From assembly GCF_030123245.1 (NCBI RefSeq), contig NZ_CP126101.1:3222501-3286500 (forward strand): a stretch of DNA of 64,000 bases, written 5' to 3'. Origin of the DNA: Lysinibacillus pakistanensis (GTDB lineage Bacteria; Bacillota; Bacilli; Bacillales_A; Planococcaceae). The notes beneath the pieces are model-generated. The model made no database searches, was not told where the DNA came from, and was given only the letters and a program-made list of their open reading frames with translations. Every line of letters begins with the position of its first letter. Position 1 is the first letter of the stretch. Positions 1 through 64,000 of this stretch are shown here, one piece after another. The translations under genes and the position numbers were made by a program.

Positions 1-518
1 TCACGTGTTTTTTTATGGACACCCCCTAGGGTACCAGCTGAAGGAGATGGTCGAACAAATGCATTCGACTTCTTAACAAGCTCCTCCATACGTGTTTTGT
101 CACCTAAAATACTCCCTCCAGATAGTGAGGAACTTGGATCAATCGCTAGCACTGCAACCTTCATCCCCATCTCACAAAGCATCGTTCCGAAAGCCTCAAT
201 AAATGAGCTTTTTCCAGCACCAGGAACTCCTGTAATGCCTATACGAACACTATTTCCTGTATGCGGTAGAAGCTCCTGTAAAAGCTCTTGTGCCTGTGCT
301 TTATGCACGATATTTGAGCTTTCAATGAGTGTTATCGCCTTTGATAATTGAGTACGGGAACCCTTCATTACCTCACGGGCAAGCGCCTGTATGTCAATTT
401 TGTCAGCTTTTTTCTTTCGGAATTTTTTTGGTACACCATATTGCATACCATCGTGAGATGCTGCTACTCCATCCATGACAAATAGTGCACTTTCCTGCAT
501 CTCTTTGTTTTTGTCCAT
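1..518 (-). CDS. meaB: MeaB-type P-loop GTPase, C-terminus cut off by window edge
   Basis: The first 172 codons of a minus-strand gene that runs off the left edge. It has the Walker A motif GVPGAGKS followed by a conserved AIDPSS stretch and an E/V-K-S-N-A-F region typical of the MeaB/ArgK GTPase family. Known role of the family: guards and reloads adenosylcobalamin-dependent methylmalonyl-CoA mutase. Its ATG overlaps the mutB stop codon by one base (TAATG), so the two are translationally coupled and mutA-mutB-meaB form one operon. The C-terminal part and stop codon lie outside the window. Confidence 0.9.
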
Positions 519-2671
519 TACTTAGACACTTCCTCATAACCTAAGCGTTTGTAGATTTCTTCAATAATTTTAATGGCAGATACAGGGATAACTGTACCTG
601 GTCCAAAGATTGCTACGGCACCAGCTTCATAAAGGAATTCATAATCCTGTGCTGGAATAACACCACCAACAATAATGATAATATCTTCACGACCTAGCTT
701 TGTTAGCTCAGATACCAGTGCAGGAACTAATGTTTTGTGTCCTGCTGCTAAAGAGGAAACACCGATACAATGTACGTCATTTTCAACCGCCATTTGAGCT
801 GTTTCCTCTGGTGTCATAAATAGTGGAGAAATATCTACGTCAAAACCTAAGTCAGCATAGCCTGTTGCGATAACTTTGGCACCGCGATCATGACCATCTT
901 GCCCCATTTTTGCTACTAAAATACGTGGGCGGCGACCTTCATTTTCAAGGAATTCGTCTGTCATTCGTTTTACTTCAAGAATCTGCTCCTCATCAGAGAA
1001 GTTCGCAGAGTAAACACCAGAAATGGAACGGATAATTGCTTTATGACGGCCAGAGACAACTTCAATTGCATCTGAAATTTCCCCTAAAGACGCACGAGCA
1101 CGCGCTGCATCTACTGCTACTGCTAATAAGTTTTCTCCGCCTTCTTTTGCAGCCTTTGTTAGTCGAGCAAGATGTTTTTGTACTTCTTCTTCATTACGAG
1201 CTGCGCGCATTGATTCTAATCGCTCAATTTGTTTTTGACGTACTAATGTATTATCGATGTCGAGAATATCAATAGGCTCTTCTTTTTCTAGACGATATTT
1301 ATTGACACCAACAATTGTTTCGGATTTAGAGTCGATTTTTGCCTGACGTTTTGCCGCAGCTTCCTCAACTTTCATTTTTGGAAGACCTGTTTCAATCGCT
1401 TTCGCCATTCCACCTAGTTCTTCGATTTCTTCGATTAATGCCCATGCGGATTTTGTAATTTCCTCCGTTAATTTCTCCACATAGTATGAACCACCCCATG
1501 GATCAATCACTTTCGTCATAGCCGTTTCTTCCTGTAAGAATAACTGTGTATTACGTGCAATACGAGCAGAGAAGTCTGTTGGAAGAGCAATCGCCTCATC
1601 AAGTGCGTTTGTATGAAGAGATTGTGTATGACCCATTGAAGATGCATTAGCCTCAATTAATGTACGTGTTACGTTATTAAATGGATCTTGCTCTGTTAAA
1701 GACCAGCCAGATGTTTGTGAATGTGTACGAAGTGCTAATGTCTTTGGATTTTTCGGATTGAACGTAGACATCATTTGCGCCCAAATACGACGAGCAGCAC
1801 GCATTTTTGCAACTTCCATATAATAATTCATACCGATTGCCCAGAAGAACGATAAACGCGGGGCAAAGGCATCAATATCGATGCCAGCTTTCAATCCCGT
1901 ACGGACATACTCAAGACCATCTGCTAATGTATAAGCAAGCTCGATGTCATTAGTTGCTCCGGCTTCTTGAATATGGTAACCAGAGATTGAAATAGAGTTA
2001 AATTTTGGCATAAATTTCGCTGTATATTCGAAAATATCTGCAATAATTTTCATAGACATTGCTGGTGGATAAATATAAGTATTACGAACCATGTATTCTT
2101 TTAAAATATCGTTTTGAATTGTACCTGCCAGCTTGTCAGGTGTAACCCCCTGTTCTTCAGCTGCAACGATATAGAATGCCAATACTGGTAATACCGCACC
2201 ATTCATTGTCATTGACACGGACATTTGATCTAAAGGAATTTGGTCGAATAGGATTTTCATATCTTCGACAGAATCAATGGCAACCCCAGCTTTACCAACA
2301 TCCCCAGTTACGCGTGGATGATCGGAATCATAGCCACGGTGAGTAGCTAAGTCAAAAGCAACAGAAAGACCTTTTTGTCCCATCGCCAGATTACGTTTGT
2401 AGAATGCATTGGATTCCTCAGCTGTAGAGAAACCAGCGTATTGGCGAACAGTCCAAGGACGTGCTACATACATCGTAGGGTATGGACCACGTGTGTTTGG
2501 TGCAATACCTGCTACATCATTTAAATGCTTTGCCTCTTTAATATCTTCTTTTGTGTATATATCTTTAATTTCGATCCCTTCATTTGTCATGAATTTTTCT
2601 TCTGACGCTTGAGGTGCTTCTGCTGCTAAAACTTTTTCGATTTCAACTGCACTAAAATTTGGCTTGCTCAT
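518..2671 (-). CDS. mutB: methylmalonyl-CoA mutase, large (catalytic) subunit
   Basis: 717 residues, the usual length. The N-terminal two thirds is the substrate-binding barrel. The C-terminal cobalamin-binding domain has the base-off motif DGHDRG at residues 592-597 (His594 is the expected cobalt ligand), followed by the SLAAGH and GG(V/I)IP segments of the B12 Rossmann fold. It interconverts methylmalonyl-CoA and succinyl-CoA and works as a heterodimer with MutA. The start overlaps the end of mutA by four bases (ATGA). Its position next to the branched-chain oxoacid dehydrogenase genes suggests use of propionyl-CoA units from valine and isoleucine. Confidence 0.97.
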
Positions 2672-4371
2672 CGTTGGACCTCCTTCATGCTAGCGAACAC
2701 TGAATTTAATTTTTCAATGATGTTCTGTCCTGCGAAAATAAAGCCGTTTAAGCCATCTGCTAACCAAGCTTCTTCTTCGTCTTTATATTTACCTGCAACA
2801 TCAACAAGCACATTAGCAGGTTTACCCGCTAGAATCGCTGGTACTAATTCTTTTGTATCGTCATCATTGCCAGCAATCACCACATAGGTTGCTTCTGTAG
2901 TATTTAACCATGCCACTGCTTCTTCGGCCGTTGCGATTGGTTCACTTTTTTCTGGTACTACACCTACTGTATTTAAGAAACCAGATACAAAATCAGCACG
3001 TGGTTTCGAGCTTTTTAATGTACCTAATGCTAAGATTCCTGTTTTCACATTAGCAGCCGTCATGTCTGCTCGTAATTGCTCGAAAGGTATAGCAATTCGC
3101 TTAATATCTGCAAATAATGGATTCGTTTCACTCTCAAGCACATCTGCTGGATTTGCATAAATATTCGTACCAATTAGAGATTGCTTTCGTGTTTGTGTAG
3201 CTTTAATACGAGCTTGGTATGATTGCTCTAATTCTTCTGCTAGCTTTCCTGAGGCAATATAAGCATCAATGCCCCCAGCAGCTTCAATATCTAAGAATAA
3301 TGCCCAAGCTTCTTTCACAAAATCAGCTGTCAATGACTCAATGAAATATGAACCTCCAGCTGGGTCAGTTACTTTTAACACATTTGTTTCTTCTTTTAAA
3401 ACTAAAGATACATTACGTGCAATACGAATTGATTGATCAGTTGGCTTTGTTAATGCATCATGTGGATGAACAGTAAAGACATCTGCCCCACCAATTAAGC
3501 CAGAAAGCGCTTCATTTGCTGCACGTAGTAGGTTTACATAAACATCTAATTTTGAGAAGCTTCTTAATGAAGTTTCTGCAAGTGTTGGAATTTTAATATT
3601 TTTTTCTATACCATAAGCAGATGAGAACGCTTTCCAAAGTACTTTAAAAGCACGAAGTTTAGCAATCTCTGTAAAGAACTGTGTATCAATGGCAAAGGAT
3701 ACATAAAATCGCTTTGCAAAGGCTTCAAAGCTTTCTTCTTGCTCTACATATTTAGCCGCAAACGCAAGTGCATATGCTAATTCTTGTACAGCATTTGCTC
3801 CTTGATTGTGATAAACCGTAATATCTGCACCGATTGAGCGCACGTTCGGAAAATCAGTTAAAGTGATAGGGTTTTTTGAAACGATGAAACCTTTGGTAGC
3901 TTCTCGTTGTTCAATGGCAATGTTGTCGAATACTGCTAATAATGGGTCTTTTGAATTTTCAACCGTAATTTTAAACGAATATTCTGAGAAATAAGTCGCT
4001 AATTTTGCTACTATTTCTGCAGTCCATTCAAAATTAACACGGCTATCAATTGTTACTACTTCGTTTCCACGTGCTAAACTATCATCTAGCTGAGCAAAAA
4101 ATGCTTCGCCTGTGTCAGCATAAACTTGCTGTGCCACTTTAAAGACTTGACTATTTTGTAGGGAACGGATTGTGGCAACTTGTTTATCAAGTTCTTCACC
4201 AAGTTTTGCTACTAAACTTTCTTGTGTGTAAAGAGGTTCTAATGTAATACCTTCACTTGTTTTCGTTAAAAGAGACTCGAATGGTTTCCCTTTTAAAGCC
4301 TTGATTGCTGCATCTTGCCATTCTGAATAGGACGGCTTTTCAAATTCAATATTTTTCATGTTGTTTGACAT
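2668..4371 (-). CDS. mutA: methylmalonyl-CoA mutase, small subunit
   Basis: 567 residues, homologous to the MutB barrel (shared [13 protein letters not shown] segment and R-I-A-R-N stretch). The C-terminal domain lacks the DxHxxG cobalamin motif, as expected for the non-catalytic MutA subunit. The start at 4371 is preceded by a strong ribosome site, AAGGGGGG, about 15-20 bases upstream; a second in-frame ATG four codons later is closer to ordinary spacing and could be the true start. It is the first gene of mutA-mutB-meaB, separated from the upstream bkd genes by a terminator, so a promoter should lie in the 85-base gap, although I saw no convincing -35/-10 pair. Confidence 0.94.
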
Positions 4372-4445
4372 GCGGACGCTTAATCAGCTTCCCCCCTTAG
4401 TAGTTTCTATTTGTTATTCTACATGACAAATTGCGACTCGAAAAG

Positions 4446-4486
4446 CAAAAAAAAATTCGGAAACCGTTATACAACAGGTTTCCGAG
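4446..4486 (-). terminator. rho-independent terminator after E2
   Basis: Nine-base-pair stem TCGGAAACC / GGTTTCCGA with an 11-base loop, followed on the minus strand by a run of nine T. It lies directly behind the E2 stop codon and ends the bkd transcript before mutA. Confidence 0.85.
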
Positions 4487-4492
4487 TAGTCA

Positions 4493-5842
4493 TCAGTAGA
4501 CTGACGTCGAAGATTTATTTGTATTTTCGAGTATTTCTTTTACTCTATTTAGGAATTTACCACAAACAAGTCCGTCTAAAACGCGGTGATCTAATGATAA
4601 ACATAAATTCACAATATCACGTGCAGCAAACATGCCACCCGGTAAAACAACTGGTTTTTTTACAATACTTTCCACCTGCAAAATTGCTGCTTGTGGATAA
4701 TTGATGATGCCCATCGACTGCACAGAGCCGAATGCACCCGTATTATTGACCGTAAAAGTTCCACCTTTGATATCATCCATTGACAATTTTCCAGCACGTA
4801 CTTTGACAGCGAGCTCATTAATTTCCCTCGCAATCCCTTTAATTGATTTTTCATCAGCGTGTTTTATAACAGGAACAAATAAGGCATCATCAGTTGCGAC
4901 GGCAATGGAAATGTTAATGTCATGCTTCTGAATAATTTTATCCTCTGCCCACATAGAATTCATCATTGGGAACTCTTTTAATGCTTGTGCAACTGCCTTC
5001 ACAAAGAAGGCAAAATACGTAATATTAAAGCCTTCTTTTTGTTTAAACTCTGTCTTTATACTGTCTCGATAAGTGACTAAATCCGTTACATCCACTTCCA
5101 TCATCATCCATGCATGCGGCACTTCATGAACACTTCTTACCATATTATTGGCGATAGCACGACGCACTTTCGTTACAGGTATTTCAATATCCCCTGCTTG
5201 CAAAGGCTGTGTAGGTGTGACTGGCTTCATATCGTTCTGTGGATTTACATTTGCTACAGCAGGCGCTGACTGTTGTACAGGAGTATCAGCGATAGAAGGT
5301 GTTTCAGCCTGTGTAGTTGGCACAGCTCCCGCTTCAATTAAGGCAAGAAGGTCTTTTCTTGTAATACGTCCTCCTTCACCTGTTCCTGAAACTTGCTCAA
5401 GCGCAATATCATGCTCCTGTGCAAGTCGAAGAACTGCTGGTGAATAGCGAACTTTATCCTTCCTTACTGGTTTTGGTGGTGCTACCGTAGCTGTCGTAGC
5501 TTGTTGTGTTTCTTGTTTTCTTTGTACACCTGCATTTAAAATCGCTGTACTAACTGCTGATTTCTTCGTTGGAGGTGGAGGTGGTAGCTCGCTGTCACCG
5601 GCAATTTCAATAGAGCAAACGATTGCACCTACTGGTAACGTTTGGCCTTCCTCTGCAAGCAACTCTGTAATAACACCTTCAAAAGATGAAGGGATTTCTG
5701 CATTTACTTTATCTGTTGCAACTTCTGCTAGAGGATCATATTTTTTTACTGTATCACCAGGCTTAACAAGCCATTTTTCAATTGTTCCTTCTGTTACACT
5801 TTCACCGAGTTGTGGCATTGTGATATTTTGAATCGCCATCAT
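4493..5842 (-). CDS. bkdB: branched-chain 2-oxoacid dehydrogenase E2 (lipoyl acyltransferase)
   Basis: 449 residues with the standard E2 order. An N-terminal lipoyl domain has the lipoylated lysine at residue 45 (ATDKVNAE). A Pro/Ala/Thr-rich linker follows, then a peripheral subunit-binding domain (about 131-167, RYSPAVLRLA), a second linker, and the catalytic domain ending in HRVLDG (His419, Asp423). It transfers the branched acyl group to CoA in the cytoplasmic complex with E1 and E3. A 204-base gap separates it from E1 beta, with a short hairpin at the E1 beta stop codon, so E2 dosage may be set separately. Confidence 0.95.
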   Translation of the reverse strand: MMAIQNITMPQLGESVTEGTIEKWLVKPGDTVKKYDPLAEVATDKVNAEIPSSFEGVITELLAEEGQTLPVGAIVCSIEIAGDSELPPPPPTKKSAVSTAILNAGVQRKQETQQATTATVAPPKPVRKDKVRYSPAVLRLAQEHDIALEQVSGTGEGGRITRKDLLALIEAGAVPTTQAETPSIADTPVQQSAPAVANVNPQNDMKPVTPTQPLQAGDIEIPVTKVRRAIANNMVRSVHEVPHAWMMMEVDVTDLVTYRDSIKTEFKQKEGFNITYFAFFVKAVAQALKEFPMMNSMWAEDKIIQKHDINISIAVATDDALFVPVIKHADEKSIKGIAREINELAVKVRAGKLSMDDIKGGTFTVNNTGAFGSVQSMGIINYPQAAILQVESIVKKPVVLPGGMFAARDIVNLCLSLDHRVLDGLVCGKFLNRVKEILENTNKSSTSVY

Positions 5843-6046
5843 CTATTCCTCCCATCCATTTAAGCCTAGCCGTATTTATATGTGACAAACCATTTTAGAA
5901 TGAATAGCCGACAGGACACTGTAGAAAAACAGTTCTCAAAACGGACTATTCGACTGAGGCTTTCCTTTTACAATAAGTATTTGTAGCACTCATTAATCAA
6001 AGATTTTCACTAAATACTTTTTCAATTTGTGAGAAGTGCCTTCTAT

Positions 6047-7030
6047 TTAGAAGGCAGCTAGTTCACGCATCGAGCGTTCTACTTTATCAGGATTTATCAT
6101 AAAATACTTTTCCATTGTTGGAGCATAAGGCATTGCCGGAACATCTGGTCCTGCAAGGCGTTGAATGGGTGCATCAAGATCAAATAAACAATGCTCAGCG
6201 ATGATGGCCGCCACCTCGCTCATGATACTACCTTCTTTATTATCCTCTGTTACCAGCAACACTTTTCCTGTTTTACTTGCAGCCTCAATAATTGCCTCCT
6301 TATCAAGTGGATATACAGTACGAAGATCTAGAATATGTGCAGAAATACCATCTGCTGCTAGTCGCTCCGCAGCTTGTAATGCAAAATGTACAGCTAAACC
6401 GTACGTAATGACCGTAATGTCATCTCCCTCACGTTTAACATCCGCTTTACCAATTGGTAATGTGTAATCATCCGCAGGCACTTCACCTTTAATCAAGCGA
6501 TATGCACGTTTATGCTCAAAAAATAACACAGGGTCTTCATCACGAATAGCTGCTTTTAATAAGCCTTTAGCATCATATGGTGTTGATGGAATAACAATTT
6601 TCAATCCTGGCGTTCCTGCAAAAAGTGCCTCTACAGATTGGGAATGATAGAGTGCTCCATGTATACCCCCACCAAACGGGGCACGTATTACCATTGGACA
6701 AGTCCAGTCATTATTTGAACGGTAACGAATTTTTGCTGCCTCAGAGACGATTTGGTTCACAGCAGGCATAATAAAATCTGCAAACTGCATTTCGGCAATT
6801 GGGCGCATACCATACATCGCAGCTCCTATACCAACACCGGCTATAGCACTTTCTGCAAGAGGCGTATCAAGTACACGATATTCACCAAATTGATCGTACA
6901 AGCCAGAAGTTGCTTTAAATACTCCGCCCTTACGACCAACATCCTCTCCTAAAATGAAAACACGCTCATCACGTTCCATTTCTTCCTTCATCGCTAATGT
7001 AATCGCATCAATATAAGACATCACTGCCAT
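6047..7030 (-). CDS. bkdAB: branched-chain 2-oxoacid dehydrogenase E1 beta
   Basis: 327 residues, full length for an E1 beta subunit of the transketolase-like family. It opens with MSYIDAITLAMKEEM and contains GEDVGRKGGVF, ADFIMPAVNQ and the C-terminal VTEDN and AGPDVP blocks. The first ATG (7030) has a good ribosome site, GGAGGTGA six bases upstream. It overlaps the stop codon of E1 alpha by one base, so translation is coupled. The alpha2beta2 E1 decarboxylates the keto acids of Val, Leu and Ile using thiamine diphosphate. Confidence 0.96.
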   Translation of the reverse strand: MAVMSYIDAITLAMKEEMERDERVFILGEDVGRKGGVFKATSGLYDQFGEYRVLDTPLAESAIAGVGIGAAMYGMRPIAEMQFADFIMPAVNQIVSEAAKIRYRSNNDWTCPMVIRAPFGGGIHGALYHSQSVEALFAGTPGLKIVIPSTPYDAKGLLKAAIRDEDPVLFFEHKRAYRLIKGEVPADDYTLPIGKADVKREGDDITVITYGLAVHFALQAAERLAADGISAHILDLRTVYPLDKEAIIEAASKTGKVLLVTEDNKEGSIMSEVAAIIAEHCLFDLDAPIQRLAGPDVPAMPYAPTMEKYFMINPDKVERSMRELAAF

Positions 7031-8046
7031 TACACGTCACCTCCGTCCACTGGTGCATACACGTATTTCAAAGCATGTTCCGGTGTGGCATACGGTGCAG
7101 CCTCTGCATAATCCGTAGCCTCATTTACTTCAGCCATCACACGTTTCTCGATTTCTGAACGTAGTTTCTCTGACATTACACCCATATCCATAAGATACTT
7201 TTCAAATAGTAAAATAGGATCCTTAGCCTTTCCTTCTGCTATATCTTCAGCAGTACGGTATTGACGATCATCATCATCGGAAGAGTGAGCCGTTAGACGG
7301 TATGTCACAGTTTCTATTAAACTTGGACCTTCACCATTACGCGCACGGTCTGCAGCCTCTTTCACCACTTTATAGACTTGTAATGGACATTTGCCATCAA
7401 CCGTAACACCCGGCATACCGTAGCCAATGCCACGATCCGATACTTTCGCACAGCCTAATTGACGTTCAACAGGCACAGAAATTGCATAGTGATTATTTTC
7501 TACCATTATAATGACTGGAAGCTTATGAACACCTGCAAAATTCGCGCCTTCATGGAAATCCCCTTGGTTAGAAGAACCTTCACCAAGCGTAACGAAAGAA
7601 ACAAAATCTTCTTTCTGTAGCCGTCCTGCAAGTGCAACGCCCACTGCATGTGGAACTTGCGTTGTAACAGGAGATGATCCCGTTAAAATACGATTTTTCT
7701 TTTGACCAAAATGACCTGGCATTTGACGACCACCAGAGTTTGGATCTTCCGCTTTGGCAAATGCAGACAGCATCAATTCTCTTGGTGTCATACCAAAATG
7801 TAAAACAACGCCCATATCACGATAATATGGTGCAATATAATCCTTCTCTTTATCGAGTGCAAAGGCTGCTCCAACTTGTGCTGCCTCTTGTCCCTGACAA
7901 GAAATAACAAAGGGAATTTTACCTGAACGGTTTAATAACCACATACGCTCATCTAATCTTCTTGCCATTAACATCGTTTCGAACATTGCAAGGACATCTT
8001 CATTTGATAAACCTAAATCTTCATGCTTGATTTGAACATCTTGCAT
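7030..8046 (-). CDS. bkdAA: branched-chain 2-oxoacid dehydrogenase E1 alpha
   Basis: I place the start at the ATG at 8046 (MQDVQIKHEDL), which has AAAGGGGTG just upstream. An upstream in-frame extension to 8100 has no ribosome site. The product is 338 residues with the thiamine diphosphate motif beginning GEGSSNQGDFHEG and ending near VENNHYAIS, and with the HSSDDD phosphorylation-loop segment. It forms E1 with the beta subunit encoded next. The 339-base gap upstream of this start is filled by a dispersed repeat that separates it from the E3 gene. Confidence 0.95.
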   Translation of the reverse strand: MQDVQIKHEDLGLSNEDVLAMFETMLMARRLDERMWLLNRSGKIPFVISCQGQEAAQVGAAFALDKEKDYIAPYYRDMGVVLHFGMTPRELMLSAFAKAEDPNSGGRQMPGHFGQKKNRILTGSSPVTTQVPHAVGVALAGRLQKEDFVSFVTLGEGSSNQGDFHEGANFAGVHKLPVIIMVENNHYAISVPVERQLGCAKVSDRGIGYGMPGVTVDGKCPLQVYKVVKEAADRARNGEGPSLIETVTYRLTAHSSDDDDRQYRTAEDIAEGKAKDPILLFEKYLMDMGVMSEKLRSEIEKRVMAEVNEATDYAEAAPYATPEHALKYVYAPVDGGDV

Positions 8047-8133
8047 ACGAACACCCCTTTCGCATTGTAAAGAAATAACTAAAGTATATAATCCTCTCAC
8101 ACGATAATACTTTAGTTATGAAATGATAAATTA

Positions 8134-8380
8134 TCAATTATGCCTCGGCACAATTGCGTCCAGAATCGGCTTTGTGTTTACACAAAGAACTCCCTTTCGA
8201 TTCCGTGACATCCGCCAGAGGCTTTGGGCCAACACGATGTTGGTCACTCAGGCGTTTTCACAGGATGTGAAGATCTTAGCCTGAGTTCCTCTATTTCAGC
8301 GTGTCTTTGGCCACCCCTTGAAACGTAGCTGAATTCACATTCATCTCACGACCTATAAAGGTGGGAGACTTCTGCTGAGA
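8134..8380. repeat. structured dispersed repeat R1, copy 1
   Basis: Non-coding block between the E3 and E1 alpha genes, with several short inverted repeats (for example CTCAGGC ... GCCTGAG). A segment around 8136-8230 reappears in inverted orientation at 37856-37954, sharing the GGCCCAAAGCC, GGATGTC-CGGA and CGGACGC-AATT blocks. This marks a multicopy intergenic element with RNA- or DNA-folding potential. There is no open frame of note inside it. Confidence 0.7.
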
Positions 8381-8384
8381 GAGG

Positions 8385-9812
8385 TTAAAAATGAATAGCA
8401 CGATTATCCACAGCTAATGCTGATTCTACTAGCACCTCATTAAGAGACGGATGCGGATGAATAGCCTGACTAACTTCCCATGGCGTTGCATCAAGTAATT
8501 TAGCAAGTGATGCTTCACCAATTAAATCTGTTACATGTGGACCTACCATATGAATACCCAAAATATCATTTGTTTCTTCATCTGCTATAATTTTTACAAA
8601 GCCGTCTGTCTCCCCATTTACAAGTGCTTTACCAATCGCCTTGAATGGAAACTTTCCTATTTTTAAGGTATAGCCCTGCTCCTTAGCAGCACTTTCTGTT
8701 AAGCCAATGCTTGCAACCTCTGGAAAAGAGTAAACGCATTTTGGCACCTTTAGTACATCTAGTGCTTCTGTTTTTCCTGAGGCAATATGTTCAATGGCAC
8801 ATAATCCTTCGTGTGAAGCTACATGTGCTAATTGTAACCCACCAATCACATCCCCAATGGCATACATATGTGATTCCTTTGTCTGATACGAATTATTAAC
8901 TTTAATAAACCCATTCTCAATTTCGATTTCTGTATTTTCTAAGCCTATACCTTGTGTATTTGCTTCACGCCCTACGCTAAGCAATAATTTATCAGCCTCG
9001 AATAATTCATCCTTATCGTTAACTTTCGCAGAAATGAAAACGTTATCATTTTCAATTTTGAACGTTTCTGTATCTAAGCGGGCGTTTGTCACAATACGAA
9101 CGCCTCTTTTTTCAAGCTGCTTCGTGACTTCTTTGACAATGTCTGCATCTTCTGATGGTAAAATCGATGGCCCATATTCAATAACCGTTACATATACGCC
9201 AAAATCACAAAGCATGGATGCCCATTCGATTCCAATAACACCGCCACCAACAATTAGCAATGACTTCGGTAGCTCCTCCATCTGTAATGCATGATCTGAG
9301 TTCATGACATATTTCCCATCAATTGTTAATCCAGCCATTCCTCTAGGCTTTGAACCTGTTGCAATCACAACATTTGTTGGCACAAGCATTTCATTTTCCT
9401 CGCCATTACTCATTTCCACTGAAATAGTACCTGGCATTGGTGAAAAGATAGAAGGGCCTAAAATTCTGCCTGTTCCCTGATAAACATCTATTTTACCTTT
9501 TTTCATTAGTGTATTCACACCTTGGCTCAACTGCTCAACAATGGCTTGTTTCCTAGCCTGTACTTTGTCAAACTGCAATGTAACTCCTTCAATATCTACA
9601 CCAAATTCTGCAGCCGTTTTATTGGCCATACGATACACTTCAGCACTTCGAAGTAAGGCCTTACTTGGTATACAGCCTTTATGTAAGCATGTGCCACCAA
9701 GTTGCTCACGTTCAACAATAGCTGTTTTTAAACCTAACTGTGCCGCACGAATTGCTGCAACATAGCCTCCTGTACCTCCACCTAAAATGACAACATCATA
9801 ATTTTGAGCCAT
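8385..9812 (-). CDS. lpdV: dihydrolipoyl dehydrogenase (E3)
   Basis: 475 residues. N-terminal FAD motif GGGTGGYVAA, redox-active disulfide Cys42-Cys47 in GGTCLHKGCIPS, a second Rossmann motif GGGVIGIEWA for NAD, and a C-terminal HPHPSLNE containing the active-site His. It reoxidises the lipoyl groups of the E2 component. It is the second gene of the bkd cluster, with its ATG preceded by AAGGGGGAAAC. Assignment to the branched-chain complex comes from its position beside E1 and E2. Confidence 0.96.
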   Translation of the reverse strand: MAQNYDVVILGGGTGGYVAAIRAAQLGLKTAIVEREQLGGTCLHKGCIPSKALLRSAEVYRMANKTAAEFGVDIEGVTLQFDKVQARKQAIVEQLSQGVNTLMKKGKIDVYQGTGRILGPSIFSPMPGTISVEMSNGEENEMLVPTNVVIATGSKPRGMAGLTIDGKYVMNSDHALQMEELPKSLLIVGGGVIGIEWASMLCDFGVYVTVIEYGPSILPSEDADIVKEVTKQLEKRGVRIVTNARLDTETFKIENDNVFISAKVNDKDELFEADKLLLSVGREANTQGIGLENTEIEIENGFIKVNNSYQTKESHMYAIGDVIGGLQLAHVASHEGLCAIEHIASGKTEALDVLKVPKCVYSFPEVASIGLTESAAKEQGYTLKIGKFPFKAIGKALVNGETDGFVKIIADEETNDILGIHMVGPHVTDLIGEASLAKLLDATPWEVSQAIHPHPSLNEVLVESALAVDNRAIHF

Positions 9813-9953
9813 ATTGTTTCCCCCTTATGAGAAAAGTGCTAAATCCGCCTATCCTTCAATCACATTGGATAATATAAGAAAAATCCCTTTCACTCCTTGG
9901 TAGGGCTTTAGCTTTATTTCAGTTAAGCTACTAATCTCTAATTAAAGTTAGAA

Positions 9954-9973
9954 GAAGTCGACAATGCGACTTC
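9954..9973 (-). terminator. weak hairpin between leucine dehydrogenase and E3
   Basis: Perfect seven-base-pair stem GAAGTCG / CGACTTC with a six-base loop. On the minus strand it is followed by TTCTAAC rather than a clean T run, so it may be a partial terminator or a processing site that lowers read-through from leucine dehydrogenase. Confidence 0.4.
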
Positions 9974-9992
9974 CCTAATGATTAAGTGATTT

Positions 9993-11087
9993 TTAACGAC
10001 CATGTAAAATATTTTTTTCATTTTTTAAAAATTGGCTACGTGATTTAGACACTCGTGCAATTCGTTCTTCTGCTAAACGATTAGCCGCTACATACGTAGG
10101 AATACCATCTCGTTTGGAAATAGCAAAGATTTTTTCAATACTATCATAAATACCATCAACACGCTTCATCGCTCGCTCACGATTATAGCCATATAATTCA
10201 TCTGCAACGTTTATAACCCCACCTGCATTGATAACATAATCAGGCGCATAAACAATTCCTAATTCATGTAAGATATCACCATGGCGAGAATCTTGTAGTT
10301 GGTTATTGGCAGAACCAGCAACAACCCTTGCCTTTAATTGTGGAATCGTTTCATCATTTAAAATTGCTCCTAATGCACAAGGTGAGAAGATATCCACTTC
10401 CTGTGAATAGATGTCATCTGGTGCGACAGCTGTTGCGCCAAAATCATGAACTACTCGATCAATTGCTGCTTGATTAATATCAGTCACAACAAGTTTTGCA
10501 CCCTCATTATGTAAATACTCGCAAAGCTTGTAAGCAACATTTCCTAGCCCTTGTACAGAAATTGTACGTCCCTCTAATGAATCAGATCCAAAGGCTTCTT
10601 TTGCTGCTGCCTTCATCCCACGATAAACACCGTACGCAGTTACTGGAGATGGATTACCTGATGAACCAAATGCTGGAGAAATACCAGTTACATAATTTGT
10701 TTCTTCATGGATTAAATCCATATCTGTTACTGTTGTACCAACATCCTCCGCTGTAATGTAGCGTCCATTAAGCCCTTGGATAAAACGTCCCAGTGCTCTG
10801 AACATTTCCTCATTTTTATCTTTAAATGGGTCACCGATAATGACCGTTTTCCCACCGCCAAGGTTTAAACCAGCAGCTGCATTTTTATAAGTCATGCCAC
10901 GTGCTAAACGTAATGCATCCTCAATCGCATTCTCTTCTGATGCATATGTCCACATACGTGCCCCGCCTAATGCTGGTCCAAGTGTTGTGTCATGGATTGC
11001 GATAATCGCTTTTAACCCTGATGCTTCATCTTGGCAAAATACCAATTGTTCATAATCATACTTTTCCATATACTTGAAGATTTCCAT
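9993..11087 (-). CDS. bcd: leucine dehydrogenase
   Basis: 364 residues from the ATG at 11087 ([14 protein letters not shown]), matching the known Bacillus protein start; an upstream extension to 11141 lacks a ribosome site. Conserved features are the GGARMW and [11 protein letters not shown] blocks (substrate/catalytic Lys), [11 protein letters not shown], and the NAD motif [11 protein letters not shown]. It reversibly deaminates leucine, valine and isoleucine to their keto acids, feeding the dehydrogenase encoded downstream. In Bacillus subtilis ptb precedes and buk follows this gene; neither is present here. Confidence 0.97.
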
Positions 11088-11255
11088 GAAAACTCGCCCC
11101 TTTGCTTTGGAAAGTGCATCCCCAAATGCCCATCCAATCAAGTTTTAAATGATAATAAAATTGTTTAGTAATGGATAATAATGCTCCATTTAATTTTACA
11201 ATACTGACAATTTCACAATTTCGCAACTATTATTACACATTCTCGATTAAGTAAG

Positions 11256-11270
11256 AATTTTCTAAACATT
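11256..11270. promoter_or_regulatory. CodY-like box upstream of leucine dehydrogenase
   Basis: AATTTTCTAAACATT matches the CodY consensus AATTTTCWGAAAATT at 13 of 15 positions. It lies about 170 bases upstream of the leucine dehydrogenase start, in the divergent gap to the DUF2627 gene. CodY control of bkd genes is established in B. subtilis; control here is inferred from the motif. Confidence 0.5.
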
Positions 11271-11339
11271 CAGTTACGAATCCTAGTTTATACCCTTTGT
11301 GCTCATGGCTTCAGCAGTCACATAGTGAAATAACGTTTC

Positions 11340-11367
11340 TTGACATTCCAATAACCACAGGTACAAT
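11340..11367 (+). promoter_or_regulatory. sigma-A promoter for the DUF2627 gene
   Basis: TTGACA at 11340-11345, a 16-base spacer and TACAAT at 11362-11367, followed by AAGGAGG and the ATG at 11395. A consensus -35 and a near-consensus -10. Confidence 0.75.
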
Positions 11368-11394
11368 TAAACTTAGGAATAAGGAGGGACATGC

Positions 11395-11631
11395 ATGGCT
11401 CGTTTAGCTGCATTTATTGTAATGCTTATTCCAGGTCTTATGGCTGCAGGTGGCATTAAATTCATGCGTGATACATTATTTGGTAAACTTATTGCACCTT
11501 TCCCGTTTTTATGGTTACAGTTCGTTGTGGGCGTCATTCTCTTTGTAATAGGATTTGGCTTTTTTGCAGGCTTTTTACTCCACCGCGATCGAAAAAATGG
11601 AAAAGTTGCTCCGCGCTTTCAAAAAAAATAA
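11395..11631 (+). CDS. yqzF: DUF2627 small membrane protein
   Basis: 78 residues with two hydrophobic segments (about 4-22 and 36-60) and a basic C-terminal tail. It resembles the DUF2627 family (YqzF), which in B. subtilis also sits between the bkd genes and the glycerophosphodiesterase gene. Ribosome site AAGGAGG is seven bases before the ATG. Function unknown. It reads against its neighbours and ends in a bidirectional terminator. Confidence 0.8.
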   Translation: MARLAAFIVMLIPGLMAAGGIKFMRDTLFGKLIAPFPFLWLQFVVGVILFVIGFGFFAGFLLHRDRKNGKVAPRFQKK

Positions 11632-11678
11632 AAATAGCTATCCATCTAAGTCATTTGACTTACTGGATAGCTATTTTT
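11630..11678. terminator. bidirectional terminator
   Basis: Fifteen-base-pair perfect stem AAAAATAGCTATCCA / TGGATAGCTATTTTT between two convergent genes. The A/T ends supply T runs for both strands, and the stem includes the stop codon of the glycerophosphodiesterase gene. Confidence 0.9.
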
Positions 11679-12405
11679 ATTGACGGTGCTGCTTCGCAAT
11701 TACTTTATCAGGATAATCAGTAATCCAACCAATTACTGATGGATGTGGGTTTGTCAAAAAAGCCTCATTACCATCAATCGCATAAAAACGACATGCTTTA
11801 TCACTTGCTACACATGCCTCTAAAAATCTTGGTTTATAATACCTTTTATGCATATGCACGCTGTCAATCGCTTTATAATCACTGAGCAAATCCCATTTTA
11901 ATTTTTTAGTTGCAATAAGGGCTGTTTCAACATCAGATCTATATTGCTTCACGATTTCTAACAGCTCATAGTGAAACGATGAAAAATGACTGCCAACAGG
12001 CAAAATAAGTTTATGAAGCATTTGAATAAGTGCATTTTTATTATCAAGGATGGTTGATTTTAATTCAATATTAAGGGGTAGCTGATGGGAATTTGCCCAT
12101 GCTAAAACGGCATCTAATGTTGGAATTTTGTACGAAGAAAAAAAACGTCTCCAGGGCTTTCCAAGCTTAAAGCTAAGAAGCTCCTCTACTGTACACTCAT
12201 TCACAAGCTTATTGATGCCAACTAATCTTGATAGTTGTGGATCATGATAGACAACTGGAATTCCTTCCTTTGACAATTGGATATCCAATTCAATGCCATC
12301 TGCACCTAGCTCCAATGCCTTCTCAAAAGCCCTGAAGCTATTTTCAAGTGCATAAGCTGACGCTCCTCGATGTGCAAACACAGGAATGGACGATTGGCTA
12401 GACAT
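11677..12405 (-). CDS. yqiK: glycerophosphodiester phosphodiesterase
   Basis: 242 residues of the GDPD TIM-barrel family. The N-terminal HRGASAYALENS carries the first catalytic His; GADGIELDIQLSKEGIPVVYHD carries the metal ligands Glu/Asp and the second His (split here as GADGIELDIQ and VVYHD). C-terminal ITDYPD is also typical. It hydrolyses glycerophosphodiesters to glycerol-3-phosphate and an alcohol. No signal peptide is seen, so it is probably cytoplasmic. It overlaps the end of the DUF342 gene by eight bases and is probably co-transcribed with it. Confidence 0.92.
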   Translation of the reverse strand: MSSQSSIPVFAHRGASAYALENSFRAFEKALELGADGIELDIQLSKEGIPVVYHDPQLSRLVGINKLVNECTVEELLSFKLGKPWRRFFSSYKIPTLDAVLAWANSHQLPLNIELKSTILDNKNALIQMLHKLILPVGSHFSSFHYELLEIVKQYRSDVETALIATKKLKWDLLSDYKAIDSVHMHKRYYKPRFLEACVASDKACRFYAIDGNEAFLTNPHPSVIGWITDYPDKVIAKQHRQ

Positions 12406-13969
12406 TTAACTCACCAAATTCAAGGAGAAATTTACCATTGGTCATTTTACTTAATAGGGATGATTTTTTGCCAATCTGAATATATGTGCCTGGATGCGCT
12501 TCTTTTGTCACAGTAATTTCCTCTTTACCTGCATGGCGCATTTCATCCATCATTAGTTTCACCTCACGGTCAATTGTCACTGCTTCGGCCTTCAATTTCG
12601 TTAAGACCTGCTTCGTTTCCTCAAATGTAGCCACTTGCTCCTTCGTCATTTGATTAAGGATTGGTAATAAGCTTTTAATTTTTCCCTCTTGTATTGAAAT
12701 ATCTGATTGTAGTTGCTTTAAGTGCGTTGCCTTCTCTTGCATAAGCGAATAGCTTTCTCTTTTATTGACACTTTCAATGATTAAATCCGTTCGACGCTCT
12801 AAACGGTTTCCAGATATAGCCGTGACAATTGTATTTTTCGCTACTGCGCGACCCCCAATAATTTTACCTTTTCGTTCGTCCACAAAGATAGAATGTGCAG
12901 TGAGCTGTGATCCTAATGCATAAAAGCCTATATGAATACTATCAGCTGCGACTAAATTTGCTTCATTAACATGCTTGACGAAAATATTGCCGCCTGCCTC
13001 CACCAATGTTGAACCAAGCCCAAAAATGCCACCGCGAATATAGACATCACCCTCAATAGATTTTATAAGCTTGGCGCCACTTACACCTTCGGCACCCTCA
13101 ATTGAAATGTCTCCAGTAGCAATAACCGTATAGCCAGAAGTGACCGTTCCTTTTATACTTAATGAGCCATTAAATTCAAGGTTTCCTGTTTCAACACCAA
13201 CATCACCATGAATAGGCAAATGTCGATTTACACCAATCATGCCCTTGACATCATCTAATACGCCTGCAATTTTGGAGCGGATAACAATTTTCCCATTCTC
13301 CTCCACTTCATAGGCAGATTTTTTATCGTATTTAATGGGAAAATCACGACCTGGTGCAGCAGCAATCGTATCACCTAGCACATTTTTCCCTGCTTTCCCT
13401 AAAGTTGCAGGTATTTTTTCGCCAAGCCATGACCCTTCAGAAATTTCAGAGATAAAGTTCATATCATAATAATCAGCTTTTCCATCTTCGCGAATCACTG
13501 GCTTTCTCTCTGGTTTAGGTAAGTATGTAATTTGTGCATCTGTTCCTGCTACAGGTGGCGTTCCTTGAGCAATTAAAAATGCTTTTCCTGGTTCAATTTT
13601 CGAAATATCAAAATCCAAAATTCCATTTACAATTCCTTCATCTTCAAGCGTTTCTAAAATTTGTTGCGACAATTTTTCTTTATTTTTTTGAATATAATCA
13701 TGTGTTTCATAGATAAATATAGAGGCAGACATTTTATCTCGTGCAATTTCCGCTTCCACATTCGGAAGCCAACGTCCGATTTCAACAGGATTTATACTTT
13801 CAGTCGCTAATACATTTTTTAATATTGAAAAATTAGACAACTTTAGGCGGGGATGACTGCGTAAAATACTATCAAATTCTTTTAATGGAAAACCAGCGCT
13901 GAAAGTTACCATATATACTTTGCCATTTTCTTCTGATATTTCGAAGTTATCATTCCGAACTAGAATCAA
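12398..13969 (-). CDS. DUF342 (FapA-like) beta-helix protein
   Basis: 523 residues. Residues about 150-370 resemble the FapA/DUF342 polymer-like fold, with repeated short strands such as GDVYIRGGIFG and GGNIFVKHV. Residues about 370-460 look like a coiled coil. The start is TTG with a strong GGAGGAGG site a few bases upstream. The family has been linked to cell-surface or flagellar assembly, but the exact role is unknown. Before the element inserted, it would have been the first gene downstream of spo0A. Confidence 0.8.
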   Translation of the reverse strand: MILVRNDNFEISEENGKVYMVTFSAGFPLKEFDSILRSHPRLKLSNFSILKNVLATESINPVEIGRWLPNVEAEIARDKMSASIFIYETHDYIQKNKEKLSQQILETLEDEGIVNGILDFDISKIEPGKAFLIAQGTPPVAGTDAQITYLPKPERKPVIREDGKADYYDMNFISEISEGSWLGEKIPATLGKAGKNVLGDTIAAAPGRDFPIKYDKKSAYEVEENGKIVIRSKIAGVLDDVKGMIGVNRHLPIHGDVGVETGNLEFNGSLSIKGTVTSGYTVIATGDISIEGAEGVSGAKLIKSIEGDVYIRGGIFGLGSTLVEAGGNIFVKHVNEANLVAADSIHIGFYALGSQLTAHSIFVDERKGKIIGGRAVAKNTIVTAISGNRLERRTDLIIESVNKRESYSLMQEKATHLKQLQSDISIQEGKIKSLLPILNQMTKEQVATFEETKQVLTKLKAEAVTIDREVKLMMDEMRHAGKEEITVTKEAHPGTYIQIGKKSSLLSKMTNGKFLLEFGELNV

Positions 13970-14404
13970 GCTACCTCCTCCTTCCCTCTATCTGTAAGTA
14001 TATACAATCTATTTACATTTGTTTAGAGACAATTGTCACTACTCAGAAAGAAAATACCCATACTTTATCAGTAAGACATTCTACCATATTTTATATTTTT
14101 CCTATCATTTTTAGCTGTTATTTACTACTAAAAGGAAATATTTAACTTAATGTATGCTATTCAGTTATCATAATTGTATAAAATAACTGCAAGTAATCAT
14201 GTTATTTACTAAATCATTCATTAATTTATCATATAGATACTGTTTTTGTCACAAATTATACAAAAATGCATTAGGCCTTCCTAACTAAATTAAAAAAATA
14301 CGCCTCATAAACAGCTTGAAGACTGCTTACATAGGCGCTTTGAATTTATATATAGGTTATAAATAATGGCTACTGGTCATTCTCCTTTAACATATGATTG
14401 TTTT
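13970..14404. other. AT-rich gap that was the original spo0A downstream region
   Basis: 435 bases without a gene. It contains the palindrome GACAATTGTC (14028-14037), AT-rich DNA likely to hold the DUF342 promoter, and the original spo0A terminator at 14293-14336. The block CTGGTCATTCTCC near 14371 has a diverged counterpart inside the right end of the element. Confidence 0.6.
14293..14336 (-). terminator. original spo0A terminator, now separated from spo0A
   Basis: Minus-strand hairpin GCGCCT ... TAAGCAG ... CTGTTTA ... AGGCGT followed by ATTTTTTT. The same architecture and flanking bases recur at 30331-30379 behind the intact spo0A gene, which shows that this one ended the spo0A message before the element inserted. 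Confidence 0.75.
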
Positions 14405-14561
14405 TTTAGCTCGCCATCATATCAATGCGAATCTTATCCGCAATCATGGCGATAAATTCACTATTTGTCGGCTTCGATTTTAAGTGATGAACGGTATAGC
14501 CAAACATTGACGAAATCGATTCATAATTTCCTCGATTCCACGCTACCTCAATGGCATGGCG
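14405..14561. repeat. 157-bp direct repeat, left copy (attachment-site duplication)
   Basis: By direct comparison these 157 bases are identical to 30468-30624, the last 51 codons of spo0A plus its stop. Flanking bases diverge abruptly at both ends. The two copies bound a 16,063-bp unit with an integrase gene at one end, the classical picture of site-specific integration into a gene 3' end. Confidence 0.95.
14406..14561 (-). pseudogene. displaced 3' fragment of spo0A
   Basis: Encodes the last 51 residues of Spo0A ([14 protein letters not shown] ... DMMAS). It fuses in frame to a 14-residue element-derived leader starting [14 protein letters not shown] at 14600. The fragment has lost the receiver domain and the DNA-recognition helix, so a DNA-binding product is unlikely. 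It is the remnant left when the element rebuilt spo0A at its other end. Confidence 0.85.
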
Positions 14562-14564
14562 TTT

Positions 14565-14603
14565 TAGATAACTTTTATATAGCGAAAGTTTACCGGTCAT
14601 TCT
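14565..14603. promoter_or_regulatory. left-end candidate recombinase arm site
   Basis: Immediately inside the left repeat, a 22-base block (14565-14586) is the reverse complement of 30387-30408 at 20 of 22 positions. Next to it, TTTACCGGTCATTCT (14589-14603) is repeated exactly at 30416-30430. Such paired motifs at both ends fit binding sites for an integrase or excisionase. Confidence 0.55.
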
Positions 14604-14679
14604 ACCGGAAGCCTTCTCAGTTTTACACGACTCATATTTACCGATTATTTTACGCTAACACTCTACGGTTGTAAACCAA

Positions 14680-14934
14680 TTACTTACGATTTAAATACTC
14701 ATATTTACCTAACGCCTTGAATAATGCAACTATACCCTTTTTTACTCTTCCTGTTGCCTCAATAGTTCGTAACATTATCATATAAGCTGCGGATTCATCG
14801 AAAGAAAATATAGTGACACCATCGTTCCCAAACGCAAACCCTTCATCAATAAGTCTAATTTCCTGTAAATGTTCGTAAATCCTAGAAATAGAATAACCCG
14901 AAAATGAGGACATTTCTTTTACATCCATCTTCAA
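14680..14934 (-). CDS. small winged-helix-like DNA-binding protein, candidate excisionase
   Basis: 84 residues (from TTG at 14934, or 82 from the ATG two codons later) with AAAGGAG upstream. The N-terminal half, SFSGYSISRIYEHLQEIRL, looks like a MerR-like or excisionase-like helix-turn-helix. It is the gene closest to the left end and would lie next to the integrase in a circular form. The palindrome ACCGGT (14955-14960) sits just upstream and also appears at both element ends, which fits a protein that binds the ends and its own promoter. The function is an inference. Confidence 0.45.
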   Translation of the reverse strand: MKMDVKEMSSFSGYSISRIYEHLQEIRLIDEGFAFGNDGVTIFSFDESAAYMIMLRTIEATGRVKKGIVALFKALGKYEYLNRK

Positions 14935-15279
14935 TTTAACTCCTTTGATCTATTACCGGTAAATATTATTTTTTGCGCTGAAAAAAACTATACATTTCCC
15001 GTGGATAAATTGCAACCCCTAATTTCCACTCAAACCCTTGATATGACTGCGTTAGAAGTGCGTCACTCATGTTTTGAATATAACCATAAATCCTATTGCG
15101 TCAGTTTTTCGTTAAAACTTATTTATATAGGAAGAAACACGATTTAAATTTTTACCCTGAGGAATAAAAAATATTACGGAGAAGTCGCAAGGAGCAGATG
15201 AGCAGATTCCAGCGAACGGGCTTTGGGGACAAAAAAAGAACGACCAACAAACGAATTGAATCGCTGTTGATCGCGTTTA
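14935..15279. other. gap with ACCGGT palindrome and a terminator
   Basis: No gene seen. It holds the ACCGGT palindrome at 14955-14960 just upstream of the small DNA-binding gene, and the terminator of the second recombinase at 15231-15273. Confidence 0.5.
15231..15273 (-). terminator. terminator after the 194-aa recombinase
   Basis: Minus-strand stem CGATCAACA / TGTTGGTCG (nine pairs, one G-T) followed by TTCTTTTTTT. Confidence 0.8.
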
Positions 15280-15864
15280 TTAAAAGAATGAAACGTTTTT
15301 AATGCTTTGTTTAATTCGTTCGTCAGTCATTCCGATGTAACGAAGCGTTGTCTTTTGCGAACTATGATTAAAGATTTCCATTAGCGTTGCTATGTCGTTA
15401 GTGGCGTTGTAATAAGTGTACCCGAATGTTTTGCGCATAGTGTGAGAACCAACCGAATGATTGCCGATTTGATCGCCAGCATCAGTTATAATGCGGTAAG
15501 CTTGCGTCGTGCTGATATGTCCGTCGCCCTTGCGTGATGGGAATATGTACGTTGTTCCTGGCTGCAATGTATCGATATAGTCTGCGATAGCTACCATTAG
15601 CTGATCGAGGTGGACAGTGCGTTCCTTCTTCGTCTTACCTTCCCGTATCTTAAACGATGACTTACCCTTTACTTGTTCGACTCTAAGCGCAACTAAGTCT
15701 CCGCAGCGTAAGCCGGTAGATATGCCGAGCTTGAATAGTAGCTGATTGCGAAGTCCGTATTCCTTCGACATGCCTAAAGCTTCTAACATCTCGCTTATTT
15801 CTTCTTTCGATTTTAACGGCTGCACATCGATTAACATGCCTTTTTTCTCGTTATGATTAGCCAT
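15280..15864 (-). CDS. short tyrosine recombinase (phage integrase family)
   Basis: 194 residues, only the catalytic domain plus a short N-terminal arm. The active-site set is visible: Arg in TGLRCGD, Lys in GKTKKERT, HTMRKTFG (H-x-x-R), NHSS and the nucleophile Tyr in TLRYIG. It lacks the N-terminal core-binding domain of the 323-residue integrase at the other end of the element. Short recombinases of this kind occur in Bacillus prophages; the substrate here is unknown. Two similar sequence blocks with inverted ends lie directly upstream (15880-15996) and may be its sites. Confidence 0.85.
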   Translation of the reverse strand: MANHNEKKGMLIDVQPLKSKEEISEMLEALGMSKEYGLRNQLLFKLGISTGLRCGDLVALRVEQVKGKSSFKIREGKTKKERTVHLDQLMVAIADYIDTLQPGTTYIFPSRKGDGHISTTQAYRIITDAGDQIGNHSVGSHTMRKTFGYTYYNATNDIATLMEIFNHSSQKTTLRYIGMTDERIKQSIKNVSFF

Positions 15865-15879
15865 AATTCCGCCCCTTTT

Positions 15880-15996
15880 GAATGTATCCTTTTATTCGTT
15901 ATATCTAAAATAGCATACATTCGTTAGATACGCAATTATTAAACGGCTATTTAACAACGTTTTATATGTATCCTTTTCATTAAAAGCATACATTCG
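15880..15996. repeat. two imperfect repeats upstream of the short recombinase
   Basis: Both blocks begin with TGTATCCTTTT and end with AGCATACATTCGT. Copy 1 (15880-15923) has outer inverted ends GAATGTA / TACATTC; copy 2 (15966-15996) has TGTA / TACA. Paired, inverted-ended blocks beside a tyrosine recombinase suggest recombinase or autoregulation sites. There is no convincing gene in 15865-16242. Confidence 0.5.
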
Positions 15997-16183
15997 TAAG
16001 GTTGCCGACTGCCTACCTTTTGCATTAATGATATAGTGCGTCGAAACCGCGTCATATCGAACCGTGGAGATTTCAGACACCCATGCACGTCAGCCCTGTG
16101 TGCCCGATGATTTCGGTATAAAACGGCATTATTACGATTTAAGAACCGCGTCAACTTTACGTCATCTATCCGATAATAGACAT

Positions 16184-16215
16184 AAAAAAAGACGGACACA
16201 CCCGAAGGCATACCC
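16184..16215 (-). terminator. terminator after the small-terminase-like gene
   Basis: Minus-strand hairpin GGGTATGCC-TTCG-GGTGTGTCC (nine pairs, four wobble) followed by GTCTTTTTTT. Confidence 0.6.
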
Positions 16216-16242
16216 GATATTTGTTGCGTTAGTTTTGCGTCA

Positions 16243-16680
16243 TTACATTGATTGGCGTAGTCGTTCAATATCCGCCTTGACCTTGTCGACATCCAATGTA
16301 TCAGCAAGCGACTGTTCATGCGTTACTACTTCTCGCTTATCAACTAATTTACCGTTGATCTTATAGAATAGTTCTAGCGCTTTAATCGCTGCCATTCCGT
16401 TGTTACTCGTTCCTTGAATCAGGCGGACTAACTGTGCGTCAGCCAGTGAACGGTAGCTATCCAATTTTGTATCGCTAATAGCAGCCATATACTGAACAAA
16501 CGCCGGCTCTTTACGCCACTCATACAAAGTACGAATCCCGATTCCTAGTTCGCCAGCGATTGATTCATACGTTGCCTTCTCGCCTTTTGGCGCATATTCT
16601 CGTTCTAATAATAATTCCGCCGCTGTCATTTTAGCAGGCGTTAGCTTCGCCTTTAATCCGTCTAGTGTAAGTTTTGCCAT
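16243..16680 (-). CDS. small-terminase-like helix-turn-helix protein (phBC6A51 type)
   Basis: 145 residues. The N-terminal part has a helix-turn-helix, YESIAGELGIGIRTLYEWRK, preceded by a basic segment, which resembles the phBC6A51-type HTH found in small terminase subunits of Bacillus phages. A helical C-terminal part follows. It would recognise element or phage DNA for packaging, but no large terminase is encoded nearby, so it may act with a helper phage or be a regulator. The gene overlaps the preceding 171-residue gene by 19 bases. Confidence 0.6.
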   Translation of the reverse strand: MAKLTLDGLKAKLTPAKMTAAELLLEREYAPKGEKATYESIAGELGIGIRTLYEWRKEPAFVQYMAAISDTKLDSYRSLADAQLVRLIQGTSNNGMAAIKALELFYKINGKLVDKREVVTHEQSLADTLDVDKVKADIERLRQSM

Positions 16681-17177
16681 TGTTTAATCTCCTCCATTTT
16701 CTGCGTTAAATATGCGTCATAATCTCCGGTGTAGTCTAAGCGCTCCATCTCATTCCAATAAGGTTCATACTTATCGGCTACGACACTTGTAATATGGTTT
16801 GCGGCAAATAGCGGTGATCCTTTTTGTCCTGTAGCTTGACCTGTTATTTGACGTAAATAGTATTCCATCATCAAGCAATCGACACTAAGACTAATATCGA
16901 CACAATGTTTAGCCACATCTAACGCCTCAATCCATCCGTTTAACTTTTCAGTTGCCTCTAACACAAGCCATTCGTTTGTCTGTAATAAAATTTCCGCATA
17001 CGACAACAAGAACGCTTTCACATCTTTTTCATATCGCTGATACACCTCGTATGCGAAGTAATCACTAACCTTTTTCAAATCTAATACACAATATCCACGC
17101 TCAATATCTGCAGCATTCTTTTCTTCTTCAAAGCGTTTCAAGTCTGCGCGGATACGCTCAATATCAATCGTTGTCAT
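16662..17177 (-). CDS. unknown phage-like protein
   Basis: 171 residues from the ATG at 17177, which has AAGGAGTG seven bases upstream; an upstream extension to 17213 would place that site inside the coding region. Largely helical and acidic, with no motif I recognise. It sits between the tape-measure gene and the small-terminase-like gene, both on the same strand, and a hairpin between it and the tape-measure gene (about 17203-17243) may separate transcripts. Confidence 0.6.
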   Translation of the reverse strand: MTTIDIERIRADLKRFEEEKNAADIERGYCVLDLKKVSDYFAYEVYQRYEKDVKAFLLSYAEILLQTNEWLVLEATEKLNGWIEALDVAKHCVDISLSVDCLMMEYYLRQITGQATGQKGSPLFAANHITSVVADKYEPYWNEMERLDYTGDYDAYLTQKMEEIKQWQNLH

Positions 17178-17248
17178 TTCATCACTCCTTGTTCGTTTTA
17201 TTAGAAAAGGCAAGCACCGCTATAAAATCCGATACCTGCCTCGTTGTT

Positions 17249-19468
17249 TTATGACGTCACCCCTCGTTTCTCTAGTATTTTCGCTACAAGTGCGTCAGCA
17301 ATACGATTTATATCGGCATCTTCACGCACTGTGATTTGATCCGCAAGTTTTGCTATTGAAATGCTGCCCGAACCGTTTCCTTCCGAATATTCTCGATTCT
17401 CTCGCGCAGTTAAAACGCGTTCACCTTTGTGGAGACGCGCTGAATATCCGTCATAGGGTACGGAATCTAGTCCACTATAATGAGATTTCTTACCGCCTTT
17501 TTTATCGTCGCCAGCACCGATTATATTTCCGACGAAGTTTACGCCCGCGCTGATTCCGTTACTAATCCAGCTCGGCAGCTTAGCGCTAGAGATAAATCCG
17601 ATAAAGTCTTTTACATGTCCGTATGCAGTCGAAACCCATCCGCTTAATGATTCGAACCACCCTTGTACGACTGATAGAGCGTCTGAGAAAGCATCGAACG
17701 CATTCTTAACGCCAGTTAGGATGAAGTCTACTAACGGAGATAAAACGTTATCCCAAGCCCATTTAATTATCGTAGATAAAGCCTCCCAAGCAATTCCTAA
17801 AGCCGTAAGAATTGGTTTTGCGATTGCCCATAACGTCGAGAATAACTGTACTAGGAACGAGATTGCCGGAGCGATTACGTTGTTGAAAACAATCATCGCA
17901 ATATCTCCGATGACCTGTAGGATATTCCAGAATCCACTTAGGTATGGCTCGATAATCGTCCATACATTCGAAATGATGTCGGCGATAGTGGAAAACGCTT
18001 GGGAGAACGTTTCTTTCAGTCGCCCAAAAACGCCTTTGAGTTGACTAAATTTTTCGGTAGCATACGTTCTAAATTCTTCGAACTTCGTTTTAATTGTTTC
18101 GAACGAACCTTCTCCGAAAATTTTATCAAAAACTCCGCCAACGCCACCTGTCTTAAAGGCCTCTGTCAGTTCCGCCATTTTCGACTTGATTCCGTCTACT
18201 ACAGAATTAACTTGTTTGGCAATATCCGGTGGGAATAGCGCATTTATCAACCCACTTGTACCTCCGCCCTTAAATGCGGACCATAGCTCTTTTACTTTGC
18301 TGACGATACCGTCGATAGCTCCACGGAAGGTTTCGCTATTGTCATAAAGCGCTTTGAATCCGATTGCTGCTGCGGCTATTCCTGCAGCAATTAACGAGAC
18401 TGGATTTGCCAACGCAGAAATTGTTCCTACTACAGCTAACGCAGCTACAAACGTACCAATCGCTCCTGCTACGTAAGCTATTTGTGTTCGCCATTTCACG
18501 AAAATATCGTATAAAGCAATCGCTTTGTCTGTAGCTTTAGCAAGCATCCCTCCCAATTTATTACTGATAGATGTCGTATCAAGACCGTCAAACATTTTAT
18601 TTAGTCGCCTTAAAAATTCTCCTAGCTTTGTATTACTTTCCATTCCCATGTTTCTGAAGAACGTTTGTGACTTCTCTTCGAGTTGAGACCACAATCCTTT
18701 TGTCGTATTTCCCATCTTATTAACCATTTCATCTGTAACGCCCATTTTGGTTAATAATTTATCCAAACCGGCCATCTTAGCAGACATGCCGTCCATTTTA
18801 GTGATTTTTTGCAATTCCTTTTTATCTAGTCCGACTGCCTCGTACATTGAAACGTAGTCACCTTGCATAAGCTCTTTTGTTGAGAAAGCCGCCTGTTGAG
18901 TGTCTACGCCTGAAAGCGCCTGTATACGTTCAACTAGTCCCCAAACTTGTTTTAATTCATCAAGGTTCTTACTGATTCCTATGAATGCTTTTGAGTTTGT
19001 CATCATATCCGTACTGTTCAATACCGGACTATCAATTGCAGCCTTCTCAACCATTTGAAGGTACTTTTTTGCTTGCTTATCATCGCCAAACATACCGCTA
19101 ATGGCCATCGCATTTTGCTCGTAGTTTGCTGCAGCCCCAATTGTCAAATTTAGCAATTTAGCAGCACCGTTCGCTCCTACGTATGCGCCAGCTAGCCCTA
19201 TTAATGCGGATTGCATCCCACGTAACGACGCACTAAGTCCGTTTGCACCTACGCGCAATGAAGTAACTCGAGTTGCAAATCCACCCATACGATTTGATGC
19301 CGAAGAAACTGCACCACCAAAACGGTTGGTTGCCGATTGCGCTCTCGACATACTATCGCCAGTTGTTCTGCTTGCACGGTTCATTTGCTCCATCATCTGA
19401 GTGATTCGTCTAAGACGCGATGTGCCTTGATCACGTACACGAAACACGGCTGTCAAATTTACGGCCAT
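17249..19468 (-). CDS. phage tail tape-measure protein
   Basis: 739 residues from the ATG at 19468, with GGGGGC nine bases upstream inside the preceding gene; a TTG five codons earlier overlaps that gene. The layout is typical of a tape measure: an N-terminal helical region rich in Ser/Arg/Met (1-80), a Gly/Ala-rich hydrophobic core with membrane-like segments (about 330-380 and 520-590), repeated Trp/aromatic blocks, and a C-terminal GYSARLHKGERVLTARENRE segment common in Gram-positive phages. It would set tail length, yet no capsid, portal or tail-tube gene accompanies it. Confidence 0.88.
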   Translation of the reverse strand: MAVNLTAVFRVRDQGTSRLRRITQMMEQMNRASRTTGDSMSRAQSATNRFGGAVSSASNRMGGFATRVTSLRVGANGLSASLRGMQSALIGLAGAYVGANGAAKLLNLTIGAAANYEQNAMAISGMFGDDKQAKKYLQMVEKAAIDSPVLNSTDMMTNSKAFIGISKNLDELKQVWGLVERIQALSGVDTQQAAFSTKELMQGDYVSMYEAVGLDKKELQKITKMDGMSAKMAGLDKLLTKMGVTDEMVNKMGNTTKGLWSQLEEKSQTFFRNMGMESNTKLGEFLRRLNKMFDGLDTTSISNKLGGMLAKATDKAIALYDIFVKWRTQIAYVAGAIGTFVAALAVVGTISALANPVSLIAAGIAAAAIGFKALYDNSETFRGAIDGIVSKVKELWSAFKGGGTSGLINALFPPDIAKQVNSVVDGIKSKMAELTEAFKTGGVGGVFDKIFGEGSFETIKTKFEEFRTYATEKFSQLKGVFGRLKETFSQAFSTIADIISNVWTIIEPYLSGFWNILQVIGDIAMIVFNNVIAPAISFLVQLFSTLWAIAKPILTALGIAWEALSTIIKWAWDNVLSPLVDFILTGVKNAFDAFSDALSVVQGWFESLSGWVSTAYGHVKDFIGFISSAKLPSWISNGISAGVNFVGNIIGAGDDKKGGKKSHYSGLDSVPYDGYSARLHKGERVLTARENREYSEGNGSGSISIAKLADQITVREDADINRIADALVAKILEKRGVTS

Positions 19469-19469
19469 A

Positions 19470-19790
19470 TCAGAAGCCCCCAATACGCTCGGAGACTTTT
19501 ATGATCTCCGCAAAAACATCGTCACTTTGTCTAAGAGCCTGTTTTCTAAATTTCTCTTTATTTGTCCTTAAAAATTTAACTACTAATTCAATTGATTCTT
19601 TAACATCGCTCGATAGCTTAGTTAGTTCAGGATCAACAACTCCATTAAGTTGGAATTTTAATGATTCAAGTTCTCTCATCCTATCTTTGTGACCACCGTT
19701 TGCTCTGAAAAAGTTAGGTGGCAACGAGTTAATTGCGAGTAAGCCCGCATCTTTTATGATTGCTAGTTGTTGTTCGGCAGTTAATTCCAT
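19470..19790 (-). CDS. unknown protein upstream of the tape measure
   Basis: 106 residues, mostly helical (MELTAEQQLAIIKDAG ...), with many Lys/Arg at the C-terminus. It ends TGA-T-ATG, placing the tape-measure start one base after its stop, so the two are translationally coupled. Position alone would fit a tail-assembly chaperone, but I do not recognise the sequence. Confidence 0.6.
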   Translation of the reverse strand: MELTAEQQLAIIKDAGLLAINSLPPNFFRANGGHKDRMRELESLKFQLNGVVDPELTKLSSDVKESIELVVKFLRTNKEKFRKQALRQSDDVFAEIIKVSERIGGF

Positions 19791-19877
19791 CCCTTATATC
19801 CCCCTAGTGGTTTTATGAATAGAAAAAGACACAACGTCGATTAAAACGTCATGCCTTTTGCGTTAATATTGCGGTAT

Positions 19878-20066
19878 TCAGTTTGTCGTTGATTCTTTTT
19901 CTTCATTTGCTTCAACTTGTCGTTTAATTTGTGCATATAGAACTCGATCACTATCTAAACCTGATACGCGAGCCATTTGCATTGCTGCAGAAATGTCTTC
20001 ACGAGTAACTGTTTCAGCCTCTAAAAGTTTTGTTAGTTCTGTACGCACGATATTGTAATTTGTCAT
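19878..20066 (-). CDS. small unknown protein, paralogue of the next gene upstream
   Basis: 62 residues. Its middle, EDISAAMQMARVSGLDSDRV, followed by LYAQIKRQ, clearly matches QDVAIALQVASAIGSLSSRV, followed by LYANVKRA, in the 82-residue protein encoded just upstream. It starts two bases after that gene's stop, using the last codons (AAGGTAGGT) as ribosome site. Function unknown. Confidence 0.6.
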   Translation of the reverse strand: MTNYNIVRTELTKLLEAETVTREDISAAMQMARVSGLDSDRVLYAQIKRQVEANEEKESTTN

Positions 20067-20068
20067 AA

Positions 20069-20317
20069 TTATCTACCTACCTTTTCCGTTTGTTCCACTG
20101 ACTGTTGTGCGGCTCGTTTAACGTTTGCGTATAAAACACGCGAACTCAACGAACCAATTGCACTTGCGACTTGTAATGCTATTGCTACGTCCTGTTGCTG
20201 AATTGCGCCGTCTTGCAATTTCTGCTTTAAGCCATATTCTAAAGCGCGGAAATTAGTGCCTTCATCCTTCGTTTGTTGTACCATCAATGCTTCTACTTGT
20301 TCGTTATATTTGCTCAT
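20069..20317 (-). CDS. small unknown protein, tandem paralogue
   Basis: 82 residues, paralogous to the 62-residue protein next to it. It ends EKVGR, and the upstream 226-residue protein ends EKVGK. In both cases the DNA of these last codons (AAGGTAGGT, AAGGTGGGT) serves as the ribosome site for the following gene, with TAA-TT-ATG junctions. Function unknown. Confidence 0.6.
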   Translation of the reverse strand: MSKYNEQVEALMVQQTKDEGTNFRALEYGLKQKLQDGAIQQQDVAIALQVASAIGSLSSRVLYANVKRAAQQSVEQTEKVGR

Positions 20318-20319
20318 AA

Positions 20320-21000
20320 TTATTTACCCACCTTCTCCGTAGTTGTCGGTACTACGTCAATATACTTGTAATCTCTTGGCTTATTGCCAAATGTGTATTG
20401 TGACACTTGCTCTAGTAGTTTACGAACTCCGCTTATAGTTCCAGTTGCACCAAAAACTTGAGCGCTGTCTGTCGGATGAATTTGCGTCATGATATAGCGT
20501 GTTTTTCCTGCTTGATGATTAGCAGTTACTAAGTCAGTTATTTCACGATAAATATCGTTATATGCGCTACTGTACTCCTTATGATCATCGATACATGAAA
20601 GAATAAGGTCCCGAGCAAGTTGTAATTTCGGGTTAACTTTGTCCTCGAACTCCGCTCGAATTCCGTCAGCATATTCGGGCTTGTATTTTTCAACGACTTC
20701 AACAGACGAAATTATAGTTTCAGGCATCGCTTGATGCACTAACGTTAAATCACGCTCACGTCGTGTAACAACCTCTTTTTGTAGCGCAATATCATCGTCA
20801 ATCTTAACAAGTTGAGCAGTTGCATCCGTCCCATGCTTAACGCTTTCCGTAAACGTTTGCTCATACTGTGTCTGTAATTCTCTTAAACGTGAGCGTGCAC
20901 TTTCTGCATCTTTTTGGTACTGTAAGAGTTTAGCTGCTCGTTCAGCACCTTCTCTTTTGAATTCTCGTAATAGTTGATATTCCTGTACTTTAATTGGCAT
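20320..21000 (-). CDS. coiled-coil phage-like protein of unknown function
   Basis: 226 residues. Residues about 10-105 are strongly coiled-coil (REFKREGAERAAKLLQYQKD and similar), and the C-terminal 60 residues look globular. Ribosome site AAAGGGG lies ten bases before the ATG. It heads the 226-82-62 residue gene run upstream of the tape-measure pair. Not recognised; a scaffold-like or host-interaction role cannot be told apart from sequence. Confidence 0.6.
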   Translation of the reverse strand: MPIKVQEYQLLREFKREGAERAAKLLQYQKDAESARSRLRELQTQYEQTFTESVKHGTDATAQLVKIDDDIALQKEVVTRRERDLTLVHQAMPETIISSVEVVEKYKPEYADGIRAEFEDKVNPKLQLARDLILSCIDDHKEYSSAYNDIYREITDLVTANHQAGKTRYIMTQIHPTDSAQVFGATGTISGVRKLLEQVSQYTFGNKPRDYKYIDVVPTTTEKVGK

Positions 21001-21112
21001 GTGTTTTGATCCCCTTTGTTTTTAGTATTTGAATAACTTTTTCTAACTTGTCTATGAACCATAATCGCCATTTTGGAATAATTGGCGCTGGCTGTTCGTC
21101 TTGCTTGTCCAA
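20990..21112 (-). CDS. possible small protein (40 aa)
   Basis: Open frame from TTG at 21112 directly after the stop of the 100-residue gene, ending 11 bases inside the 226-residue gene. The product (DKQDEQPAPIIPKWRLWF ...) has the Trp/Lys-rich look of small phage proteins. No good ribosome site was seen, so it depends on coupling to the gene before it. Confidence 0.35.
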   Translation of the reverse strand: MDKQDEQPAPIIPKWRLWFIDKLEKVIQILKTKGIKTHAN

Positions 21113-21415
21113 CTAGAATAATTCGACTAACATTTCCTCGTTACGAGTAATCTGCTCGCGCGTTCCTTCGACTTCTCTGCGATAAATCACAGGGCAATTA
21201 GCGCTTATTAAGTCTCGATACAACTCTTGGCTATCCGTCTGCAGTTCGCTAATTTCAAACGCATATAAATCGTCTAGCAAGTCGACTACATCATCATAAG
21301 GCTTTGAGATTTCACCAATTAAATTGGATATGCCTCGTTCATCCGTTTGGTAAATTAACAGTGAAATGAACGGAACATCTCGCAAATTGACGATTGAAAG
21401 TAAGGCGAAACGCAT
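21113..21415 (-). CDS. unknown small acidic protein
   Basis: 100 residues, beginning with a beta-rich MRFALLSIVNLRDVPF and continuing acidic-helical. It starts directly before the stop of the 57-residue protein in a compact run of small genes. No recognised motif. Confidence 0.55.
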   Translation of the reverse strand: MRFALLSIVNLRDVPFISLLIYQTDERGISNLIGEISKPYDDVVDLLDDLYAFEISELQTDSQELYRDLISANCPVIYRREVEGTREQITRNEEMLVELF

Positions 21416-21589
21416 TTAATCACCGCCTTTTAACAGTTGCTCAATTACATACGTTGCTGCCTCAGATTGCGCAAAATATCGAGCATCCAGCGTAGCCACA
21501 TCTTTGGGCAAGAATATCCGATGCTGGCGTTCTCCCTCGTCGATGTAAACGCAATGTTCTCCGTTGTCATTACTGTAATAAATCTGCAT
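21416..21589 (-). CDS. small unknown protein (57 aa)
   Basis: MQIYYSNDNGEHCVYID ... QLLKGGD. Its ATG overlaps the stop of the preceding 50-residue gene (TAATG), and its own stop directly precedes the ATG of the 100-residue gene. Tight stacking supports a real gene although it is short. Confidence 0.55.
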   Translation of the reverse strand: MQIYYSNDNGEHCVYIDEGERQHRIFLPKDVATLDARYFAQSEAATYVIEQLLKGGD

Positions 21590-21741
21590 TAGTAAAACAC
21601 CACCCCGTTGATAATTTTTGGTCTTGGCTCGCGCTGACCGATGATTTCAATTCCGTTTTTGTTAAACTGTTTCTTCCGTCGTTTCGGCTTTGCTCGCTTA
21701 CCTTCGCCATGATAATTAGATGAATACTTTTTATGCTCCAT
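21589..21741 (-). CDS. small basic protein (50 aa)
   Basis: MEHKKYSSNYHGEGKRAKPK ... NGVVFY, very rich in Lys/Arg, so probably nucleic-acid binding. The start lies inside the last codons of the HNH gene (TATGGAGCATAA), and the stop overlaps the next ATG, making a chain of coupled genes. Confidence 0.55.
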   Translation of the reverse strand: MEHKKYSSNYHGEGKRAKPKRRKKQFNKNGIEIIGQREPRPKIINGVVFY

Positions 21742-22273
21742 ATCGTTTCATTTCCTCGCTTTCTTCTTTAAAACCTCGTTTCCAGGCTTCGATTTCATGT
21801 CCGTTTGGCTCCCGCCTCAATAATCGACTTGCGAATTGTTTAACGAATTCGTTCCACAACTCATCTGTGAAACTAGCTGACCGTTGGTAATAGTCATAGA
21901 TGTGTAATTGTCCTTTTGAAGTATTACAGCTACGACAGCAAACAACCACGTTATCATCGATATTGTGGCCGAGATATACGTGGTCAAGCGTCGCTTGTTT
22001 CGCATGTTCCTTTTCCCGCGTTAGTTCGTCACCACAGTAACAGCATTTATCTGCAGTTAATACAGCGTTAATAGTCACATCTGTATAAAACACAGTGCTA
22101 CTATGACGATACTGATGTTTACGAAATCGCTCCCGTAAGTAGGCTCCATTTTCATAGCGAGCTTTACTACGACATGCCTTGCATTGGTACTCTCGTCCTT
22201 GTGGCGCTTTTGGACGTCTGGTAAATTCGGTTAGATTCTTAACTTCTTTGCAAGTGCGACATTTGCGCATCAT
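21731..22273 (-). CDS. HNH endonuclease with N-terminal zinc knuckle
   Basis: 180 residues. The N-terminal CRTCKEVK ... CKACRSK pair forms a zinc-ribbon-like knuckle. The core CCYCGDEL ... ATLDHVYLG ... NVVVCCRSCNTSKGQ is the HNH nuclease motif with structural Cys pairs. HNH proteins of this size act with phage terminases or as homing nucleases; it lies among early-type genes here, so its role is open. Confidence 0.8.
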   Translation of the reverse strand: MMRKCRTCKEVKNLTEFTRRPKAPQGREYQCKACRSKARYENGAYLRERFRKHQYRHSSTVFYTDVTINAVLTADKCCYCGDELTREKEHAKQATLDHVYLGHNIDDNVVVCCRSCNTSKGQLHIYDYYQRSASFTDELWNEFVKQFASRLLRREPNGHEIEAWKRGFKEESEEMKRYGA

Positions 22274-22274
22274 T

Positions 22275-22493
22275 TCACACCATCTCCATTTTCAATTCAA
22301 TTAAAAAACGCTCAAACTCGATTGTTCGTGGGAACTCGCGAGTGAGCGCTACTTTTAGCCGTGTCGACGGATGTTTTCTTTTATTTTCTACTTCCGAAAT
22401 TAATGCTTGTGTATAGCCAAGCCGAGCTGCAATTTCCTTTTGTGTCAGCCCGTGAAAAAGCCTAGTAAATCGTAGGTACTCTGAAAAGTCCAT
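22275..22493 (-). CDS. XRE-family helix-turn-helix regulator
   Basis: 72 residues from the ATG at 22493 (MDFSEYLRFTRLFHG), with AAAGGA nine bases upstream; a start six codons earlier would bury that site. The motif LTQKEIAARLGYTQALISEV is a classical Cro/C1-type helix-turn-helix. It is probably a repressor or activator of element genes, read in the same direction as the HNH gene one base away. Confidence 0.8.
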   Translation of the reverse strand: MDFSEYLRFTRLFHGLTQKEIAARLGYTQALISEVENKRKHPSTRLKVALTREFPRTIEFERFLIELKMEMV

Positions 22494-22539
22494 GATTATC
22501 AATCCTTTCATTTTTTATACGTTTTTATAACTAATGGGT

Positions 22540-22570
22540 AAATAAAATAGCCGACTTTTCCGTATCGGCT
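22540..22570 (-). terminator. hairpin after the 246-aa gene
   Basis: Minus-strand stem AGCCGA / TCGGCT with a ten-base loop, followed by ATTTTATTT. Confidence 0.55.
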
Positions 22571-22598
22571 TCCTCATATATAGCCGAGTTGGTCGTAC

Positions 22599-23339
22599 CT
22601 AAATTTTATACCTACCTAACGCTGCCATTTGAGCGCGGACACGTTCTTGTTGTAGCTTTTTAGCGCCATAACGTGCTAGCAATTCCGCCTCAATTTTCTC
22701 ACGACTTTGTTTTATTACAGTTACTTTTCCACATCCTACATGACCGCCTAACTTGACGTGAATATTACGAGGTGCATTATATCCATCATAATCAATACGC
22801 TCCGGCGTTTTACGCTTACCTCCGATTTCCGCCTTACGTTTTTGTTGCGCTACATATTGCTCGAAGTCGTCTCCGAACGAATATACTTTTCGTTTGCGGT
22901 CGTATTCAAACATGTGCCAATCAGAGCTCCAAAACGGGTACTCAAATGATTCTCCCTTATATGACGATGCGTAGTGTAAATCTAACCACGTCAGACGGCG
23001 CACCTTACCGACCTTACGTACTTCTCGTCTCCATGCTTTTAACACAATATCCTTTCCACTGGCGCACTGTTTACAGCATGTTATCGAACTATTGTTTTTA
23101 GTTATATCTCGGTAGTAATATCCGCAGTGCGCGCAACGACGTACTTTTGGGTCGTCTACGCCTTCAAAATGGCCATCGATTAATGCTGATGCAATCTCTA
23201 AAGCGTCATGGTACTCGACGTTTGGCGGAAAGTATTTACGAGCTAACTCAATTGCTCCTGTTCCCGGTAGAACCTTTAAGAATGTATGTTTTAGTACATC
23301 GCCTTTTTTCAATGTGATACTCGTATTTACAGTTGTCAT
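22599..23339 (-). CDS. unknown protein with zinc ribbon
   Basis: 246 residues. A CAHCGYYYRD ... CCKQCASGK pair (about residues 68-94) should bind zinc; the C-terminal half is very basic with a long helix (KIEAELLARYGAKKLQ). It lies between the helicase-like gene and the XRE regulator, a likely replication or recombination region. Not recognised beyond the zinc site. Confidence 0.6.
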   Translation of the reverse strand: MTTVNTSITLKKGDVLKHTFLKVLPGTGAIELARKYFPPNVEYHDALEIASALIDGHFEGVDDPKVRRCAHCGYYYRDITKNNSSITCCKQCASGKDIVLKAWRREVRKVGKVRRLTWLDLHYASSYKGESFEYPFWSSDWHMFEYDRKRKVYSFGDDFEQYVAQQKRKAEIGGKRKTPERIDYDGYNAPRNIHVKLGGHVGCGKVTVIKQSREKIEAELLARYGAKKLQQERVRAQMAALGRYKI

Positions 23340-23385
23340 ATTTTCATTTCCCCTTTGCAGAATAGTTTTTTGAAGAGTTTTATCA

Positions 23386-24588
23386 TTAGATTTCGTATCG
23401 TGCCCATTTTTCGAGTAGTTCTCGCATACGCCTAGCAGGCATATATAGATTGATAGATTCGCCGTTGCGGATGCGTGAGCGCCAAACCCATTGAAGCAAG
23501 TCTGATACTGCTAGCTTATCCTCACTAACAGTTATGTCGTGATCTTGAAAGAATGATTTCTCGATAGGATGCATGTAACGGTTGTAGCAGTACATTAATG
23601 TTGAACGGTCTGCATATTCGTTAGACGCGCGGGCATTACACGCTAGAAAACCCTTTGTATAACCCTTACCTTTTAAATCCGTTTGGTAACTTTTAATAGT
23701 CGTCCATAAAACTTCGTCAGTCTTTGCTTTGATGATATTTCGGACATATGACTGCATACTAGAACGGATTGCAGCCATTTCTCCGTCGCTCCGACGGCTC
23801 AACCAACCTTTAGAAAACGCGGTCGGAACACTGCCATGATCGTTGTGCGGTCCGTCATAAAGACTAATTAATGAACGAAGATGCTCGCGTCCTTCCTGGC
23901 GCTTGTCATACTCGATTAATTGACCGTCTTTGACTGCTTTTAAATCGTAAGGAATCGAATACAATTCGAAATAATATTTCATTAATTGCGCCTCAAATAG
24001 ATATGTCAAAACGTATACACTAGTAAAAGTTTCGAAGATTGAAGGCGGAAACGCATAAATTAAGTATTTGTCACGGTGATAAAAAAGCGTTCCTGCTTGT
24101 GCTAGTAGCTTGATACGGTCGAATACTCCGTACTCATATTCAACCTCGCTCGCAGTCCAAACGACTTTGTTGTTCTCCATTTTTACCAAGCCTTTTTCGA
24201 GTAGGAGTCGCATATCGGACGGTGAAACGCCTGCCTTATCTATCACGCTTATAACCTCGTCCAAAATCAACGTGTAGTTATTCTCACGCAACAAGTAACG
24301 CAATTCATCGTCTGCCATTTCAAAAAGGCTATGCGTTGCTACGATGTCTCTACCGTCCTCAATCAATCGCTTTAGGCTCGTTAATTTACTACCACCTTCT
24401 ACGTTATTCGTTGGTTGAACAAATTCGCGACCTGTTACCGAACTAATCACACGATCGACCTCTGCTAAGAACGGCGTGACATAAATGAAACGCTCCAACG
24501 GACTTGCACCGTTAATGTAGTCAATAGCATAAGTCGTCTTTCCTGCTCCCATCACCGAATCAATTACCGTTACGTTTTTCATCTCCAT
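23386..24588 (-). CDS. P-loop helicase-like / origin-binding-type protein
   Basis: 400 residues from the ATG at 24588 (MEMKNVTVIDSVMGAGKTT), with GGAGG seven bases upstream. Walker A is GAGKTT at residues 14-19, and a Walker B-like motif LILDEV lies near residue 108. It resembles phage and plasmid helicase-like replication proteins that begin directly with the P-loop. Next to a repeat-bearing non-coding stretch (24637-24990) and a ParB-like gene, it is the best candidate replication protein of the element. Confidence 0.6.
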   Translation of the reverse strand: MEMKNVTVIDSVMGAGKTTYAIDYINGASPLERFIYVTPFLAEVDRVISSVTGREFVQPTNNVEGGSKLTSLKRLIEDGRDIVATHSLFEMADDELRYLLRENNYTLILDEVISVIDKAGVSPSDMRLLLEKGLVKMENNKVVWTASEVEYEYGVFDRIKLLAQAGTLFYHRDKYLIYAFPPSIFETFTSVYVLTYLFEAQLMKYYFELYSIPYDLKAVKDGQLIEYDKRQEGREHLRSLISLYDGPHNDHGSVPTAFSKGWLSRRSDGEMAAIRSSMQSYVRNIIKAKTDEVLWTTIKSYQTDLKGKGYTKGFLACNARASNEYADRSTLMYCYNRYMHPIEKSFFQDHDITVSEDKLAVSDLLQWVWRSRIRNGESINLYMPARRMRELLEKWARYEI

Positions 24589-24636
24589 TTGAAAACCTCC
24601 GATTTGTAGAATTATTGTTGTAGACGACGACCCCAC

Positions 24637-24990
24637 CGCCTCAATGCTTAAGCACTTTTACACATCACTCCTTTAAGGGCAAAAATGAAATACATGAATA
24701 ATTAACGATAAAACCGAAATTACAAGAATATAAAATACATAGAATTAGCGTTAAGCACTTTTATATTGATATAAGTGGTTATCAACAGATATCATTTTTG
24801 CGGTTAGCAAAAATAGAAGTATGAGCGTTAGCGAATGCTTCTTAAAGAACTAACCTCTACGGCTCATTTCATTCGCCTATCGTTGCCAGTAAACTGTCAT
24901 CGATGATAAGCACTTTTTATATACCTCTCTTTAAGGACGACACCTCACAAACGTTGATATGACACGGTTTCTAACGGTCAATAAGCACTT
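24637..24990. repeat. TAAGCACTT repeats in a non-coding stretch, candidate origin
   Basis: About 340 bases without a gene. The nonamer TAAGCACTT occurs at 24649, 24752, 24907 and 24982, each followed by T/C-T-T-A-rich DNA; at 24752 and 24982 it pairs with a downstream AAGTG to form a hairpin. A hairpin with AGCACTT/AAGTGCT also lies at 25297-25318. Repeats beside a P-loop replication-type gene suggest an origin or operators. Confidence 0.45.
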
Positions 24991-25199
24991 CTTATTTCGG
25001 ATAAGTGTTTCGGGTGAGGTCGTCGAGAACTTTTAGCGAGAATTTCATCGATAAGATGTGATCGCTCAAATATAAAGACAAGTTTTCCCCGTCTATGTCG
25101 ACTCGGCTCCATTTTGATTAAGGCCTGTCCTGCATCGATGATTTCCTGTGCTACTTGGCGAGAATGGATTACGATAAATTTTTCGATTTTCACTTGCAT
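24978..25199 (-). CDS. small unknown protein, DUF5659-like
   Basis: 73 residues: an N-terminal half with a sheet-helix-sheet look (KFIVIHSRQVAQEIIDAGQA), then GKLVFIFERS and a basic tail. The pattern of a small domain ending in a VF-F strand recalls the short DUF5659 phage proteins; that comparison is from memory and weak. Its 3' end overlaps the last TAAGCACTT repeat. Confidence 0.5.
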   Translation of the reverse strand: MQVKIEKFIVIHSRQVAQEIIDAGQALIKMEPSRHRRGKLVFIFERSHLIDEILAKSSRRPHPKHLSEIRSAY

Positions 25200-25288
25200 T
25201 GCTGTTCATCCTCCTGTATAATGACATTATAAATAGATATCTGATAAAATAGGTTAAGTCTGCATATAAACAGACATACCAACTTTTA

Positions 25289-26125
25289 TTATATCGTCAG
25301 CACTTGCGTAATGTAAAGTGCTTTTTTGCATTTTTTTAAAATTATTTCCTCGACTTCTTTTAGCTTGCCTGTGTTATTAAGAACGGTTGCTGTTGCGCTT
25401 AGTGCGGCTTTGCGTAAACTGACTGCCGTATTATGTGGCGATGTCATCGGCAAGGATTCGTCAAACTGTGCTTGTCCTAACTCGCCTTTAGATATATTTT
25501 TAACGATTTGGGACGAACGCTCGTCTAATTCCTCTTGTCGTTCTTCTTCTGTTGTTGGTGGAGCTTCGTCTAGTTTCATTTGCGCATGTGCTTTTCCGAT
25601 TGAATATGAGCCGTCGAATACTTTGTCATATAAGTCGGGACGGTTGCGCTTTACTGAAATTAAATTCCCCATAGAACCTTTGCTAATTGAAGCTTGTTCG
25701 GCTAACATTTTATGTGTATCTAACTTTTCACATTTTTGGGAAAGGTCTGTTCGTTTACCTTGCCCACTACGAAACTCGTATTCATGCAAATTTAACACCA
25801 AGCAAGCGCGTTGCCCCTTCGTCAATGCATCTCGCAATAGTTTAGTGGCCGTTATATATGACGCTATTTCATTTTCGGGAATATCCACAAAAACGACGTT
25901 CACATTTTCGATTCCTAATTCTTTAGCAGCTTTTAGGCGATGCCTACCGTCGATAACCTTAAATCCTTTTGTTGCGAATAATGGTTGCAAAATTCCGTTC
26001 CTTTTAATTTCAGTTAGAAACTTCGCCCAATCTTTCGTTTTCATGTCCGGTGAAAATTGCGATTGCAGACTGTGCTCAGACAATTGCGATACTGATACCT
26101 CGACAACTTCGTTTACTTGCGTCAT
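25289..26125 (-). CDS. ParB/Srx-domain protein
   Basis: 278 residues from the ATG at 26125, ten bases after AAGGGAG (an ATG three codons earlier is too close to it). The N-terminal domain has the signature VIDGRHRLKAAKELG of the ParB/sulfiredoxin fold, followed by helical segments with a helix-turn-helix-like MLAEQASISKGSMGNLISVK. No ParA partner is seen. It could be a partition-type DNA-binding protein or a regulator of replication. Confidence 0.8.
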   Translation of the reverse strand: MTQVNEVVEVSVSQLSEHSLQSQFSPDMKTKDWAKFLTEIKRNGILQPLFATKGFKVIDGRHRLKAAKELGIENVNVVFVDIPENEIASYITATKLLRDALTKGQRACLVLNLHEYEFRSGQGKRTDLSQKCEKLDTHKMLAEQASISKGSMGNLISVKRNRPDLYDKVFDGSYSIGKAHAQMKLDEAPPTTEEERQEELDERSSQIVKNISKGELGQAQFDESLPMTSPHNTAVSLRKAALSATATVLNNTGKLKEVEEIILKKCKKALYITQVLTI

Positions 26126-26306
26126 TCCGTTCATTCTCCCTTCGTTTTAGACGTTTTCTACATCAGATGATAAATACGTCGACTTGCGATTTAAAACCGT
26201 TTCTAGCCACGTTTATAAAGGCGAAATGAAGGCGCTATGCTTCGTGTGTCTCCTTAAGTAAAACCGTTCCAAAAAAAATTGTTATTATTTAACTGTTGCT
26301 GTTTGG

Positions 26307-26312
26307 TATAAT
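26307..26312 (+). promoter_or_regulatory. -10 element before the 157-aa gene
   Basis: TATAAT at 26307-26312 with a weak TTATTT 17 bases upstream, and GAGGTGA at 26330. The region 26126-26357 holds no other feature I could support. Confidence 0.45.
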
Positions 26313-26357
26313 AAATGAAAAATTTGTTAGAGGTGACAGAGCACGGATACTTTACTA

Positions 26358-26831
26358 TTGTTTTATAAAATTCAAAATCATAATGTTAAGGCTGTCGATT
26401 ATATTGATTGGGCCTTTAACATGTTGGAAAGTAATTGTTCATCCTTTTCTATAAATATCTTATCTTCACTTAGAGAACCACTTAATATTTTTGAGGTAGA
26501 GGATTACTTTAGTAGAGCACTAAATGAGATAGAGTTGCAAGAACCCTCTTATGAAGAGTGTGCTAAATATTACATTCTACATTTATCTAAAAAAATACTA
26601 CAAGATGGAACTAATGTTTTTGATATAGTCTATGATATAAATACGGTTGCTCGAGAAATTAATTACCCAGATGACCTTGATGAATGGCTCTACATAAGTG
26701 ACATGATAGATGAATTTCATTATGGTGGAAATGACTCTAATTTAACAAAGGAAGAAGTAATTGCGGTCATTATGAATGAAGCAAAGAATCAGTTGAAAAA
26801 TAATAGGAAAACTAGGTGTTGGCGCACCTAG
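26358..26831 (+). CDS. unknown acidic protein, possible cargo
   Basis: 157 residues, strongly acidic and helical (EVEDYFSRALNEIELQEPSY), with A+T-rich codons unlike the neighbouring element genes. It reads against them. The 5' end is uncertain: the frame opens after a TGA at 26334, the only start is TTG at 26358, and the GAGGTGA site is 21 bases away. The tone of the sequence recalls small immunity-type proteins but I do not recognise it. The stop lies inside a perfect hairpin. Confidence 0.5.
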   Translation: MFYKIQNHNVKAVDYIDWAFNMLESNCSSFSINILSSLREPLNIFEVEDYFSRALNEIELQEPSYEECAKYYILHLSKKILQDGTNVFDIVYDINTVAREINYPDDLDEWLYISDMIDEFHYGGNDSNLTKEEVIAVIMNEAKNQLKNNRKTRCWRT

Positions 26832-26964
26832 TTTTCTATGACCATTGTTGGCGCAATGATTCTTCATATTCATTTGCTAAAGCCAGTTGGCGCTGACCCT
26901 AGCGTATTTATTGCCCGTAATGTTGGCGCAATACGAACGGCTCAACTCGTTGGCGCGAGTATGA
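26807..26964. ncRNA. array of five hairpins with invariant TTGGCG loop
   Basis: The octamer GTTGGCGC occurs five times in 139 bases (26818, 26847, 26886, 26922, 26949). Each copy is the tip of a hairpin: loop TTGGCG closed by G-C, with a different complementary stem each time. Stems: GAAAACTAGGTG/CACCTAGTTTTC; CATTG/CAATG; CAG/CTG with an outer GCTA/TAGC; CGTAaTG/CAaTACG with an outer GCC/GGC; ACTCG/CGAGT with an outer TCA/TGA. It lies between two convergent genes, in the 3' untranslated region of either transcript. On the minus strand the loop reads CGCCAA, and the first hairpin would act as terminator. Whether it works as RNA or DNA is not known. Confidence 0.6.
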
Positions 26965-26976
26965 TTTAGTTTAAGC

Positions 26977-27228
26977 CTATACTTTCGGTGCTTGAGCAAG
27001 AATCGTTAGCAATTCGATAGGTTCGCATGTGTCCAATTCAAAAAAGATAGATTGTGCTTCTTCGTTCCACTTAAATAAAATCTCATTATCGCCAATGTAC
27101 AATATTGCGTCATCTTCATATCCTGGCTGTTTAAAAACTTCTAGATATACACCGTCAATAATCTGAGTTCTTTCAACTATATAAGAATATCCTGGCTCAA
27201 CTTCGAAAATTTGCATTTGAGTAATCAT
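26977..27228 (-). CDS. unknown small acidic protein
   Basis: 83 residues, beta-rich and acidic (VEPGYSYIVERTQIIDGVYL ...). GGGAGG is a clear ribosome site. It has a near-consensus promoter with an operator-like palindrome over it (27264-27292), and its transcript would continue into the hairpin array. Not recognised. Confidence 0.65.
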   Translation of the reverse strand: MITQMQIFEVEPGYSYIVERTQIIDGVYLEVFKQPGYEDDAILYIGDNEILFKWNEEAQSIFFELDTCEPIELLTILAQAPKV

Positions 27229-27263
27229 GGTATAACCTCCCGTTGTTTTTACTTATTAGTGTA

Positions 27264-27317
27264 AATTTAAACGAATACGTTTAATATGTCAACGGTTTTA
27301 AACGAAAAAGTTTAAAA
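27264..27317. promoter_or_regulatory. divergent control region with two palindromes
   Basis: Minus-strand promoter TTGACA (27287-27292), 17-base spacer, TAAATT (27264-27269). The palindrome TTAAACG-AATA-CGTTTAA (27267-27284) overlaps the spacer and -10. A second palindrome, TTTTAAAC-GAAAAA-GTTTAAAA, occupies 27296-27317. They share the TTTAAAC half-site, as expected for operators of one regulator, most simply the HTH-like protein encoded divergently. Confidence 0.65.
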
Positions 27318-27361
27318 GTATTTACAAACGTGTTATTGTAGAGTAAAAAGGGGTGTTTTAT

Positions 27362-27592
27362 ATGAATATTAAAAACGAAATTAAGAGCTATTTAGCAGCT
27401 ACTGGCATTACTATGACTGAACTTGTTGAGAGATTAAACAAAGATTTACCAGAGAACAAAAAGACGTCAGTACAAAACTTGTCTAATAAACTTAGTCGTG
27501 GATCCTTACGCTATGATGAGGCGCAACAAATAGCTATTGCAATTGGGAAGCATATAGAATGGGTAGACAACAAAAAAGACGACGGCCAATAA
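27362..27592 (+). CDS. small HTH-like regulator (DUF6471-like)
   Basis: 76 residues from the ATG at 27362, eight bases after AAAGGGG; a GTG three codons earlier overlaps that site. MNIKNEIKSYLAATGITMTE, followed by a stretch ending VQNLSNKLSRGSLRYDEAQ, is a helix-turn-helix-like fold of the DUF6471 kind. It is divergent from the 83-residue gene, with two shared palindromes between them, so it is a good candidate for the local repressor. Confidence 0.65.
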   Translation: MNIKNEIKSYLAATGITMTELVERLNKDLPENKKTSVQNLSNKLSRGSLRYDEAQQIAIAIGKHIEWVDNKKDDGQ

Positions 27593-27607
27593 CGGCTATC
27601 GTCTTTT
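27572..27607. terminator. bidirectional terminator
   Basis: Stem AAGACGACGGCC / GGCTATCGTCTT (mostly paired) flanked by A and T runs, directly after the HTH-like gene. Confidence 0.75.
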
Positions 27608-27668
27608 CTTATTTTCACTATCGTATAAACTATGCACTTCTCGCTCTAATTTGCTTCAAGTTTTTTAA

Positions 27669-27761
27669 TTATTTATTATCTTTCAGACAAATCTTTAGTA
27701 TCTCAAAAATAATCATACAAACACAAGTTACAACACTGATAATTAATGTAGCTAGTTCCAC
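27669..27761 (-). CDS. possible 30-aa membrane peptide (type I toxin-like)
   Basis: GTG start at 27761 with AGGTGA seven bases upstream. The product MELATLIISVVTCVCMIIFE plus a Lys-rich tail is one membrane helix. Length and make-up resemble type I toxin peptides of Bacillus prophages (such as BsrE), but no antisense RNA was identified. It is the only frame downstream of the cobalamin riboswitch on that strand. Confidence 0.4.
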   Translation of the reverse strand: MELATLIISVVTCVCMIIFEILKICLKDNK

Positions 27762-27910
27762 TGTATTATCACCTACCAATTATGAAAGTTTAAGAATAAA
27801 ACCTCCAATAAAATCAGCAAGCTAGACTTCGAGCACAAAGAAAAAACGAAAAAAAATAAACCTCGAAACTAGCTAAACACTAAAAGTCTTTATTAGAGAA
27901 AATTAGTGTT

Positions 27911-28072
27911 TAGGCAGGTCTCCTGGCTTAGCTTCTTCCGCTGATTACCTTCCCGTACTCAAAGTACAGTGGATATTAATCATTGTCAGCTTTACAGTTG
28001 CGGGGACAGCGTCGGAATAGTACCGAACTTCCCTTTTAAACTACATATAGTAGTACCAAAACATCAAATAAG
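27911..28072 (-). promoter_or_regulatory. cobalamin riboswitch
   Basis: Read on the minus strand it shows the conserved blocks of the adenosylcobalamin riboswitch in order: AAAGGGAA, the GCTGTCCCCGCAACTGTAA box, CCACTG, CGGGAAGG, and the closing AAGCCAGGAGACCTGCC. It is followed by an 11-bp stem CTAAACACTAA/TTAGTGTTTAG and T-rich DNA, a possible expression platform. No B12 transport or synthesis gene follows; only a 30-residue peptide frame lies downstream. Confidence 0.88.
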
Positions 28073-28090
28073 TTATTTTATTCTATATAT

Positions 28091-28119
28091 AGAATAACGT
28101 TTTATGAAAAATAAGTCAA
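28091..28119 (-). promoter_or_regulatory. promoter of the riboswitch transcript
   Basis: TTGACT (28114-28119), 17-base spacer, TATTCT (28091-28096), read on the minus strand about 20 bases before the riboswitch. The palindrome ATTCTATATATAGAAT overlaps the -10. Confidence 0.7.
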
Positions 28120-28160
28120 TTATTAATAGGATTTTTATTGATAAATTTAAAGCTTCCTAG

Positions 28161-28197
28161 AAAAAGCACATGCCGACTAATTGGCTGCGCTCTTTTT
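28161..28197 (-). terminator. terminator after the DUF4259 gene
   Basis: Minus-strand hairpin GAGCGCAGCC ... GGCATGTGCT followed by TTTTTC. Confidence 0.7.
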
Positions 28198-28245
28198 ATT
28201 TTGTTCAGGGATAGAGAGAAATGTTATAGGGGTTGGGGGGTTTTG

Positions 28246-28677
28246 CTATCCAAGGCTGTGAAGCCGTGCCCCCAACTTGGCAATTAGCTGCTGCACATGT
28301 GCCCGCCATTCGTCCCAGCTTGACGATTCTCGCCACAGCTCAGCCAGATCTCCCTCACAGTCTCCCTCAATATCAGCCCAAATCACGTTCAAATGCTTCA
28401 GCAAAGACCCAAGCGCGGCTCGATCTGCTGTGAACGCCCGTACTTGTGTCAAGGAGTGCTCGTCCTCATGATCGTAGTCCAGGCTGCCATTCTCCTGGAA
28501 CTCGATATACAGCTCTGCGAGGGCAATTACTGTTTCGTCATAAAGGAAATCGTCTTTTTGAAACTTCGCCATCAATTCGCCCAAATCCAACGTGTCACGA
28601 GGAAGCAAGTCCTCGATCGCTGTCAGTATATCCAACCCTTCATCGCTTTCCAATGCTTTGATTCCCCATGCTCCCAT
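28246..28677 (-). CDS. DUF4259 family protein
   Basis: 143 residues from the ATG at 28677 (MGAWGIKALESDEGLDIL), eight bases after GGGAGG; an upstream extension to 28731 has no ribosome site. MGAWG-x-x-A-x-x-x-D-x-G is the hallmark opening of DUF4259 proteins. Function unknown. The gene is clearly richer in G+C than its surroundings, which suggests separate acquisition as cargo. Confidence 0.75.
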   Translation of the reverse strand: MGAWGIKALESDEGLDILTAIEDLLPRDTLDLGELMAKFQKDDFLYDETVIALAELYIEFQENGSLDYDHEDEHSLTQVRAFTADRAALGSLLKHLNVIWADIEGDCEGDLAELWRESSSWDEWRAHVQQLIAKLGARLHSLG

Positions 28678-28741
28678 TCGGCTTCCTCCCTGTTTGCGTC
28701 TTTCTTTTTTCATTGTAAGGTGAGTATCCAATGCTTGTCAA

Positions 28742-29233
28742 ACAGACTGATATCTAACCCAATGGGTATAAGGCTTTTAATAGTTTTACGCTTGACAACC
28801 GTACCCACTTGCTAGCAGAATGGCTGCTTGCTCCAGGAAATCGGCGCAGAAGTCGTTACCTACTATCGCAAGAAACGTTAGAAACGAATCAAGCGACAAT
28901 AAGTAACGACCGCATTTGCTAGCGTCAGGTGACGTCCGAGGTTATCTCGTATGCTCCTGTTAAATCGGGATATCTCTATCCGCATATTCCCGACGTTTTA
29001 CTGTCCATGTCGATCACAGAATATGCTTACCGGCACCGTAATGCCCCAGTAAACCTAACCACGCCTTTAATGGCCGCGCTCGCCAATTCGTCGCAACCGT
29101 AACAGGAAACGGCTTGTGTTGCGATATATTCCGTAGTTTGCGTTGTGACGGACAGCACTGACCAGGTTAGATTATCGACGAATTAGTGGGCTACCTCGTC
29201 GCTACTGCTAAAAAAGGGTGCATTTAACAGGAG
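28742..29233. other. non-coding or decayed stretch
   Basis: About 490 bases with no frame I can support. The base composition (CG-rich words like GCGTC and CGACG) resembles the rest of the element. Open stretches in the plus strand (about 28930-29100) are interrupted by stops, so a decayed gene is possible. Confidence 0.4.
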
Positions 29234-29262
29234 TTGCATCATCGAATTTTTTTCGATATAAT
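29234..29262 (+). promoter_or_regulatory. strong promoter of a small RNA
   Basis: TTGCAT (29234-29239), 17-base spacer, perfect TATAAT (29257-29262). Confidence 0.7.
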
Positions 29263-29268
29263 GAACCC

Positions 29269-29354
29269 TAAGTAAACGCAATTGCTGGCAGGCAATTTTT
29301 AGCGTAGATATTAAGTTGTAAAGTCGTTAGTGCGCGAACACTAGCGGCTTTTTT
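29269..29354 (+). ncRNA. candidate small RNA of about 86 nt
   Basis: A consensus-like promoter and a strong terminator enclose about 86 bases with no open frame. Hairpin 1 is AATTGC-TGGCAG-GCAATT (29280-29297). The terminator is GTCGTTAGTG-CGCGAA-CACTAGCGGC plus six T (29323-29354). It is convergent with the integrase gene, ending five bases from the integrase stop codon. Target unknown. Confidence 0.6.
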
Positions 29355-29358
29355 CTGT

Positions 29359-30330
29359 CTAAATATCTAAATTTTCAAGTGGACTATGCTGTCGATACTT
29401 CTTCATCACTTCCTTATCAGCGAAATCCAAATAAATTTGAGCAGTAATATCAACGTTGGCATGTCCCAGCAAACGAGATAACGTTGCTAAATCACCGCCA
29501 TTAACTAAGTAACGTTTCGCAAAATTATTACGAAGCAGATGAGGCGTTACTTGTAAACCAACGTCTTTACTCCGCAGTCTAAATGAACGTTCTACTCCCT
29601 CAATTCGTAATTTGGATCCTCTATTCGTTGGAAAAACATAAGCACTATCTGAATAACGATCCTTGTACGATAACCATGATCTAAGGTGTTTGCGCGTCTT
29701 TTCCGAGTAATAAACGAATCGTTGCTTGCTGTTCTTAGTCTTACGTAGTAACAACGCATTCCCTCGCAAATCTATATCAGATACAACAACTTCCAACAAT
29801 TCTCCTATCCTTGCTCCAGTATCAAAGATTAATCGAGCTATTACCCAATCACGGTATTGATCGAATTTCGTAACATCGAAAGAACGGAAAAACTGTTTTA
29901 ATTCATTATCTTCTAGCATTACCTTGATTTTTCGCTCCGGTTTGACATTCTTTAAATCCTTCAAAGGATTGCTGCGGATAAGTTGTTCCGAATATAAGTG
30001 CGAATAAAATGCTTTTATGTTACGTACATAATTCGCAATTGTCGTTTTGCTTACTGGCTTGCCAAAATCGCCTCGTCGTTCTGGGTAGTTTACAGGCGTT
30101 TCTGCAGCACTTATTTCGAACTTTCCTCTTTCTTCGATAGAACGAATATAAGCGCGTATATGCTCTACCTTTACGCTTTTAACGTCATCTATTTCAAAGT
30201 TATCCAAAAGATACCTTGCGAATAGTTTAAGCGTTTGCTCATACGATTTTAGCGTTTTAGGCGAAAGGCCTTTTGCGGAACAATCCAACATATAACGGTC
30301 AATTTCGATTAAAAACGGACTTATAGACAT
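29359..30330 (-). CDS. int: tyrosine integrase of the spo0A-integrated element
   Basis: 323 residues. An N-terminal SAM-like core-binding domain (about 5-115) and a catalytic domain with the full active site: TGARIGE (Arg), KTKNSKQR (Lys), HLLRNNFA (H-x-x-R), LGHAN, and the nucleophile Tyr in AQIYLDF. It sits 140 bases from the right repeat and reads away from spo0A in the same direction. Its ATG directly follows the T run of the spo0A terminator copy, and its ribosome site GAGGGGG lies in that hairpin, so read-through from spo0A could drive it. It very probably catalyses integration and excision at the spo0A 3' end. Confidence 0.9.
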   Translation of the reverse strand: MSISPFLIEIDRYMLDCSAKGLSPKTLKSYEQTLKLFARYLLDNFEIDDVKSVKVEHIRAYIRSIEERGKFEISAAETPVNYPERRGDFGKPVSKTTIANYVRNIKAFYSHLYSEQLIRSNPLKDLKNVKPERKIKVMLEDNELKQFFRSFDVTKFDQYRDWVIARLIFDTGARIGELLEVVVSDIDLRGNALLLRKTKNSKQRFVYYSEKTRKHLRSWLSYKDRYSDSAYVFPTNRGSKLRIEGVERSFRLRSKDVGLQVTPHLLRNNFAKRYLVNGGDLATLSRLLGHANVDITAQIYLDFADKEVMKKYRQHSPLENLDI

Positions 30331-30379
30331 AAAAAATACGCCCCCTCAAACAGTCGGCATAAACTGTCTAAAAAGGCGT
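30331..30379 (-). terminator. element-borne copy of the spo0A terminator
   Basis: Minus-strand ACGCC ... ACAGT ... ACTGT ... GGCGT followed by ATTTTTT. It has the same layout and several identical flanking bases as 14293-14336, the original spo0A terminator. The T run abuts the integrase ATG, and the 3' arm contains the integrase ribosome site. Confidence 0.7.
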
Positions 30380-30386
30380 TATAATT

Positions 30387-30430
30387 TTCGCTATATAAGC
30401 GTTATCTAATTTTGATTTACCGGTCATTCT
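30387..30430. promoter_or_regulatory. right-end candidate recombinase arm site
   Basis: 22 bases (30387-30408) inverted with respect to 14565-14586 (20 of 22), containing the palindrome CGCTATATAAGCG. They are followed by TTTACCGGTCATTCT (30416-30430), identical to 14589-14603. Confidence 0.55.
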
Positions 30431-30467
30431 CCGCTAAGCCAATCGCTACAAACCTTGATATATCAGG

Positions 30468-30624
30468 TTTAGCTCGCCATCATATCAATGCGAATCTTAT
30501 CCGCAATCATGGCGATAAATTCACTATTTGTCGGCTTCGATTTTAAGTGATGAACGGTATAGCCAAACATTGACGAAATCGATTCATAATTTCCTCGATT
30601 CCACGCTACCTCAATGGCATGGCG
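30468..30624. repeat. 157-bp direct repeat, right copy (inside intact spo0A)
   Basis: Identical to 14405-14561. It includes the spo0A stop codon and last 51 codons, so spo0A remains whole after integration. Confidence 0.95.
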
Positions 30625-31260
30625 AATAGCACGTTCTACACGTGAAGGAGTTGTATTGAATTTTTTAGCGATTTCTGGATATAGGATTTTCGTCACAGAG
30701 CCTAATAACTCGATATCCTCAAACACCATTTGAATAGCTTCTCGTAAATAGGAGTACCCTTTAATATGTGCAGGGACACCAATTTCTTTAATGATGGCTG
30801 TAATCGTGCTATCTAATTGATGTTGATTTAATTTTTGTGGCGCTGTAGGTTGTAAAACACTTGTCTTTTTAGGAAGTGTTGCTTTTTGTCCAGCGCAATG
30901 AAGAATCTTTTGCACCAATTGATCAAATTCAAATGGCTTTAGCATGAAATACGAAGCACCTAAATCAACCGCTTGTTTCATGACATCCTCTTGGCCAAAT
31001 GCAGTCAGCATGATTACTTGAATCGATGACATTTGTTCATTTTGATACATGGATTCTAAAACTGCTAAACCATCAAGATGAGGCATAATTATATCTAGGA
31101 GTAAAATATCTGGTGTAAATTCCTCAAGCATTTGTAAGCAAACTTTTCCATTTGAAGCAGTTGCAATAATTTCTATTTCGGGATGCCCTTGAAAATACTG
31201 CTCCATTGTTTTTAATAACTCACGATTATCGTCTGCAATCGCTACCTTTACCTTTGTCAT
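30469..31260 (-). CDS. spo0A: Spo0A, sporulation master response regulator
   Basis: 263 residues. The receiver domain has the acidic pair Asp10-Asp11, phospho-acceptor Asp56 (LLLDIIMP) and Lys108 (MLKPF). A linker and the C-terminal sigma-A-like DNA-binding domain follow (about 145-263), with [18 protein letters not shown] around the recognition helix. It activates sporulation genes and represses abrB-type genes. The last 51 codons are supplied or duplicated by the integrated element without changing the sequence. Ribosome site AAGGAGG precedes the ATG. Confidence 0.98.
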
Positions 31261-31609
31261 TTCAATTCCTCCTTCTGGACTGTGCTTTGAATCACTTCAA
31301 AGCGTAACTACCCCTTATGCCATTTTTGGCACACTGTGGAATTTTCGACATTTTTGTTTTAAAAACCTTTTCTATTTCCAAAAATGAGTATGTAGTCCGA
31401 TACTTTCTTTTTTAATCGACAAGTTATGATAAATACCTGCAAAATGTCGAACGCTTATCTTCTTTATTTTAGTGAAAAAATCGAGATAAAACTACAGTTT
31501 TTTTTTAGTATCGCTAATCCCTTCATGAAAAAACGAAATCCTTGATGATTCCCATATAAAAACACAAATTTTCATGAAAAAATGGAGCTACCCAAAGGCA
31601 GCCCCACTA
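31261..31609 (-). promoter_or_regulatory. spo0A upstream control region
   Basis: 349 bases with several Spo0A-box-like sites: TGTCGAA on the minus strand at 31343-31350, TTGTCGA at 31416-31422, and TGTCGAA on the plus strand at 31445-31451. A perfect eight-base inverted repeat GCTTTGAA-TCAC-TTCAAAGC (31284-31303) lies in the leader just before the ribosome site. AAAGGTTTT near 31366-31374 is a weak sigma-H-like -35. Autoregulation is known for spo0A in Bacillus; these sites are read by eye. Confidence 0.55.
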
Positions 31610-32557
31610 TTAGGATGACTTTCTTAACATTTCCGCTACAGTAATAGCAGCTCCCTTTTTTGGCTCCTCCACAAACATATGTGTAACAGCACCTACAAAA
31701 CGACCGTTTTGGATGATTGGGCTACCACTCATTCCCTGTAAAATACCACCTGTTTTTTCAATGAGCTTTTCATCGGAAATGATAAATTCAAGACGTTCAT
31801 TTTCAATTTTTATTATTTCGATTGAAAAAGTTTCCACCTTACTGCCCTCTATCGCCGTGTAGATTTCAGCCTTTCCCGTTTTTATATCCTTTTCATGCAT
31901 AATTTCAATTGCTTTTGGCAAACTTTGTGGATAGCCGTCTTCCCAACGACCAAAAATTCCATAAACGGTATTTTTATCGATGCTCCCTAATCGTTCCTGA
32001 TGTTTTTCAATGGAGGAAATTTTATAGCCGGGTTGACCAGGTATACTTTTACGAATTTGTTGAATCGAAGCTAAGAAGATGGAGCCAGCTCGAAAAACAG
32101 GGGCTTCTTGTAAAGTTGAATCGACAATTTGATGGCCTAATGCACCGTAATTTTTTGTCTCTGGATCAATGTACGTCAATGTTCCTACTCCATCTGTTTC
32201 ATCTTTTAAAAAGGAAATAACATGTGTTGCTTCTTGCTCCTGTAACTCAAGGGTTACTTCTTTTCCTTCACTTTTCATCGTCCATTTCTGCTGCCCTTGC
32301 GTTGCAACAGCCTGTTTGGCATCTGCCAGCGTTTTTACAGGTATTTCATTTATTTTTTCAATCACAGCGCCTCCTTTCATCCACTGATTGGAAGCTAATA
32401 GCACATCATGTGCTACAAATACATGAGATAGCTGAAGTTGAATTCCAATTGCTTCGCCCATCGGAATTAGCTTTTTTGCGGCAAATGCCTGAACTGGCAT
32501 GAAAAATAAAACGATGAGCATAGGCAAAATGACAAATTGACGCCAACGACGATACAT
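31610..32557 (-). CDS. spoIVB: SpoIVB serine peptidase
   Basis: 315 residues from the ATG at 32557 with GGAGG six bases upstream (an ATG six codons earlier overlaps that site). N-terminal membrane anchor (FVILPMLIVLFFMPVQAFA), a PDZ domain (about 30-105), then the peptidase with His in GALGHQI and the nucleophile Ser in QGMSGSPI. Known role: secreted by the forespore to trigger pro-sigma-K processing. It is about 110 residues shorter than the B. subtilis protein. It lies directly upstream of spo0A as in Bacillus. Confidence 0.93.
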   Translation of the reverse strand: MYRRWRQFVILPMLIVLFFMPVQAFAAKKLIPMGEAIGIQLQLSHVFVAHDVLLASNQWMKGGAVIEKINEIPVKTLADAKQAVATQGQQKWTMKSEGKEVTLELQEQEATHVISFLKDETDGVGTLTYIDPETKNYGALGHQIVDSTLQEAPVFRAGSIFLASIQQIRKSIPGQPGYKISSIEKHQERLGSIDKNTVYGIFGRWEDGYPQSLPKAIEIMHEKDIKTGKAEIYTAIEGSKVETFSIEIIKIENERLEFIISDEKLIEKTGGILQGMSGSPIIQNGRFVGAVTHMFVEEPKKGAAITVAEMLRKSS

Positions 32558-32638
32558 ACGACACCTCCTTTTCATATTTGTCTTTTTACTATGTGTTGTT
32601 GTGGCATTCTTATAAGCGGTAAATATTTGTGCAAATTG

Positions 32639-32670
32639 AAAAAACCCAGAAACATTAAAAATGTCTCTGG
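32639..32670 (-). terminator. recN terminator
   Basis: Minus-strand stem CCAGAGACATT / AATGTTTCTGG followed by GTTTTTTC. Confidence 0.8.
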
Positions 32671-32678
32671 ATGAAAGG

Positions 32679-34370
32679 TTATTTCATTTGTTTTTTTCGG
32701 GCATTTGCCATTTTTAATAGCTCTGTTGCATGCTGTAAAGTTAAGTCAGTAATTTCTGCACCAGACATCATCCGACTTACTTCTTCAATGCGAGCTTTTG
32801 TATCAATTTCAAGCAATGAAGTAAATGTTCGATCATGGTTCACTTCTTTTTTGATAAAATAATGATGATCAGCCATCGCAGCGACTTGTGGTAAATGTGA
32901 AATACATAAAACCTGAGAGTTGATAGAGATTGCAGCAATTTTTTCAGCAATTGCCTGTGCAACTCGACCACTTACACCGGTATCTACCTCGTCAAAAATA
33001 ATTGAGGTGATGCCGTTTGAAGATGAGAAAATGGTCTTTAACGCAAGCATCATACGTGACAATTCACCACCAGATGCAATTTTAGGTAATGATTTTGGCG
33101 GCTCGCCCACATTCGTGGAAATATAAAAAATAACCTGGTCTTTCCCGTTGGCATCAAAAAATGATAATTCATCAAAATTAACAATAAATTTTGCTTTTTC
33201 CATATGTAATTCACGTAGTTCAGCCATAATAGCCTCACTTAAATGATGTGCAGCATTTTTTCGAATAGCAGTTAATTGTACAGCCAGCTCTTGTAGTGCT
33301 GATTCCATTTCTAGTACTTTTCGCTCTTTAACCTGTAAAATTTCATCGCGATTTAAGAGTTCATTCAGCTCAGTTTTAATTTTATCGTAATACGCTAAAA
33401 TCTCTTCAATTGTTGAGCCATATTTACGCTTTAAATTTTGGAATAGTGCTAAACGCTGCTCGACTTCATTTAATCGGGCTGGGTCAAACTCTAATTCATC
33501 TAATACATTTTTAACCTGGTGTGCAGCATCCTGTAATGCATAGAATGCTGTGGTTACAGCTTCCGAGGCTTCTTTAAACTGATCGTCAACTTTTGCAGCA
33601 TCCTCTAATGCCCCCATTGCATTGCCTATCCAGTCAAGACCTTTCGATTCCCCTTGAATTGCTTCATAGGCTTCATTAGAACGCTCAAAAATCTTATTGA
33701 AATTCATCAAACGGCGACGTTCGTCAAGAAGCTCATCTTCCTCACCTAACCTTAATTTGGCATCCTCTAGCTCTCTCATTTGGAACTGATATAAATCAAT
33801 ACGTTGCGCCATTAACTGCTCATCAATTGAAATGGAAGCCAATTCTCTTTTTAGCGATCGATATTCTTCATACTGAGAACTGTATACTTCCTGTATCGGA
33901 GCAAGTTGTTCCTCTGCAAAGTGGTCCAGCAAATAAATGTGCTGTTTTTCGTCCATCAGTTCCTGATTTTCATGTTGACCATGAATATCGATTAAGCTAG
34001 CGCCAATATCACGGAGTACAGATAATGGCACCAGTTTTCCGTTTACTCGACAAATACTTTTGCCAGTATCATGTAAATCACGGCGTAAAATAATGGTATC
34101 TTCTTCAATCTCAATGCCTGCTTCTTCAAGCTTTTTATGCACAGGATGCAAAGAACTGGAGATTTGAAATAAACCTCCTAATTCAGCCTTTCTTGCTCCA
34201 TGACGAATGAATTCGGAGTTTCCTCTACCGCCTGCAAGTAAATGGACGGCATCAATGATAATTGATTTTCCAGCACCTGTTTCTCCTGTTAATACAGTTA
34301 AACCATTTGAAAAGCTAACTGTCAAATCCTCTATAATGGCAAAGTTTCGAATACTAAGCTCTTTTAACAC
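32679..34370 (-). CDS. recN: DNA repair ATPase RecN
   Basis: 563 residues of the SMC-like RecN family. Walker A GETGAGKS at 29-36, a long coiled coil (about 150-370), then the ABC signature SGGELSRMMLALK and Walker B IIFDEVDTGVSG. It acts early in double-strand break repair. The start is GTG at 34370, seven bases after AGAGGTGA. It is followed by a terminator and preceded by ahrC. Confidence 0.97.
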   Translation of the reverse strand: MLKELSIRNFAIIEDLTVSFSNGLTVLTGETGAGKSIIIDAVHLLAGGRGNSEFIRHGARKAELGGLFQISSSLHPVHKKLEEAGIEIEEDTIILRRDLHDTGKSICRVNGKLVPLSVLRDIGASLIDIHGQHENQELMDEKQHIYLLDHFAEEQLAPIQEVYSSQYEEYRSLKRELASISIDEQLMAQRIDLYQFQMRELEDAKLRLGEEDELLDERRRLMNFNKIFERSNEAYEAIQGESKGLDWIGNAMGALEDAAKVDDQFKEASEAVTTAFYALQDAAHQVKNVLDELEFDPARLNEVEQRLALFQNLKRKYGSTIEEILAYYDKIKTELNELLNRDEILQVKERKVLEMESALQELAVQLTAIRKNAAHHLSEAIMAELRELHMEKAKFIVNFDELSFFDANGKDQVIFYISTNVGEPPKSLPKIASGGELSRMMLALKTIFSSSNGITSIIFDEVDTGVSGRVAQAIAEKIAAISINSQVLCISHLPQVAAMADHHYFIKKEVNHDRTFTSLLEIDTKARIEEVSRMMSGAEITDLTLQHATELLKMANARKKQMK

Positions 34371-34406
34371 AAAAATGTCACCTCTGTATCAAATTCCAAT
34401 ACTAAA

Positions 34407-34856
34407 TTATAGCATTTCTAATAAGCGATTTTTTGTATTTTCACGCTCATTTTCATCACGGCAAATAATTAAGATTGTATCATCACCAGAAATCGTACCT
34501 AAAATCTCAGGCCAATCTAAATGGTCAAGCAGTGAAGCAATAGCATTTGCATTACCAGGAAGAGCCTTCATGACTAAAAAATGCGATGCACCATCAATGC
34601 TAACAAACGCATCTGCCAATGCACGATGTAATTTTTGCATAGGATTGAAACGTTGATCAGCGGGCAAGCTATATTTATAGCGTCCATCCTGCAATGGAAC
34701 TTTAACAAGATGAAGTTCCTTTATATCACGTGATACCGTTGCTTGGGTCACATTATAGCCAGCATCTTTTAAAAAATCGACTAAATCATCTTGTGTTTCT
34801 ATTTCATGATTGGCAATAATATCCCGAATTCGTATATGTCTTTGTCCTTTATTCAT
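34407..34856 (-). CDS. ahrC: arginine repressor AhrC/ArgR
   Basis: 149 residues from the ATG at 34856 ([14 protein letters not shown]), matching known AhrC starts, with GAGGTGA upstream; a GTG three codons earlier overlaps that site. The N-terminal winged helix ([17 protein letters not shown]) binds ARG boxes, and the C-terminal [10 protein letters not shown] segment forms the arginine-binding hexamer core. An AT-rich stretch with TGAATATACAT just upstream resembles half an ARG box. Confidence 0.96.
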
Positions 34857-34925
34857 TGTGGTCACCTCTTATAAATAATTATATATATGTATATTCACAC
34901 TACCATTTTCAGCATAAAAGTACAA

Positions 34926-34958
34926 GAAAAAACACGGCTCAGGTAGCGAGCACGTGTT
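34926..34958 (-). terminator. tlyA terminator
   Basis: Minus-strand stem AACACGTGCTC / GAGCCGTGTT (one mismatch) followed by TTTTTC, beginning at the tlyA stop codon. Confidence 0.8.
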
Positions 34959-35775
34959 ATTTAAGGGAGTTATGCGCTTCTTCAACGAGTGTATCAAAAG
35001 CTGTATAAGCAGGAATTTGTTCATCTCCTACAGGATTCACTAAATGGAATAAAAATTCAATATTTCCCTCGCCCCCTGTAATAGGAGAAAACGAAGCATC
35101 CTTGACAATAAAGCCGACCTCTGTCGCCATTGCTGCCGTCTTTTCTAATACCTCTAAATGAACTTTTTTATCTCTAACGATGCCTTTTTTACCAACCTTG
35201 TCTTTCCCAGCTTCAAACTGAGGCTTCACCAATGCCATCACATCGCCTCCAGGCATCAACAGGGTTTTTAAGACAGGTAGAATAAGTGCTAATGAAATAA
35301 AGCTAACATCAATGGTTGCAAAATCTGGCAAGCCCTCTGTTAAATTTGCTGCAGTCGTATAACGGAAATTTGTTTTTTCCATCACTGTGACACGTTCATC
35401 AGAGCGAATCTTCCAGGCTAGTTGGTTGGAACCCACATCTAATGCATAGCAATGTCTTGCACCATGCTGTAATGCACAATCTGTAAAGCCTCCTGTAGAG
35501 GAGCCAATATCAAGCATTAGCTTCCCCTCTACAGACATATCAAATATTTGTAGTGCCTTTTCAAGCTTCAAGCCACCACGACTAACATATTTTAAATCAG
35601 AGCCTTTTACTTGTAATGGGGCATCAATGGCTATTTTTTCTCCCGCCTTATCAATACGAATTTCATTTGAAAAAACGAGACCTGCCATAATGGAACGCTT
35701 TGCTTTTTCACGGGTTTCACTTAGCCCACGTTCTACAAGTAAAATATCTACACGTTCTTTCGGTTGTTTTGTCAT
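34957..35775 (-). CDS. tlyA: TlyA-family rRNA methyltransferase / hemolysin-like
   Basis: 272 residues. N-terminal S4 RNA-binding domain (about 7-67, RVDILLVERGLSETREKAKR), then an FtsJ-like methyltransferase with SAM motif LDIGSSTGGFTDC. Family members 2'-O-methylate ribosomal RNA. The ATG overlaps the dxs stop codon by one base, as in the conserved dxs-tlyA-ahrC-recN order of Bacilli. Confidence 0.92.
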   Translation of the reverse strand: MTKQPKERVDILLVERGLSETREKAKRSIMAGLVFSNEIRIDKAGEKIAIDAPLQVKGSDLKYVSRGGLKLEKALQIFDMSVEGKLMLDIGSSTGGFTDCALQHGARHCYALDVGSNQLAWKIRSDERVTVMEKTNFRYTTAANLTEGLPDFATIDVSFISLALILPVLKTLLMPGGDVMALVKPQFEAGKDKVGKKGIVRDKKVHLEVLEKTAAMATEVGFIVKDASFSPITGGEGNIEFLFHLVNPVGDEQIPAYTAFDTLVEEAHNSLK

Positions 35776-37676
35776 TATTTATTCAACCCTACTTGCTGTT
35801 TTTGTTGAAGTAACACTTGCATACGTGCCACTGTATCCTCAGTTGTCATGTGAATTTCAGCGAGTAGCTGATCTACATTGCCATGCTCTATAAATTGGTC
35901 AGGGATTCCCATTCGATCGATTAGGGCATTTAAATAACCATGGTCATGTGCAAATTCAAGCACACCACTACCAAAGCCACCTTGTAATACTGCTTCTTCA
36001 ATCGTCAAAATAGGTTTCTTGCTTGATAATATACGATGCAACATATCCTCATCCATCGGTTTAATGAAGCGGGCATTCACTACTTCGATATCAACGCCCT
36101 GCTGAGCAAGCAAGTGCGCTGCTTCCATTGCCATTGGAATGGTTGTACCAAACGTTAAAATTGTTGCATCTTTCCCCTCTCGCAACACTTCCCAGCTTCC
36201 TATTGGTAAAGTCATTAGCTCATCATCCAATGGAACGCCAATCCCATTTCCTCGAGGATAACGTAGGGCGATTGGACCACCATCATAGTCTAAAGCAGTC
36301 TTTACCATATGCTGGCCTTCATTTTCATCCTTTGGCATCATGATTGTCATATTTGGTATATGGCGAAGGAAGGCGATATCAAATACACCTTGATGTGTTT
36401 CACCATCTGCACCAACTAAACCTGCACGGTCAATTCCAATAAAGACATTTAGATTAGGGCGCGCAATATCATGCAGTACTTGATCGTAGGCACGTTGTAG
36501 GAATGTCGAATATATCGCTAAAAATGGTTTCATTTTCTGTGTTGCTAAACCTGCTGCCATTGTCGCTGCATGCTGTTCAGCAATTCCTACATCAAAGAAA
36601 CGCTTTGGAAAATCCTTCTGAATACCTTGTAGTTTTGAGCCAACAGGCATAGCAGGCGTGATGGTAACTATTCGTTTATCCTCATGTGCAATTTTACGTA
36701 CTGTCTCTGCAATTAAGCTGCTCCAAGCTGGACCTTTCGTTTCTGATTTTACAAAGGCACCGTTTTCAATTTTGTACGGACCCGTTCCATGCCAATTGCC
36801 AATTGTATCATCTTCAGCGGGTTTATAGCCTTTCCCTTTCTTTGTTATAACATGAACAAGTACAGGACCTTTTACTTTTTTAGCATAAGATAAAGTCATC
36901 TCAAGCGCATCAAAATCATGTCCATCAATTGGTCCTAAATATTTAAAACCTAGCTCCTCAAAGAATACACCTGACACCACTAAATACTTTAAGCTATCCT
37001 TTACGCGCTCAGCCGTTGAAGCAAGTTTACCGCCTAATACAGGGATTTTGTTGATAAGAGATTCAAGCTCTTCTTTCGCCTTTGAATATTCCTTCGCTGT
37101 ACGTAGACGTCCAAGTACATTGTGTAAAGCGCCGACGTTTGGGGCAATGGACATTTCATTATCGTTTAAAATAACAATCATATTTGTTTTCGCATGACCA
37201 ATATGATTTAATGCCTCAAGTGCCATACCGCCTGTTAAAGCACCATCACCAATAATAGGAACGACGAAATTCTTCTCATTTTTAATATCACGTGCTGCAG
37301 CCATACCCATAGCTGCTGACAAAGATGTCGAGCTATGCCCTGTTTCCCACTCATCATGTTCACTCTCCACAAGCTTCGGAAAACCACAAAGCCCTTTGAA
37401 CTGACGCAGTGTGTCAAATTGACACGCACGACCTGTCAAAATTTTATGCACGTAAGCTTGGTGGCCAACATCCCATAAAAACTTATCCTTTGGACTGTCA
37501 AACATTTTATGAAGCATAATTGTTAGCTCCACAACACCTAGGTTCGGTCCAATATGACCACCTGTGACAGAACATTTTTCAATTAAGAAGGTACGAATTT
37601 CTTGCGCAAGATGCTCAAGGTCCCTCTTGTCTAAGTTTTTTAAAAAGGATGGACTAGTTATTTTATTTAAATCCAC
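35775..37676 (-). CDS. dxs: 1-deoxy-D-xylulose-5-phosphate synthase
   Basis: 633 residues from the GTG at 37676 ([15 protein letters not shown]), which aligns with the known Bacillus start; an ATG 11 codons upstream has no ribosome site. [13 protein letters not shown], the thiamine diphosphate motif starting [12 protein letters not shown] and running to NDN, and [15 protein letters not shown] are diagnostic. It makes the first intermediate of the non-mevalonate isoprenoid pathway, next to ispA. Confidence 0.96.
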
Positions 37677-37855
37677 CTTTCTCACACACCTTTTCAATAA
37701 AATATTCACCGTATTTGTGTTTCCACCATTATAACAGTGTTATCAATATGCTAAAAGTACGAACACTTATTGTTTGCACATTCGACAAACATCCTCAACT
37801 ATTCTAGCATATTCCTCGCTCTTACTGCTTTGTTTATCTTTACAAAAAACATCTG

Positions 37856-37954
37856 TTGGCCCAAAGCCCCTGGAGGATGTCCCGGATTTTGAAGAGGAGC
37901 TTTTTGAGCGAGCTCAAAAAAATCCGGACGCCAATTACGCTGGGGCGTAATTGA
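37856..37954. repeat. dispersed repeat R1, copy 2 (inverted)
   Basis: Between dxs and ispA. It shares GGCCCAAAGCC, GGATGTC-CGGA and CCGGACGC-AATTACGC blocks with 8136-8230 in reverse orientation. Its core folds on CCGGATTTT / AAAATCCGG. No gene is seen in 37677-37958. Confidence 0.65.
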
Positions 37955-37958
37955 TCTT

Positions 37959-38840
37959 TTAGTTTTTACGATGAACAATATAGGCTGCAAACTCACGTAG
38001 TAAACCAGCATCGACTTGTAATTGATCAAGTGCATGAATGGCAAGCTGGTAATGCTCAGCTAACTTATCCTTCGCTCCATTCAGTGATAATAGGGCGGGA
38101 TATGTGCTTTTATCACTCGCTACATCCTTACCTGCTGTTTTACCTAGCTCCTCCGTTGTGCCCTCAATATCTAAAATATCGTCTTGAATTTGGAACGCAA
38201 GACCAATATGATGTGCATATTCCTTTAGGGTTGCTCGTTCCTCGGAAGACACATTAGCTAATACCGCTCCCGCTTCAATGCTAAATCGTAATAAAGCACC
38301 TGTTTTATTGATATGAACATGCTCAAGCTCTGCTAAATTTAACTGGCGTTGCTCTCCTTCCATATCTAGTACCTGACCACCAACCATACCTTCTGCACCG
38401 GCTGCTATACTTAAAAGGTTAACCAATTCAATGCGTTTTTCAGCGGATACATTCATGCGTGCTAATATTCCAAATGCAAGCGTATTTAATGCATCTCCAG
38501 CAAGTGTCGCTAGTGCTTCTCCATAAACTTTATGATTAGTAGGTTTCCCTCTACGGAAATCATCATTATCCATGCTTGGTAAATCATCGTGGATTAATGA
38601 ATACGTATGGATAATTTCTATAACTGATCCTACAGTTAATCCATTGTTTAAATCCTTGTTAAATAGCTCAAGTACGGCTAACACGAAAAGTGGACGAATT
38701 CGTTTTCCTCCAGCCTTTAGCGAATATAGCATTGATTCTTTTAAATCATCTGGTGCATCAATCTTCTCAACAAGTGCAAACATTTCAGCTTCAACTTGTG
38801 GTATGTTGCTTTCAATAAAATGCTTTAATTGCTCATTCAT
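37959..38840 (-). CDS. ispA: farnesyl diphosphate synthase
   Basis: 293 residues of the polyprenyl synthetase family. First Asp-rich motif DDLPSMDND, second QDDILDIEG, and the GGKRIRP substrate loop. It condenses DMAPP and IPP to farnesyl diphosphate. It follows xseB closely, as in Bacillus. Confidence 0.96.
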   Translation of the reverse strand: MNEQLKHFIESNIPQVEAEMFALVEKIDAPDDLKESMLYSLKAGGKRIRPLFVLAVLELFNKDLNNGLTVGSVIEIIHTYSLIHDDLPSMDNDDFRRGKPTNHKVYGEALATLAGDALNTLAFGILARMNVSAEKRIELVNLLSIAAGAEGMVGGQVLDMEGEQRQLNLAELEHVHINKTGALLRFSIEAGAVLANVSSEERATLKEYAHHIGLAFQIQDDILDIEGTTEELGKTAGKDVASDKSTYPALLSLNGAKDKLAEHYQLAIHALDQLQVDAGLLREFAAYIVHRKN

Positions 38841-38843
38841 TTC

Positions 38844-39077
38844 TTAATTCTCTCCCTTTAATGGATCAAATGCAGTCGTTTCACCTGTCTCTTGGACAAT
38901 AGATATAAGCTGCTCCTCAGCATGTTGCAGCTTACTATGGCAAAATTGTGATAGCTCCATTCCTTGCTTATATAAATCAATAGCGTTTTCCAATGGCACA
39001 TCACCTTGCTCTAGCTGACGGACAATTTCCTCAAGTGCTGTCATTGCTTCCGCAAAAGTCTGTTGTTTCTCTGCCAC
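38844..39077 (-). CDS. xseB: exodeoxyribonuclease VII small subunit
   Basis: 77 residues with the family pattern FAEAMTALEEIVRQLEQGDV and PLENAIDLYKQG. It forms the nuclease with XseA, encoded two bases upstream. Confidence 0.96.
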   Translation of the reverse strand: MAEKQQTFAEAMTALEEIVRQLEQGDVPLENAIDLYKQGMELSQFCHSKLQHAEEQLISIVQETGETTAFDPLKGEN

Positions 39078-39079
39078 AA

Positions 39080-40432
39080 CTATTCCCCCTCATTCTTTGG
39101 CAAGATTTTTGTCACTTCGGCGATAACCTCTCCATCATGGAAGGTTAGGGTTAATTGATCCTGCTGTTTGACTTCAGCGGACGATTTAATCATTTGTTCA
39201 TCCTTATACGCCACTGTAAAGCCCCTTGTTAAAATCGCAAGTGGATTCAATGCTTCTAAAGTTCGAACGGTTGCCTCAAATTGATGTTTTTGCTTCGTCA
39301 CAAATTGTGAGGAGGCACGTGTTAATTGTTGAATTCGTGTTTCTAGCTCACGTTGATAGAAAGTGAGTGCCTTTTTTGGTGAATGTTGCTCGATAGCACT
39401 ATGTAGTTGCTGAAGCAGTGCACTCTTTTTCATCAAATCTACCTGCATGGCTTTTTGTAAGTCTGATTCGAGCTGAGCTAGTTTTTCAGTAAACGGACGA
39501 TATAGTCTTTCTGGCATTGACAATGGATAAGACTGTTGGAGCTTATTTAGACGTTGTCGCTCAGCCATAAGTTGCGCCCTCACCATTTGATGAAGCTGTG
39601 ATTTTTGAGTCAGTACTCGCTGAAATAAATCCTGTTGATCAGGTACAGCTATTTCAGCAGCAGCTGTTGGTGTAGGAGCACGCAAATCTGCCACAAAATC
39701 CGCAATTGTCGTATCTGTTTCATGACCAACAGCACTAATAATGGGTATGCGGCTACTAAAAATAGCACGAGCTACAATCTCCTCATTAAATGCCCATAAA
39801 TCTTCTATTGATCCTCCACCTCGTCCAACGATGAGAACATCACATGAAGCATCGAAATTTGCTTGCTCAATATTTTGAACGATATTTGGTGCAGCTTGTC
39901 CCCCTTGAACAAGCGTCGGATAAATCAATATTTCAGCAAGTGGATAACGTCGTTTTAGCGTTGTACAAATATCGCGAATCGCTGCCCCCGTTGTAGATGT
40001 CAAGACACCGATTCTCTCAGGAAATCTTGGAATAGGCTGCTTCCATTCAGTTTTAAAAAGACCTTCTTTTTGTAATTGCTCTTTTAATTGGTTAAAGGCA
40101 ACAAACAAGCTACCAACCCCATCAGGCTGCATCTCCTGTACATATAGCTGATAGGTTCCATAGCCCTCGTAAACGTTTACATCACCACGGATAAATACTT
40201 GCATTCCTTCCTTGGGTTCGAACGCTAATTTAGTGGCTGCTGTTTTAAACATTGTTGCGGCAATTCGTGCACCATCATCTTTTAAAGTAAAATAGATATG
40301 TCCAGATTGATGAATTTTAACGTTCGATAGCTCCCCCTTAACATATACCTCACGTAAATGTGGATCGGCATCAAATTTTCGTTTAATATATTTTGTTAAT
40401 GCTTTTACCGTTAAATAAGAAGCAGATGACAT
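39080..40432 (-). CDS. xseA: exodeoxyribonuclease VII large subunit
   Basis: 450 residues. N-terminal OB fold (LREVYVKGELSNVKIHQSGH), the catalytic ISAVGHETD and RAPTPTAAAE blocks, and a long C-terminal coiled coil. It degrades single-stranded DNA. It is the first gene of the xseA-xseB-ispA-dxs run here, because a repeat-rich insertion separates it from folD. Confidence 0.96.
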   Translation of the reverse strand: MSSASYLTVKALTKYIKRKFDADPHLREVYVKGELSNVKIHQSGHIYFTLKDDGARIAATMFKTAATKLAFEPKEGMQVFIRGDVNVYEGYGTYQLYVQEMQPDGVGSLFVAFNQLKEQLQKEGLFKTEWKQPIPRFPERIGVLTSTTGAAIRDICTTLKRRYPLAEILIYPTLVQGGQAAPNIVQNIEQANFDASCDVLIVGRGGGSIEDLWAFNEEIVARAIFSSRIPIISAVGHETDTTIADFVADLRAPTPTAAAEIAVPDQQDLFQRVLTQKSQLHQMVRAQLMAERQRLNKLQQSYPLSMPERLYRPFTEKLAQLESDLQKAMQVDLMKKSALLQQLHSAIEQHSPKKALTFYQRELETRIQQLTRASSQFVTKQKHQFEATVRTLEALNPLAILTRGFTVAYKDEQMIKSSAEVKQQDQLTLTFHDGEVIAEVTKILPKNEGE

Positions 40433-40631
40433 GTTTTCGGCTCCTTTACTAAAATCAAGTTTTTCACAAAACTACAACTATCATAACATTTTTTAAAGTC
40501 GTTGACGTGCCAAAATGCAGTTTCGCTAGAAAAAATGACTGTCTTTCATCCTATGGAAGAAATTACTATAGTAAAACTGTTTATTAGCAAACTATCGATA
40601 GTATATTCAAAGGATAAATAGTATGCGTTTT

Positions 40632-40800
40632 AGGCTACTCGCCCCCAAGAAAGCGAGTAGCCTTATACTCCAATCAGCAATAGTGTAATACGTTAATTAA
40701 ATGTAAAAGCTTGTCACTCACTATGATTTAAAATAGATATAAGGGAGCGCTACAATGTTGATTTAAATTTTTTGCATATAAATCACTTTATTGACTTACA
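40632..40800. repeat. dispersed repeat R2, copy A (internally deleted)
   Basis: Starts with a perfect nine-base-pair hairpin GGCTACTCG / CGAGTAGCC, then ACTCCAATCAGCAATAGTGTA and an AT-rich tail that parallels 41050-41225. The G+C-rich middle found in copy B is missing. Confidence 0.65.
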
Positions 40801-40821
40801 TAAAATTTTTTTCATCAGCAT

Positions 40822-40857
40822 AAAAGCCTTCCAACAAATAACTGTTAGAAGGCTTTA
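40822..40857 (-). terminator. possible uppP terminator
   Basis: Stem AAAGCCTTC / GAAGGCTTT flanked by short A/T runs, about 700 bases downstream of uppP on its strand. Confidence 0.4.
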
Positions 40858-40940
40858 TATTAATAAAATATTAATACATAGTGTTGAAAAACTAAATGGT
40901 CAAAGGATTCTTTGTGAACACTACTTAGTCAAATGAAGGT

Positions 40941-41225
40941 GATTTCCGTTCCAGGCTACTCGCTTTCCTGTGGGCGAGCGACGAGCCGCTTCCTGCGCTG
41001 ACGCTCCGTGCAGGGTCTCGTCTGTCTCGCTATCCCACGGGAGTCGAGTAGCCTTGCACTCCAATCAGCAATAGTGTAGAACTTTAAATATTTTCTTCCC
41101 TTAAAAGTAAAATAAAAACATGTTACTCACCATCATTAAATAGATAGAATAGTGGTACAATTCTATAGCTGTTAACCTACATTCTATGCATAAAACTACT
41201 TTTTCATTTTACATAAAAAGCCACT
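40941..41225. repeat. dispersed repeat R2, copy B (complete)
   Basis: TTTCCGTTCCAGGCTACTCG ... GAGTAGCCTTGCACTCCAAT with a G+C-rich middle (GACGAGCCGCTTCCTGCGCT). Outer ends are inverted repeats. Its tail (41050-41225) matches the tail of copy A. Similar sequences recur between genes in Bacillus and Lysinibacillus genomes. Confidence 0.7.
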
Positions 41226-41356
41226 TATTACTGTCGCTCTGCATTCACATAGAAAAATGTTATCAAAGCTCCATTTTTGCACAATATAGTGATGGCTAAG
41301 ACTTCAAATTTATCACTATTAATTTGTGTGAAATGCCAGAAGAAAATACTATGAGC

Positions 41357-41492
41357 AGTGGTTGATTGGAGTGTAGACTGAGTGACTCCTCTGGGATTCA
41401 GCGTCACAGATGAGACCCTGGAGCGAGCAGCGCGAGTGAAGCGGCTCATCGGACGCCCCCAGGAAAGCACTCAGTAGGAACGGAGATCAACC
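41357..41492. repeat. dispersed repeat R2, copy C (inverted)
   Basis: GTTGATTGGAGTGTAGACTG ... AACGGAGATCAACC: the reverse orientation of copy B, with matching GAGACCCTGGAGCG and GAAGCGGCTC blocks. Confidence 0.65.
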
Positions 41493-41570
41493 CCTCGTTT
41501 TGAAAAAGGACTATACTTTTAATTTGTCACCTTGATTTCATTGACATAATAGTATTTCAACAACATGATA

Positions 41571-42386
41571 TTAATAAAATATTAATAAGAGCGTACCTAC
41601 AAGAAAACAATAATAAGTAAAGTAACTAAGCTTACCACTTTTCATAATACCCATAAACCAGCGCATTGCAAAATATGTCATCAATAATGTAGCAATAAAT
41701 GTTGCTGCATATGGGATGGCTAATGTACCTTTATTGGGTTCATTTAAAAAATCTGTTATTCCAAGCACAACACCACCAAGGCTTATTGGAATATAAAGCA
41801 TAAAGGAAAAGCGTAGGGCTGTATCCTGCTTCATTCCCACAGCAATAGCTGAAATAATCGTTGCTCCTGAACGACTAATGCCCGGTGTGAGTGCGACAGC
41901 TTGACCTAAGCCAACAATGATAGCATCTTTTACAGTCAAATCTGCATCCTTTTTTGTACCTCGCATATTGCGAATAAGCCAAAGGGCGATACCTGTTACA
42001 AACAGCATAATTGCAATTGTTGTCATGCTAACATTATCTGCAATAAAATCACTAAGTAACACACCTAAAACGCCTGCCGGAATCGTGCCAATTACGATAT
42101 AAACGGCAAAACGAAAATCTGCCTTATAGCGCTTATCACCCGTTTTAAGATAAAGGAAAAAGTGTGAAATGAGCCGGACAATATCCTCACGATAGATGTA
42201 AACAATGGCCAGCAATGAAGCTGTATTTGTTAAAATAGCAAAAGTAAAGCCTTGCTCACCTAAACCAAGTATTTCACTTGCAATCATGACATGACCGCTC
42301 GACGACACTGGTATTGGCTCCGTGAAGCCTTGTACAAGTCCAATAATAATATGCTTGATAATCAGTATAATATCTAGGTTTTCCAT
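41571..42386 (-). CDS. uppP: undecaprenyl-diphosphatase UppP (divergent)
   Basis: 271 residues, about eight membrane helices, with the two BacA/UppP signature regions: GLVQGFTEPIPVSSSGH near residue 16 and LTPGISRSGATI near 165. It recycles the C55 lipid carrier of cell-wall synthesis. The first Glu of the usual EGxTE motif is Gln here, a position considered catalytic in E. coli UppP, so activity or specificity may differ. It lies inside a repeat-rich insertion, so it may have been acquired. Confidence 0.85.
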   Translation of the reverse strand: MENLDIILIIKHIIIGLVQGFTEPIPVSSSGHVMIASEILGLGEQGFTFAILTNTASLLAIVYIYREDIVRLISHFFLYLKTGDKRYKADFRFAVYIVIGTIPAGVLGVLLSDFIADNVSMTTIAIMLFVTGIALWLIRNMRGTKKDADLTVKDAIIVGLGQAVALTPGISRSGATIISAIAVGMKQDTALRFSFMLYIPISLGGVVLGITDFLNEPNKGTLAIPYAATFIATLLMTYFAMRWFMGIMKSGKLSYFTYYCFLVGTLLLIFY

Positions 42387-42495
42387 AAAAACCTCCTTTT
42401 TAGTATGTATGTCTCAAACAGTATATTAGACGGTAAAAGCATGGCAAAAGTTCTCAAAATAAGCATAAATATAAATTAGGCTTATCAGCATAAGT

Positions 42496-42528
42496 AAAAA
42501 CCATCTCAAAAATTTCGAGATGGTTTTA
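42496..42528 (-). terminator. folD terminator
   Basis: Stem AAAACCATCTC / GAGATGGTTTT followed on the minus strand by TTTTTAC, 20 bases after the folD stop. Confidence 0.85.
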
Positions 42529-42547
42529 AATAATTAAATTATGCTCA

Positions 42548-43414
42548 TTATAGTTTAACTTTATTTGCAAGCTTATTTTCAGCTGCTTGTACTGTGTTGA
42601 ATAGTAACATTGTAATCGTCATTGGTCCCACACCGCCTGGTACAGGTGTAATATGTGATGCAATGCCATCGATTTCATTAAAGTTTACATCCCCACAAAG
42701 CTTGTTATTTTCGTCGCGATTAATACCAACATCAATCACAACAGCGCCTTCCTTTACATGCTCCTTCGTAATAAAGTTGGCACGTCCAACGGCAGCAATT
42801 AAAATATCTGCTTGCTTTGTGAATGAAGGTAAATCCGGTGTTTTTGAATGCGTATAAGTAACTGTTGCATCCTTTTGTAGCAAAAGTTGTCCCATCGGTT
42901 TACCAACGATATGACTACGACCAACGATGACAGCGTGTTTTCCTGCAATTTCGATTCCTGAATACTCAAGAAGCTTCATCACCCCGAATGGTGTGCATGG
43001 TAAAAATGTTTCTTGGCCAAGCATCATTTTCCCAACACTTACTGGTGAGAATCCATCAACGTCTTTATCCACAGCTATTGTGGCAATAACAGTATCCTCA
43101 TCAATATGCTTTGGAAGTGGTAATTGTACTAAAATACCGTGAATATCTTCACGAGTATTTAAGCGTTCAATTTGTGCTAATAATTCTTCCTGTGTCGTTT
43201 CTTCAGGGAGCTTTATTAGCTCTGAAAACATACCCATTTCTTCACATGATTTTTGCTTATTTCTCACATATGTGGCAGAAGCTTGATTGTCCCCTACTAA
43301 AACAACCGCTAAGCCTGGCGTCAAACCTTGCTCTTTTAAGCTTACCACACGTTCTGCTATTGATTGACGAATAGCTTGACCAATTTCTTTACCATTAATA
43401 ATTGCACTTGACAT
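42548..43414 (-). CDS. folD: FolD, methylenetetrahydrofolate dehydrogenase/cyclohydrolase
   Basis: 288 residues. [14 protein letters not shown] with the catalytic Lys, then the NADP-binding [14 protein letters not shown], and C-terminal [15 protein letters not shown]. It supplies 10-formyl-THF. It is downstream of nusB in the same direction and ends in its own terminator. Confidence 0.97.
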
Positions 43415-43447
43415 AAAACTTCGTTACTCCTTCCAATTCAACACATT

Positions 43448-43828
43448 TTATTGTTCTGTAAATTTAGAAAGTACGCCATTGACAAATTTTGACGATCCTT
43501 CATCGCCAAATGTTTTGCATAGCTCAATTGCTTCATTCAGTACTACTCTTTTTGGTGTTTCAGGCATGTATAAAAGCTCATATACAGCTAAGCGTAAAAC
43601 TGTTCTCTCAATTTTGGGCAGACGGGCAAGTGACCACTTTTCAAGATGCTTCTCTAAAGTAGCATCAATTTCCTCCAAATGTTCAGCTGTTCCAGTAACA
43701 ATCTTTTCATAGAAGACATTCGTTGGCTGACCTTTAATATGCTCCATGGCTTCTTCAATTGTTACGTCAGTATTGTCCAGCTGAAACAAAACTTGCAACG
43801 CTTTTTCGCGTGCCTCATGTCGTTTCAT
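43448..43828 (-). CDS. nusB: transcription antitermination factor NusB
   Basis: 126 residues, fully helical, starting MKRHEAREKALQVLFQLD and ending KFVNGVLSKFTEQ. It takes part in rRNA antitermination with NusA, NusE and NusG. AAGGAGAG is the ribosome site. Confidence 0.96.
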   Translation of the reverse strand: MKRHEAREKALQVLFQLDNTDVTIEEAMEHIKGQPTNVFYEKIVTGTAEHLEEIDATLEKHLEKWSLARLPKIERTVLRLAVYELLYMPETPKRVVLNEAIELCKTFGDEGSSKFVNGVLSKFTEQ

Positions 43829-44024
43829 GTAAAGCTCTCCTTCTTAAGTGGCATTAAGGTTTATAATAGCATAAATTTGAACGAGAAACACGAATTCCAG
43901 CAAGTTTTCAATAATCTGAAACCTTTTTCAAGCAACTTTCTGCTTGTTTTAATGCATCTCAATGAAAAGTAAGGTACATGTAGAAAATGACCATCCATAT
44001 TTCTTGTTCATTTAATAAGAATGT

Positions 44025-44030
44025 TATAAT
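44025..44030 (+). promoter_or_regulatory. -10 of the DUF2197/MerR transcript
   Basis: TATAAT with TCTTGT 17 bases upstream (44002-44007), followed by GGAGGTG and the ATG at 44068. Confidence 0.5.
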
Positions 44031-44067
44031 AAAGATACTTCTATTTCATCTTTGGAGGTGTCTTATT

Positions 44068-44235
44068 ATGCATTATGAAGTGAAGTGTACAAGCTGTAAA
44101 ATATCATTCAAATTATACGAAGGTGAGGAACAATACAAACAATTGAAGGAACGTAAATCCCGCTTATTTTACTGTGAGGATTGCAAGCATAAAATACGCT
44201 TTGATGCCATTCGAAACTTCTTTAGCTCTTACTAG
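44068..44235 (+). CDS. DUF2197 zinc-ribbon protein (YlaI-like)
   Basis: 55 residues from the ATG at 44068 (GGAGGTG upstream). CTSC ... CEDC pairs form a small zinc ribbon. Function unknown. The stop is 17 bases before the MerR gene on the same strand, so they are probably co-transcribed. Confidence 0.75.
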   Translation: MHYEVKCTSCKISFKLYEGEEQYKQLKERKSRLFYCEDCKHKIRFDAIRNFFSSY

Positions 44236-44251
44236 TGGAGGCAATTCATTT

Positions 44252-45109
44252 ATGAAAGAACATTATTATACAATTGGTGAGGTTGCTAAGCTCTCTAACT
44301 TATCTGTACAGACCTTGCGCTACTATGACCAAATTGATTTATTTAAACCTGCTCATATCGATACCCATACCAATTATCGTTATTATAAAGATAATCAGAT
44401 TTTTTACTTAGATATTATTAAGTCGCTTAAATATATTGGCATTTCCCTTGAGGATATAAAAAGGGCGCTTGGCTTAACTTCGGAAGAATTGCTCGTTTTT
44501 TTAGAACAGCAGGAGCAGCGTATTGAACAAAAAATCGCGCGCTTAAATGAAGTGAAGTACACTTTGCTTAAAACAAAAAAACAAATGCAAGAACAAATCG
44601 ATATTCCAATTTTCGGAGATGTTTATGTTCAGGTAGAAGAGGAAATGCCTATTTTACAAGTTACTACTACTGAGTTAACACCTACATCTAGCACGAATAC
44701 GTATTATGCAACACTTACGAAAATAATTGAACGTGAAGGAAGTGTCTTAAATAGTCGCTATGGTTGTATTTTTCCGCTAGCACGCTATACAGATGTTCAT
44801 TCTATTATTTATGACGCTATCTTTACACCGCTTTTAACGGAACGAACATTTTCTAAGCTTTCTCCAAATATCAAGCAAACAATAAAGCCAGCCGGTAAAT
44901 ATGTATGTATTGCCTTTATCTATCATCCTGATACATACTTTTCATATTATGAAAAACTAAGAGCTTACGTAGAGGCACAACAAGAAGCCTATGAATCAAT
45001 CGTCTATGAGCTTTATATGCCTGCTTCCTTCACCTTTGAGTATGAGAAGAAATTCATCGTTGAATTAAAGGTTAGACAAAAAATTAATTGTGTAAAAAAT
45101 TTAGTGTGA
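44252..45109 (+). CDS. MerR-family regulator with effector-binding domain
   Basis: 285 residues from the ATG at 44252. N-terminal winged helix YTIGEVAKLSNLSVQTLRYY, an antiparallel coiled coil (about 80-118), then a GyrI-like ligand-binding domain as in BmrR/BltR. Such regulators sense hydrophobic drugs. The next gene is a drug pump whose promoter has the 19-bp spacer and palindrome expected for MerR control. Confidence 0.88.
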   Translation: MKEHYYTIGEVAKLSNLSVQTLRYYDQIDLFKPAHIDTHTNYRYYKDNQIFYLDIIKSLKYIGISLEDIKRALGLTSEELLVFLEQQEQRIEQKIARLNEVKYTLLKTKKQMQEQIDIPIFGDVYVQVEEEMPILQVTTTELTPTSSTNTYYATLTKIIEREGSVLNSRYGCIFPLARYTDVHSIIYDAIFTPLLTERTFSKLSPNIKQTIKPAGKYVCIAFIYHPDTYFSYYEKLRAYVEAQQEAYESIVYELYMPASFTFEYEKKFIVELKVRQKINCVKNLV

Positions 45110-45181
45110 GCACCTGCATAACAACTCCCTCCTACTACCACACTTACCCAAAGTGAAATTGAAAAAAAGTAAACAAATCTT

Positions 45182-45212
45182 TTGACCCTATAGTTACTAT
45201 AGGGTTTATTGT
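45182..45212 (+). promoter_or_regulatory. MerR-type promoter of the MFS pump
   Basis: TTGACC (45182-45187), a 19-base spacer, TATTGT (45207-45212). The palindrome ACCCTATAG-TTA-CTATAGGGT (45185-45205) fills the spacer. Over-long spacers with a centred palindrome are the hallmark of MerR-activated promoters. Confidence 0.85.
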
Positions 45213-45279
45213 ATTACTCATGGAAATATTCTAGTAGACTTTGTTCTCATGTATTGTGAAAGATTAAAGGAGAAAAAAT

Positions 45280-46449
45280 ATGGATAAGAAACAAATTTTA
45301 ACGTTAACAATTTTATTATCGAATCTATTCATTGCCTTTTTAGGCATTGGTTTAGTTATTCCAGTGCTACCTACTATTATGAATGAGTTACATATTTCAG
45401 GCTCAGTTGTAGGTTACATGGTGGCAGCCTTTGCCATTACGCAACTTATTGTCTCACCTATTGCCGGTAAGCTAGTGGATAATATAGGCCGTAAAGTAAT
45501 GATTGTGGTAGGTCTTTTTATTTTTGGGCTTTCCGAGCTATTGTTTGGGATTGGTCGCACGATAGAAATTCTCTTTATCTCACGTATGCTAGGGGGCGTG
45601 AGTGCTGCCTTCATCATGCCAGCAGTAACAGCCTATATCGCTGACATTACTACATTATCACAGCGTTCAAAAGCACTAGGCTATATGAGTGCGGCTATAA
45701 GTACAGGCTTTATCATTGGTCCAGGAATTGGTGGATTTTTAGCTGAGTTCGGTACGCGTATACCGTTTTATGCTGCTGGTATACTTGGTTTTGTAGCGGC
45801 AATTCTGTCATTGATTTTGTTAAAAGAACCGACACGTTCTTTAGACGACCAAGAAGCTGCACCATCTATTTTAGGCAGTGTAAGACGAGTAATTAGTCCG
45901 CTGTATTTCATACCATTTGTGCTAATTTTCGTGCTTTCCTTTGGTCTAGCGGCATTTGAATCGCTCTTTAGTTTATTTGTAGATCATAAATTTTCATTTA
46001 CACCTTCAGATATCGCAATTATCATTACTGGGAGCGGGATAGTTGGTGCCCTTGCACAACTATTATTATTCGATTGGCTGACGAAAAAAATGGGTGAAAT
46101 TAATGTTATTCGTTATTCACTCATCCTCTCTGCTGCTCTTACTTTTGCGATGACCGTTGTAAGTCATTATTTTGCAATCTTATTTGTAACATTCTTCATT
46201 TTCGTAGGCTTTGATTTAATACGTCCTGCCGCTACCTCTTATTTATCCAAAATTGCCGGAAACGAGCAAGGTTTTGTGGGTGGTATGAACTCCATGTTCA
46301 CAAGCCTTGGAAATATATTTGGACCCATTTTAGGTGGCATCTTGTTTGATATTAATTTAAACTACCCCTACTATTTTGCAACAATCGTATTAACCCTTGG
46401 CGTTATCCTTGCTTTATTTTGGAGAAAGCCAAAGCATATTGAGCTATAA
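45280..46449 (+). CDS. MFS multidrug efflux pump (Bmr/Blt-like)
   Basis: 389 residues with 12 membrane helices. It starts with KKQILTLTILLSNLFIAFLG, has the loop 2-3 motif GKLVDNIGRKVMI, and the motif C-like GPGIGGFLAEFG of drug/proton antiporters. Likely substrates are cationic hydrophobic drugs, judged from family and regulator type. Confidence 0.9.
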   Translation: MDKKQILTLTILLSNLFIAFLGIGLVIPVLPTIMNELHISGSVVGYMVAAFAITQLIVSPIAGKLVDNIGRKVMIVVGLFIFGLSELLFGIGRTIEILFISRMLGGVSAAFIMPAVTAYIADITTLSQRSKALGYMSAAISTGFIIGPGIGGFLAEFGTRIPFYAAGILGFVAAILSLILLKEPTRSLDDQEAAPSILGSVRRVISPLYFIPFVLIFVLSFGLAAFESLFSLFVDHKFSFTPSDIAIIITGSGIVGALAQLLLFDWLTKKMGEINVIRYSLILSAALTFAMTVVSHYFAILFVTFFIFVGFDLIRPAATSYLSKIAGNEQGFVGGMNSMFTSLGNIFGPILGGILFDINLNYPYYFATIVLTLGVILALFWRKPKHIEL

Positions 46450-46479
46450 TGTATTGCTAAAACATTTCCTATTTAAAAG

Positions 46480-46511
46480 AAAAGGGCTGCCACTCTCGGC
46501 AACCCTTTTTT
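46480..46511. terminator. bidirectional terminator
   Basis: Stem AAAGGGCTGCC / GGCAACCCTTT between the MFS gene (plus) and the Asp23 gene (minus), with T/A runs on both sides. Confidence 0.85.
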
Positions 46512-46512
46512 G

Positions 46513-46923
46513 CTATTCGTGTACAGCAACCTCTTCTTTTTCAAAGTGAATGCCAGTAATGTGTACATTCACCTCTGCTGTTTCAAGTGCAGTCATATTA
46601 AAAATTGCCTGACGAATTTGACTTTGTACTTCCTTTGCTACCTTTGGAATAGCATGGCCATATTTCACAGAACAAAATACATCAATGGCAATTTCACCTG
46701 TTTCCGTCACACCCGATTTAATGCCTTTATTGTGCACTTTTTTACCGAAGCGCTCAACAACACCCGTTGCAATATTACCACGAGTTGAAGCAATGCCTTC
46801 AACCTCATTTACTGCGATTCCAGCCACAACTTCGATTACTTCCGCTGCTACTTCAATTTTCCCAAGTTCTTCTTTTCCAGAAGGTGTTGGTTGTACGAAA
46901 GATTGTCCTACTTTCTCAGCCAT
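46513..46923 (-). CDS. yqhY: Asp23/Gls24 family protein (YqhY-like)
   Basis: 136 residues with the Asp23 pattern GKIEVAAEVIEVVAGIAVNE and VNVHITGIHF. In B. subtilis the homologue follows accC directly and affects acetyl-CoA carboxylase. Here about 8.3 kb of accessory DNA lies between accC and this gene, so it needs its own promoter; a TATAAT lies near 46977-46982 on its strand. Confidence 0.88.
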   Translation of the reverse strand: MAEKVGQSFVQPTPSGKEELGKIEVAAEVIEVVAGIAVNEVEGIASTRGNIATGVVERFGKKVHNKGIKSGVTETGEIAIDVFCSVKYGHAIPKVAKEVQSQIRQAIFNMTALETAEVNVHITGIHFEKEEVAVHE

Positions 46924-47022
46924 ACAAATATCATCCTTTCCCTAACACATCACAAACCAATGCTGTTCTTACGCTTATTATACTATAAAAAGGAAGGTTT
47001 GGCTGTCGAAAGCCGCTTTAGC

Positions 47023-47090
47023 CGATAAATTAAAAATGTTGGGCGATAAAACTTAATTTTTTTCGATAACTATAAAAATTCTATCGATAA
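47023..47090. repeat. four CGATAA repeats at 20-21-bp spacing
   Basis: CGATAA starts at 47023, 47044, 47064 and 47085 (steps 21, 20, 21), two helical turns apart. It lies in the gap between the divergent Asp23 gene and the unknown two-gene module. The spacing puts all copies on one face of the DNA, as in operator arrays. In the rest of 46924-47325 I see nothing else I can name. Confidence 0.55.
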
Positions 47091-47325
47091 CATCAAATTA
47101 CTTCTCTATAAAATAAAAAGAAAGACATCTTTGAGTATTTCTTCACTTTAAAAGTAGGAAGTCTATAAATGCAGACGGAAAAACCACCTAAATACCAATC
47201 CCTAATAATGAAGAATTTTAACTAATAAAGATTTTTTTAGGTAGGATGTTATATCGAAGAGGCTCACCTCATATAGTGGTTTGGTGAAAGCTTTGCTATC
47301 ACAATTAAGTATAGGGGGAAGTACA

Positions 47326-49530
47326 GTGGAAAATGAACAAAATAGGTTATTGACAGCAACAGATTTACAAGATGGGGACAATACTCAAAGCTTTGCAGAC
47401 AAGCTATATGAACAGATTACTTCCGTTATTGGTGGCAGTAATGCAAATCAATTTTTTTGTATGAGCCTTCCCGGGACGTTAATTAGTGCCTCGCAGTATG
47501 CCTATGACATTGACAATAACGAGCCGAAGCCTGCCTTTGTTAGAGCCAATGAATCAAAGCTTGTCAATAAATTATTTGATGCCTGTCAGATGACAGCCTC
47601 TGATAATGGGCGTCACTTATCAACCCAGTATAAAACCGCACTGGATATGCTTACGCCTAAATTAAATAGTAAGCTTTTTGAGGCAAAAAACAAACTGCGA
47701 GAAGTACTAATGACGCCATATCCTTATAATTTTGGTGATGGCAAGCAGGATGTACTTACGCTTGAACAAGTATTCTACCGATTGTATAGCGATTATGTAG
47801 AGGCAAAGCAAGCATGGGCTGAAAAGCAGGTGGCAAAGAAAAATGAGCTTGCGAAAAAGTACCCAGAGCAGACAGCCGAAGATTACAAGCAACGTAATAA
47901 TGAATTTTTAGATTGGTATGAAATAACAGCAGAGGCAGAAGTACTTGGAGTAGAGGAAAAACTCGGTAAAGTATTGAGTGTCTTTTCCCCAGGTGATATG
48001 GAAATTATTAATGGTATTTTAGATAGTGGTGTAGGGCGTGAGATTGCTGAGGCTCGTTCTACAATTGCCAATGTAGGAAAGATGAATCCTGATGGTGGAC
48101 ATGTTTATCCTGTACAGCTTTATCCAGAGAATTGGTTTACATTATTGAATACCTCCTTTACATCTGTTGACTTACTTGAAAGTCCTGCAGCATTAGCACA
48201 GCAGTTGGCCCTATTAGTAGCTCAACGTAGCAATATTACAAGTAATATTAACTCATTTTTAGCAATTATCCCAGATGAAACAGAGGTACAAGCATTAAAA
48301 GAGGCTTATGAAAAAAGTGATACAGCGTTTAAAGCGTCTCTTGAAGCATTGCAGAAAACGTATGCTAATACAACACTTGATATGTTAAAAACATTGGTCG
48401 ATATAATGGCTTCCCAAGGATTACAGGAAGTCACAACCGTCTTACCTTCAACAGTTATGCGCATTTTTGGCGTTGAAAATGACAAAGTAAAAGATCTGCT
48501 TGACAAACTTAGTGCTAACTTTAAGGACTGTTTAACTGCACAAAATGATTTAATTGACAAGGCACAAAAGGCAACAAGCGCTGCGATGCAATATTTCGAA
48601 AAGAACAATAAGCTTCAATTCAAATCCATGCTTTCTCCATTACAGCAGCAGCTTGACAATACAAATCAAGATATTGAGGCATTAAAAGAGAAAATAAGAC
48701 TTGCCACTGTTTTACAATCTTCCAAGGAGGCCAATAAGCAAGAGGATGAAAATGAAGTTGCACCAAATCATGTACCAGAAAACTTTACACAAATTATTCT
48801 CACATCAAGCTTAAAAGAAGCGAATCAAGCTTCCTCTTCCTATGCTTCAGCCTCTTCCTCTAACTACGGTGTATCCTTTTTCTTTGGAGGCTATTCCAGT
48901 AGCTCTAGTCATAAGGAAGCAATCAGTAATGCATTCGCTAGTAGCTCAGAGATGTCGATCCAAATTGGCCTATCTGTGGCAAAGGTACAAATTGGACGAG
49001 AATGGTTTAATCCTGGAGTCTTTTTATTGACAGAGGATATGTATAATACATCAAGCAAATCCATTGCGCCATCGAAAGATTATCAAGATTTTTCAAAGGA
49101 TCGCTTTAAGGAAATGAATCAATGTGTTTTCCCATGCTTCCCTACGGCATTTGTTATTGCGCGAGATGTCACTATTAAATTTACTTCTGCAACCGCAATA
49201 TCAAATTCATTTGCACAAAGTGTTGAGGATCATTCAGCAAGTGGCGGAGGCTTCTTTATTTTCGGTGGAAGCAGGTCTTCTTCCTCATCCTCAGCCCAAA
49301 GTAATTCCAGTGTGCAATCCTCTGCTAATAGCGTAACGGTGCGCTTTACGAACCCACAAATTTTAGGCTATTATCTTGAAGCAACACCAGCAGATAAAAG
49401 TGTCAGCATTAACAATACAGAGGCAAGCAGTAATACTGATTTCATCTCTATTTTTGAGTTCGTCACGAAATTCCAAGAAATGTTAGATGATTACAATAAA
49501 AAATATAATAAACAGACTTTAAACTTATAG
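47326..49530 (+). CDS. unknown large protein with helical N-half and Ser-rich loops
   Basis: 734 residues from the GTG at 47326, seven bases after AGGGGGA; an upstream frame opening at 47281 has no ribosome site. Residues about 1-460 are mostly helical with coiled coils (QDIEALKEKIRLATV). The C-terminal half has two similar segments with Ser-rich loops around FFFGGYSSSSS and FFIFGGSRSSSSSS, separated by GREWFNPGVFLL and FPTAFVIARDVTIKF. No signal peptide. The duplicated Ser-rich loops look like pore-former or assembly loops, but this is only a shape argument. Followed five bases later by a second unknown gene. Confidence 0.75.
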   Translation: MENEQNRLLTATDLQDGDNTQSFADKLYEQITSVIGGSNANQFFCMSLPGTLISASQYAYDIDNNEPKPAFVRANESKLVNKLFDACQMTASDNGRHLSTQYKTALDMLTPKLNSKLFEAKNKLREVLMTPYPYNFGDGKQDVLTLEQVFYRLYSDYVEAKQAWAEKQVAKKNELAKKYPEQTAEDYKQRNNEFLDWYEITAEAEVLGVEEKLGKVLSVFSPGDMEIINGILDSGVGREIAEARSTIANVGKMNPDGGHVYPVQLYPENWFTLLNTSFTSVDLLESPAALAQQLALLVAQRSNITSNINSFLAIIPDETEVQALKEAYEKSDTAFKASLEALQKTYANTTLDMLKTLVDIMASQGLQEVTTVLPSTVMRIFGVENDKVKDLLDKLSANFKDCLTAQNDLIDKAQKATSAAMQYFEKNNKLQFKSMLSPLQQQLDNTNQDIEALKEKIRLATVLQSSKEANKQEDENEVAPNHVPENFTQIILTSSLKEANQASSSYASASSSNYGVSFFFGGYSSSSSHKEAISNAFASSSEMSIQIGLSVAKVQIGREWFNPGVFLLTEDMYNTSSKSIAPSKDYQDFSKDRFKEMNQCVFPCFPTAFVIARDVTIKFTSATAISNSFAQSVEDHSASGGGFFIFGGSRSSSSSSAQSNSSVQSSANSVTVRFTNPQILGYYLEATPADKSVSINNTEASSNTDFISIFEFVTKFQEMLDDYNKKYNKQTLNL

Positions 49531-49541
49531 GAGGAATGAGA

Positions 49542-50159
49542 ATGTTTGCTAATATGCCAACGACAGTAGATGGTGCTAAATTGCAATTAACACAGGAGCA
49601 GGAAGCGAAATTCCGAGTAGTTTATCGTAAAACACAGGATGAGCAAGGAGCTTATTTTGCTGATTTATGGAACCCAGAGATCGACTATACAGATGAATTT
49701 ATCATTGTCCCTTTAAGATCGGTATATGATGGTGTAACAGATCCTCTTGCTATCGGCACAAAGTTTGCTAATGTGGAGGGTAGTACAGATGATCCGAAGC
49801 ATGGAGAGAAATCTTGGATTCAATTGCTGCTAAAGTATTTGCCAGCAGGTGATGTGGATTCTTGCTGTGCGGAGCATAATAAAATTTATGTAGGAGATTC
49901 ACAAGATGAAAGTGATGATAAAACAAAGAAATTTTCCTGTGGTGGCACATTAGTAGGCGGTCATGTGATTTTACAAGCAACCAACTCAAGTACAGTTGAT
50001 GAAGGTAGTAATGTACACCTATTACCGATTTGTAATTCGCATAATACATTTCGCTATTCAGGTAGGACTGGTGCAGGCTACTATATGAAATTAGCGCGCC
50101 AAATGAAAGCAGTAAAATTAAAATCGTATTTTCAACTATCTGCATTAGTAGAGGAATAA
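49542..50159 (+). CDS. unknown protein with CGG...GGH...PICNSHN motif
   Basis: 205 residues from the ATG at 49542 (AGGAGG seven bases upstream; an ATG two codons earlier is too close). CCAEHN, then CGGTLVGGHVI and LLPICNSHNTF give a Cys/His set like a treble-clef or HNH-type metal site. No full HNH signature is present, so nuclease activity is a guess. It forms an operon with the 734-residue gene and ends at a hairpin. Confidence 0.7.
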   Translation: MFANMPTTVDGAKLQLTQEQEAKFRVVYRKTQDEQGAYFADLWNPEIDYTDEFIIVPLRSVYDGVTDPLAIGTKFANVEGSTDDPKHGEKSWIQLLLKYLPAGDVDSCCAEHNKIYVGDSQDESDDKTKKFSCGGTLVGGHVILQATNSSTVDEGSNVHLLPICNSHNTFRYSGRTGAGYYMKLARQMKAVKLKSYFQLSALVEE

Positions 50160-50223
50160 TCATAATGTTTGGATACGGCTGATACAAAGGCGTATCCAAT
50201 AATAAAAAGTGAATTATAACATA

Positions 50224-50258
50224 AAAGACCTCCTAGCTACTAAAGGTTAGGAGGTTTG
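50224..50258. terminator. hairpin terminator
   Basis: Stem ACCTCCTA / TAGGAGGT. On the minus strand it is followed by CTTTTA and stands behind the accC relic, like the accC terminator at 55159-55196; on the plus strand it ends the two-gene module. Confidence 0.6.
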
Positions 50259-50276
50259 ACAGTTAAGAATGCTAAC

Positions 50277-50327
50277 TTACTTTTTTTCTGCTACAACCAA
50301 TACTGTATTTTTTTCAAGGAACTTATA
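50277..50327 (-). pseudogene. relic of the accC 3' end
   Basis: Translates as YKFLEKNTVLVVAEKK plus stop, matching the AccC C-terminus [17 protein letters not shown] at most positions; the DNA matches even better (AAGTTCCTTGAA ... GTATTGG.TGTAGC). An in-frame stop precedes it. It marks a second, diverged accC end about 5 kb from the intact gene. Confidence 0.65.
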
Positions 50328-50510
50328 TTACTTAATTTCCAATGCATTAACCTTACAAATAGAGCCATCTCAGAACGCTATTGGATACTCCCCTCTCCTC
50401 CCTTCCATAATTGACAGTCGCCAAAGGAATCGAAGAAATTCTCATAATAAAATGGAATGCGACATGTTCCCTTCCTACTATATTTTTTGTTTTGCACTTC
50501 TACTTTTAAT

Positions 50511-50765
50511 CTACATTTTTATGAAATTAGCCATTACCCCTCTTTTCCTTTTTTCCAAAAACCAAAAGACTACTGTCAACATTAATAAAAATACAGGAAT
50601 CAAACCAATATACTTCCAAGCATTGTTTGCTCCAAAAAAATAATAGGAGGCAACTGGCATCGATGAAATTGTACTTATAAGCATATAAACCCACGAAAGC
50701 TTAACTACTCCTAGAACGAAGGCAAAAATTACGATAACAAAGGAAACGCTCCAAAGTATTAGCAT
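50511..50765 (-). CDS. small membrane protein
   Basis: 84 residues with three hydrophobic segments and a basic C-terminal end (EKRKRG). GAAAGGAGG precedes the ATG. Not recognised. Confidence 0.6.
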   Translation of the reverse strand: MLILWSVSFVIVIFAFVLGVVKLSWVYMLISTISSMPVASYYFFGANNAWKYIGLIPVFLLMLTVVFWFLEKRKRGVMANFIKM

Positions 50766-51058
50766 TCACATCCTCCTTTCACTATTTAACGTAAGCTAAA
50801 TGGAAAAAACCCCTATAATTTTACACAAAATATTTCATTATTTGTTCCGAAATCTCATCCTGAGCACATTTTCTTGATCACCTGTTATGCTTGCCTAAAA
50901 AACACTAAATAATGGGGCATTTATTGGCTACTGTAATTGTGAATCTCAACGTTTATATATTACCACTTAGACTTTATAATGTTACAATTATTTGTAGATA
51001 AAATTTTCAGCTAGTAAGGAAAAAGGCAGTTCTTTAAATGGAGATAGGGAGAAAATTT
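50766..51058. other. intergenic gap
   Basis: AT-rich, no gene seen. The stretch GTGAATCTCAACG with following AT-rich DNA and TTTTCAGCTAGT (about 50938-51014) resembles 51419-51507, so the two small plus-strand genes that follow have related upstream regions. Confidence 0.4.
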
Positions 51059-51256
51059 ATGAAGATTATATTATTTAAATTATTTATAGTAGTAACGTTT
51101 ATCTATTGTTGTGGATATATTATATTCGATTTCCCTTCCGATACATTTGTTATGCGTGCGGTTAAAGGTGTAATGTCGATGGTTTTTTCTTGTAGTCTAC
51201 TGTTCTTTTTAATTAAAATTCTTGATAAGAAACAGAAAAAAGAGCTGAAAGAATAA
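51059..51256 (+). CDS. small two-helix membrane protein
   Basis: 65 residues from the ATG at 51059, seven bases after AGGGAG. Two membrane segments and a Lys-rich tail (KKQKKELKE). Not recognised. Confidence 0.55.
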   Translation: MKIILFKLFIVVTFIYCCGYIIFDFPSDTFVMRAVKGVMSMVFSCSLLFFLIKILDKKQKKELKE

Positions 51257-51531
51257 TGATTTTGGCTAATTATTTCCTTTTCTAAATCAAAACCTTAGCC
51301 ATCACATGCCATTTTAGAGTTTGTGCATGAAAACACAAAGTCCTTTTGTTTATGCTCTATAATTTTACAGGAACATTCCGAAAGCTTCATATAAAGCGCT
51401 ATAGCAACTGTTAGTAACGGTGAATCTCATTCATTTCATTTTTACCCTTATTTTACCAATATATAATTTTCTATGTTACAATCTTATTGGTGACATTTTC
51501 AGTTAGATGAGGGGAGGCAGATGAAAATACA

Positions 51532-51903
51532 TTGAAAAAAATTTTTTTAGTGTTTTTGTCAGTAATTTTATTAACATCATGTAATTCATCAACGTTAAGT
51601 ATTAGTGAAATTGAGATTGTTCCAGATAAAGTGCAAAAGGTAATTGATGATAAATATACGCTTCAAAAAATCAATGTAGTAGATAAGAATATTTCCTATA
51701 TCGTTTTTCGCTCAAAAGGAAAAGTTACAACAGATCTTGAAGCGTAAGGTGACACATTAATAGTAAAATTAGATGTTACGAATCAACAAGATAATGCAAT
51801 AACACAGCATGTCTATAAATTAACGTTAGACCCTGATATTGATACCATTGATATTCACATCAATGGTAAATCTACAACTATTGATAATTTAATAGGGATA
51901 TAA
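51532..51903 (+). pseudogene. lipoprotein gene broken by an in-frame stop
   Basis: TTG start, signal peptide and lipobox LLTSC (Cys at residue 17). The frame stops at TAA (51745-51747) but the same frame continues sensibly (GDTLIVKLDVTNQQDNAITQ ... NLIGI) to 51903. A single CAA-to-TAA change would explain it. The ribosome site GGGGAGG is far from the TTG, so the start may be damaged too. Confidence 0.65.
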
Positions 51904-52131
51904 GATGGTAAAAAAGATATTAATTTACAAAGGCTTCATGATAGGACTTGTGCATATGATTTGACTCATTTACACAAGCCCTTCGTTTTGCTCTCTTCAG
52001 TAACAGTGATCACAGGTAATTCACTTGACTGAAAAGGGCTTCATATTTCATTTTATTAATTCGGTAATAATTATTAATATACAAATTCCCTCGGCGGATT
52101 GATGAGATAAGCTTTTCCAATCTTTCCATTT

Positions 52132-52690
52132 CTAATTATATAAATCACTGGTAATCATCTTTTTCACAGTTACGATTGTAAAACTTAATCCTACTAAGCC
52201 TAATAAAATAGCTACAATTGGAAGTGATATTAATCCTGCTGTTTGCCCTTGTGAGTTTGAGACAGTTGCTGTAATAATAATTGCTGTGACAATTGTAGCT
52301 ATTATTGAATTTCTCCATATACCGACAGTCAAAGGAATCATTCCCCAAAAAATTGCGGAAAGAATTATCATCATTTGAATAGCCAAATTTTCGAAATGAT
52401 AAGTTATATAGGACATTTGTTTACTTAATAAAAAATACTTATATGTTGAAAGATGCTAGATAATATGTAGAAAGCAAACATACTTCCAAAGATTACAGCA
52501 ATTTTTGCATAGATAAGTTTTGCCCGATCAATTGGATATCTAAAAAGTAAAGCGATTGTCCTATTCTGGTATTCTTCAATTATAATTTTTGCGATTAGAA
52601 CTCCCTGCCAAATGATAAAAACAGCCCTTAACAGCATACCGGCAACTGCAATTGTGCTAAGTTTTATTTCGGGAAAGCAACACTTTACTA
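52132..52690 (-). pseudogene. ABC-2 type permease remnant
   Basis: Two frames encode consecutive parts of one permease: IAKIIIEEYQNRTIALLFRY ... (52425-52637) and SYITYHFENLAIQMMIILSA ... (52132-52416). They are joined by a one-base shift in a T run near 52430. The N-terminal half is missing. Confidence 0.65.
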
Positions 52691-52854
52691 GATTTTGTTG
52701 TACCAGCCAGAATAAGTCCAGTTGCTACAACAGTATTAGTCGTCACGCTAATTTTTCGTATAGATTCTGAGCGTGCACATTTCAAGGCTGTTTCCGCTAC
52801 TCCTACGCTCCCTTCTAATAATTTTTCACATAAATGAATGGTTGTATTAAGCAT
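52657..52854 (-). CDS. short frame between IS30 and permease relics
   Basis: 65 residues (LEGSVGVAETALKCARSESI ...). Its ATG overlaps the stop of the IS30 fragment. It may be the end of a lost gene joined here by deletion. Not recognised. Confidence 0.25.
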   Translation of the reverse strand: MLNTTIHLCEKLLEGSVGVAETALKCARSESIRKISVTTNTVVATGLILAGTTKSSKVLLSRNKT

Positions 52855-53000
52855 TATTTTCCGGTGTGGTATTTTATTTCTCTGGAAATCGTAGAAGGTT
52901 GACGATTTAAGAGTTTCGCTATTTTACGAATCGGATAATCAAGTTCTAGGTATGTTTCTATTTTTACACGTTCTGATATGGTAAGATGGGTATAGCTCAT
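52854..53000 (-). mobile_element. IS30-family transposase, N-terminal fragment
   Basis: 48 codons: MSYTHLTISERVKIETYLEL ... and RQPSTISREIKYH, the HTH_38 start of IS30 transposases. It is cut off after the helix-turn-helix. The catalytic part is absent. Confidence 0.75.
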
Positions 53001-53165
53001 AACGATTCCTCCGTTTGAATGTTTGTGTGGTAACTACATTCTACACGAGGTCGTTATGGGCTTCCTTTATATTGACTTCTGGGTGTTGCACTTAATATTA
53101 CAATCCGTCAACATAAAAAAGAAAAGATGACTTTTATAGTCACCTTTTCACTTGTAAGTAGCAAT

Positions 53166-54674
53166 TTAGTTATTGAATTTTTGTTCGTAACGGTGGAAGA
53201 ATGCCACTGTGTGCGCTCTTGCTAGAGAATCATTTGGTTTAAACTCTTCATTTGTTTTAGTAGTTGTTAAACCATTATCACGAAGGAATTTAATAGCTTC
53301 TGACTGAGATACAGTCTTACCATAATGCATTGAAGCTAAGATACGAGCGAAGTTACCCCGTGTGATATCCTTACCTGCAATGGCTTGTTTGGATGCTGTG
53401 TTTGCACCTAGAACTGGTAGAGAGTATTTTGTAGCCAGTTGGTAGTTTTTGTCTCCATACCATGAAGTATTAGCTATCGTTGAAGCTAGTTCTGATGGTT
53501 TGAAGTAACGAAATAGGATAGATAACATTTGGTTTTCCGTTAAGTTATTGTACGGTTTAAGTAAGTTTTCGTACTTACCTGTTGATGGGTTTTTCACGTT
53601 TGGGTCTCCACTGATGATACCGATGTTGACTGCCCACTTAAAATCCTCAGCCCAGTATTGGTTTGCATTGTAATCAGCAAACTTTGATACATCAACGTTA
53701 CCCGTTGTTGGCGGTGTTACCGGAGGTGTTGGCGTTGAAGCTGAGTAGTTTAAATAACTTGATGCTACATACCCCTCTGTCCCGTCACTTCTTTTCACAG
53801 GATACCAAACAAAATGGTTTTTCTTCGTTGATACTTTTTCATATTCAAAAGGACCCGTAATGGTAACAATTTCGCCTTCACGTAAAGTACTAAAAGGACT
53901 ATCCATAGAAGGTCTTGTCCTAAATTTTACATTAGTAGTTGTTGCACTAACTTTTTGATTTGTTTCAAAAAAATACTTTGATTTTGTTAATGGTAAATCA
54001 AAAGGATAGTTCATCGCTGAAAATTTAATATTTTCCCTGCTGTTAGAGTCATATTGAAAATGTTCGCGTAAAAAAGGAAGTTCTGTTAAGTGTATTAATT
54101 CCATTTTATCAATAATTTGCAGAATTCTTTCTTGATAGGCATTTGCATTTCTTTCACCAGTTGCTTGGACAATTGGACTATTTACTGGCTTAGTACCGTT
54201 ATAAGCCATGATAGCGAAGTACCAATGTTCCAGTACATCTCTTTCCCCACCGTTGATGCTAGGTAAATCCTTCCGCTTAAACATATCATCTAGAGTCTTT
54301 ACACCAGCTTGAATATTATAGACAATATCGCTTTTTAGTCTATCTTGATTGTAGCCAGCTTGATTTGTAATTTGCATAATGCCAATTCCATTATCAGCTG
54401 TCACAATCGCTTCACCATTACTACCGAAATGACGCCAATTTCCACTTTCACCTTCTGCTATTGCCTTCACAATTTCAGGAGGAACATCATAACTCAGTGC
54501 TGTTTCGGTTAACAAACAGTTCATTGTGGAATAATCAGGGTTTTTTTTCGATGCCGAATCATACTCACATGTATTTTCAATATTATTAGCTAATACATTT
54601 TTATCTATATTTATAGATAGAGAGATGGCACCAATGGCAATAACACTAATCAATGGTTTCAATATCTTTTTCAT
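53166..54674 (-). CDS. secreted lytic transglycosylase with SH3b and SLH modules
   Basis: 502 residues. Signal peptide (1-30, LISVIAIGAISLSI). SLT-like domain (about 55-190) with EGESGNW, where Glu is the likely catalytic residue, and GIGIMQITN. A bacterial SH3 domain (about 240-315), a Pro/Thr linker (TPTPPVTPPTTG), and S-layer homology repeats (about 330-500). It should cleave peptidoglycan while anchored to the cell wall by the SLH part. It stands alone between decayed genes, so it may belong to the accessory insert. Confidence 0.85.
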   Translation of the reverse strand: MKKILKPLISVIAIGAISLSINIDKNVLANNIENTCEYDSASKKNPDYSTMNCLLTETALSYDVPPEIVKAIAEGESGNWRHFGSNGEAIVTADNGIGIMQITNQAGYNQDRLKSDIVYNIQAGVKTLDDMFKRKDLPSINGGERDVLEHWYFAIMAYNGTKPVNSPIVQATGERNANAYQERILQIIDKMELIHLTELPFLREHFQYDSNSRENIKFSAMNYPFDLPLTKSKYFFETNQKVSATTTNVKFRTRPSMDSPFSTLREGEIVTITGPFEYEKVSTKKNHFVWYPVKRSDGTEGYVASSYLNYSASTPTPPVTPPTTGNVDVSKFADYNANQYWAEDFKWAVNIGIISGDPNVKNPSTGKYENLLKPYNNLTENQMLSILFRYFKPSELASTIANTSWYGDKNYQLATKYSLPVLGANTASKQAIAGKDITRGNFARILASMHYGKTVSQSEAIKFLRDNGLTTTKTNEEFKPNDSLARAHTVAFFHRYEQKFNN

Positions 54675-55021
54675 ATCTGATTATTACACTTCCTTTCATA
54701 TTTTCTAAAGTTAAAAGATTCCATATATATGTTATCATAAACCCAATATTTGAGATAGGGGTAATAGTCAATGTTTCTATCATTTAACAGGATTGAGTGA
54801 TAAATGATAGCTCTAACATATATTGTTTAATTTTAATTCGGTGAAAAGGTTGTAGATAGTTGTTGGATTTTTACTTTTTTGTGAAATAGGTAAGCTTCCT
54901 AAAGTCCATTGTAACAAGCCCCAGCCAAATCCACCACTGTTGTTTCTATCGACGTTCATTTGCTTCAAAATCTTGCACTATATATAATAGAGGTTAAATA
55001 GACCTACTACTCTATTATTCC
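54675..55021. other. gap with a lysozyme-like relic
   Basis: Besides a 48-codon frame at 54813-54959 I see only AT-rich DNA. Confidence 0.4.
54813..54959 (-). pseudogene. possible lysozyme-like fragment
   Basis: 48 codons with SGGFGWGLLQWTLGSLP, which recalls the GxGxxQWT core of phage tail lysozymes. There is no good ribosome site and nothing of the rest of the domain. Confidence 0.3.
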
Positions 55022-55159
55022 CTAATGAGCGCTAATGCGATTGCCTTTTAATCGAACAGAATTAACATCTACCACAATGGATGGCGCTATAATAAGTGGC
55101 TCGTCATGCTCATTCTTAGCCAAATCAAATATCCCTGTTCTATGCATATTTTTGGACAT
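55022..55159 (-). CDS. possible 45-aa protein behind accC
   Basis: MSKNMHRTGIFDLAKNEHDE ... RISAH. The ribosome site GGAGG lies in the 3' arm of the accC terminator, seven bases before the ATG, so it could be read from transcripts that pass the terminator. Not recognised. Confidence 0.4.
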   Translation of the reverse strand: MSKNMHRTGIFDLAKNEHDEPLIIAPSIVVDVNSVRLKGNRISAH

Positions 55160-55196
55160 AAAAAAACCTCCAACCTAAATAAATTTAGTTAGAGGT
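55159..55196 (-). terminator. accC terminator
   Basis: Minus-strand stem ACCTCTAACTAA / TTAGGTTGGAGGT followed by TTTTTT. Confidence 0.8.
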
Positions 55197-55250
55197 AAAA
55201 AATTTCGGATATTCCTATTTGTTTTATTCCAAGTTTTATTCCCTAAACGC

Positions 55251-56618
55251 TTACTTCGCTTTTTCAGCTACACCCAATACATCATTCTCTTCAAGGAACT
55301 TCGTATTGAATTGTGCTGATTTGAAGACGTCGTTGTTCATTAGTGCTTGGTGGAATGGAATTGTTGTATTGATCCCAGGACCAGATACTTCAAATTCGCT
55401 TAGCGCACGGTTCATTTTTGCAATTGCTTCTTCACGTGTGTTCGCATGAACAATTAATTTTGCCACCATTGAATCATAATAAGGTGGGATTGTGTAGCCT
55501 GCATATACTGCAGAGTCAATACGTACACCATAGCCACCTGGCGTTACATACGTATCGACAGTACCAGCTGAAGGCATGAAGTTTTTATAAGCATTTTCTG
55601 CATTAATACGGCATTCAATTGCCCAACCACTTAATTTTATATCATCTTGCGTGAAAGGAAGTTTTTCACCAGATGCGATTTTTAGTTGTTGTTGTACAAG
55701 ATCTACACCAGAAATCATTTCTGTTACTGGGTGCTCAACTTGAATACGAGTATTCATTTCCATAAAGTAGAATTTATCTTCTTGGTAGTCATAAATAAAC
55801 TCGATTGTTCCAGCGCCTTCATAGTTACAAGCTTGTGCTGCTTTAACAGCAGCTGCTCCCATTTCAGCACGACGTTCAGAAGATAGAGCTGGAGATGGAG
55901 CTTCCTCTACTAATTTCTGCATACGACGTTGAACTGTACAGTCACGTTCACCTAAGTGTACAACATTCCCATGGCCATCTGCTAATACTTGGATTTCACA
56001 GTGACGGAAGTACTCGATGAATTTTTCTAAATATACGCCAGGGTTACCGAATGCTGCAGCAGCCTCTTTTTGCGTAATTTCGATGCCTTTTACAAGATCT
56101 TCTTCTGTACGAGCTACACGGATTCCTTTACCGCCACCACCAGCAGTTGCTTTGATGATCACTGGGTAACCGATTTTTGCAGCCCATTCTTTACCTGTTT
56201 CGATATCCGGAACAATACCAGTACCTGGAACAAGTGGAACACCTGCTGCCTCCATCGTAGTTCGAGCAACGTCTTTAATACCCATAATTTTAATGGAATC
56301 AGATGAAGGACCAATAAATTTAATGCCAGCATTTTCACAGGCTTCAGCAAAGTCAGCGTTTTCAGATACAAAGCCGTATCCTGGGTGAATACCATCAGCA
56401 CCCGTTTTTTCTGCTACGCTCAGTAAAGCTGGGAAGCTAAGATAAGAATCTTTGGATAGCTTTGGCCCGATGCAATATGCTTCGTCTGCTAATTTCACAT
56501 GTAATGCGTCTGCGTCTGCTTCAGAGTATACGGCAACAGATTGAATGCCTAACTCTTTACAAGCACGAATGATACGCACAGCGATTTCGCCGCGGTTTGC
56601 AATTAAAACTTTTTTCAT
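55251..56618 (-). CDS. accC: acetyl-CoA carboxylase biotin carboxylase subunit
   Basis: 455 residues from the ATG at 56618 ([16 protein letters not shown]), eight bases after AAGGAG; a GTG three codons earlier overlaps that site. The ATP-grasp loop [22 protein letters not shown] and the Lys/Glu set are intact. It carboxylates biotin on AccB in the first step of fatty-acid synthesis. Followed by a terminator rather than the usual Asp23 gene. Confidence 0.97.
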
Positions 56619-56630
56619 GGTTTGCACTCC

Positions 56631-57131
56631 TTACTCAGCTTTTACAAGGAATAATGGTTGTCCGTATTCTACTAATTCGCCATCTTTAACAAGTACTTCA
56701 ACGATTTCCCCTTGAACTTCTGCTTCAATTTCGTTGAATAGCTTCATAGCTTCTACGATACAAACGATTGTTTCGTTACCTACTTTGTCACCCACTTTAA
56801 CATAAGCTGGTGAGTCTGGGTTTGGAGCTTGATAGAAAGTACCAACCATTGGTGATACAACTTTATGTAACGATGGGTCGTTAGCTGTTGTTGCTGATGC
56901 AGCTGGTGCTTCTTCAGCTTTTGCTGGAGCTGCTGGTGCTACAGGTGCTGCTGGTGCAGATTGTTGTACAACAGGGGCTACTACTTCTTTTTTCGGTGCT
57001 ACAGTTTCAGTAACAACAACACCATTCTTTTTTAACTTAACTTTTGCGCCATCTACTTCATACACGAACTCGTCGATTGAAGAAGAATCTACTAATTTAA
57101 TGATTTCACGAATTTCTTGAATTTTGAACAT
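56631..57131 (-). CDS. accB: biotin carboxyl carrier protein
   Basis: 166 residues. A flexible Ala/Pro/Val-rich linker (about 50-85), then the biotinyl domain with [10 protein letters not shown], Lys being the biotin site. AAGGAGAG is the ribosome site. It pairs with AccC encoded 12 bases further on. Confidence 0.97.
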
Positions 57132-57235
57132 TTCTAACTCTCCTTATGAAATAAAATCTACTACAAGCACTATTTTATATTTTTTTCGAACAATTTGAAA
57201 TAGTTTAATGAAAATTAAGTAAATATGAACAAAAT

Positions 57236-57268
57236 AAAAGGCTTTCCTTTACTAAACGAAAGCCTTTT
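57236..57268 (-). terminator. terminator after spoIIIAH
   Basis: Stem AAAAGGCTTTC / GGAAAGCCTTTT with a nine-base loop; T-rich DNA follows on the minus strand. It separates the sporulation genes from accBC. Confidence 0.85.
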
Positions 57269-57331
57269 CATTGCACTGATATATAACAAGGACCTATAAA
57301 TAAACAGAATATTCCTTTTTTTCTTTATCTT

Positions 57332-57889
57332 TTAATAGTTATTAGCATTGAATTTCACTTGTACATCATTTGCGCCTTCCCACTCCGTTTTTACTAAATA
57401 AATGATTTCATTTGCTTGAGATTTTGACAGCTCCTCCGCCATAACTGTAACAGATACTTTGTCACCGTCCGCTTTGACAAACGCATCAGAGTAGCCTAAA
57501 GATTTAATTAACATTTCTAGCATTGCTTCTGCCGATTCTTGTTTAATAAGACTATCAATGTCATTAAAGGCTTTATTTTTTTCGTCTGCAGTGGCTTCTT
57601 GAGAAGCAATTTTCTGTGTTAATTGTTGACGAAGCTGACTTCTTTCATCACTCACTTGCATGCGCATTTCTTCAAACAAATGGCTCGGCGAGGAGACTTC
57701 CTGTGTCATGCCCTCTTTCGTAGCCTCTTGATCTGTTACACCTGAAACGGCAGTTTGCTGTAAAGTATCATCAGTAAAAATAGTTAGTCCATTAAATTGT
57801 TTTGCTGGATCAACCAAATAATACACTGAAATTACTGCTACTAGACTTAATAATGTCATAAACCAAACTGTTCTTCTACGTACGCGCAT
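57332..57889 (-). CDS. spoIIIAH: SpoIIIAH, mother-cell channel component
   Basis: 185 residues with one N-terminal membrane helix (VWFMTLLSLVAVISVYYLV) and a ring-building extracellular domain ending in VIYLVKTEWEGAND-type sequence. In B. subtilis it docks with forespore SpoIIQ. Slightly shorter than the B. subtilis protein. Its start follows the spoIIIAG stop by no gap. Confidence 0.88.
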   Translation of the reverse strand: MRVRRRTVWFMTLLSLVAVISVYYLVDPAKQFNGLTIFTDDTLQQTAVSGVTDQEATKEGMTQEVSSPSHLFEEMRMQVSDERSQLRQQLTQKIASQEATADEKNKAFNDIDSLIKQESAEAMLEMLIKSLGYSDAFVKADGDKVSVTVMAEELSKSQANEIIYLVKTEWEGANDVQVKFNANNY

Positions 57890-58309
57890 TTACTTTTCCT
57901 CCTTATTTTCCATTGGAACAATAATTATTCGATGTATCGGTAACTGCATCACTTGACTGACAACCGCACGAATCTCATTTTTCACAAAGATATCTTTGGC
58001 ACCTTCTGAAACAATGAGCAGGCCTGTTACTTCTTTCGTGCTTTGCTCAGTCCCTCGAAAATATTGGCTAAATAGTTTATTTTCGTCCTTCTCATCAGTC
58101 ATCTCTCCGTAATAAAGATATACTTTAACCTCCCCAACACCTTGCATTGCCTTCAGTGTCTGTTCCAGTTTTTCTTCATTGGTTGACGGTGTTACTTGAT
58201 TATTTGTGGAACTCGTTTGATACATTGGTAAAACGATGAAAATTCCTACGGAGGCGGCAATAAGCATTAAAATCATAAATGACGTTGTTTTTTTTCGTGC
58301 CTTTTCCAC
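57890..58309 (-). CDS. spoIIIAG: SpoIIIAG-like protein (short form)
   Basis: 139 residues, start GTG with GGAGG about 13 bases upstream. One membrane helix (FMILMLIAASVGIFIVL), then LKAMQGVGEVKVYL and TGLLIVSEGA ... LPIHRIIIVP, the SpoIIIAG ring domain. B. subtilis SpoIIIAG has about 229 residues, so the insert that builds the large beta-triangular part seems reduced. Confidence 0.85.
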   Translation of the reverse strand: MEKARKKTTSFMILMLIAASVGIFIVLPMYQTSSTNNQVTPSTNEEKLEQTLKAMQGVGEVKVYLYYGEMTDEKDENKLFSQYFRGTEQSTKEVTGLLIVSEGAKDIFVKNEIRAVVSQVMQLPIHRIIIVPMENKEEK

Positions 58310-58371
58310 ATCACTTGTACATTGCCTCCTTTCATCTTCTCTTTTTCAAGTGTATGTACGCTTGTTTCTTC

Positions 58372-58515
58372 CTATGAATTGATAAATGGAATCTTTAATA
58401 GCAATTGCAAAAATACTAACGTAATCACCAGTTTTGTCAGTGAAATTATTTCTTTATCATCTGTCAAAAAGACAAATATCTGACATACAAAGAGCAATGC
58501 CAATAAAAGAATCAA
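58372..58515 (-). CDS. possible minimal SpoIIIAF
   Basis: 47 residues from TTG at 58515, five bases after GGGGGGAG, starting one base after the spoIIIAE stop. Two hydrophobic segments ending in LQLLLKIPFINS. Position is that of spoIIIAF, whose B. subtilis product has about 206 residues with a soluble domain that is missing here. It could also be a relic. Confidence 0.45.
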   Translation of the reverse strand: MILLLALLFVCQIFVFLTDDKEIISLTKLVITLVFLQLLLKIPFINS

Positions 58516-58516
58516 T

Positions 58517-59428
58517 CTATCTCCCCCCAGCCATAACTTGTACAAAAACGATGAGGAAAAAACAAGAAAACATAAATGAAAAAGCAATTAAAAATGATAC
58601 TGCACATAATGTAAATAGAGATTTACTAACGTGATCTAGTAATCTGCATATATCATCAAAAGCAATCGGCTCTAAAATAGCTGCCAGTAGCTTTAACGAG
58701 TAAGCACTGATAACAAGCTGTACCGTTGGAATAAAGGACACAGTAATAACGGCTATAAAGGCACTAATACTACTAATTGAAGAGGAAAATTGTGTCATAT
58801 GCTGGAACATTGAAAAACTATCAACGATAAAAGAACCTACCACTGGAATATTTTCTTCAATTAATTTTTTAACAGGCTCTGCAACTGCTGCATTCACACT
58901 AAATGCCGCTACGCCACTTGCCGACATTAAAATAATGTAGCAAATGACAGATGCAGAGACGATGCTCATAATGGTAAAACGGATTAATTCAGCAATTCTT
59001 GTAAAGGAAATTTCTTTCACTATGACACTACACACATCAAATACAATGGCAAATAACACACCTGGTATCAGCCACTTACTACTAACTATTGTTAGGACTT
59101 GTACAAAAAAGAGTAAGAACGGCTGCCAGGAAGCAATTGCCGTAATACTACTTGATAACAGAAAACTTGAAGTAAGGATAGGATAAAATGCTGTAAATAT
59201 GTGGGCAAGTCCCTGTGCTATTTCATCAATTAGTTGAAATGATTTCACTACGACAGGTCCTATTGTTGCGAGCACAATCAGAAAGAATAGTATTCTTGTC
59301 CCTTTTTCAAATGTAGGTAATAGCATATTCACGATTAAAATTATGATGACATAGCCACATAGTGTGAGCGTCATCTTCAGCAAGAGAAAAAATGGATCAA
59401 TTAAAAATGACAGTATCTGCTCCTGCAT
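58517..59428 (-). CDS. spoIIIAE: SpoIIIAE, multi-pass membrane protein
   Basis: 303 residues, eight or so membrane helices, with GVAAFSVNAAVAEPVKKLIE and NIPVVGSFIVDSFSMFQ as recognisable blocks. About 90 residues shorter than in B. subtilis, lacking the N-terminal part. Transport component of the SpoIIIA-SpoIIQ complex. Confidence 0.88.
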   Translation of the reverse strand: MQEQILSFLIDPFFLLLKMTLTLCGYVIIILIVNMLLPTFEKGTRILFFLIVLATIGPVVVKSFQLIDEIAQGLAHIFTAFYPILTSSFLLSSSITAIASWQPFLLFFVQVLTIVSSKWLIPGVLFAIVFDVCSVIVKEISFTRIAELIRFTIMSIVSASVICYIILMSASGVAAFSVNAAVAEPVKKLIEENIPVVGSFIVDSFSMFQHMTQFSSSISSISAFIAVITVSFIPTVQLVISAYSLKLLAAILEPIAFDDICRLLDHVSKSLFTLCAVSFLIAFSFMFSCFFLIVFVQVMAGGR

Positions 59429-59440
59429 GACCTTCGCCCC

Positions 59441-59818
59441 TTAGTTTAGCCGTTGTAAAATAGCAGACACCTCCTGTAAAACAGCCAAAAATTCTTTAAA
59501 CCAATACAATAAAATGACAATCTTAACCCCATCAATAACAATGTTTCCGAGTACTTTATAATTTTGCTCTACAAGTAACATCGACACCCATTGCCCCACA
59601 TAAAAAAGACTGGCACTTATGACAATCGCTTTTGCATATGGCAAAATAGCTAACGTCTCTAGCAGCTGCTTGATGAACGGCAATAAGAGCGTCGAAAACA
59701 ACATACCGAACAATAAAAATGAAAACATTACACTTATTAGCGCATGGAGTGGCTGTATGACTTCTTTTATAAGTAATAATAAAAGCAGCATGACAACAGC
59801 AACGATGACAATTTCCAT
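59441..59818 (-). CDS. spoIIIAD: SpoIIIAD membrane protein
   Basis: 125 residues, four hydrophobic segments, with GQWVSMLLVEQNYKVLG and related blocks. Lies in the conserved AC-AD-AE order. Confidence 0.88.
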   Translation of the reverse strand: MEIVIVAVVMLLLLLLIKEVIQPLHALISVMFSFLLFGMLFSTLLLPFIKQLLETLAILPYAKAIVISASLFYVGQWVSMLLVEQNYKVLGNIVIDGVKIVILLYWFKEFLAVLQEVSAILQRLN

Positions 59819-59824
59819 CTACAC

Positions 59825-60034
59825 TTACCCTGAAGAGGTCAGCCATTGAAAGAATGTAAGGATTTCGTTAAAAAATAGACGTAAAAATCTCAACAATTCC
59901 GCTGTCATGTATAGATAAGCAATGAAAAAGAGGAAAAACGAAAATTCCTTTTTCCCTGTTTGGTCAAAGAAAACATGAAGAAGCGCAACTACTAGTCCCA
60001 CTCCAGCGACTCTTAATACGTCTTGCAATTCCAT
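59825..60034 (-). CDS. spoIIIAC: SpoIIIAC membrane protein
   Basis: 69 residues, two membrane helices (VLRVAGVGLVVALLHVFF and EFSFFLFFIAYLYMTAEL). Ribosome site GAGGGGG. It is the first gene of the operon here: the ATPase gene spoIIIAA and spoIIIAB that normally precede it are not present, and a terminator of a different gene ends 41 bases upstream of its ATG. Confidence 0.88.
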   Translation of the reverse strand: MELQDVLRVAGVGLVVALLHVFFDQTGKKEFSFFLFFIAYLYMTAELLRFLRLFFNEILTFFQWLTSSG

Positions 60035-60074
60035 ACATACGCCCCCTCGTGTACAGCAATATATGTTGCAATCA

Positions 60075-60109
60075 ATAAAAAAAGACCTCTATACATTTGT
60101 ATAGAGATC
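60075..60109 (-). terminator. terminator after the nitronate monooxygenase gene
   Basis: Stem GATCTCTATA / TATAGAGGTC followed on the minus strand by TTTTTTT. Confidence 0.85.
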
Positions 60110-60149
60110 TACTATTTAAAGACGAGTCGTATGAAAAAATAACATACAA

Positions 60150-61157
60150 TTATAGTAATTTTTCAATAATGCTTTTCACAGTGCCTGTTTGTTTTACTAA
60201 ATAGCATTTTTCCCCCATCCACATGGATAGATATTCAGGATTCCCCTGTTCCGCACTTTCTTTACGAATCGTAGTCGTTAATTGATTTTGCAAAGGATAG
60301 GGAGCTACTGGTGCATCTTTCATTCGTTCCGTAAAATCATTCGCTAAGCCTCTTGCTGGTTTTCCTGTAAATGCACGAGTAATTGTCGTTTGCTGTGCTT
60401 TTGATTGGAGTACAGCATTTTTATAGAGCGGTGAAATTTCACACTCATCTGCCACTAATAAAGCCGTGCCAATTTGAACAGCCTGTGCACCACTGGCTAA
60501 AGCTATTTCTACATCTTCTTTCGAGACAATTCCCCCTGCAGCTATAATAGGAATAGAAATCTGTCCAACTACTTGCTGCAATAAGTCAGGTAATGTAATT
60601 AATTGCATAGGCTCAGTGAAGGAACCACGATGACCTCCAGCTTCACCACTTTGAAGAACTACAGCATGCATCCCCTCCTGTTCCACACGCTTTGCCTCTT
60701 CTAATGTAGTGGCTGTACCGATAACAAATACCTTATTATCCTTTAAGCGTTGAATAACATCTGCAGAAGGTATGCCAAATGTAAAGGAACAAACAGCGAC
60801 ATTTTCATCAAGAACGGCTTGTACTTGTCCTTCAAATACTTCCTTGGACATAACACTCTGTACAGGTGAAAGGCCTAATTCATCATAAAATGGTTGTAAT
60901 GCCATCCGAGCTTTTTGAAGGACTTCGATATCAATACGTGGATCTTCCTGCACAAATAAATTGACAGCAAAGGGTTTCTTTGTAAGCTTTTTTACTTCCT
61001 GGATAAAGTTTTTTGTTTGCTCTCCATCTAAATAACCCGCTCCTATTGAGCCTAAAATACCTTCCTCCGCACAGGCAGCAACAAATTTGGGTGATGTTAC
61101 ACCTGCCATCGGTGCTTGAATTATTGGATAAGGTATCCCTAATGTTGTTTGTAGCAT
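60150..61157 (-). CDS. nitronate monooxygenase / 2-nitropropane dioxygenase family
   Basis: 335 residues from the ATG at 61157 (MLQTTLGIPYPIIQAPMAG), nine bases after AAGGAG; a GTG three codons earlier is too close. FMN-binding TIM barrel: PIIQAPMAGVTSP, AGGHRG, PIIAAGGIVSKED and GAQAVQIGTALL. It oxidises alkyl nitronates to carbonyl compounds. It occupies the place where yqhV, spoIIIAA and spoIIIAB would be expected. Confidence 0.88.
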   Translation of the reverse strand: MLQTTLGIPYPIIQAPMAGVTSPKFVAACAEEGILGSIGAGYLDGEQTKNFIQEVKKLTKKPFAVNLFVQEDPRIDIEVLQKARMALQPFYDELGLSPVQSVMSKEVFEGQVQAVLDENVAVCSFTFGIPSADVIQRLKDNKVFVIGTATTLEEAKRVEQEGMHAVVLQSGEAGGHRGSFTEPMQLITLPDLLQQVVGQISIPIIAAGGIVSKEDVEIALASGAQAVQIGTALLVADECEISPLYKNAVLQSKAQQTTITRAFTGKPARGLANDFTERMKDAPVAPYPLQNQLTTTIRKESAEQGNPEYLSMWMGEKCYLVKQTGTVKSIIEKLL

Positions 61158-61313
61158 AGCACTCACTCCTTACGTTTATTGTAACATTTCTTCCATGTAT
61201 AACCATCAATCGGATGATAGAAACAATTGCTAGGCTAGTAAAAAAACATACAATGCCTCTATCGAATGGCACAAAAAGCAGTTTTTTTTGCTTTATATGT
61301 ATAAAAAACAAAT

Positions 61314-61352
61314 AAAAACCTACTCTGACGTTTAGAAAAGAGTAGGTTTTTT
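61314..61352. terminator. efp terminator
   Basis: Stem AAAACCTACTCT / AGAGTAGGTTTT flanked by A and T runs; ends efp on the minus strand. Confidence 0.88.
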
Positions 61353-61359
61353 AAAGGCA

Positions 61360-61917
61360 TTACGCACGAGAAACGTATGAGCCCTCTTCTGTATTGATAA
61401 TTAACTTATCACCTTGGTTAACAAAGAATGGCACTTGTACAATAAGCCCTGTTTCAAGTGTAGCAGGTTTTGTACCACCTGAAGCTGTATCACCTTTGAT
61501 ACCAGGCTCTGTTTCTGTTACTTCTAGCTCTACTGTGTTTGGTAACTCAACACCTAGCATTTCACCTTGGTATGATTGGATATAAACTTCCATATTTTCT
61601 CTAAGGAATTTTAATTCATATTCAATAGCAGCTGAAGCTAGTTCAGTTTGCTCGTATGATTCTAAGTCCATAAACACATGCTCGTCACCTTGTGCATAAA
61701 GATATTGCATTTTACGGTTGTCAATTTGTGCCTTTTCAACTTTCTCACCAGCACGGAATGTTTTTTCATTCACTGAACCGTTACGCAGATTACGTAATTT
61801 AGAACGAACAAACGCAGCACCTTTACCTGGTTTAACGTGTTGGAAATCTAACACGCGATATAATTGGCCATCTACAATAATTGTAAGACCTGTACGAAAA
61901 TCGTTTACTGAAATCAT
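61360..61917 (-). CDS. efp: elongation factor P
   Basis: 185 residues, three beta domains. The tip sequence [15 protein letters not shown] contains the lysine (Lys32 by Bacillus numbering) that is modified in many species. It rescues ribosomes stalled at polyproline. Confidence 0.97.
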
Positions 61918-61934
61918 TTGTGTTCCTCCAAATT

Positions 61935-62996
61935 TTATAAAATAATAAGCTCTTTTGACGAATGTGTTAGCAGCTCATTACCAGTCTCTGTGATTAAGAT
62001 ATCATCCTCAATACGAACACCACCGATACCTGGTAAATAAACTCCTGGTTCAATCGTGACGGCCATCCCTGGCTCTAACACCGTATCTGAACGCATTGAT
62101 AAGCCAGGACCTTCATGTACTTCAAGACCAATTCCATGTCCTAATGAATGACCAAATGCCTCACCATAGCCTTTTTCTTTAAGGTAATCACGTGCAATCG
62201 CATCTGCTTGGATGCCTGTTAGACCAGGACCTACCTTTTTAAGTGCTAATAGCTGGGAAGCAAGGACTGCATTATACATATCCACTAATTTTTCAGAGGG
62301 CTCGCCAACTGCCACAGTACGTGTAATATCCGAAATATAGCCATTGTATAGTGCGCCATAGTCTAATGTGACAAAGTCGCCTTTCTCAATCACTTTATTC
62401 GTTGCAACGCCGTGTGGTAGTGCTGAACGAAGACCAGATGCAACAATAGTATCAAATGAGGACTGGGTTGCTCCTTGTTTACGCATGAAAAATTCTAATT
62501 CATTCGAAACCTCAAGCTCTGTTTTACCAGGCTTGATAAAGTCTAAAATATGTGTAAATGCGTGATCAGCAATTTCACACGCAACCTTAATAATATTAAT
62601 CTCTTGTTCCGTCTTAATCAAGCGAATTTTTTCAATTAGCCCAGAAATCGGCACTAAATCAGCTTGAATCTTACTTTTATACAGTTCATATGTGCCAAAG
62701 CTGACAGTATCTTTCTCAAAGCCCAGTAATTTAATACCCATGTTTGTTACTTGCGTTGCAATTTCTTCAATAATCGTTGCCTCGTGCTGTACGATTCGAA
62801 AATCCTGTACTTGTGCAGCCGCTTGCTCTGTATAACGGAAATCTGTGATAAATACAGCATCATTTTGAGACACAATCGCTACGCCCGCTGTACCTGTAAA
62901 ACCAGTCATATAACGACGGTTGTACCCGTTTGTAATTAAAATGCCATCGATGTTTTGTTCTTGAAGTGCCTTACGTAGCTTTTGCAATTTCAACAT
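61935..62996 (-). CDS. pepP: Xaa-Pro aminopeptidase (M24 family)
   Basis: 353 residues from the ATG at 62996 with GGGAG eight bases upstream. N-terminal creatinase-like domain and a C-terminal pita-bread fold with metal ligands in [18 protein letters not shown] (two Asp), [16 protein letters not shown] (His) and TIEPGVY plus GGVRIEDD (Glu). Homologous to B. subtilis YqhT. Stands between aroQ and efp as in Bacillus. Confidence 0.94.
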
Positions 62997-62998
62997 AA

Positions 62999-63433
62999 TC
63001 AATTCTCCCTCTCAATAAATGTGCGTAGTGCCAGTTCATAGCCTTTCGTACCTAGTCCACAGATTTGGCCAAGGCATGCCGGAGCAAGATAGGAATGATG
63101 ACGGAAAGCCTCACGTTTGTGGATATTTGAAATATGTACTTCGATAACTGGCACAGTGATTCCAGCAATGGCGTCATGTAACGCGATGCTTGTATGGGTA
63201 TATGCACCGGGATTAAAGATAATACCATCATATTTTTCGTCCTCTGCTTCATGTACCCAATCGATTAGTACCCCTTCATGATTGGATTGACGAAATTCAA
63301 CTGTAGCACCTAAAGAAGCCGCAAGATTTTGAACATTTTCTCTAACATCTTCTAATGTTTCATGTCCATAAATATGTGGCTCTCGTTTACCCAATCGATT
63401 TAAGTTTGGTCCATTCAAACATAATAACTTCAC
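62999..63433 (-). CDS. aroQ: type II 3-dehydroquinate dehydratase
   Basis: 144 residues. LNGPNLNRLGKREPHIYG has the catalytic Arg/Tyr loop; FNPGAYTHTS and EVHISNIHKREAFRHHS carry the remaining active-site residues. GTG start at 63433. Third step of the shikimate pathway. Confidence 0.96.
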   Translation of the reverse strand: MKLLCLNGPNLNRLGKREPHIYGHETLEDVRENVQNLAASLGATVEFRQSNHEGVLIDWVHEAEDEKYDGIIFNPGAYTHTSIALHDAIAGITVPVIEVHISNIHKREAFRHHSYLAPACLGQICGLGTKGYELALRTFIEREN

Positions 63434-63499
63434 GCATCTTCGCCTCTTTCTATGTACTTGCCATTTATTTTATCATACACGACGTATACAGCAACTATT

Positions 63500-63919
63500 T
63501 CATTTTTGAGCTGTATGTTCTTTCTGATGAAAATTCGCTGTTTCAAGCAAGAAACGTAGGAGACAAATAACGACCACCATAAAGGGAATCGATAATTTTT
63601 TAAAGGAGGAAAGCTGCAAAGGCAAATCAAGAACAACCCACTCTAATGTAATCGTCACAAATAAACCAAGTAAAAATGAAGATAAAACAGCTGGAATAAT
63701 ATAGACATATCTCAACACAATAAATAATAAAAAGCCTATGATGAATAAACATAAAATAAGAAAACTCCAATGAAAGAGTTTTGAGCTTTCTTGAAAAAGC
63801 CCCAATTTCTTATAAAAACCTACTGGACTCCATTTAATAAGATGAAAGTAATGTAAGCCCTTTAAGCACAATGCTAAAACAAGGGCACTGACAAGGGAAG
63901 TTATACTAGCTATTTTCAA
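63500..63919 (-). CDS. yqhR: YqhR-like membrane protein
   Basis: 139 residues with four membrane helices. The start is TTG at 63919 with a strong AGGAGG site. It lies upstream of aroQ as yqhR does in B. subtilis. Function unknown. Confidence 0.75.
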   Translation of the reverse strand: MKIASITSLVSALVLALCLKGLHYFHLIKWSPVGFYKKLGLFQESSKLFHWSFLILCLFIIGFLLFIVLRYVYIIPAVLSSFLLGLFVTITLEWVVLDLPLQLSSFKKLSIPFMVVVICLLRFLLETANFHQKEHTAQK

Positions 63920-63934
63920 ATAAAATCCTCCTAA

Positions 63935-64000
63935 TTAGTATACTTGATTGATTTTTAAATTGTTCATTATTTCCTTAACTGTACGAATAGTGTAGCCATA
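63935..64000 (-). CDS. 3' end of an unidentified gene
   Basis: The last 21 codons (GYTIRTVKEIMNNLKINQVY and stop) of a frame that continues beyond the window. It is 15 bases from the yqhR start. Too short to name. Confidence 0.45.
   Translation of the reverse strand, partial: YGYTIRTVKEIMNNLKINQVY

Follow-up and report, generated by a model that had tools for sequence, protein, structure and literature searches.

Many hairpins showing one motif are a feature of the CsrB and CsrC RNAs, and the hairpins of mini-ykkC RNAs are arranged in tandem. A single RNA of the CsrB/CsrC kind is reported to bind several copies of one protein (PMC5027483), and conserved terminal loops of the form ACGR are described for mini-ykkC (guanidine-II) RNA (PMC2864571). 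Targets of the ANTAR proteins EutV, NasR and AmiR are hairpins with hexanucleotide loops located at a terminator, in which loop residues are conserved, with A needed as the first base and G as the fourth, and compensatory changes in the stems are tolerated (PMC3369931). In phage P22, the boxB loop is given as GACAA with a looped-out C (PMC12550061). A noncoding RNA is the most abundant transcript reported for PLE satellites (PMC7567579). Here, we describe a conserved array of covarying G[CGCCAA]C hairpins, structured when read as the minus strand and found at corresponding positions of related mobile elements.

In the 64-kb window (the whole stretch of DNA that was analyzed), the octamer GTTGGCGC is found five times, always on the plus strand, with starts at 26818, 26847, 26886, 26922 and 26949. 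These copies span 26818-26956, i.e., 139 bases, and none lies elsewhere in the window. A count of five per 64 kb is also reached in 2 of 100 whole-window shuffles. The 5.25-Mb genome itself contains 59 copies on both strands, among which the window array is the sole cluster; hence five copies within 139 bases are far beyond chance. As the first-pass annotation had described, every copy caps an inverted repeat and has a G-C closing pair. On the plus strand (G.T allowed, maximum of 12), hairpins 1-5 show 12, 4, 2, 1 and 4 contiguous pairs past the closing pair. On the minus strand, stem lengths are given with the closing pair counted and G.U allowed. Hairpin 5 (26945..26960, 5-bp stem) comes first in the predicted transcript, followed by hairpin 4 (26916..26935), the weakest of the five, whose stem has a T.T mismatch, which is unformed in the minimum free energy (MFE) fold and which is missing from a listing requiring five contiguous pairs. 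Then come hairpin 3 (26876..26903), with an 11-bp stem only if the minus strand is read (A.C on the plus strand becoming G.U), and hairpin 2 (26841..26860, 7-bp stem), all four bearing a CGCCAA loop. The last, hairpin 1 (26807..26836), has a 12-bp stem with a G[CGCCAA]C tip, overlaps the final codons of a plus-strand ORF (26358-26831) and is a predicted intrinsic terminator according to the terminator scan and the MFE fold. Folding of the array on the minus strand gave a z of -4.85 (0 of 200 shuffles as low), the plus-strand fold being weaker (z of -2.64, 3 of 200 shuffles as low).

The strand under selection was deduced from wobble pairs, counted in 50 distinct hairpins that are not independent, many being orthologous. 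Forty-six of them were collected by the exact octamer, whatever their stem pairing; the remaining four, with one octamer mismatch and 4/4 inner pairs required, supply 1 of the 25 A.C cells. Read on the plus strand, the 200 cells of the four inner stem positions comprise 166 Watson-Crick pairs, 25 A.C or C.A, no G.T or T.G and 9 others. Further out on the stem, the A.C to G.T ratio is 22:3 at positions 5-6, 11:11 at positions 7-8 and 15:39 at positions 9-12. Since this ratio changes outward, the inner-stem bias is not compositional. The A.C cells, although not independent, are spread over many hairpins and positions. An A.C on the plus strand is a G.U on the minus strand, so that the 25:0 polarity indicates the minus strand as the molecule under selection. 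Judged from sequence, the structured strand is the minus strand and the loop is CGCCAA closed by G-C, instead of the TTGGCG loop read in the first-pass annotation. In the cross-genus loci, the hairpin detector accepted G.T and not A.C, and polarity there is no evidence.

Covariation was assessed on an alignment, A1, of 40 distinct 22-mers from array hairpins. Of 320 stem cells, 84.1% are paired, versus 53.6 +- 2.2% after shuffling and 27-48% in slid controls, and 117 cells are changed on both sides versus 41 +- 6 in shuffles. Two of the five covariation measures are not clearly above the 500 shuffles, namely double-changed pairs (7 versus 6.8 shuffled, reached in 426/500) and pair types (29 versus 27 shuffled, reached in 88/500). 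Part of the signal is diversity among different hairpins of one array, as pointed out in the first-pass annotation. Orthologous stems vary too, as illustrated by the last hairpin, in which an outer pair reads G-C in L388, G.U in L389 and, in the window, A-U. The loop variants CACCAA, CCCCAA, CGTCAA and CGCAAA occur once each in the 40 rows, and a seven-base loop, CTGCCAA, was seen by eye in L385 and L389. The first-pass annotation had raised the case of homologues keeping the octamer and losing the stems; on checking, loop and stems are kept together, with few loop variants. Its proposal of selection on single-strand structure is supported by covariation and wobble polarity. Duplex-bound iterons, or mere chance, could be suggested by repeats lying in tandem close to a ParB-like gene and to possibly replicative genes. 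This explanation is hardly credible in view of the covariation, the 25:0 wobble polarity and the spacings of 29, 39, 36 and 27 between copies, which are not helically phased, and it was rejected as conflicting with the sequence.

Among the roles listed in the first-pass annotation, those of protein-binding RNA and of single-stranded DNA are possible. Hairpins of single-stranded DNA, serving as replication or packaging signals in place of an RNA, would tolerate G.T wobble as well, so that polarity alone is compatible with them, and the orientation of the array in the element is fixed. We nevertheless consider them highly improbable, given that the array usually comes right after the end of a gene on its strand and is usually followed by a terminator.

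Related arrays were sought with a two-copy octamer pattern in 151 genomes, then in 261 genomes of the family. The pattern was present in 33/261 genomes, of which 13 were accepted as carrying arrays, the other 20 being judged by the stem filter only, a strict filter that also dropped the true arrays L007 and L008. Homologous arrays amount to 14 loci, window included, in 13 genomes, and 13 of the 14 lie in mobile elements. Nine array genomes, including the window's own, belong to its genus, and four (G045, G049, G229, G232) to three other genera. Copy number varies between arrays while the loop is kept; exact octamers in array orientation number just two in each of L384, L385 and L394. In L385, the loop of the terminal hairpin is TTGGCG, the complement of its other loops, as if the terminal palindrome had been flipped.

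The genes around the arrays were compared through single-linkage clusters of ORFs, in flanks of about 10 kb per side. No cluster is common to all 14 loci, the nearest to it being the integrase (12 loci) and the tape measure (11), followed by the 83-aa-like protein (10). A tblastn search with the window proteins found matches in 11 of the 13 fetched loci, all but L383 and L384. L383 nonetheless has ORF clusters in common with other loci. L384 (genome G002) has none among those listed; its array adjoins likely accC and accB genes, judged by protein length and order, and the locus is probably a remnant of an element. In 12/14 loci, the closest ORF upstream on the same strand is of a family that recurs among them, i.e., the 83-aa-like family in the window, L385, L386 and L389, cl4 in L383, L387 and L390, cl18 in L388, L392, L394 and L395, and cl55 in L393. 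It is unclustered in L391 and in L384, where it overlaps the array. As this family differs among loci, the array is conserved where its gene neighbor is exchanged.

The element of the window is about 15 kb long (15.3-30.3 kb). Its genes encode a truncated integrase, a TerS-like protein, a tape measure, HNH, HTH, YonV-related, ParB-like and repressor-like proteins, and an integrase. The last of these, a tyrosine integrase gene (29359..30330, minus strand), adjoins spo0A, and the truncated integrase, of 194 aa and reduced to the catalytic domain (15280-15864, minus strand), lies at the far end. A 416-aa protein (23386-24636, minus strand) is related to SPbeta YonV with 41.5% identity, and its cluster is found in 5/14 loci. 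A PHROG scan of the 19 proteins of 15.3-30.3 kb gave a tape-measure (tail) match and a TerS-like match, and no capsid, portal or large terminase. In six of the clusters that hold homologues of the 83-aa protein, the longest contig measures 15.9-17.5 kb, which is compatible with a free element of such a length. Going by this gene content, the element may be a phage satellite, for which a tape-measure gene is unusual; it may instead be a decayed prophage. Besides, related elements adjoin spo0A in L388, L393 and L394, and tmRNA in L391 and L395. In L386, a 52-aa stretch within the element locus (7682-7837) is identical to part of Spo0A and is perhaps a duplicated gene end at an attachment site. 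A strong cobalamin riboswitch (120 bits, 27896-28075, minus strand) lies between the repressor-like and DUF4259 genes; no gene evidently linked to cobalamin follows it on that strand.

The array lies directly 3' of the 83-aa protein gene with its operator-like repeats, in line with the first-pass annotation. This gene (26977..27228, minus strand) has its stop codon 16 nt before hairpin 5. Its product has no Pfam or PHROG match and no match among phage records; the organism-named entries among its 28 homologues are hypothetical proteins of Lysinibacillus. A predicted promoter, TTGACA-17-TAAATT (27264..27292, minus strand), with 10/12 matches, is the best of 10 sites in the region, in a scan that alone proves nothing since shuffles yield 8.5 +- 2.8 sites. 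Two near-identical, operator-like 19-bp repeats (27266-27284 and 27297-27315) stand 31 bp apart over it. Divergent from the 83-aa gene, a 79-aa HTH repressor-like protein (27353..27592, plus strand) matches Pfam DUF6471 and, weakly, a PHROG of transcriptional repressors. From this arrangement we infer that the array is the 3' untranslated end of the element's repressor-controlled early transcript, the gene it carries being the 83-aa one or an analogue. In the window, promoter, 83-aa gene, array and a terminator formed by the last hairpin would together yield a single early RNA of roughly 460 nt. The predicted terminator falls at 26807, the transcript end put forward in the first-pass annotation.

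Such an order, namely a first early gene, hairpins, a terminator and same-strand genes, is like that of lambda nutR/tR1. It suggests control in cis, the array being a nut- or ANTAR-like site, set between the first early gene and those for replication, at which a loop-bound factor sets termination versus read-through, an account that is possible if somewhat unlikely. A terminator-like hairpin is present in the array, or within about 30 nt of it, in 12/14 loci. In seven of the 14 (L385-L389, L392 and the window), the terminator is itself a hairpin with a CGCCAA or TTGGCG loop. It lies 119 nt from the array in L384, and the terminator scan found none behind the array in L394; the terminator hairpins with this loop and the lone array of L394 both suit a switch in cis. 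An opposite-strand ORF of at least 80 aa within 900 bp downstream of the array, in 8/14 loci, is awkward for read-through. A second recurrent loop was also observed in terminators right behind arrays, with TTGCAG in L390 and L395, TTGCTG in L391 and TTGCCG in L393.

Outside the arrays, the loop was followed from the 83-aa protein, from the hairpins and from the octamer. Homologues of the 83-aa protein occur in 22/261 genomes, 10 of which are array genomes. The homologue is followed by an array mixing CGGCAA and GTTGGCGA loops on one strand in L428 and L430, by three CGCCAA hairpins in L433, by a GTTGGCGA hairpin in L420 and by a TTGGCG hairpin in L418. No hairpin of the array kind follows it in L422, L423, L432 or L435. 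L418 and L420, both with hairpins of the TTGGCG type, and L422 belong to the window's genus, which implies that the CGCCAA array is not fixed there. Likewise, homologues of array-adjacent genes in L422/L440 (one genome), L423, L432 and L435 have no such hairpin behind them, nor does the viral contig L443, found through one array-adjacent gene. A separate hairpin with a CGCGAA loop, 3' of the integrase gene (29325..29346, plus strand), is a weak match to the model (15.7 bits, E of 0.71). Its counterparts in relatives have CGTCAA in L387, L388, L391 and L394, TTGTCG in L383 and other loops elsewhere.

Single-hairpin model matches outside arrays lay inside ORFs for 18/18 fetched in a first set (15 from the window's own genus), and 9/20 fetched in a second set had no open frame above 100 aa; L445, L446 and L454 of the latter are long hairpins. 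In phage-like loci of other genera (L450, L451, L452, L454), single CGCCAA or TTGGCG hairpins stand between early-type genes, by eye HTH, Rha-like, RecT-like and SbcC-like, a setting that suits a cis role better. In phage records, the array was matched by two entries only, each over a single piece of 33 bases (E of 0.3), and searches against plasmids gave no match. Two exact stem-loop patterns had 0 matches in viral contigs. In octamer scans (two or three copies) of viral and other genome contigs, the non-family rows left after the stem filter, among the matches listed, are regular repeats by eye.

Strong hairpins at a terminator might also be explained as a 3'-end module that shields the early mRNA from decay and ends it, the loop being a duplicated stable cap. 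The same loop is indeed found in a few hairpins of chromosomal-looking loci of other genera (L445 and L446, gene names by eye). We regard such a module as quite doubtful. A generic cap should drift to other stable loops as stems change, and 0 of 98 terminator-like hairpins of sampled genome stretches have a CGNCAA or TTGNCG loop, whereas 6 of 91 do among those of the 13 element loci that were fetched. This census covered 400 kb of evenly chosen stretches from five genomes, with 12 of 20 from the window's own genome and prophages left in. A general host terminator loop was rejected on its result, and the contrast between the two samples suggests that the loop is mainly a trait of these elements.

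Exposed C-rich hexaloops would also suit a small regulatory RNA that acts by base pairing of its loops to UUGGCG sites of its targets. LhrC and RNAIII are examples of sRNAs in which several loops repeat the same seed. We find this very doubtful, since TTGGCG near 359 ORF starts of the 14 loci was seen 2 times against 7.6 expected, a shortfall that is not specific, six other words tested there being below expectation too. The idea of a sponge for an RNA carrying UUGGCG, offered in the first-pass annotation, finds no support in these counts.

The account that we tentatively favor, ahead of termination or antitermination, is that the array serves as a multivalent platform or a sponge and that the factor binding its loops is probably encoded by the host. 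A partner of this kind is suggested by the conserved loop, the free stems, the repeats and the early expression that is predicted. Each loop would be a docking site for one loop-recognizing factor, tandem copies would allow its multivalent binding, and stems, in which nothing but pairing counts, would diverge freely. Once induced, the transcript would then sequester the factor, following a CsrB-like logic, or gather it on its own 3' end. No flank gene accompanies all 14 arrays, and the factor is therefore most likely a host protein. Sequestration accounts for copy number, while termination or antitermination accounts for position. The sponge is challenged by the missing CGCCAA array near the same-genus 83-aa homologues (L418, L420, L422), by the CGGCAA or GTTGGCGA loops of other genera, by the complementary terminal loop of L385, by the low exact-octamer counts of L384, L385 and L394 and by the two covariation measures not clearly above shuffles. 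A bolder version, which we hold to be unlikely, is a new satellite RNA class in which an induction-controlled multivalent array captures, via its CGNCAA hexaloops, an RNA-binding factor of the host or of a helper phage that is not known to recognize such loops, as a takeover device. If the array does bind one factor, it is a ready bait, with short hairpins, exchangeable stems and a loop that by itself should confer specificity. A pull-down with loop mutants could then name a new RNA-binding protein or a new antitermination route of Gram-positive mobile elements. It would also show how RNA lets an element of 15 kb, poor in genes, achieve regulation.

Compared with known systems, the array is undescribed within the open-licence PMC literature and Rfam 15. 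No description of such an array, octamer included, turned up among the papers listed in searches of that literature. In Rfam 15, positions 24000-30000 of the window at E <= 1 matched the cobalamin riboswitch only, and eight related loci at gathering score matched tmRNA twice, the array being unmatched in both searches. The statement of the first-pass annotation that no described family has this design is too strong, as some of its features are also those of ANTAR targets, boxB and CsrB-type RNAs. The PLE noncoding RNAs belong to another host and element, and no hairpin array is described for them in the portion of the source cited here (PMC7567579). Mini-ykkC is a leader element of host genes, with a loop other than that of the array. 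The likeness to ANTAR targets, as these are portrayed in the cited work, lies in small hexaloop hairpins at a terminator with a conserved loop and stems free to covary. However, the array loop has C1 and C4 in place of A1 and G4 (position 1 is C in 40/40 rows of A1 and position 4 is never G), which speaks against an ANTAR-like site in cis and led us to reject ANTAR membership. In ANTAR targets the terminator is an alternative fold, whereas here it is separate or one of the hairpins, and in MFE folds, the only folds considered, it coexists with other hairpins. The boxB elements of P22, phi21 and lambda, with GNRA-like loops, are phage hairpins recognized via the loop, as is proposed for the array hairpins, and the reported P22 GACAA (PMC12550061) fits the GNCAA part of CGNCAA, a resemblance that favors control in cis. 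The array differs by its hexaloop with an extra 5' C, its tandem copies and its differing stems. A boxA-like word (GCTCTT, TGTTCTTT or a longer form) occurs in 0/14 array regions, a weak test with a chance expectation of only 0.7, and a small Arg-rich ORF is found in 2/14 loci, the two unrelated to each other and none in the window. Both results weigh against a nut-like site, and membership in the lambda N/boxB system was rejected on them, there being no consistent N-like ORF. With respect to CsrB and CsrC, the GGA motif that marks a CsrA-binding sponge is replaced in the array by a CGCCAA loop free of GGA, and the array belongs to the predicted 3' UTR of a gene on a mobile element.
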